Of a stretch of 34,070 nucleotides of DNA, positions 1 to 34,070 are shown in pieces (within the stretch, counting starts at the first letter, position 1; each line of letters begins with the position of its first letter). The stretch covers positions 1 to 34,070 of IMG/VR virus record IMGVR_UViG_3300021085_000112; one strand, given 5' to 3'. The position numbers and the translations under genes were made by a program. The notes beneath the pieces were generated by a model. The model saw only the letters and a program-made list of their open reading frames with translations. It was not told the DNA's origin and ran no database searches. Source of the DNA: a virus.

Positions 1-133
1 TTTAATTAAAGAATTAGATAATTACTCCCCAAAATATCCAGAAATAAAAAGGGAAAAATCTAAAGCTGGACACTTAATGGTTTTAGATCCAGCAGACATT
101 CATATTGGAAAATTATGTACCAGATTAGAAACT
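1..133. repeat. Terminal direct repeat, left copy
   Basis: Bases 1-133 match 33938-34070 except at positions 2 and 7 (T here, C in the right copy); from position 8 on the match is exact for 126 bases. Joining the ends restores one continuous gene. Either a true terminal redundancy or, more likely, the overlap left when a circular or permuted genome was assembled. Confidence 0.95.
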
Positions 134-829
134 GGCCAAGAGTATAACTCGCAGATAGCCGTTAAGCGAGTTTTAAAGGGTGTAAGAGGCGTTTTAAAGT
201 CTTCCAATGGTTTTGATATAGATAAGATAAATTTTATCGCTGGAAACGATATTTTACACATCGATACGCCACATCGAAAAACTACTTCTGGAACTCCACA
301 AGATACGGACGGAATGTGGTATGAAAATTTCTTAATGGCTAAAAAGCTATATGTCGATGTTTTGGAGATATTAATATCAATAGCTGACGTACATTTTACA
401 TTTAATCCAAGTAACCACGATTATATTAGTGGCTTTATGTTGTCACAAACTATTGAGAGCCATTTTCGACATTGCAAGAATATAACTTTTGATACTGGAA
501 TTTCACATAGGAAGTATTTTACTTATTACAACAACTTAATTGGTACTACTCACGGAGACGGAGCAAAGATTGTAGATCTTCCAAATTTAATGGCTCACGA
601 AAGCAACGATTGGAGCAACTGCAAAAAGCGTTATTTTTATACGCATCACGTCCACCACAAAACAAGTAAGGATTTTATAGGTTGCACAGTAGAAAGTTTA
701 AGAAGTCCGAGTACGGCTGACAGTTGGCATCACAGAAACGGATATACTGGAGCAGTTGAGGGCGTTGAGGCATTTATACATCATAAGCAATATGGTCAAA
801 TTGCGAGATTGACTCACATTTTCGAGTAG
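2..829 (+). CDS. Calcineurin-like metallophosphoesterase (3' part; start lies across the circle junction)
   Basis: The frame is open from base 2 with no start codon and continues the gene beginning at 33726. The joined protein would be 346 residues. Two-metal phosphoesterase motifs appear in order: DPADIHIGK (D-x-H), AGNDILH (the GDxxx block), PSNHDY (the GNHD block), GTTHGDG, and THHVHH (the final HxH block). Such enzymes hydrolyse phosphodiesters; phage members are often annotated as SbcD/Mre11-like nucleases, but no partner ATPase is seen here, so the substrate is unknown. An ATG at 77 is internal, since the motif-free N-terminal 100 residues are encoded before it in the joined gene. It is the last gene before the first early promoter, so it is probably the end of the late transcript. 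Confidence 0.85.
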   Translation, partial: LIKELDNYSPKYPEIKREKSKAGHLMVLDPADIHIGKLCTRLETGQEYNSQIAVKRVLKGVRGVLKSSNGFDIDKINFIAGNDILHIDTPHRKTTSGTPQDTDGMWYENFLMAKKLYVDVLEILISIADVHFTFNPSNHDYISGFMLSQTIESHFRHCKNITFDTGISHRKYFTYYNNLIGTTHGDGAKIVDLPNLMAHESNDWSNCKKRYFYTHHVHHKTSKDFIGCTVESLRSPSTADSWHHRNGYTGAVEGVEAFIHHKQYGQIARLTHIFE

Positions 830-847
830 TTTTTTTATTTTTCTTCA

Positions 848-959
848 AAAAAGTTATCAATATGTTTGGTGGATAACTATATTCTTTCTATATTGCGGTA
901 TAATTAGAAACAAAACAAACAAAAACAAAACGTAAAACACTAAAAATCAACAAGTTATG
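848..959 (+). repeat. Early promoter-leader module, copy 1
   Basis: About 112 bases that resemble 7171-7281 from the A-run through the operator, promoter and leader to the first start codon. The best-conserved blocks are the AAAAAAGTTATCAATA start, ATTGCGGTAT, and the 3' leader TAAAACACTAAAAATCAACAA just before the ATG. The two copies head the two early operons, which implies co-regulation and a past duplication. Confidence 0.85.
852..896 (+). promoter_or_regulatory. Early promoter P1 with overlapping inverted-repeat operator
   Basis: A TTTG at 865-868, 20 bases, then TATATTGC at 889-896 fit the Bacteroidota housekeeping promoter (-33 TTTG, -7 TAnnTTTG). An inverted repeat AGTTATC (852-858) / GATAACT (872-878) with a 13-base centre brackets the -33 element, so a bound protein would block initiation. 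The right half read on the other strand is TTATCCACC, one base from the DnaA box. It drives the operon starting at 957. Confidence 0.75.
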
Positions 960-1112
960 AGAAATTCAATCAAAGACACAATCAAAGTAATAGAAGAATT
1001 AGATGTACAAATTAAGCAGAATCTTGAAAACGATGCTGAGATAGTAGAATTATTAAAAGCAAAAGGAGAGGCTCTAAAATTAGTTAGTACACTAAATAAA
1101 CTTTGGAAATAA
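957..1112 (+). CDS. Small early protein, 51 aa, unrecognised
   Basis: ATG follows the P1 leader, and the same leader precedes the gene at 7279. The 51-residue product is helical and charged, with heptad-like leucine/isoleucine spacing (IEELDVQIKQNLENDAEIVELL), so a short coiled coil is likely. First gene of early operon 1, so among the first proteins made. No known family recognised; a host-directed or regulatory role is only a guess from position. Confidence 0.6.
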   Translation: MRNSIKDTIKVIEELDVQIKQNLENDAEIVELLKAKGEALKLVSTLNKLWK

Positions 1113-1133
1113 TAACCTTAAAAACAAAACAAA

Positions 1134-1358
1134 ATGAAATACACAAAAGATATCAACTTAACAAATTTCGAATTTTGGTCTGGTGCTGAAGATCATAAAT
1201 TTACAAATGACGAATTAGAAATGCTGGAGTATACATTTGAAGATCTCTACTATAATACGCCACCTACTGAAACAGAAATAAACGATATGTTTTGGTTTGA
1301 GGAACAATTTTTATGCGACTCAATAGGTTTGAAATTTGACGAATACGAAAACAGATAA
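1134..1358 (+). CDS. Acidic small protein, 74 aa, conserved phage type
   Basis: Start ATG is preceded by the recurring leader AAAACAAAACAAAATG. The product is strongly acidic, rich in D, E, W, Y and F, with the run NDMFWFEEQFLCDSIGL near the C-terminus. I recall similar 'ND-FFWFE' small proteins from Bacteroidota phages and mobile elements, without a function. The acidity would suit a DNA-mimic or a host-protein inhibitor, but nothing in the sequence proves this. Second gene of early operon 1. Confidence 0.65.
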   Translation: MKYTKDINLTNFEFWSGAEDHKFTNDELEMLEYTFEDLYYNTPPTETEINDMFWFEEQFLCDSIGLKFDEYENR

Positions 1359-1383
1359 TTAACAATAAAAAAAACAAAACAAA

Positions 1384-1635
1384 ATGATTAAACCAATTAA
1401 ATTAACAAAAGAGCAGTACATTGAAACTATATTTCAACGCAAAGGAGAGATATTATCAATAGAAGAAAGAAACGATTACTGGACAGTAAATGTAAAACTA
1501 AAAAGTACTCTTGTTATTTGTGGAACTTACAACGCATTTACTTTAGTATTTGCAGAGCCAAGTAACGGAAAAGCAAGTTATGTAGCAAGTAATGAAAAAG
1601 TCCAAATGTATATGGACGCTGGAATAATTTATTAA
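1384..1635 (+). CDS. Hypothetical early protein, 83 aa
   Basis: Start ATG follows AAAACAAAACAAAATG. The 83 residues have a short charged N-terminal helix (LTKEQYIETIFQ) followed by alternating hydrophobic strands (YWTVNVKLKSTLVICG), suggesting a small alpha/beta fold. No membrane segment, no metal-binding pattern and no family that I recognise. Co-directional in early operon 1 between two other tiny genes. Confidence 0.65.
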   Translation: MIKPIKLTKEQYIETIFQRKGEILSIEERNDYWTVNVKLKSTLVICGTYNAFTLVFAEPSNGKASYVASNEKVQMYMDAGIIY

Positions 1636-1652
1636 TCTTAAAAACAAAACAA

Positions 1653-1781
1653 ATGGTAAAAACAAATTTTAGCAATCAGACAACTGACGCAGTATTGACA
1701 GAACACCAATACAGAGTCGAGGCATTACAAAACCGAATTAAAGAATTAGAGGCAAAACTTGAAATTAACAATTTAAACTAA
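1653..1781 (+). CDS. Small coiled-coil protein, 42 aa
   Basis: An ATG preceded by TTAAAAACAAAACAA opens a 42-residue frame ending five bases before the next start. The C-terminal half (RVEALQNRIKELEAKLEI) is a textbook heptad pattern, so the protein probably oligomerises through a coiled coil. The shared leader, the tight spacing to both neighbours and the regular composition support a real gene. Function unknown. Confidence 0.55.
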   Translation: MVKTNFSNQTTDAVLTEHQYRVEALQNRIKELEAKLEINNLN

Positions 1782-1786
1782 ACAAA

Positions 1787-2206
1787 ATGAACAGAGAAAA
1801 AGTAGCAGAAATGTATAAGCGTTATAATTTAACGAAAGAAGATGTATTCCAGCACAAACATTATTTAATAATTACTAGAAGTGGAATATCTAAAATAAGT
1901 GCGTTAGAGGACATTAAAATAAAATATGAAGCCATAACGTCAACGGCAGAGTTTTGCGTTGTTAAAGCGACTGCAATTAAAGGAGACGAGCAAATAGAAA
2001 CGTTTGGCTCGGCAAAGTATGGAAAAAAGAGTTGGAATGCTGAAACCAAAAAATATACTGAAACTGGGAATACTTCGAGTTGGTATATATGTGAAATGGC
2101 AGAAAAGAGAGCGTTTGCAAGAGCCGTTTTGCAGATATGTAATTTATACGAATTGGGAATATTTGGAGAAGACGAGTCAGAAGAATTTCAAAAAACAAAC
2201 AAATGA
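1787..2206 (+). CDS. Possible single-strand annealing (Rad52/Sak-like) recombination protein
   Basis: 139 residues. The layout, with an N-terminal YxI-T-SGI-KI strand region, a central 'V-A-GD-IETFGSAKYGK' strand and a C-terminal CEMAEKRAFARAVLQICNLYELGIFGEDESEEF helix ending in acidic residues, resembles phage proteins with a 'MAEKRA-RA-L' signature that I associate with the Rad52-like annealing group. This recall is not decisive and no nuclease partner is adjacent, although an HNH nuclease lies two genes on. Position in the replication operon fits a recombination or ssDNA role. It could also be an unrelated conserved phage protein. Confidence 0.5.
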   Translation: MNREKVAEMYKRYNLTKEDVFQHKHYLIITRSGISKISALEDIKIKYEAITSTAEFCVVKATAIKGDEQIETFGSAKYGKKSWNAETKKYTETGNTSSWYICEMAEKRAFARAVLQICNLYELGIFGEDESEEFQKTNK

Positions 2207-2358
2207 AAACAGAACTAACAGAAATACAAGACCAATTAAGAGTTTATTTATACTCTAATAATCAAGAGGAGATTGATAACGCAGAAGTTTATTTGCGAGG
2301 CGTACATAAAAGATACGGAACAGTCGATATTAAACAAATCAAAAATATTATAAAATGA
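2203..2358 (+). CDS. Small protein, 51 aa, translationally coupled
   Basis: The start overlaps the preceding stop as ATGA, and its own TGA overlaps the next start the same way, so three genes are translated in a coupled relay. The 51-residue product is helical and charged, with a basic C-terminal half (VHKRYGTVDIKQIKNIIK) that could contact nucleic acid. No family recognised. Confidence 0.6.
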   Translation: MKTELTEIQDQLRVYLYSNNQEEIDNAEVYLRGVHKRYGTVDIKQIKNIIK

Positions 2359-2660
2359 AAAGCCTTGAGGAGATTTTAGAAAATATTACAAGAGTTGTTT
2401 CAACTTATGAAAGTGGACAATATAAAGATTTAAACGAAATGCAAAGAATATTAAGTACAAATATGTTTTTTCTGGCACAAAAGCAAGTTGAATACCACCA
2501 GAAATTTAATGCAGAATATCACTTGCATAAATCGACTGTTAACGCTCAAAAGCAAAAATACGCAGAGCAAGTTGTTCCAGAGCTTTATATGTGCCGAAAG
2601 ATAATGGACGCATCAAAAAACGTTGCAATATCAATGCACCTTGAATTAAAAATGAATTAA
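2355..2660 (+). CDS. Hypothetical helical protein, 101 aa
   Basis: Starts within the stop of the preceding gene (ATGA) and ends on the base that begins the HNH gene. Almost entirely helical by eye, with long amphipathic stretches and no cysteine pair or nucleotide-binding motif. Two methionine-rich segments lie at the ends. Its place between a putative annealing protein and an HNH nuclease suggests a role in DNA replication or recombination. I cannot assign a family. Confidence 0.65.
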   Translation: MKSLEEILENITRVVSTYESGQYKDLNEMQRILSTNMFFLAQKQVEYHQKFNAEYHLHKSTVNAQKQKYAEQVVPELYMCRKIMDASKNVAISMHLELKMN

Positions 2661-3055
2661 TGAAAAAACTAAAAGGAGTTGACGGAAAACTTGACATCGC
2701 TTGGAGTAAATTGGTCAAATTACGTGCTGGAAACAAATGCGAATATTGTGGCAAAACAAGTTATCTTAATTCACATCATATTTACTCTAGAAGTAAAAGG
2801 AGCGTCCGTTGGGACGTAAAAAACGGAATTTGCTTATGCGTTGGACATCATACTTTTAGCAGTACATTTTCGGCACACAAAACGCCATTGGAGTTTGTTA
2901 AATGGCTCGAAAAATACAAAGGAACTGATTATATAGATAATCTTACTTTAAAAGCAAATAGTATAAGTAAATTGCATAAATTTGAAAAAGAGGAATTACT
3001 AAAACATTTAAACAATCAAATAATTAAATATGAACAAGACATTAATAAATCTTAA
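2660..3055 (+). CDS. HNH-type nuclease, NinG-like zinc fold
   Basis: 131 residues. C27-x2-C30, the H39-H40 pair, N55, then C58-x-C60 and H63-H64 form a zinc-stabilised beta-beta-alpha metal site of the HNH superfamily; the arrangement with a following SRSKRSVRWD basic loop recalls phage NinG-type and other small HNH proteins. Expected to nick or cut DNA, possibly at branched recombination intermediates. The C-terminal 45 residues are a basic helix. It overlaps the next gene by 26 bases, implying coupled translation. An HNH gene beside the terminase would suggest packaging; this one is in the replication operon instead. Confidence 0.75.
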   Translation: MKKLKGVDGKLDIAWSKLVKLRAGNKCEYCGKTSYLNSHHIYSRSKRSVRWDVKNGICLCVGHHTFSSTFSAHKTPLEFVKWLEKYKGTDYIDNLTLKANSISKLHKFEKEELLKHLNNQIIKYEQDINKS

Positions 3056-3593
3056 AAACCATTTAGACCAAGAGGCTGGAGTTGATATTTCAACGAGGAG
3101 CAGACATAGACCAATAGTTTTATTTAGAGTATTATTTTATAAATTGGCTTTAGATCTAACAAGCGAAAGCACAATAAAAATTGCTAAAGTTGTTGACCGA
3201 GACCATTCAACTATTATACATTCAAGAAATAATACTTTTGAATATATGATGAGTTTGGAGAGATACAGAAATTTATATAAAAAATATATGGCTCTATACA
3301 ATACGGAAGTTATAGACTTTACAGACGAGGAGAGCATTGAAATTCAAAGATTGACAAACCAATTAAATAAGCAATTAGATAATGTCGCTAAACTTGAAAG
3401 AATTGTTGATACTATGGCTGGAGGCTTAACTAAAAACGAGAAAGAATATAGAACATTAACCAAAGAGCAACAAATGGACTATGACGAAAGAGCTGGATTG
3501 TTTTTAAAAAGCCTTAAATGGAAAAAACAAAATCAAAAGGGAGAAGTTATTAATTGTGGCAATAATGTTACAGACGCAAGAGGTGTATTATGA
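3030..3593 (+). CDS. DnaA domain IV-like DNA-binding protein
   Basis: 187 residues. Residues 20-67 read like the C-terminal DNA-binding domain of DnaA: the basic loop STRSRHRPIVLFRVLFYKLA, a helix-turn-helix (TIKIAKVV) and the signature DRDHSTIIHS at 56-65, matching the DnaA 'GRDHTTVLHA'. The AAA+ and other DnaA domains are absent. The rest is charged helix, partly coiled coil. In DnaA this domain binds TTATCCACA boxes, so a role at the phage origin or in transcriptional control is likely. ATG lies inside the HNH gene's 3' end, and its stop overlaps the next start. Confidence 0.8.
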   Translation: MNKTLINLKNHLDQEAGVDISTRSRHRPIVLFRVLFYKLALDLTSESTIKIAKVVDRDHSTIIHSRNNTFEYMMSLERYRNLYKKYMALYNTEVIDFTDEESIEIQRLTNQLNKQLDNVAKLERIVDTMAGGLTKNEKEYRTLTKEQQMDYDERAGLFLKSLKWKKQNQKGEVINCGNNVTDARGVL

Positions 3594-4444
3594 TAACAGT
3601 TAACAGTATCAGTGGAGGAAAAACCTCTGCGTATTTAATGAAACACTATCCAGCTAACATAAATATATTTTCTTTGGTTAGGGTTGAAGACAAGGACAAC
3701 CTTTGGTTAAAAGGTAAAGACGAAAAAACAAGACAATTAGTGTCTGATAAAATAGGCAAAGAATTTATTGGAACTGTTGAAATGGACGAGATAATTTATA
3801 CAATTTTAGATTTAGAACAACATACTGGACAAAGCGTTAATTGGGTTGCTGGAGAAACATTTGAAAAAGTTATAAAAAATCATAGAAATTACCTACCAAA
3901 CAAAATGGCAAGGTTTTGCACGACTGATATGAAAATTATACCAATATTTAATTTCTTAAAAAAAAATACAGAATTGCCAGTAAAAATGAGAATAGGTTTA
4001 AGACCAACGGAAAAAAACAGAATGGCTAATATATTAGAACGTTCTGATAAAAATGGTTTAGAACACTTTAAAACAATAATAGGCAAATCTAAAAATGGCA
4101 AAAGGAATAAGTGGGGAGAAATACCTTATAGATATGTTGAATTTCCCTTAATAGAAGATAACATAAAAAAAGATACAATCTATAATTATTGGGATAAACA
4201 AAATGTTAGGTTTGCTTATAGAAATAATTGTGTCGGTTGTGTTAATAGAAACCCATTATTTTTGTCACATATAGCACAAAAAGATAAAGAAAGTTTTAAT
4301 TGGTTTATTAAGCAAGAGAAAAAGACTGGAAAAAGATTTAATTCAGAAGTTAGCTATAAAGACATTTTAAAATTTGGAGTACAAAACCAATTATTTAATG
4401 ATAATGATTTTAACGAATGCGATAGTGGTTATTGTGGAATATAA
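3590..4444 (+). CDS. PP-loop ATPase of the PAPS reductase / DndC-like superfamily
   Basis: 284 residues. Residues 6-13 (SISGGKTS) form the PP-loop that binds ATP in PAPS reductases, ATP sulfurylases, DndC and N-type ATP pyrophosphatases. An RFCTTDMK block at 108-115, conserved in the PAPS reductase group, and four more cysteines (C214, C217, C277, C282) could hold an iron-sulfur cluster. Family members activate sulfate, sulfur or a base carbonyl by adenylation. No CysD/CysN or Dnd partner is present, so sulfate assimilation and phosphorothioation are unlikely in isolation. Its next large neighbour is a DNA methyltransferase, so a nucleic-acid modification role is possible. Confidence 0.7.
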   Translation: MITVNSISGGKTSAYLMKHYPANINIFSLVRVEDKDNLWLKGKDEKTRQLVSDKIGKEFIGTVEMDEIIYTILDLEQHTGQSVNWVAGETFEKVIKNHRNYLPNKMARFCTTDMKIIPIFNFLKKNTELPVKMRIGLRPTEKNRMANILERSDKNGLEHFKTIIGKSKNGKRNKWGEIPYRYVEFPLIEDNIKKDTIYNYWDKQNVRFAYRNNCVGCVNRNPLFLSHIAQKDKESFNWFIKQEKKTGKRFNSEVSYKDILKFGVQNQLFNDNDFNECDSGYCGI

Positions 4445-4447
4445 ATT

Positions 4448-4591
4448 ATGAATTGGGAATTAACAATACAATTTCATTATCCTCACGATAGATTTTTGGT
4501 AGGTTGGGAAGTTATCCAGCCCACTGAAGAATTTAATTACAGAACAATATCTATATATTTATTTATTGTAACTTTGACGCTCGATTTTTAA
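4448..4591 (+). CDS. Small protein, 47 aa
   Basis: An ATG three bases after the upstream stop opens a 47-residue frame that ends 9 bases before the methyltransferase start. The sequence is aromatic-rich (MNWELTIQFHYPHDRFLVGW) with a hydrophobic C-terminal stretch (ISIYLFIVTLTLDF) that could be a strand pair or a weak membrane segment. No cysteines. Unrecognised; supported mainly by tight packing between two confident genes. Confidence 0.5.
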   Translation: MNWELTIQFHYPHDRFLVGWEVIQPTEEFNYRTISIYLFIVTLTLDF

Positions 4592-4600
4592 ACAAAACAA

Positions 4601-5254
4601 ATGAATGTACTTGAACTTTTTGCTGGTAGCAGAAGTATTGGAAATGAATGCGATAAATTAAATTATAATGTTTTTTCTTCTGATATTAATGCATTTGATA
4701 AAATTGACTATGTTACTGATATTAATAGCTTTGACGTTTTAAAAGTGCCTTTTACTCCAGATATAATTTGGGCTTCTCCTCCTTGTACTTATTTTTCGGT
4801 TGCAAGTATTGGTAAACATTGGTATAAAAACCATACTCCAAAATCAGATAACGCATTGAAAGGAGTTAAATATGTAAACTCAACTTTAAAAATTATAAAT
4901 TATTTTTTAAACATAAATTCAAATTTATTTTTTTATATTGAAAATCCAAGAGGTAAATTGAGAAAATTAGATGTTGTAAAAGGTATTCCAAGAACTACTG
5001 TTTGGTATTGTAAATACGGAGATACAAGAGCAAAACCAACTGACATTTGGAGTAATAATATTTATAATCCTTTGTTTAATCCTAAAGGCTGGAAACCAAG
5101 ATCTAAATGTTTTAATGGCAATATTAAATGTCATCACGAAGACGCACCAAGAGGAGCAAGAACTGGGACACAAGGTTTAAAAGATAATTACAATAGGTCA
5201 AAAATACCTTATTTACTTTGCAAAGAAATTTTAACAAACAAAACAAATGAATGA
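4601..5254 (+). CDS. Compact DNA (cytosine-5) methyltransferase
   Basis: 217 residues, much shorter than typical C5 methyltransferases (over 300). Motif I for S-adenosylmethionine is LELFAGSRSIG (4-14); motif IV with the catalytic cysteine is ASPPCTYFS (58-66, C62); motif VI is IENPRG (113-118); YGDTRAKPTDIWSN (139-152) replaces the QxRxR region; SKIPYLLCKEI (200-210) is the motif X equivalent. The target-recognition region is minimal. It transfers a methyl group to C5 of cytosine in DNA. Start follows AAACAAAACAAATG. In the replication operon it could protect phage DNA, and it could supply 5-methylcytosine to the TET-like oxygenase at 11200-12084. Confidence 0.82.
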   Translation: MNVLELFAGSRSIGNECDKLNYNVFSSDINAFDKIDYVTDINSFDVLKVPFTPDIIWASPPCTYFSVASIGKHWYKNHTPKSDNALKGVKYVNSTLKIINYFLNINSNLFFYIENPRGKLRKLDVVKGIPRTTVWYCKYGDTRAKPTDIWSNNIYNPLFNPKGWKPRSKCFNGNIKCHHEDAPRGARTGTQGLKDNYNRSKIPYLLCKEILTNKTNE

Positions 5255-5927
5255 AACACCAAACTATTATGCTATTTTACCAGCAAAGGTAAGATATGAC
5301 AACCGACTGAAACCTAACGAGAAACTTTTATACGCTGAAATAACGGCATTGACTAATAAAACTGGAAAATGTTTTGCCTCCAATAGCTATTTTGCAAAGC
5401 TATATGACGTAACAACTCAAAGCATAAGCAACTGGATAAGTAATTTAGTTAAATATGGCTATGTAAACAGAGAAATTATTTATAAAGAGGGTAGTAAAGA
5501 AATCCTTAATAGGTATATAACTATTATTATAGAGGGTATAAAAGAAAACTTTAAAGATAATAGTATAAATAATAATAATATATATATATCTCCAGAGCCA
5601 GAATTTGAAAAAATAGATGTTCAAAAAATAAAATATGGCAAAGAGGGATATAGTGAAAAAGAGTTTTTAAAACACTGGAAAGAGTTAAGTCCAAAATCAT
5701 ATATTTTAAAATTAGCAGAGCATCAACACAAGGCATTTAAAAAACTTTGTATATCTTACGGCAAACAAAACATTATACAAGCCTTAAAAGGCTTTTATAT
5801 GCAAAAAAACAAATTACCAATAACACTAGAAACACCAGATCATTTTTTAAAGGAAGAAAGTTTCCAAAAATATTATTCAGCATACAAATCAAAAACCCAA
5901 TTATATGACAAAACAAATAATCGATAA
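5247..5927 (+). CDS. Winged-helix replication initiation protein
   Basis: 226 residues. The N-terminal 90 residues (YAILPAKVRYD..LKPNEKLLYAEI..LTN) are the helix-turn-helix domain common in phage replication proteins, with the recognition region around SNSYFAKLYDVTTQSISNWI. An asparagine-rich linker near residue 108 is followed by a C-terminal helical domain (FLKHWKELSPKSY) typical of DnaD/replisome-organiser-like proteins. The helicase gene follows and overlaps by 23 bases, the usual initiator-then-helicase order. Likely binds the origin and recruits the helicase. Start overlaps the methyltransferase stop by 8 bases and is preceded by AACAAAACAA. Confidence 0.75.
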   Translation: MNETPNYYAILPAKVRYDNRLKPNEKLLYAEITALTNKTGKCFASNSYFAKLYDVTTQSISNWISNLVKYGYVNREIIYKEGSKEILNRYITIIIEGIKENFKDNSINNNNIYISPEPEFEKIDVQKIKYGKEGYSEKEFLKHWKELSPKSYILKLAEHQHKAFKKLCISYGKQNIIQALKGFYMQKNKLPITLETPDHFLKEESFQKYYSAYKSKTQLYDKTNNR

Positions 5928-6759
5928 TTACGAAATAGATTATCAGAAGAAAACACCAGCTTTAGATTTTGAAAACACTATTGTAAATCTAAACGAGAAA
6001 ATTAAAAAGCCACCAATTATTTTAAGTTGTGGACGCAACAATTATAACAACAATCCAATAAAAGTTATGAGCGAGGGCAATTTATCAATGATAATGGGAG
6101 AAGAAAAAAGTCGAAAATCATTTTTAAAGAGTTTAATTGAGGCATCAATCGTTGGAGGTAGGTCAAATAATTATACTAATGACTTATTAGTTGGACATTT
6201 AAACCCAAATAAATATATATTTTCAATAGATACGGAGCAAAGTGCTTACGATGTTTGGTTAAATGGTAAAAGAGTCCCAGAAATGGCTGGAGGATTTCCA
6301 ACTGTATATAAAATGTTTAAGTGGAGAGAAAAAAGTATTGACGAAAGACTTGAATTGCTACATTATTTATTTATGGAGAGCGAATACAAAGACGATTTAG
6401 GTTTTGTTATGCTGGACGGATTTGTTGATTTTATAAAAGACTTTAACAGTCAGCACGAATGCTCTGAATTTATTGGTTTACTTATGAAATATAGTAGTTT
6501 AACTAAATGTCATATTTCTGGAGTTGTCCACGTAAATCCAAATAGCCAAAAGTCAAGAGGTCATTTGGGAACTATGCTCCAGCAAAAATGTGAAAATGTG
6601 ATTTTAGTTAAAGATGAGGGAGAATTTTCAAGCGTAAAATGTAGGAGGTCAAGAGGCGATATGAAATTTGAAGATTTTACAATAAGAATTAATAATGATT
6701 GGCTACCATATATAAGCGAAGACAAAATTGAAGATAATTTAAAAACAATGTTTACATAA
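5905..6759 (+). CDS. RecA-fold replicative helicase/ATPase (RepA/AAA_25-like)
   Basis: 284 residues. Walker A at 65-73 is GEEKSRKSF, with arginine in place of the last glycine, a variant I know from phage and plasmid RepA-like helicases. FSIDTEQS (106-113) and LGFVMLDGFVDF (165-176; D171 is Walker B) follow, then a histidine/serine sensor block (GVVHVNPNS) and SRGHLGTMLQQKCE. This is the hexameric DnaB-like core without an N-terminal primase-binding domain. It should unwind the phage origin with the initiator encoded just upstream. No phage DNA polymerase or primase is visible, so host enzymes are expected to replicate the DNA. Confidence 0.8.
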   Translation: MTKQIIDNYEIDYQKKTPALDFENTIVNLNEKIKKPPIILSCGRNNYNNNPIKVMSEGNLSMIMGEEKSRKSFLKSLIEASIVGGRSNNYTNDLLVGHLNPNKYIFSIDTEQSAYDVWLNGKRVPEMAGGFPTVYKMFKWREKSIDERLELLHYLFMESEYKDDLGFVMLDGFVDFIKDFNSQHECSEFIGLLMKYSSLTKCHISGVVHVNPNSQKSRGHLGTMLQQKCENVILVKDEGEFSSVKCRRSRGDMKFEDFTIRINNDWLPYISEDKIEDNLKTMFT

Positions 6760-7166
6760 TGACAAGACAAGACATAAACCAATTAATGAATGCCAGAAAC
6801 GTTGGCAGAAAAATGAATGTTCAAGACGAGATAGCTTTAAAAAATATTATAAAATATTACAATAAAATACAAGATCCAATCATTGATAAAAACTTACTAT
6901 TTGCAAAATTGTTTATAGGCTATTTTAAGAGCGAAATAATAAGAACAGAGGGAAACTATAAATTATCTATTGATAACATACTACGCAATCTTAAAATAAG
7001 TCTGGAGGAGAGTTATTATCTATTTGCTACCGAATTAAAACAGATTGAAATACATAATTTACAACCAGAGATTAAAGAGTACGAGGAAATAATGGAAAAA
7101 TTCAAAGATGAGAAGATAATTAATAGACTTAAAAACTTGATACAAGAAATAATTACTGATTATTAA
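6759..7166 (+). CDS. Helical protein after the helicase, possible helicase loader or partner
   Basis: 135 residues; the start codon shares one base with the helicase stop (TAATG), so translation is coupled. Entirely helical and strongly charged, with a C-terminal run of E/K-rich helix (EYEEIMEKFKDEKIINRL). No nucleotide-binding motif. Its place as the last gene of early operon 1, tied to the helicase, suggests a replisome accessory or loader. That is positional inference; I do not recognise the family. Confidence 0.6.
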   Translation: MTRQDINQLMNARNVGRKMNVQDEIALKNIIKYYNKIQDPIIDKNLLFAKLFIGYFKSEIIRTEGNYKLSIDNILRNLKISLEESYYLFATELKQIEIHNLQPEIKEYEEIMEKFKDEKIINRLKNLIQEIITDY

Positions 7167-7170
7167 ATAA

Positions 7171-7281
7171 AAAAAGTTATCAATACTTTTGGTTTATAAC
7201 TATTTAAGTTATAAATTGCGGTATGCTTAACAAAGAAAAGCACAAAACAAAACTTAAAACACTAAAAATCAACAAATTATG
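7171..7281 (+). repeat. Early promoter-leader module, copy 2
   Basis: Second copy of the module at 848-959, with the same order and almost the same spacing: A-run, GTTATCAATA, TTTTGG, ATAACTAT, ATTGCGGTAT, leader, ATG. The last 30 bases before the start codon differ from copy 1 at only about two positions. Confidence 0.85.
7175..7219 (+). promoter_or_regulatory. Early promoter P2 with overlapping inverted-repeat operator
   Basis: TTTG at 7188-7191, exactly 20 bases, and TAAATTGC at 7212-7219 form a Bacteroidota-type promoter. The inverted repeat AGTTAT (7175-7180) / ATAACT (7196-7201) spans 27 bases as in P1 and again brackets the -33 element. The shared geometry implies one protein controls both early operons. 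Confidence 0.75.
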
Positions 7282-7572
7282 AAAACTACACACATCGGAC
7301 TTGTAAAAATCGAAGACAACAAAATTACAAGAATTAAATATATGGAGTCTAAATTTGAGAGAGAATTAGGAGACACTATGCGAATAGAGGGCGTACCGAT
7401 GCGAGTTGCAGTTATTGGCGACTCCAGAAATGCAGTAATTGATACGCTGAATGGCTTTATAAAAAAACAAAATTCAATAATTAGACGCCAGAATAAAATT
7501 GCTAATGCACAGTCAAATGCAAGAGTAAATGCTATTTTTAATAAAATAGTTTCGGACGCATTATCATTCTAA
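7279..7572 (+). CDS. First protein of early operon 2, 97 aa, unrecognised
   Basis: Begins at the ATG of the duplicated leader. The N-terminal half is strand-rich (THIGLVKIEDNKITRIKYM, then RVAVIGDSRNAV). The C-terminal half is a basic helix (FIKKQNSIIRRQNKIANAQ). No catalytic pattern; the basic helix could bind nucleic acid. Position right after P2 marks it as immediate-early. No family recognised. Confidence 0.65.
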   Translation: MKTTHIGLVKIEDNKITRIKYMESKFERELGDTMRIEGVPMRVAVIGDSRNAVIDTLNGFIKKQNSIIRRQNKIANAQSNARVNAIFNKIVSDALSF

Positions 7573-7598
7573 AATTAACTATAAAAAAACAAAACAAA

Positions 7599-7790
7599 AT
7601 GAGAAAATTACCAAAGTACAAGCAAAATTTAACAATTCAAGGAAACAACGTTTGGTCTTACACAACTATTGTGGCTAAAATAGACGGAAACGATTTGCAC
7701 CAGTTAGGCTGGTGGAGTGTTACAACTCAAAAGCATATTAACTATGTAGCGAGTTATTTAGGACTTAATTTAATTAAAGATAACGAGTAA
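7599..7790 (+). CDS. Small conserved phage protein, 63 aa
   Basis: Start follows AAAAACAAAACAAAATG. The sequence LTIQGNNVWSYTTIVA followed by LGWWSVTTQKHINYVA closely resembles a small protein of unknown function that I recall from many phages and prophages. Probably one compact beta-sheet fold. Tryptophan-rich. Its stop overlaps the next start by one base (TAATG). Confidence 0.7.
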   Translation: MRKLPKYKQNLTIQGNNVWSYTTIVAKIDGNDLHQLGWWSVTTQKHINYVASYLGLNLIKDNE

Positions 7791-7924
7791 TGAGAAAATC
7801 AAAAAAAGAAAGTATCGGAGCAAAAGTTGGAAGATTTTCCAAGAAATTAACAAAGTGGTTTTTAATCTTTGCATTATGCTACTTTGCATTCAGAGTATTT
7901 GCATCAATTTTATTTAACCTATAA
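7790..7924 (+). CDS. Small single-pass membrane protein, 44 aa
   Basis: Starts on the last base of the preceding gene. A lysine/arginine-rich N-terminus (MRKSKKESIGAKVGRFSKK) is followed by one hydrophobic helix (WFLIFALCYFAFRVFASILF), giving an N-in single-pass membrane topology by the positive-inside rule. Too short for a family call. A membrane-acting early protein such as a superinfection or host-takeover factor is one possibility. Confidence 0.55.
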   Translation: MRKSKKESIGAKVGRFSKKLTKWFLIFALCYFAFRVFASILFNL

Positions 7925-7926
7925 TT

Positions 7927-8052
7927 ATGAGCTGGGACGATTTTTTAAATCCACACGAACAATCAGAGTATGAATGTTCAGAATGTGGAGTAGCAATGGA
8001 AAAAGATAAGGGCGTATGCTCTGGAACTTGTTTTGAAGCCTCTTTATTATGA
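7927..8052 (+). CDS. Small zinc-ribbon-like protein, 41 aa
   Basis: Starts two bases after the previous stop. After MSWDDFLNPHEQ come C17-x2-C20 and C31-x3-C35, a four-cysteine set that fits a treble-clef or zinc-ribbon knuckle. I recall comparable 'WDDF-NP ... CSECG ... CFEAS' mini-proteins in Bacteroidota phages. Zinc binding is inferred from the cysteine spacing. Its TGA overlaps the next ATG (ATGA). Confidence 0.6.
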   Translation: MSWDDFLNPHEQSEYECSECGVAMEKDKGVCSGTCFEASLL

Positions 8053-8156
8053 AAGAAGAAGATATTATAAATAAAAATATGCAATGGAGAATATGCGACT
8101 GCTGGTTAAATGTTGGCAGTTGCTTATGCGAAACAGAAACCAATAAAACAGAATAA
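8049..8156 (+). CDS. Small cysteine-rich protein, 35 aa
   Basis: Start overlaps the preceding stop as ATGA. Thirty-five residues with four cysteines (C16, C18, C25, C27) grouped as CDC and CLC, a possible metal site, plus two tryptophans. Tiny, so confidence rests on the overlap with the previous gene, the next start one base after its stop, and the patterned cysteines. Function unknown. Confidence 0.45.
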   Translation: MKEEDIINKNMQWRICDCWLNVGSCLCETETNKTE

Positions 8157-8157
8157 A

Positions 8158-8289
8158 ATGGAAAAATTAATTAAATGTATTGAAACAAGAGAAGATTATT
8201 TTATGCTAATTATTAAAGAAATAAATCTTGGAGAATTTGAGAAAAGCGAGTTAAGAGAAATCATAGAAAAAATTGACAATGAAATTTAA
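8158..8289 (+). CDS. Small helical protein, 43 aa
   Basis: ATG one base after the upstream stop. Acidic and helical (LGEFEKSELREIIEKIDNEI), probably one helical hairpin. It overlaps the start of the next gene by 11 bases. No family recognised. Confidence 0.5.
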   Translation: MEKLIKCIETREDYFMLIIKEINLGEFEKSELREIIEKIDNEI

Positions 8290-8509
8290 GAACTTAAAAG
8301 TATCATTCACAATAAATATTTCAGAGCAAGATTTTATCCAAGCCGAGAAATTTTTATATGACAATTTTGACGTTAGAGATTTTAGAATTTTACCGAATAC
8401 TGAAAACCTATATGAAACAGACAAAGCTTTTCAAAAACTTATTAGCGAGAAACGAAAAGCCTCTAGAGTAATAGATGAGTATATAAATAAACATCACGAT
8501 AAATTATGA
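8279..8509 (+). CDS. Hypothetical protein, 76 aa
   Basis: ATG at 8279 is preferred over a TTG two codons upstream because no ribosome-binding feature favours the TTG. The N-terminus forms strands (KFKNLKVSFTINIS), then helix (EQDFIQAEKFLYDNF), and the C-terminus is a basic helix. Its stop overlaps the ATG of the nuclease-like gene (ATGA), so the two are likely co-translated and may act together. No family recognised. Confidence 0.6.
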   Translation: MKFKNLKVSFTINISEQDFIQAEKFLYDNFDVRDFRILPNTENLYETDKAFQKLISEKRKASRVIDEYINKHHDKL

Positions 8510-8931
8510 CTCTAAAAGACAAAATAAAACAAAAAGAACAAGAGGTTGCCGATTGGCTTAATAATCGATTTAAACTAAACGTTAAATTAGTTAAAGACGA
8601 ATTTAGTACGTACGATCTTGAGGACGAAAAACATATTATTGAAATAAAGCATCGTTTCGGAAAAGTTTATGCCACCAAATTAATTGAAAGTATGAAGTTG
8701 TCAGTAAACTATCAAAAGTCACAATTAAAAAATAAAAAATTTATTTATATTGTAATGGACGAAAACGGATTGACTGCATTTAATATAACAGAAAAAATAA
8801 AAGAAATAATAAGGTTGCCAGAGTATAATAAATTAATGGAGCATAATCATTATTACACTAAAAGAAAAATATTTAAACTGCATCGAAACTTACCAAAAGG
8901 TTTAGCGTCTTTGCTGGAAGTAAAAATTTAA
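8506..8931 (+). CDS. PD-(D/E)XK-like small nuclease
   Basis: 141 residues. YDLED (36-40) followed by HIIEIKHR (43-50) gives the D...E-x-K triad of the PD-(D/E)XK fold (D37 or D40, E46, K48), with a preceding charged helix and a later strand FIYIVMDENG. The length fits minimal phage endonucleases of this fold. It would cut DNA with two divalent metals. No metallo-cofactor or DNA-binding extension is visible. Host DNA degradation or recombination are plausible roles. Coupled to the preceding small gene by ATGA overlap. Confidence 0.6.
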   Translation: MTLKDKIKQKEQEVADWLNNRFKLNVKLVKDEFSTYDLEDEKHIIEIKHRFGKVYATKLIESMKLSVNYQKSQLKNKKFIYIVMDENGLTAFNITEKIKEIIRLPEYNKLMEHNHYYTKRKIFKLHRNLPKGLASLLEVKI

Positions 8932-8947
8932 TTTAAAAACAAAACAA

Positions 8948-9064
8948 ATGGAAAGAAGTACGACACTAATGAAAATTGCATTTAGAATTTATGACAAATG
9001 CGTAACTGAATTAACAGACGAAGAAAAAACTCACGTAAACGATATATATGAGGATTTTTATTAA
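8948..9064 (+). CDS. Small protein, 38 aa
   Basis: The leader TTTAAAAACAAAACAAATG is the same type seen at other early genes, which is the main support. Thirty-eight residues, basic at the N-terminus and acidic at the C-terminus (LTDEEKTHVNDIYEDFY), probably two helices. No family recognised. Confidence 0.5.
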   Translation: MERSTTLMKIAFRIYDKCVTELTDEEKTHVNDIYEDFY

Positions 9065-9074
9065 AAAATAAATT

Positions 9075-9431
9075 ATGAAAAAATACTTTAAAGAAAGTGA
9101 ATTTGACAGTCCAGATTTAAAAGGCTCTGGAAGTAAAATGAAACCAGAGTTATTAGCTAAATTAAATATGGCACGTCACAACGCTGGTATTCCATTTAAA
9201 ATAAATAGTGGATATAGAACACCTAAACATAATAAAAAGGTCGGAGGAGCGTCCCAATCAAGTCATTTGAAAGGTTTAGCAGTTGACATAGCTTGTAATT
9301 ATAGCACAGACAGATTTATAATAGTTAATGCTTTATTAGATGCTGGAATAAATAGAATTGGAATAGCAAAGACTTTCATACATTGTGACGTTGACTGCGA
9401 CAAACACGAAAACGTTATTTGGGTTTATTAA
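9075..9431 (+). CDS. Endolysin: M15-type zinc peptidase
   Basis: 118 residues, a stand-alone catalytic domain. SGYRTP (45-50), then SSHLKGLAVDI (62-72; H64 and D71 bind zinc) and TFIHCDVD (100-107; H103 zinc ligand, D105) are the M15 D-Ala-D-Ala carboxypeptidase / L-Ala-D-Glu peptidase signature. It cuts peptidoglycan stem peptides. There is no signal peptide, so it needs a holin to reach the wall. It is last in early operon 2, unusually far from the holin-like genes at 33.0-33.7 kb on the linear map. Confidence 0.88.
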   Translation: MKKYFKESEFDSPDLKGSGSKMKPELLAKLNMARHNAGIPFKINSGYRTPKHNKKVGGASQSSHLKGLAVDIACNYSTDRFIIVNALLDAGINRIGIAKTFIHCDVDCDKHENVIWVY

Positions 9432-9481
9432 TATGTTTATAAAAATTAGTAAAATATAATGACATTAAACATAGCAAATTT

Positions 9482-9489
9482 TATATTTG
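9482..9489 (+). promoter_or_regulatory. Possible extra -7 element upstream of the terminator
   Basis: TATATTTG is a perfect TAnnTTTG, but no TTTG or TTG lies about 20 bases upstream. If active, it would make a transcript of roughly 70 bases ending at the hairpin at 9533-9567. Weak. Confidence 0.25.
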
Positions 9490-9532
9490 AAGTATAAATC
9501 TTCACGATAGTAGATTTGTTTTGTTTTGTTTT

Positions 9533-9567
9533 AAGACGCTTAAACCTCTAAAGTTTAGGCGTTTTTG
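9533..9567 (+). terminator. Intrinsic terminator of early operon 2
   Basis: ACGCTTAAAC (9536-9545) pairs with GTTTAGGCGT (9553-9562), ten pairs with one G-U, around a seven-base loop, extended by A/T pairs and followed by a T-run at 9562-9566. It lies about 100 bases after the endolysin stop and overlaps the -33 element of P3. Confidence 0.8.
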
Positions 9568-9595
9568 TTTTGTTAATAACTTTTACCTAAATTTG
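9564..9595 (+). promoter_or_regulatory. Promoter P3, consensus Bacteroidota -33/-7
   Basis: TTTG at 9564-9567, 20 bases, then TAAATTTG at 9588-9595, an exact TAnnTTTG. The spacing equals that of P1 and P2. There is no inverted repeat over the -33, so it is probably not under the same operator. The start codon at 9611 lies only 15 bases after the -7 box, giving a very short leader. Confidence 0.75.
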
Positions 9596-9610
9596 AACAA
9601 GTCAGATAAA

Positions 9611-10093
9611 ATGCTCAAGGAGTTAGCAAAAAACGATAGCAAGTGGAGAGAAATGGCTTATTACATTTGTAATAGGGACAAACAACTAGCTGACGATATT
9701 ACTCAAGAAATGTATTTTCTGGTAATGGACAAACAAAACGTAACTGCTGGATATATATTTACAACTCTTAAAAACCTTTTTAGATCCAAAATGAATAAGG
9801 CAAAAAAAGAGCCAGTGAGTTTAGAGAGTTTTTATTATATAGAAGACAGTACGAAAAAATTTGAGCCAACAGACGCAGAGCAAAAAATATTAGACAAGGC
9901 ACAAAATATTAAATGGCATAGGCTGGAATTTATTAAAGAAAGTTACGACCGAAGTAATAGAGAAATTGCAGAGACATACGACATAAATTATGGCTTTGTA
10001 TTCAGAGAAACTAAACTAGGCATTCAAGAAATATTAGACGAAGATTATTATAAATATCAAAACAGTAAATTAAAATGGCAAAAAAACAAGTAA
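9611..10093 (+). CDS. Sigma-70-like RNA polymerase sigma factor
   Basis: 160 residues. LADDITQEMYFLVMD (26-40) resembles sigma region 2.1-2.2, GYIFTTLKNLFRSKM (47-61) region 2.3-2.4, and the C-terminal block SNREIAETYDINYGFVFRET a region 4 helix-turn-helix. ECF-sigma size. A longer frame from 9521 starts at TTG inside the terminator stem and is rejected; ATG 9611 follows P3 directly. As the first gene after the early operons it may redirect host polymerase to the late genes, which lack -33/-7 boxes and instead share a T-rich element. An alternative is a terminase-small-like or generic HTH protein. Confidence 0.65.
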   Translation: MLKELAKNDSKWREMAYYICNRDKQLADDITQEMYFLVMDKQNVTAGYIFTTLKNLFRSKMNKAKKEPVSLESFYYIEDSTKKFEPTDAEQKILDKAQNIKWHRLEFIKESYDRSNREIAETYDINYGFVFRETKLGIQEILDEDYYKYQNSKLKWQKNK

Positions 10094-10518
10094 GGAAGAA
10101 AAAAGCAACAAAGGTAAAAGTGACTCCAGCTGGATTGGGAGACGTTGTAGAAAATGTATTGGAGAGCAAACCAATCAAACCATTGACTAAAGTTATTAAA
10201 AAAGCTATATTTAAAGACAATGACGATTGTGGTTGTGAGGAGCGTAAACAAAAATTAAATAAATTGTTTCCAATAAGACGCAAACCAGTTAGATGTTTTA
10301 CAGAGGATTTATATAAAAGATATTCAAGTTATATTAAGAATAGAACTCTAAAGCTCTGGAATGACAAAGAGATTGATTTACTGATTGAGACTTATGCTTA
10401 TATATTTGCTACTCAATACAGAAAAATTGATTTATGTAAAAATTGTCAAGGAAGTGGAAAACTTCTTTTAAAAATGAGTAACGAATTAGACAAAGTACAT
10501 TCTAGTTATGAAAGCTAA
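10075..10518 (+). CDS. Hypothetical protein with CGC and CxxC motifs, 147 aa
   Basis: Overlaps the sigma-like gene by 19 bases. A lysine-rich N-terminus (KKQVRKKKATKVKV) leads to GLGDVVENVL and DDCGCEERKQKLNKLFP. I recall this 'CGC-ERK-KLN-LFP' block in small proteins of Flavobacterium and Cellulophaga phages, without a function. A C-terminal LCKNCQGSGK adds a second cysteine pair like half of a zinc ribbon. The basic tail and cysteines suggest nucleic-acid or metal binding. Confidence 0.65.
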   Translation: MAKKQVRKKKATKVKVTPAGLGDVVENVLESKPIKPLTKVIKKAIFKDNDDCGCEERKQKLNKLFPIRRKPVRCFTEDLYKRYSSYIKNRTLKLWNDKEIDLLIETYAYIFATQYRKIDLCKNCQGSGKLLLKMSNELDKVHSSYES

Positions 10519-10642
10519 AAATTATACAACTAAACAAAGGTTATCTGTATTGGAGACAGTAGTCTCAAAACTATATGTTAAGATTACAGAAATGGACGAA
10601 GAATTAAAACAATGCAAAAATGAAAAAACAGACAAAGGTTAA
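10508..10642 (+). CDS. Small coiled-coil protein, 44 aa
   Basis: Starts inside the end of the preceding gene and runs 23 bases into the ParB-like gene. The LSVLETVVSKLYVKITEMDEELKQ stretch has heptad spacing of hydrophobic residues typical of a short coiled coil. The double overlap with neighbours supports translation. Function unknown. Confidence 0.5.
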   Translation: MKAKNYTTKQRLSVLETVVSKLYVKITEMDEELKQCKNEKTDKG

Positions 10643-11216
10643 AATTAATGAAATTAAAAGCAATGAGTTAAATCCTCGTTGGATAAAAGACTCTAAATTT
10701 GAAAAACTTGTTAAATCAATTAAGGAGTTTCCAGAAATGTTAGAGTTAAGACCAATAGTTGTAGATGAAAATATGACGATACTTGGTGGTAATATGCGAT
10801 ACAAGGCTTGTGTTGAGGCTGGACTTAAAGAAATACCAATAATTATAGCAAATAAATTAAGCGAAACTCAAAAGAAAGAGTTTATAATAAAAGACAATAT
10901 TGGTTTTGGAGAATGGGATTGGGATATACTTTCAAATGAATGGAATGTTGATGAATTAAATAATTGGAGCTTAGATGTTCCAAAATGGGAAGATGTCTCG
11001 TTTAATACTGAAATAGAAGATACTGGAGAATATGATTACCCAGAAGATAAAATTATACAGTCCCACGTTAAAATGGTACAATTATTTTTAAATACAGAAA
11101 CAGAGCCGAATTTTAGAAAGTGGGAAGAACATTTAAGAAAGATTGTAGGAACTTATAATTTAACAGACACTATATATAAAAGTATAGAAAAATTATATAA
11201 TGAAACCCAAGATTAA
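10620..11216 (+). CDS. ParB/Srx-like domain protein (DNA modification cassette)
   Basis: 198 residues. The N-terminal 95 residues carry the ParB fold: SNELNPRWI, LRPIVVDENMTILGGNMRYKA (the ParB GGN-R box) and a following IPIIIA strand. Then comes FIIKDNIGFGEWDWDIL, the acidic tryptophan segment common in phage ParB-like proteins next to DNA methylases. This superfamily includes CTP-binding and nuclease members. Neighbours on the 3' side are the TET-like, aGPT-Pplase-like, FAD and kinase genes, and ParB-like proteins recur in such clusters. A chaperone or targeting role on DNA is inferred. No partition ParA is present, so plasmid-like segregation is unlikely. Confidence 0.75.
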   Translation: MKKQTKVKINEIKSNELNPRWIKDSKFEKLVKSIKEFPEMLELRPIVVDENMTILGGNMRYKACVEAGLKEIPIIIANKLSETQKKEFIIKDNIGFGEWDWDILSNEWNVDELNNWSLDVPKWEDVSFNTEIEDTGEYDYPEDKIIQSHVKMVQLFLNTETEPNFRKWEEHLRKIVGTYNLTDTIYKSIEKLYNETQD

Positions 11217-12084
11217 AGAACATTATATATCTCCTAAATTAACAGAGGAACAAGCCAAAAAACTTGCTGGAACTTTATTAGAGGAAAAAGATTTTAATTT
11301 ATTAGTTACTTACGATGCTGATATTTATTGTGACGAAACAAAAAAATGTATTGCTAAATTTCGCAAAAAAGTTATACCAGCAAAAATTGTTAAAAACGCA
11401 TACGAAAATTTAAAAGGTGCGTCTGGAATTTCTTTAAACAGAAATCTTGGCTCTGGGAAAAAAATAAAACCTTACATTAAAGCAAACGGAAGACTAAGTA
11501 ATACAACATACTCAAATCCAGTAAATAGTGGTATAATAGGATATTTTGACAGAAACCCAAGATTTCCGTATTGTAGACAAACTGCATTTAATGAAAAACA
11601 ATTTGCCAAGTTTAAAAAAGCCTATCCAATAATTAATTTTGTTGACAAGGCTTATGCAAAGCTAATGCCAGAACATTATAAATTACAAAGAGAGGTGGCT
11701 GACAAAACCTCTAAAGATTTTGTTATTACAAATACTGCGTTTACAACTGTTACAGTTAATAGTAATTGGCAAACGGCAGTACATACTGACGCTGGAGATT
11801 TTGAAAATGGTTTTGGTAATTTAGTTGCTTTAAGAAATGGGAGATATACTGGAGGTTATTTTGTTGTTCCAAAGTGGGGAGTTGCTTTTGATTTACAACA
11901 ATGCGATTTGCTTTTGGTAGACGTTCATCAATGGCACGGAAACACACCTATAAATTTAATTGACGAAGATGCTAAAAGAATAAGCCTTGTAATGTATTAT
12001 CGTAAAAATATGATAAGTTGCGGAACTGCAAGAGAAGAAATCGAAATTGCGAAAAATAGAAAAATAGGAACAAAGCTTAACTAA
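11200..12084 (+). CDS. TET/JBP-family Fe(II)/2-oxoglutarate DNA base dioxygenase
   Basis: 294 residues. The C-terminal double-stranded beta-helix holds H195-T-D197 (in TAVHTDAGD) and H246 (in HQWHGN) for iron and R260 (KRISLVMYY) for 2-oxoglutarate. TVTVNSNWQ just before the HxD, GRYTGGYFV and DLLLVDVHQWHGN are typical of the TET/JBP group. Family members oxidise the 5-methyl of 5-methylcytosine or thymine in DNA; phage TETs tested so far act on 5-methylcytosine. The N-terminal 170 residues are probably a DNA-contacting extension. Overlaps the ParB-like gene by 17 bases and lies one base before the aGPT-Pplase-like gene, so the cassette is co-translated. Substrate is inferred from the phage's own C5 methyltransferase. 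Confidence 0.88.
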   Translation: MKPKIKEHYISPKLTEEQAKKLAGTLLEEKDFNLLVTYDADIYCDETKKCIAKFRKKVIPAKIVKNAYENLKGASGISLNRNLGSGKKIKPYIKANGRLSNTTYSNPVNSGIIGYFDRNPRFPYCRQTAFNEKQFAKFKKAYPIINFVDKAYAKLMPEHYKLQREVADKTSKDFVITNTAFTTVTVNSNWQTAVHTDAGDFENGFGNLVALRNGRYTGGYFVVPKWGVAFDLQQCDLLLVDVHQWHGNTPINLIDEDAKRISLVMYYRKNMISCGTAREEIEIAKNRKIGTKLN

Positions 12085-12085
12085 T

Positions 12086-12808
12086 ATGAATTTAAGTTTT
12101 AGAGAATTTTCAAAACAAATTATTGAGTCTGGAGACATAGACCCAGATTACATATTAATTAGAGAAAAATGTGAGGAGTTAGGTTGGAATAAAAAACAGA
12201 TGTTTAATTGGTTTTTACACAAACTGGTTATATATGATAGTTACTCTGAATTACAAGTTATAACAAAACAGAAAAAAATTGAGAATGTTAAGTACGGAAC
12301 AGAAAGAAGAAAGTCAAAACGTTTTGCTACTGAATATTTAAACAATATAAAAAAAGCATTTGCGTTTACTGATATTGATAAGTTTTTTAGCAGAGAGGGA
12401 AAAGTTGTGTTTAATCAAATAAAAACAATTAAAGGGTTTGGATCTTGGGCGAGTTGGAAGTTTATGGATTTAATTAGTTGTTGTTATGGAATAGATGTTG
12501 ATTTTGATAGTATTGATTTTAGACAAGCATATACTTTTCCGTTAAAAGGTTTGCTAATGATAAACGACTATCCAGAAGATGTAAAAATCCTAAACGATAC
12601 AAAGTTATATAATAAATTAATTTATAACGCTTATGATATGCTCAACGGATTGGAAAATTTAAAATCTCCACATAATAATAATAAAGGTTTAAGAATAAAC
12701 GAAGTTGAAACTCTATTATGTAAATATCATTCTTATAAACATAATAAATATAAAGTTGGACAAGATATAATTCATTTATCTAAAAGAGGTAAAGAATGTA
12801 TAATATAG
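12086..12808 (+). CDS. Alpha-glutamyl/putrescinyl thymine pyrophosphorylase-like base-modifying enzyme
   Basis: 240 residues. RRKSKRFATEYL (74-85), a helix-hairpin-helix-like block IKTIKGFGSWASWKFMDLI (112-130) and the C-terminal VETLLCKYHSYKHNKYKVG (207-225) match my recollection of the DNA-glycosylase-fold aGPT-Pplase family first described in base-hypermodification clusters. Characterised relatives displace a (pyro)phosphate from a phosphorylated 5-hydroxymethyl base with an amino acid or amine, making a C-N bond. Placed between the TET-like gene and the FAD and kinase genes, it should use the phosphorylated hydroxymethyl base. Could alternatively be a true glycosylase, but the C-terminal ET-LC-Y block argues against it. 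Confidence 0.75.
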   Translation: MNLSFREFSKQIIESGDIDPDYILIREKCEELGWNKKQMFNWFLHKLVIYDSYSELQVITKQKKIENVKYGTERRKSKRFATEYLNNIKKAFAFTDIDKFFSREGKVVFNQIKTIKGFGSWASWKFMDLISCCYGIDVDFDSIDFRQAYTFPLKGLLMINDYPEDVKILNDTKLYNKLIYNAYDMLNGLENLKSPHNNNKGLRINEVETLLCKYHSYKHNKYKVGQDIIHLSKRGKECII

Positions 12809-13584
12809 TTGGAGCTGGATTGTGTGGAAGTATGTTAGCCAAAGAGTTTGATAACATCGGAATTGAATATAGAATATTTGATGCAAAATTACCTTTCTCT
12901 GCATCAATTATATCAGAAAATTTGTTTAGTGATACTTGGCTAAAAGATGTTTCATATATAAAGCAATCGTTAGACTTTATTCATAATAATTATCAAGTAG
13001 AAAAAAGAACATTTATAGGATCTAAAATAACAAAAGAATTATATCATTTACCTATTCCAAATGTTTTAAGGTTTGATTACATAAACGAGAAAGTTATTGA
13101 GGCTACAAAAGAGGGAGTTTTAACAACGAATGGTTTTTATAAAGGAGTTAATATAATATGTGCTGGTTTTCTTGCTAAAAAGCTATTTAAACTCCCTTAT
13201 TTAGACGCATTAACTGGACACGGATTTTTTATTAAACATAAAAAGATTGATGATTATATAAATACTTATAGACCATATACTCACGAAAAAATAATGAATT
13301 GGCACGATAAAACAATTTGGTATGGAGACAGTACGGCAATAAGACACAATAATTATATGAAAAAACGTAAAGAATACGTACAAGCCAGTTTGAAAAGATT
13401 AAAAGGACACGGACTTGAATATAATAAAATAGTATTCGGAGCAAGACCAATGAACACTAAAGATAAAAAAAATGGTCTATTAGTTAAAATTAATGAAAAC
13501 AACATTATAATTAATGGAGGTTGGAAAGACGGACTTGTTATTTATCCATATCTTATAAAAAAATTACATAAATGGCTAAAATAA
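12796..13584 (+). CDS. FAD-dependent oxidoreductase (DAO/glycine oxidase-like) of the modification cassette
   Basis: 262 residues. VGAGLCGSM (5-13) is the GxGxxG dinucleotide-binding loop at the very N-terminus, followed by the second strand YRIFDAK. IICAGF mid-protein and GARPMN with NGGWKDG near the C-terminus are the conserved FAD-contact blocks of amine oxidases of the DAO group; the sequence is short for the family, suggesting a minimal substrate domain. It probably oxidises or cleaves the amino acid attached to the base, for example leaving an aminomethyl group. Overlaps the preceding gene by 13 bases and the kinase by 13. Substrate is inference from neighbours. Confidence 0.78.
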   Translation: MYNIVGAGLCGSMLAKEFDNIGIEYRIFDAKLPFSASIISENLFSDTWLKDVSYIKQSLDFIHNNYQVEKRTFIGSKITKELYHLPIPNVLRFDYINEKVIEATKEGVLTTNGFYKGVNIICAGFLAKKLFKLPYLDALTGHGFFIKHKKIDDYINTYRPYTHEKIMNWHDKTIWYGDSTAIRHNNYMKKRKEYVQASLKRLKGHGLEYNKIVFGARPMNTKDKKNGLLVKINENNIIINGGWKDGLVIYPYLIKKLHKWLK

Positions 13585-14093
13585 TTGCACTTGGAGGAGT
13601 ACCAGCAACTGGAAAAACTACTATGATGCGAGAAATCATAAAAAACTATTTACCTTTAAAAACTTTTAAGTATAAATTGGTCAGAGGTCTATATAACAAT
13701 AAATCTAATATTTATATTATAGGAATATACGACAACTCTTTATTTAGTGGAACAGATAAATTAAGTATGGCAGTACAACCAGACTTTTTAGAACTCGTAA
13801 ATAAGATTTCAGATGCTACATTTATATTTGAGGGAGATAGATTATTTAATAGTAGTTTATTTAGTAAAGTTGATTGCGATATATTTGTTTTAAAAGTAGA
13901 TGAAGATATTATTGAAAAAAGGCATATTGATAGGAAAGATAACCAGACAGAAAAATTTAAAAAATCTAAACAAACAAAGATCCAAAACATAATTGAAAAA
14001 CATAAGCCTATAATCTTAAATAATAACAATAAAAAAGAAAGTCAAAAGAATTTAGAATTAATATTAAACACCATAAAAAATGAACAAAACTGA
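13572..14093 (+). CDS. P-loop kinase, candidate hydroxymethyl-base DNA kinase
   Basis: 173 residues. GGVPATGKTTMMRE (8-21) is a Walker A of the nucleotide/polynucleotide kinase type, FIFEGDRLF holds an acidic Walker B-like residue, and RHIDRKDNQTEKF resembles an arginine-bearing lid. The size fits the 5-hydroxymethyluracil DNA kinases of thymidine-hypermodifying phages, which phosphorylate the base hydroxyl inside DNA as the step before aGPT-Pplase. Overlap with the FAD gene and the small terminase (14 bases) ties modification to packaging. A generic nucleotide kinase is the alternative, less likely because of the cassette context. Confidence 0.75.
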   Translation: MAKIIALGGVPATGKTTMMREIIKNYLPLKTFKYKLVRGLYNNKSNIYIIGIYDNSLFSGTDKLSMAVQPDFLELVNKISDATFIFEGDRLFNSSLFSKVDCDIFVLKVDEDIIEKRHIDRKDNQTEKFKKSKQTKIQNIIEKHKPIILNNNNKKESQKNLELILNTIKNEQN

Positions 14094-14439
14094 ACAACAT
14101 AAAAAAGCAGTTATTGATGCGTTGGAAAAATCATTAGGAGTTGTAACAACGGCTTGTAAAAATGCTGGAGTAGGCAGAACTCAATTTTATACTTGGTTGA
14201 AAGAAGACGAGGAGTTTTCAAAGCAAGTTAAAGAGATTGGAAATGTAGCTTTAGACTTTGCAGAGAGCCAATTACATAAACAGATAAAAGACGGCAGTAC
14301 AAGTGCAACAATATTCTATTTAAAAACCAAAGGAAAGAAACGAGGCTATATTGAGAAAATAGAAGTTGACCAAGAAACAAAAATGGAAGTTAGTGGGTTT
14401 AATATAAAAGACTTAATCAAGTTTGATACAACTGAATGA
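14080..14439 (+). CDS. Terminase small subunit
   Basis: 119 residues. The N-terminal helix-turn-helix (GVVTTACKNAGVGRTQFYTWL) followed by a long helix (FAESQLHKQIKDGSTSATIFYLKTKG) is the usual small terminase layout, where the HTH binds the pac or cos region and the rest oligomerises. Directly upstream of and overlapping the large subunit by 17 bases. Starts 14 bases inside the kinase gene. Confidence 0.82.
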   Translation: MNKTEQHKKAVIDALEKSLGVVTTACKNAGVGRTQFYTWLKEDEEFSKQVKEIGNVALDFAESQLHKQIKDGSTSATIFYLKTKGKKRGYIEKIEVDQETKMEVSGFNIKDLIKFDTTE

Positions 14440-15628
14440 TAAATTTAAACCTTTATTTAAAAACGATACAAGGTTTTTTATAGTTACTGGAGGGCGAGGA
14501 GCAACAAAATCATTTTCGGTCAACACTTTTATTGCTTTATTAAGCCTTGAGAAAAGCCATAAGGTGCTATTTACGAGACAAACACTATCTTCAGCACACG
14601 TCAGCATTATTCCAGAATTTAAAGAGAAAATAGAGCTATTAAATTTGCAATCTGTTTTTGATATTAACAGAACAACAATACAAAACAAAGCGTCTGGAAG
14701 TGAAATTATATTTAAAGGCTTAAAGACATCTTCTGGAGATCAAACGGCATCGCTTAAATCTTTGCAAGGAATAACAACTTGGATATTAGACGAGGCAGAA
14801 GAAATGATTGACGAAAAACTATTTGATAAAATAAACTTATCATTAAGAACAAAGGGAACACAAAACAGAGTTATTTTAATACTCAATCCAGCTACAAAAG
14901 AACATTGGATATATAAACGATTTTTTGAAGATGCTGGAGTCCAAGCTGGTTGGAATGGTCAAAAAAATAATGTCACTTATATTCACACTACTTATTTAGA
15001 TAATATAAAACATTTAGACCAATCTTTTTTAGATGAGGTTGAAAGAATGAAAACAAAAAACCCTAGCAAATATGAGCATATAATAAACGGCTCTTGGTTA
15101 GAAAAAGCAGAGGGCGTTGTTTTCACGAATTGGGAATATGGAGAGTTTAATCCTAAAGGAATACAAACTATATTTGGTCAAGATTACGGCTTTAGTATAG
15201 ATCCAACTACGCTTATTGAAGTGGCTATTGATAAAAGAGATAAAATAATTTGGGTAAAAGAGCATTTATATAAAGCAAAACTAACTACAAGCCAGATAGC
15301 AGAAATAAATAAATCTTGTGCTGGTAATAGTTTAATCATTGGAGATAGTGCCGAGCCAAGACTTATTCAAGAGTTAAATAATCAAGGCAATAATGTAATG
15401 GGAGCAATGAAAGGTCAAGGCTCAATATCGTTAGGAATTAGTTTGCTATTGGATTATAAATTAATCGTTGAGGTTAACAGTACAAATATTGCAAAAGAGT
15501 TAAACAACTTTACTTATGCAGACAAAAAAAGTAAATTATTTGTAGATGATTTTAACCATACAATCGATCCGTTGCGATACGTTGCCTCTTATGTTTTAGG
15601 TAATCAATTCGGAATAGAAATAAGATAA
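14423..15628 (+). CDS. Terminase large subunit
   Basis: 401 residues. Packaging ATPase: Walker A GGRGATKS (23-30), Walker B TWILDEAEEM (119-128; D123, E124). RNase H-like nuclease domain with acidic residues D254 (FGQDYGF), D308 (IIGDSAEP) and D382 (TIDPLRY). Matches the Terminase_3 type. An in-frame stop at 14414 and the absence of any ATG before the Walker A leave TTG 14423 as the best start, inside the small subunit gene, giving low-level coupled expression. The headful or cohesive mode cannot be decided here, but the circular map fits headful packaging. Confidence 0.92.
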   Translation: MIQLNDKFKPLFKNDTRFFIVTGGRGATKSFSVNTFIALLSLEKSHKVLFTRQTLSSAHVSIIPEFKEKIELLNLQSVFDINRTTIQNKASGSEIIFKGLKTSSGDQTASLKSLQGITTWILDEAEEMIDEKLFDKINLSLRTKGTQNRVILILNPATKEHWIYKRFFEDAGVQAGWNGQKNNVTYIHTTYLDNIKHLDQSFLDEVERMKTKNPSKYEHIINGSWLEKAEGVVFTNWEYGEFNPKGIQTIFGQDYGFSIDPTTLIEVAIDKRDKIIWVKEHLYKAKLTTSQIAEINKSCAGNSLIIGDSAEPRLIQELNNQGNNVMGAMKGQGSISLGISLLLDYKLIVEVNSTNIAKELNNFTYADKKSKLFVDDFNHTIDPLRYVASYVLGNQFGIEIR

Positions 15629-15664
15629 ATAACAAAAACTTTAAAATTTTATTATTAGTATATG
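15629..15664 (+). promoter_or_regulatory. 36-base late element, copy A
   Basis: A block ending exactly at the start codon of the tail chaperone gene. It shares ATAACAAAAA at its left end and TTATTATTA then TATG at its right end with 26666-26701 and 23907-23942, with the same total length. Either a late promoter with a very short leader or a translation-initiation element. Confidence 0.5.
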
Positions 15665-16270
15665 AAAGTCAAAGTAAAATTACCAGAAAACAATAGCGAT
15701 ATTACATTATTGCAGTTTCAGAAGTACGAAAAGTTGACAAGGAAAAAAGGTTTAACTAGCCGAGAGTTTACGGCAAGAGTAGTTAGTATATTTAGCAATT
15801 TAGATTATCATAGTTTAGACGGAGTTAAGCTGACAGATTACGAGGATATTGTTTCTCAAATAACGACTGCATTAAATACGGAGGTTAAATTTAAAAACAG
15901 ATTTTATCTTGACGGAGTGGAATATGGTTTTATTCCAAACCTTAACGATATTACAACGGCTGAATATGTGGATTTGGTTGAATACGGAACAGAGCCAGAA
16001 ACACTAAATAAAGTAATGGCGATATTATTTAGACGAATAACGAATGAAGATGCTTTTGGTAATTATAGAATTGAAAAATATTCTGGTACTGCATTGAGTG
16101 GCGAGGTTATGAAACAAGCTACAATGAATATCGTAAATGGTGCGTTGGTTTTTTTTTCGAGTTTATCGAAAGAATTAAGAATAGCTATCCAGAAATATAC
16201 GAGCGAGGTAATAGCGAGGGAAATAAAACATCAAGATACTTTGAAAAATGGGGTTGGTATGCAACAATAA
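15662..16270 (+). CDS. Tail assembly chaperone, unshifted product (G-like)
   Basis: 202 residues in the zero frame. The sequence around ALVFFSSLSKEL sits at a T9 run where a -1 shift joins the downstream frame. It lies after the terminase and ahead of tail genes, as the frameshifted chaperone pair does in many siphophages, though here the tape measure is 5.5 kb further on. The unshifted and fused forms are expected to coat the tape measure before tube assembly. No motif apart from the frameshift layout identifies it. Confidence 0.65.
   Translation: MKVKVKLPENNSDITLLQFQKYEKLTRKKGLTSREFTARVVSIFSNLDYHSLDGVKLTDYEDIVSQITTALNTEVKFKNRFYLDGVEYGFIPNLNDITTAEYVDLVEYGTEPETLNKVMAILFRRITNEDAFGNYRIEKYSGTALSGEVMKQATMNIVNGALVFFSSLSKELRIAIQKYTSEVIAREIKHQDTLKNGVGMQQ
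16150..16156 (+). other. Slippery heptamer for programmed -1 frameshift
   Basis: Nine T's at 16149-16157 place T TTT TTT in register with the zero frame (codons GTT TTT TTT TCG). A -1 slip continues at 16156 as TTC GAG TTT in a frame open to 16416. The last heptamer base is reused. I did not identify a definite pseudoknot. Confidence 0.7.
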
Positions 16271-16416
16271 GTTTATTGGCAGATGACAACATACTAAATA
16301 TGAAAAAAGTGTTTAAAATACCAGTACACGAATTGCATATATTTTTGGCACATAAATTTGATAAAATGACGCAAGAGGAAAAATTAAGACGAGGCAGTAA
16401 CGCAATAGAATTATAA
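16156..16416 (+). CDS. Tail assembly chaperone, -1 frame extension (T-like)
   Basis: 86 residues added by -1 frameshifting, giving a 251-residue fusion with the upstream frame. The frame has no start before ATG 16300, yet reads convincingly protein-like well upstream of it (SRYFEKWGWYATISLLADDN), which cannot be explained by initiation at 16300. Aromatic and hydrophobic residues with a KWGWY block recall the extensions of tail chaperones. The stop is directly followed by the next gene's ATG. Confidence 0.68.
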   Translation, partial: FEFIERIKNSYPEIYERGNSEGNKTSRYFEKWGWYATISLLADDNILNMKKVFKIPVHELHIFLAHKFDKMTQEEKLRRGSNAIEL

Positions 16417-16935
16417 ATGAATCAGTATACCGAATTATTAAGATATTTAAGACAAAGACTTGAGGAGAGCGAGTTTATTAACACCATAACAACTGGTCAA
16501 GATATTGATATTAACAGAGCAAATATTTTTCCTTTGGCTAATATCGAAATAAACAATGCAGTTTTTACCAGCAACGCAACTATTCAGTTTTCAGTCCAGA
16601 TACAATGTTTAGATCTTAGAGACATAAACAAGGAGATAGTAAACGATAAGTTTTATGAGAATGATAATGCAGTTGACAATTGGAACAATACACTTTCAGC
16701 TTTAAATGGCGTTTGGGTCAAAGCACACAGAGGATTTGTAAATATGGATATTACGGCTAGTGACAGTCCAAGTATTACAAAAATAGAATTGGCTAATGAA
16801 AATTTATTGGACGGCTGGGAGTTAGATTTTAATGTTGAATTACCTACAAATCAAATAAGTATTTGCGAGGATTATTTAGCTCAAGAAACAAGAGAATTAA
16901 TATTACAAGAAAATAATGCAAAAATAGAAATCTAA
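16417..16935 (+). CDS. Probable tail completion or terminator protein
   Basis: 172 residues. Mixed alpha/beta with an initial helix (TELLRYLRQRLEES) and FPLANIEINNAVF, FSVQIQCLDLRDINKEI, which I associate with Bacteroidota phage neck and tail proteins. Start immediately follows the chaperone stop, and its stop shares a base with the next start (TAATG). Predicted to cap the tail tube or join head to tail. No catalytic residues. Confidence 0.5.
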   Translation: MNQYTELLRYLRQRLEESEFINTITTGQDIDINRANIFPLANIEINNAVFTSNATIQFSVQIQCLDLRDINKEIVNDKFYENDNAVDNWNNTLSALNGVWVKAHRGFVNMDITASDSPSITKIELANENLLDGWELDFNVELPTNQISICEDYLAQETRELILQENNAKIEI

Positions 16936-17408
16936 TGGCAAATTTAAAAATATCAGAATTACCACAAGCGTCCACTTTACAAGGCACAGAAGAATTGGCA
17001 GTAGTGCAAGGAGGCACAACTAAAAAAAGTACGTTAAATGACGTAAGAACTTACGCATCAAGAAAATATATAACACCTACTAGCATAACAGTTGCTAAAG
17101 ATGAAGTAGTAAACCTCAACGATGCTACTTACCAGTTTGCAGATATGATACGTTTAAGTTGGAATGGCTCAAATGGAACTATGACTTTAAACCTACCAGA
17201 TGCAACGGACAGTATAAACGTAAATAGAGTAATAAGATTTATTTCAAATGGTGGATTTGAAACCTCAACAAGAGTAAATCTAACACCGATTTTAGGACAG
17301 ACTTTAGACGGAGATACTGACGCTTATGTTATAAATAAAGAATTTGAGGGAATACAAGTTTGGAGTGACGGAATAGAATGGTTTATCATACAGAAAAAGG
17401 CATCTTAA
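16935..17408 (+). CDS. Structural beta-rich protein with KISELP N-terminus
   Basis: 157 residues. NLKISELPQA then GTEELAVVQGGTTKKSTLNDV is a known opening of phage fibre-type and decoration proteins, where the segment forms a small beta domain for attachment. The remainder alternates strands (TITVAKDEVVNL, IRFISNGGF, IQVWSDGIEWFII). Likely a minor tail or head decoration protein. Coupled to both neighbours: shares a base with the previous stop, and the next gene starts right after its stop. Confidence 0.55.
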   Translation: MANLKISELPQASTLQGTEELAVVQGGTTKKSTLNDVRTYASRKYITPTSITVAKDEVVNLNDATYQFADMIRLSWNGSNGTMTLNLPDATDSINVNRVIRFISNGGFETSTRVNLTPILGQTLDGDTDAYVINKEFEGIQVWSDGIEWFIIQKKAS

Positions 17409-17933
17409 ATGGCGTTAATTGACTATATAAATACTTTTGGTACTAATGTAGTGGAAAAGGCAAAATCTAACCTTACAAAAGAGGATAAGGGAGGAGGTCC
17501 TTTAGAAGAAAGTTTAAGCTATAAAGTCAATGTAAGTAAAAACAGTTTTCAACTTGATATATATGCAGAGAATTATTGGAAATATGTTGATTATGGAGTT
17601 AAAGGAGTTGGAGGCACAAAAGCAAATGGCGATAATTGGAAAGTTAAAAGAGTAACAAATAATAAGTTTAAGTATAAAGATAAAATGCCACCAACAAAAG
17701 TATTTAATGGCTGGTCTATAAAAAAGGGAATAGCACCAAGAAATAAAAAAGGGCAATTTACAACACGAAAGGGATTAATGTTTGCATTGGCAAAATCAGT
17801 CTATCATACTGGAATAAAAACTACCGATTTTTTAACAAAGCCTTTTGACGATGAGTTTAAAAATTTTCCAGATGAAGTGGTTGAAATTTATGGTTTAACA
17901 GTAGAGAATTTATTAAAAACAACAATAAAATGA
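17409..17933 (+). CDS. HK97 gp10-like neck/tail completion protein
   Basis: 174 residues. YWKYVDYGVKGVGG followed by glycine/lysine-rich loops (MPPTKVFNGWSIKKG, PRNKKGQFTTRKGLMFALAKSVY) and the terminal TGIKTTDFLTKPF resemble the HK97 gp10 group, where 'Y-vE-G' and 'R-fl-pAl' elements sit in the same order. These proteins join head to tail or complete the tail. Start directly follows the preceding stop. Stop overlaps the next ATG (ATGA). Confidence 0.62.
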   Translation: MALIDYINTFGTNVVEKAKSNLTKEDKGGGPLEESLSYKVNVSKNSFQLDIYAENYWKYVDYGVKGVGGTKANGDNWKVKRVTNNKFKYKDKMPPTKVFNGWSIKKGIAPRNKKGQFTTRKGLMFALAKSVYHTGIKTTDFLTKPFDDEFKNFPDEVVEIYGLTVENLLKTTIK

Positions 17934-18979
17934 TTAAGAGTTTAAGTCCGTATTATGTAACGACTCCTTGGACAAATCCAGTAGATAGTATTGTATGTTC
18001 TAGTTATACAATGCTAATATATATTTGGAATGGAGATAAAAATACTCCACCAACTGCAACTTATCAGTTTACAAAAAAAAATGTAGCTGGAGAAACTGGA
18101 AATGACAAAGTTGATATTGCAAGATTAGTTTCAGATTATATTGATTTCACGCCAAAGGATATAACCACAACATCAATAGTTGACGGAGACAATCAAAGGT
18201 GGGTAAAACATAGCGTTTATTATAATGGAGTTGTAACACCTCAACAAGAGGCGACAGATATAATGAGTCTTGCTTATAGCTGGGGAGACGAGGGCGAAAA
18301 TGTTACTACTATTGAAAATGATATTTTGATTAGACCATTGGAATATTTAACGAGCAGACAAAGTATGTTTATTGTGCCTTTATTATCTCCAAATAAAACG
18401 GAAGTCGTTACCTTATTAAGTGAGCCAAATAACGAAATAAACACCAGCTTTAACATTGGTCCGACAAATCAAAGTAGCGAAGTAGTACAATATTTATTTG
18501 TAAGAGTTGCAGACGCTCCAACAGACGAATATATTGACATTACTTTTAACGGATCAACTATTAGTTTATATCCAGTTGAGGATTGCAAATATGAGCCGTT
18601 AGATATATACTTTCAAAATAAAGAGGGAGCAGAACAGATATACACTTTTTTTAAAGAGAGAACAGAAAGCTTTACAACAACAGACGAAGAATATCAAAGC
18701 AGTCAAGGTCAAGCGATAAACGGCAAACATCAATTTGTTAGATACAATGTAAACGGCAGAGAAAGTCTTGACGTTAATACTGGTTTTATAGATGAGGAAA
18801 TGAATATTGTTTTGACTGAATTATTGCTATCGGAAAAAATATGGTATAAAGAAAACAATAATCTTTTGCCATTGAATATCGAAAGTAAAAATATGACTTA
18901 TAAGACACGCCAAAAAGATAGGCAAATACAATACGATATTAAATTTAAAAAGAGTTATAATCTCGTAAACAATAGCTAA
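17930..18979 (+). CDS. Tail-associated structural protein, 349 aa
   Basis: Strand-rich throughout, with no catalytic motif, and ending in a basic strand (MTYKTRQKDRQIQYDIKFK). Its stop is one base before the start of the large tail-tip protein, so both are likely in one complex. I do not recognise a family by name; Bacteroidota siphophages carry similar beta-rich proteins near the tape measure. A distal tail or baseplate component is the best positional guess. Confidence 0.5.
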   Translation: MIKSLSPYYVTTPWTNPVDSIVCSSYTMLIYIWNGDKNTPPTATYQFTKKNVAGETGNDKVDIARLVSDYIDFTPKDITTTSIVDGDNQRWVKHSVYYNGVVTPQQEATDIMSLAYSWGDEGENVTTIENDILIRPLEYLTSRQSMFIVPLLSPNKTEVVTLLSEPNNEINTSFNIGPTNQSSEVVQYLFVRVADAPTDEYIDITFNGSTISLYPVEDCKYEPLDIYFQNKEGAEQIYTFFKERTESFTTTDEEYQSSQGQAINGKHQFVRYNVNGRESLDVNTGFIDEEMNIVLTELLLSEKIWYKENNNLLPLNIESKNMTYKTRQKDRQIQYDIKFKKSYNLVNNS

Positions 18980-18980
18980 A

Positions 18981-21650
18981 ATGAAGTCAGATATTTACAT
19001 AGGTGGAACAAAGGTTGACCAATTTAAAGATGAGTCAGCAACAGTTGTTTCAAATGTTTTAGATATTTCAAACATAGAGAAGAATTTAGGCGACTATTCC
19101 AAGACTTTTACAGTACCAGCTAGTAAGAATAACAATTTATTATTTAAACATTGGTATAACGCTAATATCGACAATCAATTTGACGCCAGAGTAAAAGTTG
19201 ACGGAAGAATTGATATTGACGGAATGCCATTTAGGATTGGTGCTTTTAGATTAGCCAAAGTAAATGTTAAAAATCAAAAAGTCAGTAGTTATACGTTAAA
19301 CTTTTTTGGAAACTTTGTATCGTTAAAAGATATTTTAGGAGAAGACGAATTAAGTGATTTAGATTATTTAGACAATTTCTCGCATACTTTTAGTTATGAC
19401 AAAGTTAGGCAAGGTTTACAAGCCTCTTTATTTGAGGGCGATGTTAAATATACTTTAGCGTCTGGCAAAAGATATTATTATAATTCAAATAATTCACTTG
19501 ACGAAACGGAGCAAATTTCAAACATAGATTGGGACGGAATTTCTGGAGGCAATTCTAGTAACGGAGTTAATTACCAAGATCTAAGACCAAGTATAAAAAT
19601 AAAAAGAATATTACAAGCAATAGAGTTAAAATATGGAGTTAATCAGCTTGTAAAATTAGATATTACAAATGCTCCAACTTCATCTATTGGAAGTTGTAAA
19701 ATAACATTAAATGGACTTGTATATATAATTCCAGTAGACGGACAGTTTGCTTCAGCAGAAATAAGTGCTATTCAAATAAAAAGATATTTTGACGATACTA
19801 ATAACACCGATTTTAGAGTTATCAGAAGTGAAGCAACTTTATTTTTTCTGGCTCTTAATCAAGGTTTGCAAAGTGACCCAATATTTGACAATTTTACTGC
19901 GACAAATATGACTGCAAATTTTACTGTTATAAGATACGGAGTAGAGAATGAAAGTGGTATAATATTTACAAGAGATTTCTTTAGTACAGAAGAATTTCAG
20001 AATTTATATTTATGGTGCGATGACGATGCAACAGAGGGAGTTGGTCAACTATTTAGAAAACTTGAATTTGATACCTCAACAAGTCCAAATATAAGCACAG
20101 TAACAAACGAGGGTACGTTTACTTTAAATGCTGGAGATGAGTTAAAATGTAATTTAATAGCTGAAAGAGTAATGCCAAGTCCATTGCCAACAAGTCCAGA
20201 AACAAATTACAGAAGTATAAACATTAAACTGATTATAAACGGAGTTGTTTATGCAGATGTAAACAGAACTTATGGCTGGAGAAACGTACAGTATGGAGGT
20301 TTTAGCGAGTTAAGAGCAGTTTTTAATTCAACTTTTGTTCCCGAAGTAGCTGGAACTTATACTGCATTTTTTGAAATAACTACAAACGCAACAGATATAG
20401 AACAAGTTGAATGGTTTGCTTTAATAAATGGCACGTCAACTGGAAGTGCAATAGGTAGTGGAGCAACAAATAACGCTTTTCCTAATTTTCAGTTTACTAA
20501 TAATATGCCAGAGATAAAAATTATAGATTTTCTCAAAGGTCTATTTGATATGTTTAAATTAGTAGTAATTGCTCAAGACGACGGAATTTTATATGTAAAC
20601 ACTTTAAACAATTACTATCAAGAGGGCGTTAACTACGATTTAACAAACTATATTAATTTTGATACGTATGACGCCAACAGAGGAGAGTTATTAAAGGAAA
20701 TCGAATTTAAGACAGTATCTCCGACAACTAATTTAGCTATTCAGTTTCAAGAAAATAATAATACACCATACGGAGAGGAGAAAGTTAATTTAAAAGACGC
20801 AAATGGCAAACCATTAGACGGAGGGACTTTAAAAATAGAGACACCATTTGAGCAACCAGTTTATGAAAGATTAATTGACCAGAATACTGGAGATTTAAAA
20901 GACATTCAAGTTGCTGGAATTTATGACAGAGATTTAAACCCAGTAAATCCAGCTCCAATAATTCATTATATAAATAATGTAACGATGCCACAATTTACGT
21001 CTATAAAAATGCGTGACGAGGACGATGTTGGTTTTGAAATAGCTGGAAATCTAAATAACATTTCAAGTGATTTTCCATTAAGTCAACCGAGTTATTCTGT
21101 TTTATTTGGTAGCGAGTTTTCAACTTGGGATAGTACGTTGGTAACAAATACGCTTTATCAAAATCATTGGTCAGATTATATAAGTAATATATTTAATATA
21201 AAAAGACGAATTTGGAATTATACGGCTAACGATTTGCCTTTAAATATTATTAATAATTTACAGTTAAATGACGTAATAAAAATTAGAGATAATCAATATA
21301 GAATAAATAAATTTAGTGTTGATTTACTAACTGGAAACACAAATTTTGAACTGATAAATGCTTTTGATACAATAGTAATACAGATGCCAACATTAGTCCA
21401 GCTTACAAGTGACCAGCAAACTTTAATATATGAAATTGCAAACTTACAATTATATACAATAGACAAAATCGACAATGGCTCTGGCACATCTTGGATAACA
21501 ATTCCAACTGCTCATTTAGTTAAGTTTCCAAATCAATTACGATTAGTTATTTCTGAAAATACTTCTGGAGTTTCAAGGAGTATGTTTATAACAATAACAA
21601 ATACAAACGGAGAAGAATTAAAAAGAACATTAATAACACAAGCTGGATAA
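18981..21650 (+). CDS. Large tail-tip/baseplate protein with C-terminal BACON-like domain
   Basis: 889 residues. The N-terminus (IYIGGTKVDQFKDESATV) and the long beta-rich middle are typical of tail-tip or baseplate hub proteins next to the tape measure. Residues 805-889 form a separable domain: a W in SWITIPTA, LRLVISENTSGVSRS, then ITITNTNGEELKRTLITQAG, matching the BACON pattern of 'N-s-R-a-I-i ... i-Q-G'. BACON domains in Bacteroidota are thought to bind carbohydrates or mucin. It could help host recognition by binding surface glycans. No signal peptide. Located between tail completion genes and the tape measure. Confidence 0.7.
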   Translation: MKSDIYIGGTKVDQFKDESATVVSNVLDISNIEKNLGDYSKTFTVPASKNNNLLFKHWYNANIDNQFDARVKVDGRIDIDGMPFRIGAFRLAKVNVKNQKVSSYTLNFFGNFVSLKDILGEDELSDLDYLDNFSHTFSYDKVRQGLQASLFEGDVKYTLASGKRYYYNSNNSLDETEQISNIDWDGISGGNSSNGVNYQDLRPSIKIKRILQAIELKYGVNQLVKLDITNAPTSSIGSCKITLNGLVYIIPVDGQFASAEISAIQIKRYFDDTNNTDFRVIRSEATLFFLALNQGLQSDPIFDNFTATNMTANFTVIRYGVENESGIIFTRDFFSTEEFQNLYLWCDDDATEGVGQLFRKLEFDTSTSPNISTVTNEGTFTLNAGDELKCNLIAERVMPSPLPTSPETNYRSINIKLIINGVVYADVNRTYGWRNVQYGGFSELRAVFNSTFVPEVAGTYTAFFEITTNATDIEQVEWFALINGTSTGSAIGSGATNNAFPNFQFTNNMPEIKIIDFLKGLFDMFKLVVIAQDDGILYVNTLNNYYQEGVNYDLTNYINFDTYDANRGELLKEIEFKTVSPTTNLAIQFQENNNTPYGEEKVNLKDANGKPLDGGTLKIETPFEQPVYERLIDQNTGDLKDIQVAGIYDRDLNPVNPAPIIHYINNVTMPQFTSIKMRDEDDVGFEIAGNLNNISSDFPLSQPSYSVLFGSEFSTWDSTLVTNTLYQNHWSDYISNIFNIKRRIWNYTANDLPLNIINNLQLNDVIKIRDNQYRINKFSVDLLTGNTNFELINAFDTIVIQMPTLVQLTSDQQTLIYEIANLQLYTIDKIDNGSGTSWITIPTAHLVKFPNQLRLVISENTSGVSRSMFITITNTNGEELKRTLITQAG

Positions 21651-21651
21651 T

Positions 21652-21801
21652 ATGATTGCAGAAATAATAAATACATTGAGACAAAACGATTTTTATGGTG
21701 CTGGAGAAAACACTGAAATCGCAAAAGGTAAAAATGAAATGATAACCTCGTTAAAAGGTTTAAATCGAAAAATCAAGAGAATATGGCAATCGAGAAAGTA
21801 A
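21652..21801 (+). CDS. Small protein, 49 aa, preceding the tape measure
   Basis: ATG one base after the upstream stop and a 19-base overlap with the tape measure start. Basic C-terminus (SLKGLNRKIKRIWQSRK). No family recognised; I recall a small gene at the same place in related phages but cannot name it. Confidence 0.55.
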   Translation: MIAEIINTLRQNDFYGAGENTEIAKGKNEMITSLKGLNRKIKRIWQSRK

Positions 21802-23810
21802 TTGATATAAAAGTTGACGTTGCACAAGCTGAAAAAAACGTTGAGGAATTAAATAAGTCTTTTGAGTTACAAGAAAAATTAGTCAATGATCTTGAAAAGG
21901 AAATTTTTGAATATGAAAAGATTTTAAATAAAACAAGCAAGACCAATTTAGCTGGTAGAAAAAAAGTTAATGACGCAATAAAAGAGTCTAAATTTAGATT
22001 AAAAGAAGAAAAGCAAGGACTCAAAGACGTAACTAAAGACAGAAAAAAAGCTAATGAAGAATTAAAAGAGGCTACTAAAAACCAAAAAGACTATTCTGGC
22101 GTTGTTGGAAAACTTGACAGTCTAACTGGAGGTGCTATTTCTGGAATTAAAAATATGGCTAAAGCAGTTGGTGGAGCGACTAAAGGCTTTAATCTTTTAA
22201 AGGTTGCTATTATAGGAACTGGAATTGGTGCTTTGGTAATTGGAATAATGGCAGTTGTAAAGGCTTTTAAATCGAGTGAGGCTGGACAAAATAAGTTTAG
22301 AAAACTTATGGGTTTAATTGGCGTTGTCGTTGGAAACTTAACTGATATTCTTGCTAATTTAGGAGAGGGAATAATTGAAGTTTTTACAAACCCAGTAGAA
22401 AGTATAAAAAAATTAAAAGATGCCATAGTTGAAAACATTACCAATAGAATAACCAGTTTAATTGATACGTTTGGTTTTCTAGGAAGTGCAATAAAAAAAG
22501 TATTTCAAAGAGATTTTTCTGGTGCAATGGAAGATGCCAAGAAAGCTGGTAGCTCTTATATTGACACTATGACTGGCGTAAAAGACACAATAGATAAAAG
22601 CAAAGACGCATTAACTGGTTTTATAGATGAGCAAAAAAAGGAATTAAAAATAGCTGGGCAAATTGCAGACCAAAGAGCAAAGGCAGATAAAATTGAAAGA
22701 CAGTTATTAATTGACCGAGCAAATGCAGATAGAACAAGAGCCGAGTTATTAGAAAAAGCAGTTGACAAAGAGAAGTTTTCAGCAAGTGAAAGAATAGCGT
22801 TTTTAGAGGAGGCTGGAAGATTAGAGGCTGAAATTACTGACAAAGAAATTGCAGTTGCTAAAATAAGATTACAAACTAAACAACAAGAAAACGCTTTAAG
22901 TAAATCTACAAAAGAGGACTTGCAAGAGGAGGCTCAACTAAAAGCGAATTTAATAAATTTAGAAACCTCAAAATTAAATAAACAAAAAAGAGTAACCACA
23001 CAATTAACAACTGCGAGGAGAGAAGAACAAGCTGAAAAAGACGCAGAGGCTAAAAAAGAAGAAGACCGAATACAAAAAATATCTGATTTTAGAAATAATG
23101 TTTTAAAAAAGGACGAGGAATTATATGCCACAACCGAAGAAGAAAAATTAGCATTACAAAGAGAAAGAGCAGAGCAAGATCTTGAAAATTTAATTGGCAC
23201 AGAAACAGAAAAAAGAGAGGCAAAACTTGCTTTAGATGAGTATTATGATGAGTTAGAATTACAGTTACAAAATAAGATTGCTGGAGAAAAAACGGAACAA
23301 GACAAAAAGGACAAAGAGCAAGAAAAACAAGACGCTCAATCCGTTCAAGACGCAAAAATTGGAATTGCAAACGCTGGTTTAAATGTTTTAGGTGCTATCG
23401 CAGAGGAGGGAAGTGCATTATCTAAAGGCGTTGCAGTAGCACAAGCGACAATGAATACTTATCAAGGTATAACGGCAGCTTTAAGTGCAACCTCAACTGT
23501 TCCAGACCCTTTAGGACAAGCGTTAAAAGTAGCAAATGCAGTATCTGTTGGCGTTATGGGATTAATGAATGTTAAAAAGATATTAGCAACAAAGCCAGTA
23601 GAAAAAACTGCTCCAAATATTAGTTTGGGAGCTGGAGGAGGAGCACCAGCACCACCAAGTTTTAATTTAGTTGAGGGAAGTGCTGACAATCAAATTGCAA
23701 ATAGTTTAAATGACCAAAACCAACAACCAGTTAAAGCATTTGTTGTGACAAGTGACGTAACCTCTGGCCAAGAAATGGATAGAAATATTATAGAGAATAG
23801 TAGTTTATAA
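21783..23810 (+). CDS. Tape measure protein
   Basis: 675 residues. Long charged coiled coil at 10-100, a hydrophobic membrane-compatible segment (IIGTGIGALVIGIMAVV) near 137-155, a second E/K-rich coiled coil through the middle, and an alanine/glycine-rich C-terminal part (GIANAGLNVLGAIAEEG) followed by a disordered tail. This is the tape-measure layout and sets tail length; at about 1.5 angstroms per residue it predicts a tail near 100 nm. The hydrophobic segment may form a channel in the cell membrane. Followed by a terminator. Confidence 0.88.
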   Translation: MAIEKVIDIKVDVAQAEKNVEELNKSFELQEKLVNDLEKEIFEYEKILNKTSKTNLAGRKKVNDAIKESKFRLKEEKQGLKDVTKDRKKANEELKEATKNQKDYSGVVGKLDSLTGGAISGIKNMAKAVGGATKGFNLLKVAIIGTGIGALVIGIMAVVKAFKSSEAGQNKFRKLMGLIGVVVGNLTDILANLGEGIIEVFTNPVESIKKLKDAIVENITNRITSLIDTFGFLGSAIKKVFQRDFSGAMEDAKKAGSSYIDTMTGVKDTIDKSKDALTGFIDEQKKELKIAGQIADQRAKADKIERQLLIDRANADRTRAELLEKAVDKEKFSASERIAFLEEAGRLEAEITDKEIAVAKIRLQTKQQENALSKSTKEDLQEEAQLKANLINLETSKLNKQKRVTTQLTTARREEQAEKDAEAKKEEDRIQKISDFRNNVLKKDEELYATTEEEKLALQRERAEQDLENLIGTETEKREAKLALDEYYDELELQLQNKIAGEKTEQDKKDKEQEKQDAQSVQDAKIGIANAGLNVLGAIAEEGSALSKGVAVAQATMNTYQGITAALSATSTVPDPLGQALKVANAVSVGVMGLMNVKKILATKPVEKTAPNISLGAGGGAPAPPSFNLVEGSADNQIANSLNDQNQQPVKAFVVTSDVTSGQEMDRNIIENSSL

Positions 23811-23859
23811 CTTTTTTATTATATTAGCAAAGTAATTTTTTGAATAGATTTTAGTTTTT

Positions 23860-23895
23860 AAACCTCAAGCGTTGGGAAGTGTTTGGGGTTTTTTT
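23860..23895 (+). terminator. Intrinsic terminator after the tape measure
   Basis: AAACCTCAAGC (23860-23870) pairs with GTTTGGGGTTT (23881-23891), eleven pairs including G-U, around a ten-base loop, followed by more T's to 23895. It separates tail-tip genes from the capsid cassette. Confidence 0.8.
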
Positions 23896-23906
23896 ATTGC
23901 AAAAGT

Positions 23907-23942
23907 GTAACAATAACCTTTTTTATTTATTATTATGTTATG
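23907..23942 (+). promoter_or_regulatory. 36-base late element, copy C
   Basis: Ends at the protease start codon. The last 16 bases are identical to 26686-26701, and the first ten (GTAACAATAA) match at eight positions. It lies directly after a terminator, so it probably restarts transcription. Confidence 0.6.
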
Positions 23943-25106
23943 AAAACATATAGTGCAAATTTCAAAAAAAATTCAAAAGGCGTTTTCGCAATTTCATTAG
24001 TAGACGACCCAGCAACACAAGAACACTTTATTGCAATGTCCAAGCCACAAGAGATTAGACTGGCAGATGTAGATAAGGAGCAACGTATTGTTATGGGCTT
24101 AGTATTACAACCAGACCAATTAATTTACCGAAATCAAGGAGGTCAAGAGTTTAATATTTACTTTAGTGCTGAAACAATAAAAGAATTATCACAAAACTTT
24201 TTACAAAGTGGTTTCCAATTAAATAGCAAATTAGAACATAACGAGTCAATCGAGGGCGTAAGTTTTGTTGAAAGCTGGTTAGTAGAAAATCCTAAAGTAG
24301 ACAAATCTTATAACTTTGGTTTTGAATATCCAAAAGGATCTTGGATTGCTACAATGAAAGTGGACAATGACGAAATTTGGAACAACTACGTTAAGACTGG
24401 AAAAGTAAACGGCTTTTCAGTAGATGCAATGGTAGATTTGCAAGAAATTGAAATGTCAAATAATAATTTAAAGACAGAAGAAATGTCAAACGAAAAAAAA
24501 TCATTATTGAGCCAAATGGAAGTTTGGTTTACAGAAAACATTTTGACTAAAAAAACTGAAAAGGTTGAAATGGGAGAAGTTAGAAGTGGAGAAATTGTTA
24601 TCACTTATGACGGAGAAGAATTAGAAGTTGGTATGCCAGTATTCGTAATGAGCGATGAAGAGCGTATTAGCTTACCAGACGGAGACTATCCAACAGAAAT
24701 GGGGTTAGTAATAGTAAATGACGGAGTAGTATCGGAAATCAGAGCAGAGGGAGACGAAGAAGTTGACAAGAAAGTTGGAGAAGACGAAGAACTTGGATAT
24801 GGTGGAGAAGACGATATGAAAAAGAAAAAGAAAAAGGAAATGTTAAATGACGATGTAGTAAATGCTATTAAATCAATTTTGGTTAAGTATTCAGAAGATA
24901 TGAACGCTAAACTTGAAGAAAAATTTAACAATTTCTCGACTGAATTGACTTCTCTAAAAGAAGAAAATGCGAAACTAAAAAGTGAAGTTACTGAATTGAG
25001 CAATCAACCAGCATCAAAACCGATAGTTTCAAAACCAGCTACTAAAAAAGTGGCATTAACTAGAAAAGGGCGTTTAAGACAAGCAATTGACAACGCAAAA
25101 AATTAA
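23940..25106 (+). CDS. Prohead protease fused to scaffold-like region
   Basis: 388 residues from ATG 23940; a longer frame from 23883 begins in the terminator. The N-terminal 170 residues resemble the XkdF/S78-type protease: VMGLVLQPDQLIYR, FSAETIKELSQNF, H100 (KLEHN), FVESW, and S160 in NGFSVDAMVD as likely catalytic histidine and serine. The middle is acidic, then MKKKKKKEML and a coiled coil (residues about 320-360) typical of scaffolds. It should assemble with the major capsid and be removed by proteolysis. Immediately upstream of the capsid gene. Confidence 0.8.
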   Translation: MKTYSANFKKNSKGVFAISLVDDPATQEHFIAMSKPQEIRLADVDKEQRIVMGLVLQPDQLIYRNQGGQEFNIYFSAETIKELSQNFLQSGFQLNSKLEHNESIEGVSFVESWLVENPKVDKSYNFGFEYPKGSWIATMKVDNDEIWNNYVKTGKVNGFSVDAMVDLQEIEMSNNNLKTEEMSNEKKSLLSQMEVWFTENILTKKTEKVEMGEVRSGEIVITYDGEELEVGMPVFVMSDEERISLPDGDYPTEMGLVIVNDGVVSEIRAEGDEEVDKKVGEDEELGYGGEDDMKKKKKKEMLNDDVVNAIKSILVKYSEDMNAKLEEKFNNFSTELTSLKEENAKLKSEVTELSNQPASKPIVSKPATKKVALTRKGRLRQAIDNAKN

Positions 25107-25127
25107 TTAATAAAAAGAACATTTAAA

Positions 25128-26072
25128 ATGGAAAATGTAAATTTAGCAACCACTGTAACTGTAGCGTCAAATTACGCTGGAAAAGTTGCTGGTGGAATTA
25201 TCGGTTGTGCTTTTAAAGAGGCTGACACACTACGTTTAGGATTATTAACAGTAGCTGAAAACGTAAATTACAAATTGAACTTGAGAAAAATCGCTTATAC
25301 AAGTGGTTTAACTGATTACACTTGTGGCTTTACTCCAGCTGGAGCAGTGACTTTGTCAGAGAAAGTATTGGAGATCAAAAAAATAATGAACCCAATTCAA
25401 GTATGTAAAGAAGATTTCAGACAAACTTGGTCAGAAGACCAAATGGGAGCATCGGCATCAAATCCAAATGAGCCAACTGAAATTTTAGACGCTATTCAAA
25501 CAGAATTGTTAGAGAGTACGGCTGAACAAGTTGACAATGATATTTGGAATGGAAACGGAGCAACTGACGGAGAGTTTGGTGGACTTATCGCACAATTTAA
25601 CGCTGACGGAAACGTTATTAAAGCTGGAAACGGAATTGTTGCTGGTGGAGCACCAATAACAGAGGCAAATGTTGAGGCTGAACTTAAAAAAGTTTTAGAG
25701 GCAGTACCAGTTGCAATCAGAAGAAAAGATTTGACGGTTGCAGTATCTCCAGACGTATTCCAATCATACTGGTTTTATTTAGTATCTAAAGGAATTGCAA
25801 ATGACGGAAACGCAGAGCCAAAGCAAGTACGTTTCGGACGTTATACTTTAACAGAAGTAAACGGATTAGCTGACAATACAATAGTTGTATTTGAAAAAGC
25901 TAATGTTGTTTTTGCTACTGGATTACAATCAGATTTTAACGAACTTTCTTTAGTTGATGAAGATAGCATCGGACTATTAACTGGACAGATAAGAGGGAAA
26001 ATGGTTTACGGAGCAGCAGTAGGATATTATTGTTCTCAAGATATCGTTTGGTATTTAAGTACGTCAAATTAA
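25128..26072 (+). CDS. Major capsid protein (HK97-fold)
   Basis: 314 residues. Follows the protease/scaffold gene. Beta-rich with LRLGLLTVAENVNYKLNLRK near the N-terminus, a long central helix (LDAIQTELLESTAEQVDNDI) equivalent to the spine helix, then A-domain-like strands (LTVAVSPDVFQSYWF, VVFEKANVVFATGL). Encoded alone between two short gaps, in a cassette flanked by terminators, as expected for the most abundant virion protein. Exact cleavage site is not visible. Confidence 0.85.
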   Translation: MENVNLATTVTVASNYAGKVAGGIIGCAFKEADTLRLGLLTVAENVNYKLNLRKIAYTSGLTDYTCGFTPAGAVTLSEKVLEIKKIMNPIQVCKEDFRQTWSEDQMGASASNPNEPTEILDAIQTELLESTAEQVDNDIWNGNGATDGEFGGLIAQFNADGNVIKAGNGIVAGGAPITEANVEAELKKVLEAVPVAIRRKDLTVAVSPDVFQSYWFYLVSKGIANDGNAEPKQVRFGRYTLTEVNGLADNTIVVFEKANVVFATGLQSDFNELSLVDEDSIGLLTGQIRGKMVYGAAVGYYCSQDIVWYLSTSN

Positions 26073-26097
26073 TTATTAACCATAAAAATAAAATACA

Positions 26098-26610
26098 ATG
26101 AGTTGTGATATTAGCCAAGGACGTTTACGTTCGTGTAAAGACGGATTGGGAGGTAACTCCGTATTATATTTATATAATGGTATTAAAGATGCTTTCACTA
26201 TTACAAGTGGAGAGGCAACTTCAATTAATGCTGGACTGACAGAGGTTTACAAATTTGAATTAGAGGGAGACTTAAATACTCTTGAACAATCTCAAGTTGG
26301 AGACCGAAATACTGGAACAGAAGTTAACACTCAAACATTAACAATTTCACTAAAGAAAATTGATGCGTCAACAAACGCACAGTTTAATTTATTAGTAGCT
26401 GGATACCCACAAGCAGTTGTGGTTGACAGAAACGGAAACTGGCATTGTTTAGCGTTAGATGACGGAATGGATTTTACAGTTGTTTCAACTACTGGAGGAG
26501 CAAAAACCGATATGAATGGATATACCTTAACTGGTGTAGCTACGACTAGAGATTTAGCACCATTAATGGATAGTGCAACACAAACTGCATTTGAGTTATT
26601 AGTAGCGTAA
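26098..26610 (+). CDS. Major tail tube protein
   Basis: 170 residues, strand-rich, with YLYNGIKDAFTITSG, LTISLKKID and VVVDRNGNWHCLAL, and a glycine/threonine TTGGAKTD loop. Third gene of the terminator-flanked capsid cassette, so probably made in large amounts. The gene at 29635-30210 is a divergent paralogue (same CxxG opening, RNGN/RVGN and TTGG blocks). I take this copy as the tube because of its cassette position and compact size. Confidence 0.7.
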   Translation: MSCDISQGRLRSCKDGLGGNSVLYLYNGIKDAFTITSGEATSINAGLTEVYKFELEGDLNTLEQSQVGDRNTGTEVNTQTLTISLKKIDASTNAQFNLLVAGYPQAVVVDRNGNWHCLALDDGMDFTVVSTTGGAKTDMNGYTLTGVATTRDLAPLMDSATQTAFELLVA

Positions 26611-26631
26611 TTATATAAATAATAATTGACC

Positions 26632-26666
26632 AAAACCCTATTCAGAAATGTTTAGGGTTTTTTTTA
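26632..26666 (+). terminator. Intrinsic terminator after the tail tube gene
   Basis: AAAACCCTA (26632-26640) pairs with TAGGGTTTT (26653-26661), nine pairs around a 12-base loop, followed by a T-run to 26665. It ends the capsid cassette. Confidence 0.82.
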
Positions 26667-26701
26667 TAACAAAAATCTCTTTTTTTTATTATTATGTTAT
26701 G
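26666..26701 (+). promoter_or_regulatory. 36-base late element, copy B
   Basis: Begins at the end of the terminator T-run and ends at the ATG of the next gene. Shares 31 of 36 positions with 23907-23942 and about 26 of 36 with 15629-15664, with no length change. Confidence 0.6.
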
Positions 26702-27001
26702 GTAATAAATCCAAACAATTTAACGCATACAATTAGAGTTGTTCCAAGATACTATCCAACAGATACAATTAATTTATTTTTGTATAACGAGGCTACTCAA
26801 GAAACGAGTAATCCTAATGCGACTTACTATAATGCAGATATATATACTGAAATCACTTTTGATTTTACATTTACGGAAAGCGATAAACATCAAATCAAAA
26901 TATTAGATAGTAACGATGAGATCGTTTATAGAGGTTTAAGTATTGCAACGAGTCAAGAGCCACAAGAGTATTTAATTACAAAAAATGCGTATTATTATTA
27001 A
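26699..27001 (+). CDS. Small structural-region protein, 100 aa
   Basis: ATG 26699 sits at the end of the conserved 36-base element; a longer frame from 26648 begins within the terminator and is rejected. Strand-rich (LTHTIRVVPRYYPTD, EITFDFTFTESDKHQIKILD), resembling a small immunoglobulin-like or beta-sandwich domain. Placed between tail tube and portal, so probably a minor virion or assembly protein. No family recognised. Confidence 0.6.
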   Translation: MVINPNNLTHTIRVVPRYYPTDTINLFLYNEATQETSNPNATYYNADIYTEITFDFTFTESDKHQIKILDSNDEIVYRGLSIATSQEPQEYLITKNAYYY

Positions 27002-27004
27002 GAT

Positions 27005-29068
27005 ATGGACATAAAATTAATAACATTATCAAATTACGTAAGACCAAAGGTTGTAGAAAACAAATCCAGAGGCTATGTGTTAAACGGACACCATAATAGC
27101 TTTTATCAGTATATCATTGATAGAAACAACGGAAGTCCAACAAATTCTTCAATAAACAAAACATATAATAGTTTAATCTACGGAGGTGGCTTAACTTATA
27201 AGAATGGAATTTACGGAGTTAATGATTGGGCAAAATTACAAACAGTATTAAGACCAGCAGACATTAGAAAAATGGTTGCAGATTTTCAAGTATTTGGAGA
27301 GTTTGCTTGTCAAGTTATCCAGACAAAAGGAGGAGATATTTCAAGCATAAAGCATATTCCAAAACAAATGGTTGTGCCGAGTATATGCAATGAAGATTAT
27401 GAGATTGATAGTTATTGGTATTCGAGAAACTGGAGAAAAATAAATCAAAATGCACCAGAGCAGTTTCCAGCTTTTGGTTATAACGCCAATGCTCCAATAA
27501 GTATTTATGTTGGAAGTCCTTATACTGTTGGAGATGTATATTTTGCAACACCAGATTATTTAGCTGGAATGCCTTATTGCGAATTTGAGGAGGAACTTGC
27601 AAACCTAAATATAAACTCAATTAAAAATGGTTTAAGTGCTGGATATATAATAAATGTACCAAACGGAAAATCACTTACGCCACAAGAAAAAGACGATTTT
27701 GAAAGACAAGTAAGAAATCGACTAACCAGAACACCAAACGCATCGCAGTTTATTTTATCTTTCAATGGTGCTGACGTTGAAATAACGGTTACTCCATTAC
27801 CTCAAAATTCTGCTATACATAAACAATGGGATTGGTTAAGTGGAGAGGCTAAAAATCAGATTATGACGGCTCACAGAGTCATTTCTCCTAGTATTATTGG
27901 TTTAAGTACCTCAAGTGGCTTTAGTAGTGTTGCAGAAGAAATGGATATGGCAGAGCGTCAAATGGTAAAGCGAGTAATTCAGCCTAAAAAAGATTTTATG
28001 ACTGAAAGTTTTGAGCATATAATTTCACAATTCGGAATGAATTTAGATCTTATGTTTAAACCATTAACCGAAGATGAGTTAAAAGAAAGTAGCGAGGAGA
28101 ACAATACTGATATTGGTCTAAAAAAAAAAGATAGCATTGACGAGTTTATAGAAATGGGAGAAGAAAGTCTTGACGGATATGTTCCTATTGATGTAAGACG
28201 ATGCGATGAGGTCACTTTAACAGAGGCAGTACTTGACGATTACCTTTTGGAAATGACAAAATCTCCAAAGGCAACGCCAGAAAAAAAGAGTAAACAAGAC
28301 ACAAGTTTATTTGCAGTAAGATACCGATACGCTGGATCACCAAGTCAAAGTAATCAAAGAGAGTTTTGTACAAAGGTTTTAAGTGCAAGAAGATTTTACA
28401 GAATAGAAGATTTGGATAAGCAGTCAACTGCAAATTCAAAGTTTGCTCCAAGTGGAGATACTTCATATAATATTTTTCTTTATAAAGGTGGTGTTAACTG
28501 TAAACATTGGTTTGAGCGAGTTATTTTCTTAAAAGAAAACAATAAAAGAATAACAGTTACAAAGGCAGTTAAAATGATATTGGAATTAGAGCCAAGCGAA
28601 AGAGCAGACGCAAAATGGCAAACTAATCCAAAGCAAGTAGCACAAATTGCAGAGCAACAAAATAATTACTGGAGTCTAACGCCAAATTATCGAGATAGTG
28701 GAGTAACACCTCAAAGATTGGCTAAAGATGTTGAGGTTGAATTTGAAAGCTACAATGACTATCCAGAAAGTGCAAAGAATAACGCTCAAAAAGTTTTAGA
28801 CTGGAGAGAAAAATACGGAACAGAAGTAAAAGGAATGACAAGAGTTGGCTGGGTACGTGCAAACCAATTAGCAAAGGGCAGAAATATTAGCCGTTCAACA
28901 ATTGCGAGAATGTCAGCATTTCAAAGACACAAAAAAAACTCGGAAGTTTCTGCTGAAAATAAATCGACACCTTGGAAAGACAAAGGTTATGTTGCTTGGT
29001 TAGGTTGGGGAGGTACTTCTGGCATCAACTGGGCGTCAAAGAAATTAAAACAAATAGATAAAAAATAG
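27005..29068 (+). CDS. Portal protein with C-terminal extensions
   Basis: 687 residues. Residues 1-360 read as a portal core: WAKLQTVLRPADIRKM, FEEELANLNINSIKNGLS, and a long helix ending AERQMVKRVIQPKKDFM, characteristic of Bacteroidota siphophage portals. Residues 437-510 (FAVRYRYAGSPSQSNQREFC and LYKGGVNCKHWFERVI) form a cysteine/histidine/tryptophan-rich minor-head-like domain. Residues 580-687 form another (MTRVGWVRANQLAKG, ISRSTIARMSAFQRHK, LGWGGTSGINWA). The portal is the head vertex through which DNA is packaged. The extensions could be MuF-type domains fused to the portal. Confidence 0.75.
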   Translation: MDIKLITLSNYVRPKVVENKSRGYVLNGHHNSFYQYIIDRNNGSPTNSSINKTYNSLIYGGGLTYKNGIYGVNDWAKLQTVLRPADIRKMVADFQVFGEFACQVIQTKGGDISSIKHIPKQMVVPSICNEDYEIDSYWYSRNWRKINQNAPEQFPAFGYNANAPISIYVGSPYTVGDVYFATPDYLAGMPYCEFEEELANLNINSIKNGLSAGYIINVPNGKSLTPQEKDDFERQVRNRLTRTPNASQFILSFNGADVEITVTPLPQNSAIHKQWDWLSGEAKNQIMTAHRVISPSIIGLSTSSGFSSVAEEMDMAERQMVKRVIQPKKDFMTESFEHIISQFGMNLDLMFKPLTEDELKESSEENNTDIGLKKKDSIDEFIEMGEESLDGYVPIDVRRCDEVTLTEAVLDDYLLEMTKSPKATPEKKSKQDTSLFAVRYRYAGSPSQSNQREFCTKVLSARRFYRIEDLDKQSTANSKFAPSGDTSYNIFLYKGGVNCKHWFERVIFLKENNKRITVTKAVKMILELEPSERADAKWQTNPKQVAQIAEQQNNYWSLTPNYRDSGVTPQRLAKDVEVEFESYNDYPESAKNNAQKVLDWREKYGTEVKGMTRVGWVRANQLAKGRNISRSTIARMSAFQRHKKNSEVSAENKSTPWKDKGYVAWLGWGGTSGINWASKKLKQIDKK

Positions 29069-29072
29069 ACAA

Positions 29073-29642
29073 ATGGCAGAGTTTTTATTTGTAACACCAC
29101 AAGAAATCGCAAAGACCACCATATTAGGAGGTAATGTTGACATTGATAAATATGTTTTCTGTATTGCAAACACTCAAATAACGATAATAGAGGCTCTTTT
29201 AGGCACAGAACTATATAATTATATACTAACTAATGCCGAGAACAATACACTCGCTGGAAAGTACCTTACATTGTATAATAACTATGTAAAACCAATTACT
29301 AAAAACCAAGCTTTAGCGTCTTATATAGAAATTTCTCCTTTTACGATAGCTAATGGAGGTGCTTTTAAATATACTCCAGAAAATACACAGTTAATGGACA
29401 AAGAGGATATTGTTATGTTGAGTCAAAAATATTCTGGATTGGCTGATATGTATATTATAAGATTTGAAAAGTGGATATGCAAAAACCCATTACCAGAATA
29501 TAAAGTTTGTCAAGAAGAAGTTGACGCAGAAAAAAAGATGCGAACTATTGGAGGCTGGTATTTTGGTAATTCAAATAATTATAACACAAAATTGAATAAT
29601 AATAATTTATTAGACGATTGTAATTTAGGTTGCGATGAGTAA
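29073..29642 (+). CDS. Head-tail connector protein
   Basis: 189 residues. The opening FLFVTPQEIAKTT then GNVDIDKY, and QITIIEALLGTELYNYIL, NYVKPITKNQALASYIEI, follow the pattern of a helical Bacteroidota phage adaptor family placed after the portal. Such proteins ring the portal and dock the tail. The asparagine-rich C-terminus (NNYNTKLNNNNLLDDCN) is probably flexible. Its stop overlaps the next ATG by 8 bases. Confidence 0.68.
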   Translation: MAEFLFVTPQEIAKTTILGGNVDIDKYVFCIANTQITIIEALLGTELYNYILTNAENNTLAGKYLTLYNNYVKPITKNQALASYIEISPFTIANGGAFKYTPENTQLMDKEDIVMLSQKYSGLADMYIIRFEKWICKNPLPEYKVCQEEVDAEKKMRTIGGWYFGNSNNYNTKLNNNNLLDDCNLGCDE

Positions 29643-30210
29643 TTGTAATATTTCAAATATAGAAGATAGGATTTGTAAAAATTTACAAGGAGGTATTGAT
29701 GCGATTTATTTATTTCCTTTTGTAAAGTATTCACGTTCTCAAATTAAAACTTTAGGGCAAAAATTAGTCGAGTTTCCAACAACACAGATTTACACTTATT
29801 TTAGTCAAGTTGCAGATTTTAGCGAAAATACAAGCGTTGAAAGAGGTAATGTGACTTGGACACAGACTTTAAATTTAGAGTTGCTTAAAACGTACGAGGG
29901 TAGCGAAGTATGGAAACTGGTTAACAAAGATTACAGAGCAATTTTTATTGATAGGGTTGGCAATATTAGAATACTTGGTTTATATAATGGTTGCGAGGCT
30001 ACTGTTACCGATACAACTGGAGGCGATAAATCAAGTGCAAATAGTTATCAAATTACAATTACTGCAAAAGAAGATAATCAAGCGTATTATATGGATAGTT
30101 TACTACCAGAATTTATAATTGATACAGAAAAGAATTACATATTTAACGATATTGACAAAAATTACATATTTAACGGAGGAGTTTCAACAAACTACATATT
30201 TAACGATTAA
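29635..30210 (+). CDS. Second tail-tube-like protein with C-terminal NYIFND repeats
   Basis: 191 residues. Paralogous to 26098-26610: CNISNIEDRICKNLQGG, IFIDRVGNIRILGL and TDTTGGDKSSANSYQITITA align with the tube protein. The C-terminus adds three repeats: KNYIFND, KNYIFNG and TNYIFND. Perhaps a minor tube or tail terminator subunit at one end of the tail. The repeats look like short beta turns, possibly for fibre or neck attachment. Overlaps the connector gene by 8 bases. Confidence 0.62.
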   Translation: MSNCNISNIEDRICKNLQGGIDAIYLFPFVKYSRSQIKTLGQKLVEFPTTQIYTYFSQVADFSENTSVERGNVTWTQTLNLELLKTYEGSEVWKLVNKDYRAIFIDRVGNIRILGLYNGCEATVTDTTGGDKSSANSYQITITAKEDNQAYYMDSLLPEFIIDTEKNYIFNDIDKNYIFNGGVSTNYIFND

Positions 30211-30213
30211 AAA

Positions 30214-31152
30214 ATGGCATTAGACAACGAAAAATTAACGGAAAGACCAGCATTAACAAATTCTCAAGATACTGATTTAATTCACGTAGTAAGAGGGAAC
30301 TTTAGTTATCAAAAAGAGGCACAAAATTTTAACGCTGGAAGTATATCCTCTTTAAATGATGTTGGAAACGTAAGCGTACCAAGTCCACAAACTGATAATT
30401 ACTTAAAATGGAATGTAAATACTAATGAATGGGTAGCACAAACAATTTTATTAGCAGATTTATTGGACGTTGTTATTGACGAAAATACTCTTGCTGACGG
30501 ACAAGTAATTGCTTATGATAGTAACGAGGAGGAATGGGTAAATGTAACTATTCCAGCTGGTGCAACTGTATTAAACGATTTAAACGATGTAAACGCACCA
30601 AGTCCAACGGACGGACAAGCGTTAATTTGGGACAATACCTCAAGTCGCTGGATAAACGGAGATGCTGGTGCAACTACATTTTTAGAATTAACAGACACGC
30701 CAGCAAGTTATGATTGTCAAAATGGGAAAAACGTTAAAGTTGGTTATGGATTACCAAATCCAACTGAATTGATTTTTACTCCAGATTATATGGACTTCGC
30801 TTGTAGTGATGAAGATAGCGATTTGGCAGTTGCCAGAGTTTTTACAATGATTTGCAATAGAGATTATCCTTATGTTTCGTCAGTCGAGTTTTCAGTAACA
30901 GAAGCTCCAACTGGTGCAAATTTAGAATTTGATGTTTTAAAAAACGGAACAACTGTTTATACTATAACACCAATTATTGACGCTGGAGAAAAACTTACTG
31001 CGACTGCAACAACTCAACAAGTAATAAATGGCACTACTTTTAGTTTAGCAATTGGCGATGAATTTCAAGTCAGAATAACACAAGTAGGAAGTACAGATGC
31101 TGGTGCTGGTTTAAAAGCTACTATGGTTTATAACAATAGAATATGTACTTAA
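30214..31152 (+). CDS. Tail fibre or virion decoration protein with short repeats
   Basis: 312 residues. Three diverged repeats of about 35-45 residues contain L-D-V, P-P or D-G-Q, then I/L-W/Y-D ... W (for example LKWNVNTNEWVAQ, IAYDSNEEEWVN and LIWDNTSSRWING), a common motif in phage tail fibres that folds as a beta-structure. The C-terminal 110 residues are strand-rich (VSSVEFSVTEAPTG, VYTITPIIDAGEK) like a receptor-contact head. It precedes the BspA-repeat protein, so both may belong to the host-recognition apparatus. Confidence 0.65.
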   Translation: MALDNEKLTERPALTNSQDTDLIHVVRGNFSYQKEAQNFNAGSISSLNDVGNVSVPSPQTDNYLKWNVNTNEWVAQTILLADLLDVVIDENTLADGQVIAYDSNEEEWVNVTIPAGATVLNDLNDVNAPSPTDGQALIWDNTSSRWINGDAGATTFLELTDTPASYDCQNGKNVKVGYGLPNPTELIFTPDYMDFACSDEDSDLAVARVFTMICNRDYPYVSSVEFSVTEAPTGANLEFDVLKNGTTVYTITPIIDAGEKLTATATTQQVINGTTFSLAIGDEFQVRITQVGSTDAGAGLKATMVYNNRICT

Positions 31153-31166
31153 AATAAAATAATATT

Positions 31167-32687
31167 ATGAATTTTATAAATTCTTATAGATACGTTCAGC
31201 CAGTTGTTGCTGGTGGATTTGAAACACGTTGGACAACTACAAGTGTAAATGAAGTAATTGAATTACCTTATAAGTCTAATGGTACATATACTGGCACGAT
31301 TGATTGGGGAGACGGAAGTGTTCCAGTCGCAAATACTTACGCAAATAGGTCACACACTTACTCAACGGCTGGAGATTATAATATTATAATTGACGGAGAA
31401 TGCTCCCATTTCGACACTCAATCAAATACTACATCTAGAGCCAAGTTAAAAGAAGTTTTAGGCTTTGGAACTTATACTTTTTCCACTTTAAGAATGCGAG
31501 ATTGTCAAAATCTTATAGGTGGACCAAATTGTAGAGATACGCCAATTATAAATAGTGGAGACTCTGGTTTTATGTTCTATAATAATACGAATATGATTAC
31601 TTTCCAGCATATAGAAGATTGGGATTGGACAAACATTCCAAATCCTTTTTGGGCGTTTATGAATTGTCAGCAATTTGTAGGCGATTTATCTAATTGGGAT
31701 ATGAGTAATTGTTTAAACATTTCCTATATGTTTTATAATTGTTACGCTTTAAATTTTGATGCGAGTGGTTGGGATTTGTCAAATTGTACTAGAGTAAATC
31801 AAATGTTTTCTGGTATGATTTTGAATTTTAATAGTGACGCTCCATTTGATTTAACAAGCGTAACTAATAGTGCTTATTCTCTTTTTTATAATTCTCAACA
31901 GTTTAACGGAGATTTAACGGGAATGGACACAAGTACACTAACAAGAATGGACAATTTTCTAGCTAGAACAAGTTTTAATAATTCTAGTATTAATACTTTA
32001 GATGTAAGCAGTAATCAAAATTTTCAAAATTGCTTTGGCGACATTCACACCGTAAGTGGAGTATCATTTAATCAAGACTTAACAAATTGGAATACGTCTA
32101 GTGCAACAAATATGTCAATAATGTTTAAAAGCAATACTGATTTTAATGGAGACATAACTGGCTTTAATACTGGACTTGTTACAACTATGAAACAAATGTT
32201 TACTAGTTGTTCAACTTTTAATCGAGATATTTCTAGCTGGAATGTTTCAAATGTCGCTGATTTTGACCAAATGTTTTATATCGCAAGTGCCTTTAATCAA
32301 AATATAAGCAGTTGGAATACTTCTAGTGCAACAAATATGTATCGAATGTTTTATAATGCTGACGCTTTTGACCAGCCAATTGGAAGTTGGGACGTTGGAA
32401 ACGTTACTAATATGGAGGGAATGTTTCAAAATACTGACAATTTTGACCAAGATTTAAGCAATTGGGATTTATCTTCAATTACTAATATGGCAAATTTTAT
32501 GGCACAAAGAACACACTTGCAATTTAGCTCAACAAATTATGACAACTTATTAGAGGCTTGTGTAAACGGAGGTCAATTAAATGTAACTTTAGGAATGGGA
32601 ACAATAAAATATTCAGTAAGTGGACAATCCAGAAGAAATACATTAGTATCAAGAGGCTGGACAATAACAGACGGAGGATTAGTATAA
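31167..32687 (+). CDS. Receptor-binding or adhesin-like protein with PKD and BspA/DUF285 repeats
   Basis: 506 residues. An N-terminal PKD-type domain (TIDWGDGSVPV at 44-54, RSHTYSTAGDYNI at 61-73) is followed by about nine repeats of roughly 25 residues with the form 'FN-D-S-WD-S-VTNM--MF', for example DLSNWDMSNCLNISYMFYN and SSWNTSSATNMYRMFYNA. This is the BspA-like leucine-rich repeat or DUF285 family, known from bacterial surface adhesins. A tail fibre or receptor-binding role is inferred from its location after fibre-like and connector genes. The repeat region of some 330 residues may vary by recombination. Confidence 0.8.
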   Translation: MNFINSYRYVQPVVAGGFETRWTTTSVNEVIELPYKSNGTYTGTIDWGDGSVPVANTYANRSHTYSTAGDYNIIIDGECSHFDTQSNTTSRAKLKEVLGFGTYTFSTLRMRDCQNLIGGPNCRDTPIINSGDSGFMFYNNTNMITFQHIEDWDWTNIPNPFWAFMNCQQFVGDLSNWDMSNCLNISYMFYNCYALNFDASGWDLSNCTRVNQMFSGMILNFNSDAPFDLTSVTNSAYSLFYNSQQFNGDLTGMDTSTLTRMDNFLARTSFNNSSINTLDVSSNQNFQNCFGDIHTVSGVSFNQDLTNWNTSSATNMSIMFKSNTDFNGDITGFNTGLVTTMKQMFTSCSTFNRDISSWNVSNVADFDQMFYIASAFNQNISSWNTSSATNMYRMFYNADAFDQPIGSWDVGNVTNMEGMFQNTDNFDQDLSNWDLSSITNMANFMAQRTHLQFSSTNYDNLLEACVNGGQLNVTLGMGTIKYSVSGQSRRNTLVSRGWTITDGGLV

Positions 32688-32697
32688 AAAAATAATT

Positions 32698-32952
32698 ATG
32701 GCAAACTCAATAGATTTTCCAACGGAAACAAAATGGTTTATAACTTACAATGACGAAGATGTTATTATGAGTTGGGGAGACGTTACTCCAGAAGAAACTA
32801 TGACAACTGGGCAACCAGTTTTAACGACTTTTGATAACGAGGAGGATTGGGCAGAGGTTTTAATTGAAAACGGAATAAATCCTTATCCAGAGCCAGAAGA
32901 TGAAGAAGAAGAAGAACCAGCACCACCAAACCCAGAAGATTTTGAGGAGTAA
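32698..32952 (+). CDS. Acidic small protein after the receptor-binding gene, 84 aa
   Basis: N-terminal 45 residues look folded (ETKWFITYNDEDVIMSWGD); the C-terminus is proline/glutamate-rich (EPEDEEEEEPAPPNPED), probably disordered. Often such small proteins follow a fibre gene and act as fibre chaperone or attachment subunits; that is inference from position. No family recognised. Confidence 0.58.
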   Translation: MANSIDFPTETKWFITYNDEDVIMSWGDVTPEETMTTGQPVLTTFDNEEDWAEVLIENGINPYPEPEDEEEEEPAPPNPEDFEE

Positions 32953-33022
32953 AATTTTATTAGTAACTGTATTGTTATCAATGATAATAATTGCAATGAT
33001 TATGGCAAGTAATGGAAAATAA
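32942..33022 (+). CDS. Tiny membrane protein, 26 aa, TTG start
   Basis: A 26-residue frame from TTG 32942 to TAA 33022 encodes a short basic N-terminus and one hydrophobic helix (ILLVTVLLSMIIIAMIMA). It overlaps the acidic gene's end and the holin-like gene's start. No ATG in frame at its head. Could be a small lysis accessory; it may also be non-coding. Confidence 0.35.
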   Translation: MRSKILLVTVLLSMIIIAMIMASNGK

Positions 33023-33503
33023 AAACCCTAAATTAATAAAAAACGGAGGCAAAGGAACTAACGTTGGAAATGCTTTGCGTTGGTTGGCTTTGACTGGAAA
33101 AAAAGTTGCTCCAGAGCTTTTAGAATTAGCTGGAGAAATTACTGGCGTTCAAGGTTTGGCTAAATTAGGGAATGCGATTAGAAGTGACAAAGATCTAAAA
33201 AACGCAGACAAAGAATTGTTGCTACTTGAAATGGAAAACGATATGATTGAAATGGTCGAAATGACCAAGAGGTTAAAAATCGACAATGAGCATACAATTA
33301 CAAGACTTATAAGACCAGTTACTTTCGGTTGTATGTTTATCTTATTTCTTTCAATGGTATTTTTTGACGGAAACATTGGTAGCTTTAAAATAAATCCTTT
33401 ATATATTCCAGTGATACAATCTTTATTCGGAACAATGACTATATTTTATTTTGGAAGTCGAGGCATTGAAAAGGTTATGAAAACAATTAAAAAAAGTGAT
33501 TAA
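33012..33503 (+). CDS. Holin-like membrane protein, GTA-holin type
   Basis: 163 residues. A helical, charged N-terminal half (KKVAPELLELAGEITGVQGLAKLG, ELLLLEMENDMIEMVEM) is followed by RLIRPVTFGCMFILFLSMVFF and a second hydrophobic helix (IPVIQSLFGTMTIFYFGSRG). The order of an E/K-rich stalk, an RP just before the first membrane helix, and a second helix fits the 3TM holin group (gene-transfer-agent type). It would form membrane lesions to release the M15 endolysin encoded at 9075. Start overlaps the tiny membrane frame; end overlaps nothing convincing. Confidence 0.68.
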   Translation: MENKNPKLIKNGGKGTNVGNALRWLALTGKKVAPELLELAGEITGVQGLAKLGNAIRSDKDLKNADKELLLLEMENDMIEMVEMTKRLKIDNEHTITRLIRPVTFGCMFILFLSMVFFDGNIGSFKINPLYIPVIQSLFGTMTIFYFGSRGIEKVMKTIKKSD

Positions 33504-33519
33504 AGAAAAAAAATATAAA

Positions 33520-33696
33520 ATGAATATTACAGATATTAAAATGGCTATACTCGGCACGTTGGGTTTATATATAAATTTAAGTGGATTTAATACCTTTATT
33601 GCGACACTTACTGGAGTTGTAATACTTGGATATACAATTTCACGTTGGTACTATCTAATCAAAGAAAATAACAAGTCAAAAAAGAAAAAGAAATAA
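33520..33696 (+). CDS. Small two-helix membrane protein, holin-like, 58 aa
   Basis: ATG 33520 is preferred to GTG 33496 because it follows an A-rich leader (AAAAAAAATATAAAATG) and because the GTG start would add a basic extension inside the upstream gene. Two hydrophobic segments (MAILGTLGLYINLSG and FIATLTGVVILGYTIS) and a poly-lysine C-terminus (KSKKKKK). Consistent with a class II holin or antiholin working with the neighbouring holin-like protein. Confidence 0.6.
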   Translation: MNITDIKMAILGTLGLYINLSGFNTFIATLTGVVILGYTISRWYYLIKENNKSKKKKK

Positions 33697-33725
33697 TTTC
33701 GTATATTGTTGGCTAACAATTTATT

Positions 33726-34070
33726 ATGTCAGAGCAAAATAGAAACACAACACGATTAAGATTAAAACAAGACGAAGTCGATATTATCAATGAATATCGA
33801 GGCTTAAAAGAAGTAGCCGAAGAAAGTGGAGTACATATTGACGATGTAAAACACGCTTGGCTTAAAAGCGACAATGCAAGTCTATTTGTAAAAAACCCAA
33901 CTTTCCAATCAGCAAAAAGAAATCAATTTGTTGAAGATCTAATCAAAGAATTAGATAATTACTCCCCAAAATATCCAGAAATAAAAAGGGAAAAATCTAA
34001 AGCTGGACACTTAATGGTTTTAGATCCAGCAGACATTCATATTGGAAAATTATGTACCAGATTAGAAACT
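33726..34070 (+). CDS. Calcineurin-like metallophosphoesterase (5' part; continues at base 134 of this window)
   Basis: ATG 33726 after CAATTTATT opens a frame of 115 codons that runs off the window and, through the 133-base repeat, continues in the gene ending at 829. The N-terminal 80 residues (RLKQDEVDIINEYRGLKEVAEESG) look like a helix-turn-helix or helical domain not needed for catalysis. The first metal motif DPADIHIG is present at the end of this part. Product described at 2-829. Confidence 0.85.
   Translation, partial: MSEQNRNTTRLRLKQDEVDIINEYRGLKEVAEESGVHIDDVKHAWLKSDNASLFVKNPTFQSAKRNQFVEDLIKELDNYSPKYPEIKREKSKAGHLMVLDPADIHIGKLCTRLET
33938..34070. repeat. Terminal direct repeat, right copy
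   Basis: Copy of bases 1-133. Differs at 33939 and 33944 (C for T). Both changes are silent in the metallophosphoesterase frame (Leu and Ile codons). Confidence 0.95.

Follow-up and report, generated by a model that had tools for sequence, protein, structure and literature searches.

How could a small phage build a hypermodified pyrimidine without an enzyme that supplies hydroxymethylated nucleotides? In the known phage route to 5-aminomethyl-dU, 5-hmdU is made at the nucleotide level by a dUMP hydroxymethylase. The window analyzed here, the whole 34,070-nucleotide stretch of IMG/VR record IMGVR_UViG_3300021085_000112, comes from a small marine phage and is an essentially complete genome because its ends overlap by 131 bp. 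At a probability of roughly 0.6, we read one block of its genes as a post-replicative DNA hypermodification pathway, in which a TET acting on thymine would be followed by a kinase, glycine transfer and a FAD lyase to give a 5-aminomethyl pyrimidine.

Gene content and integrity of the cassette

Positions 11200-14093 hold four intact + strand genes encoding a TET, an ADDT, a flavoenzyme and a kinase, with neighbors overlapping by ~13 bp or sitting 1 bp apart, in keeping with the single overlapping or abutting run of the original prediction. The run extends on both sides, into a ParB gene and a TerS gene. The features discussed below are:

4601-5254, + strand, small C5-type DNA methyltransferase (phrog_757, 3e-27; PPC and ENP motifs)
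10620-11216, + strand, ParB-N domain protein (Pfam ParB_N, 1.3e-9)
11200-12084, + strand, TET/JBP 2OG-Fe(II) dioxygenase (Tet_JBP PF12851, 4.2e-29, above cut-off)
12086-12808, + strand, ADDT / aGPT-PPlase-type transferase, probably a glycinyltransferase (PF18724, 3.4e-9, above cut-off)
12796-13584, + strand, FAD enzyme, relative of the N-alpha-glycinylthymidine FAD-dependent lyase gp47/NGTO (profile to 8z2o, 2.1e-6)
13572-14093, + strand, P-loop kinase, proposed 5-hydroxymethyl-pyrimidine DNA kinase (Walker A GGVPATGKTT)
14080-14439, + strand, TerS (small terminase), co-inherited with the cassette (phrog_4044, 2e-8)
14423-15150, + strand, N-terminal part of TerL, right edge of the exchanged block (divergent in sister genome G021)

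In all four cassette genes dN is well below dS, indicating purifying selection, and the gene order recurs, with a variable middle, in ~46 other contigs, which is far beyond chance. The ParB gene overlaps the TET gene and adjoins TET in nearly every relative and in actinophages, so that the ParB-N protein appears to be a constant upstream partner, with a putative DNA-binding or targeting role.

Family searches placed the TET/JBP and the ADDT/aGPT-PPlase where the original prediction had put them, and the flavoenzyme and the P-loop kinase, each weak by itself, with the help of profiles of their relatives; the suggested 5-hmdU DNA kinase family (PF18748) gave no match to the window kinase or its relatives among the matches listed. 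The TET residues singled out earlier, H195, D197 and H246 (the HxD...H iron ligands) and R260 (the 2OG arginine), are invariant across 24 TET homologs. In the transferase, D19-P20 and E208-T209-x-L211-C212, residues conserved family-wide, are invariant with YuA and MW2, and phmmer matches in the PDB include an ADDT (25qc, 8e-12) and a Glycinyltransferase (8z2m, 3e-7). The kinase is related to those beside phage TETs: Ploopntkinase3 (PF18751) is matched by 19/21 relatives (best 2.7e-5), with the window protein itself below cut-off, and the kinase profile aligns to the kinase of Microbacterium phage MO526 (hhalign, 7e-11) with the GTDxLSMAVxP motif in common. Neither of these two proteins falls in an unrelated family.

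The flavoenzyme alone gave only a weak Pfam match, and signal was gained with a profile of its relatives, which matched 8z2o, annotated "Flavin-dependent lyase," at 2.1e-6 (profile positions 4-249 of 262) and 8z79 at 8.5e-6. The top matches in a fold search were likewise 8z79/8z2o (2e-7, TM ~0.35), on a poor model (pLDDT 51); the AlphaFold model was for this reason set aside as the main basis for the enzyme's identity and is kept as agreement with the sequence profile. The window enzyme is only distantly related to the solved lyase. Both the glycinyltransferase (8z2m) and the FAD lyase gp47/NGTO (8z79/8z2o) are solved enzymes of phage 5-aminomethyl-dU synthesis (Wen et al., 2024, as cited in PMC11946847).

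Proposed pathway and target base

From the genes, their families and order, their co-inheritance and module swaps, and the missing hydroxymethylase, we infer a pathway in which the TET would hydroxylate the 5-methyl of a pyrimidine after its incorporation into DNA, thymine being the likeliest candidate, to 5-hydroxymethyl. The P-loop kinase would phosphorylate this group, the ADDT would exchange the phosphate on the 5-methylene for glycine, and the FAD lyase would cut the glycinyl adduct to leave a 5-aminomethyl pyrimidine (5-aminomethyl-dU if T is the target). The TET would in this way stand in for the dUMP hydroxymethylase that opens known phage pathways, and the modified base probably protects against host nucleases. 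The order of TET, kinase, amino-acid transfer and flavin trimming had been anticipated; the homologs argue for it and narrow it to glycine and a 5-aminomethyl product. That both middle enzymes resemble solved enzymes of one phage route, a glycinyltransferase and an N-alpha-GlyT FAD lyase, supports the pathway.

The phage 5-aminomethyl-dU pathway resembles the window in its homologous, adjacent ADDT and FAD lyase, its kinase and the 5-aminomethyl base expected, but starts from nucleotide-level 5-hmdU, whereas in the window the TET is the only candidate source of the hydroxymethyl. By sequence, then, the window corresponds to the downstream half of the known pathway and departs from it at the start. 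HMM searches found no thymidylate-synthase-type (dUMP) hydroxymethylase (PF00303) in the window or in 19 related contigs, with YuA and Bordetella MW2 positive as controls; for this type of enzyme, in an essentially complete genome, the earlier claim that no dUMP/dCMP hydroxymethylase is encoded stands. Genome dinucleotide odds gave no clear signature.

The main rival keeps the pathway and moves it to cytosine: a phage or host C5-methyltransferase would make 5mC, the TET would oxidize it to 5hmC, and the three remaining enzymes would yield 5-aminomethylcytosine, confined to methylated sites. The phage TETs characterized to date reportedly act on 5mC (Burke et al., 2021, as cited in PMC12730594), which counts against thymine, and we know of no phage in which a TET hydroxylates thymine in finished DNA as JBP does. 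The TET of contig L054, 57% identical to that of the window, lies alongside a TET-associated glycosyltransferase, again counting against thymine; this glycosyltransferase (PF20691) is absent from the window, G005, G012 and G017. An HhaI-like methylase sits beside the TET in Melnitz-3. In the window TET, D200 and R268 align to N1387 and H1904 of TET2, suggesting a different base pocket; this is not decisive, because aspartate at the first of these positions is shared by the Melnitz TET, which is linked to a methyltransferase.

The original prediction had overlooked the C5-type methyltransferase at 4601-5254. Such an enzyme, which speaks for cytosine, is encoded by the window and by G017 (SPPC and ENV motifs). 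By HMM, a method that can miss divergent enzymes, one was called in 2/10 cassette records of at least 27 kb; a regular-expression motif search had missed that of G017. But most cassette genomes, two with overlapping ends among them, lack one, and it was undetectable in 14/15 TET-bearing cultured phages. The family of the window methyltransferase accompanies a TET in 0/18 larger records, its homolog loci carry TET or KIN in 0/80 cases, and the enzyme is retained by the cassette-less sister. These observations weakened the cytosine route via the phage methyltransferase, which we keep as a rival. Moreover, characterized ADDT, FAD-lyase and 5-hydroxymethyl kinase enzymes act on uracil derivatives. 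Since no hydroxymethylase is detected and the cassette occurs independently of the methyltransferase, thymine is favored over 5-methylcytosine, though not proven, and is the most likely target; the cytosine route we consider unlikely, if a serious contender.

Module exchange and the linked terminase

Across the ~46 related contigs, TET and kinase are constant and the middle consists either of an ADDT with or without the FAD enzyme, or of a glutaminase (with or without a GNAT) and a second ADDT. One contig with flanks 96% identical to the window carries the other module. Near-identical phages swap the middle of the block, probably for genes that draw on another source of nitrogen. In relatives with the glutaminase module, the second ADDT would use ammonia, presumably reaching the same aminomethyl stage, mostly followed by acetylation. 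In contig L055 this protein is identified as an ADDT by its Pfam match (2.7e-20), its phmmer matches in the PDB being only spurious hits to designed SAKe proteins.

A different end product would result if the ADDT added another amino acid or amine, or if the FAD enzyme oxidized without cleavage, giving an aminoacyl-methyl or other base. Donors in the wider ADDT family do differ (alpha-glutamyl, putrescinyl, glycinyl), identity of the window ADDT and FAD enzyme to the solved enzymes is low, and three contigs (L046-L048) carry ADDT without FAD. Against this, every FAD gene, in the window and in 14 contigs, is accompanied by the first ADDT type, as expected of consecutive enzymes, and the best solved relatives of both proteins come from the glycine route, so that we regard another product as distinctly unlikely and retain 5-aminomethyl.

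The block travels with its small terminase. TerS identity is 42-79% in 28 contigs whose TerL identity is only 25-32%. In the sister genome G021 the whole block is absent, TerS is different, and TerL is 50-78% identical to about residue 250 and 96-100% beyond. TerS, being linked to the cassette, may need to be matched to the modified DNA. Exchange of TerS and the TerL N-terminus along with the block could also mean unrelated genes held together by packaging or regulation, or acting on RNA, but the recurrence of hypermodification-tied families in one order in unrelated phages, under strong purifying selection, makes this highly improbable.

A fuller account is more tentative, and we hold it at somewhat short of even odds: a phage TET would hydroxylate thymine in finished DNA, starting a modular 5-aminomethyl-dU pathway with interchangeable nitrogen-donor cassettes (glycine and FAD lyase, or glutaminase ammonia and a second ADDT with optional acetylation), co-inherited with a matching TerS, which may allow packaging to tell modified DNA apart.

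Precedents and significance

A five-gene cluster has been published for Rhodococcus phage Tonitrus (PMC11955845). As in the window, the genes for ParB, TET, ADDT/aGPT-PPlase and kinase of Tonitrus and Gordonia phage CloverMinnie form a single run close to the terminase; the last gene in these two phages encodes a Rossmann-type protein after the kinase, whereas the window has a FAD enzyme before it, and no module swaps are described for their cluster, in contrast to the exchanged middle of the window's relatives. Phage MO526 (OR941552) shares the order TET, ADDT, DAO-type FAD, Ploopntkinase3, terminase, but its host is actinobacterial and its sequence remote (TET identity ~25% in its relative Margaery); no description of its cassette was found in the literature searched. 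The FAD profile gave no significant match to the flavin/Rossmann proteins of MO526 and Tonitrus, whose assignment therefore follows family and position alone. Given the similar Tonitrus cluster and the same order in cultured MO526, this kind of system is already known, and the cassette is less novel than first implied; what appears to be new is the exchange of nitrogen modules and the link to TerS.

The clusters of TET, C5-methyltransferase and glycosyltransferase (TAGT) reported by Burke et al. (2021) likewise combine TET with a neighboring ParB and a decorating enzyme, but the window has no TAGT, its methyltransferase is unlinked, and decoration would proceed by nitrogen chemistry. By analogy only, MnmEG/MnmC(o), which modify the tRNA wobble uridine with ammonium or glycine as nitrogen donor and FAD trimming to 5-aminomethyl (PMC3936742), resemble the cassette family in two donors converging on 5-aminomethyl with FAD trimming, and differ in their RNA substrate and methylene-THF carbon.

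The natural module swap provides near-identical phages that differ in the decorating step, the TerS linkage makes coupling of modification to packaging testable, and one nucleoside measurement in cultured relatives (MO526, CloverMinnie, Tonitrus and Caulobacter phage Cr30) can settle the choice between T and 5mC. If the proposed pathway is true, its enzymes would equip methyl pyrimidines of duplex DNA with a reactive amine, of use in labeling and sequencing T or 5mC, and small phages without nucleotide-pool enzymes would hypermodify their DNA on finished strands.

A four-gene cassette and its enzymes

The four open reading frames of the original prediction are present in the window, within a gapless run of genes that leads from ParB through the cassette to the small terminase (TerS), and all four are under purifying selection.

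Features of the window and of related contigs
11200-12084, +, TET/JBP oxygenase
12086-12808, +, aGPT-PPlase-type amino acid:DNA transferase (ADDT)
12796-13584, +, FAD enzyme
13572-14093, +, kinase
4601-5254, C5-type methyltransferase (phrog_757, 3e-27), absent from the original prediction
L055:486-2342, class-II glutaminase, GNAT acetyltransferase and second ADDT, replacing ADDT and FAD enzyme
14080-15150 and L171:4122-5590, TerS and N-terminus of the large terminase (TerL), exchanged along with the cassette

The genome is essentially complete, since its two ends share a 131-bp overlap at 99%, and its TerL is closest to that of Nonlabens phage P12024L (59%) and next to those of Riemerella phages, in agreement with the proposed Bacteroidota phage. 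Elsewhere in the window, the gene at 3030-3593, shortly before the replication genes, encodes a possible phage origin binder that carries the C-terminal DNA-binding domain of DnaA (Bac_DnaA_C 4e-8), and a 506-aa protein after the tail genes (31167-32687), with repeated 'SSWNxSxxTNMxxMF' type units resembling surface-protein repeats, is perhaps a receptor-binding protein.

The oxygenase (Pfam Tet_JBP, 4e-29) and the predicted aGPT-Pplase-like protein, which matches Pfam ADDT ('amino acid:DNA transferase', 3e-9), both score above the curated cut-offs, and the TET residues H195-x-D197, H246 and R260 are kept in 24 of 24 aligned homologs. In a single-sequence search against the PDB, the ADDT matched 25qc (8e-12) and the Glycinyltransferase 8z2m (3e-7). 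Taken alone, the flavoenzyme and the kinase give weak Pfam scores. A flavoenzyme profile built from window relatives only matches 8z2o and 8z79 (2e-6, positions 4-249), each named Flavin-dependent lyase in the PDB, and a fold search, for which the model was poor (pLDDT 51), again placed these entries at the top, titled N-alpha-glycinylthymidine FAD-dependent lyase gp47/NGTO. Ploopntkinase3 is matched by 19 of 21 members of the kinase family, whose profile matches the kinase of Microbacterium phage MO526 (7e-11) and shares its GTDxLSMAVxP motif. Both 8z2m and the gp47/NGTO lyase belong to a phage route to 5-aminomethyl-dU that is already known (Wen et al., 2024, cited as reference 27 in PMC11946847).

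Proposed chemistry and known relatives

The cassette observation is confirmed, and the hypermodification reading is supported and, by homology at every step, sharpened to glycine transfer and cleavage, with base and product putative. The TET would make a hydroxymethyl group in DNA, the kinase would phosphorylate it, the ADDT would swap the phosphate for glycine and the FAD enzyme would cleave the adduct, leaving an aminomethyl group. With the alternative module, the nitrogen would come straight from ammonia. Such a two-donor scheme would parallel tRNA modification, where MnmEG takes ammonium or glycine and MnmC(o) performs FAD-dependent trimming of cmnm5 to nm5 (PMC3936742).

MO526 has the window's order of TET, ADDT (2e-23), DAO-type FAD enzyme (1e-11), Ploopntkinase3 (2e-18) and terminase. 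Gordonia phage CloverMinnie and Rhodococcus phage Tonitrus carry ParB, TET, ADDT, kinase and a Rossmann-type protein, and PMC11955845 describes the Tonitrus genes as a cluster for thymidine hypermodification. Caulobacter Cr30 encodes TET, ADDT (1e-52) and a related kinase (L017:7410-16303). This kind of system is already known, given these four clusters and the prediction, reportedly made by Iyer et al. (2013), of TET-generated hydroxymethyl pyrimidines as starting points. The literature searched gave no description of the glycine/FAD variant seen in these phages, of its exchange with the glutaminase module or of the linkage of TerS to the cassette.

Cr30, which is cultured, may make a mixed modification: it also matches TAGT weakly and has, outside this locus, a gene of the thymidylate-synthase type. 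In Pelagibacter phage HTVC112P (L013:6973-9195), ParB and TET are followed by an FkbM-type methyltransferase, perhaps for O-methylation of the hydroxymethyl base. A hint of where the wider TET family finds its hosts comes from a flavobacterial contig of a Winogradskyella MAG (L173), which encodes a TET of 41% identity, part of a ParB and a TET-associated glycosyltransferase.

Exchange of the middle module and of the terminase

IMG/VR scans yielded about 46 distinct contigs in which, given sufficient length, ParB, TET, kinase and TerS are constant. The middle consists of ADDT and FAD enzyme in 14 contigs and the window, of glutaminase, GNAT and second ADDT in 20 (plus two that are cut), of glutaminase and second ADDT in four, and of ADDT alone in three, with no mixed modules among these contigs; in a further record, L054, TET is followed by a glycosyltransferase in place of the module. 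Pfam scores for the second module are 1.5e-8 (GATase_7), 1e-6 (GNAT) and 2.7e-20 (ADDT). Contig L055, 96% identical to the window in DNA on both flanks, has this other module inside, which points to a route through ammonia and to acetylation of the product. The TET and kinase trees require at least three and four module changes, respectively, on well-supported branches.

A cassette-less sister genome, G021 (IMGVR_UViG_3300021197_000572, 30.6 kb, ends overlapping by 154 bp at 94%), shares about 86-95% identity with the window across most of its length. Window positions 10608-14458 are replaced there by 343 bp encoding a different, 88-aa TerS-like protein, similar to the window TerS in the C-terminal part only. 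The TerL proteins of the two genomes are 50-78% identical over the first 250 residues and 96-100% thereafter, and in 28 contigs TerS is 42-79% identical to that of the window with TerL just 25-32% identical. From the block replacement, the break in TerL divergence and the TerS/TerL contrast, we infer that the unit of exchange runs from ParB to TerS and takes in the TerL N-terminus. G021 also lacks a PAPS-reductase-like gene (window 3590-4444, phrog_424) while matching the window on either side of it, so that this gene may be another island of exchange.

Thymine or 5-methylcytosine as the target

The predicted lack of a dUMP/dCMP hydroxymethylase holds for the PF00303 type, which HMM searches found neither in the window nor in any of 19 related contigs; the known thymidine modifiers YuA and MW2 were positive as controls. 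Cytosine could be the target if 5mC were supplied by a host or divergent methyltransferase, and the phage TETs tested so far reportedly act on 5mC (Burke, 2021). Cytosine is the less likely target, however, as the cassette does not track a C5-methyltransferase: of ten cassette records that reach 27 kb, two have one, it is absent from G005 and G012, both with overlapping ends, and among cultured TET phages it is detectable in Melnitz-3 only (1/15). Conversely, none of 18 larger records of the window methyltransferase family (including 14 that reach 27 kb) has a TET, neither TET nor kinase lies near the methyltransferase at any of 80 loci, and cassette-less G021 keeps a methyltransferase 96% identical to the window's. 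Judged from this distribution of genes, the target of the cassette would most simply be thymine, the methyl pyrimidine that is always present.
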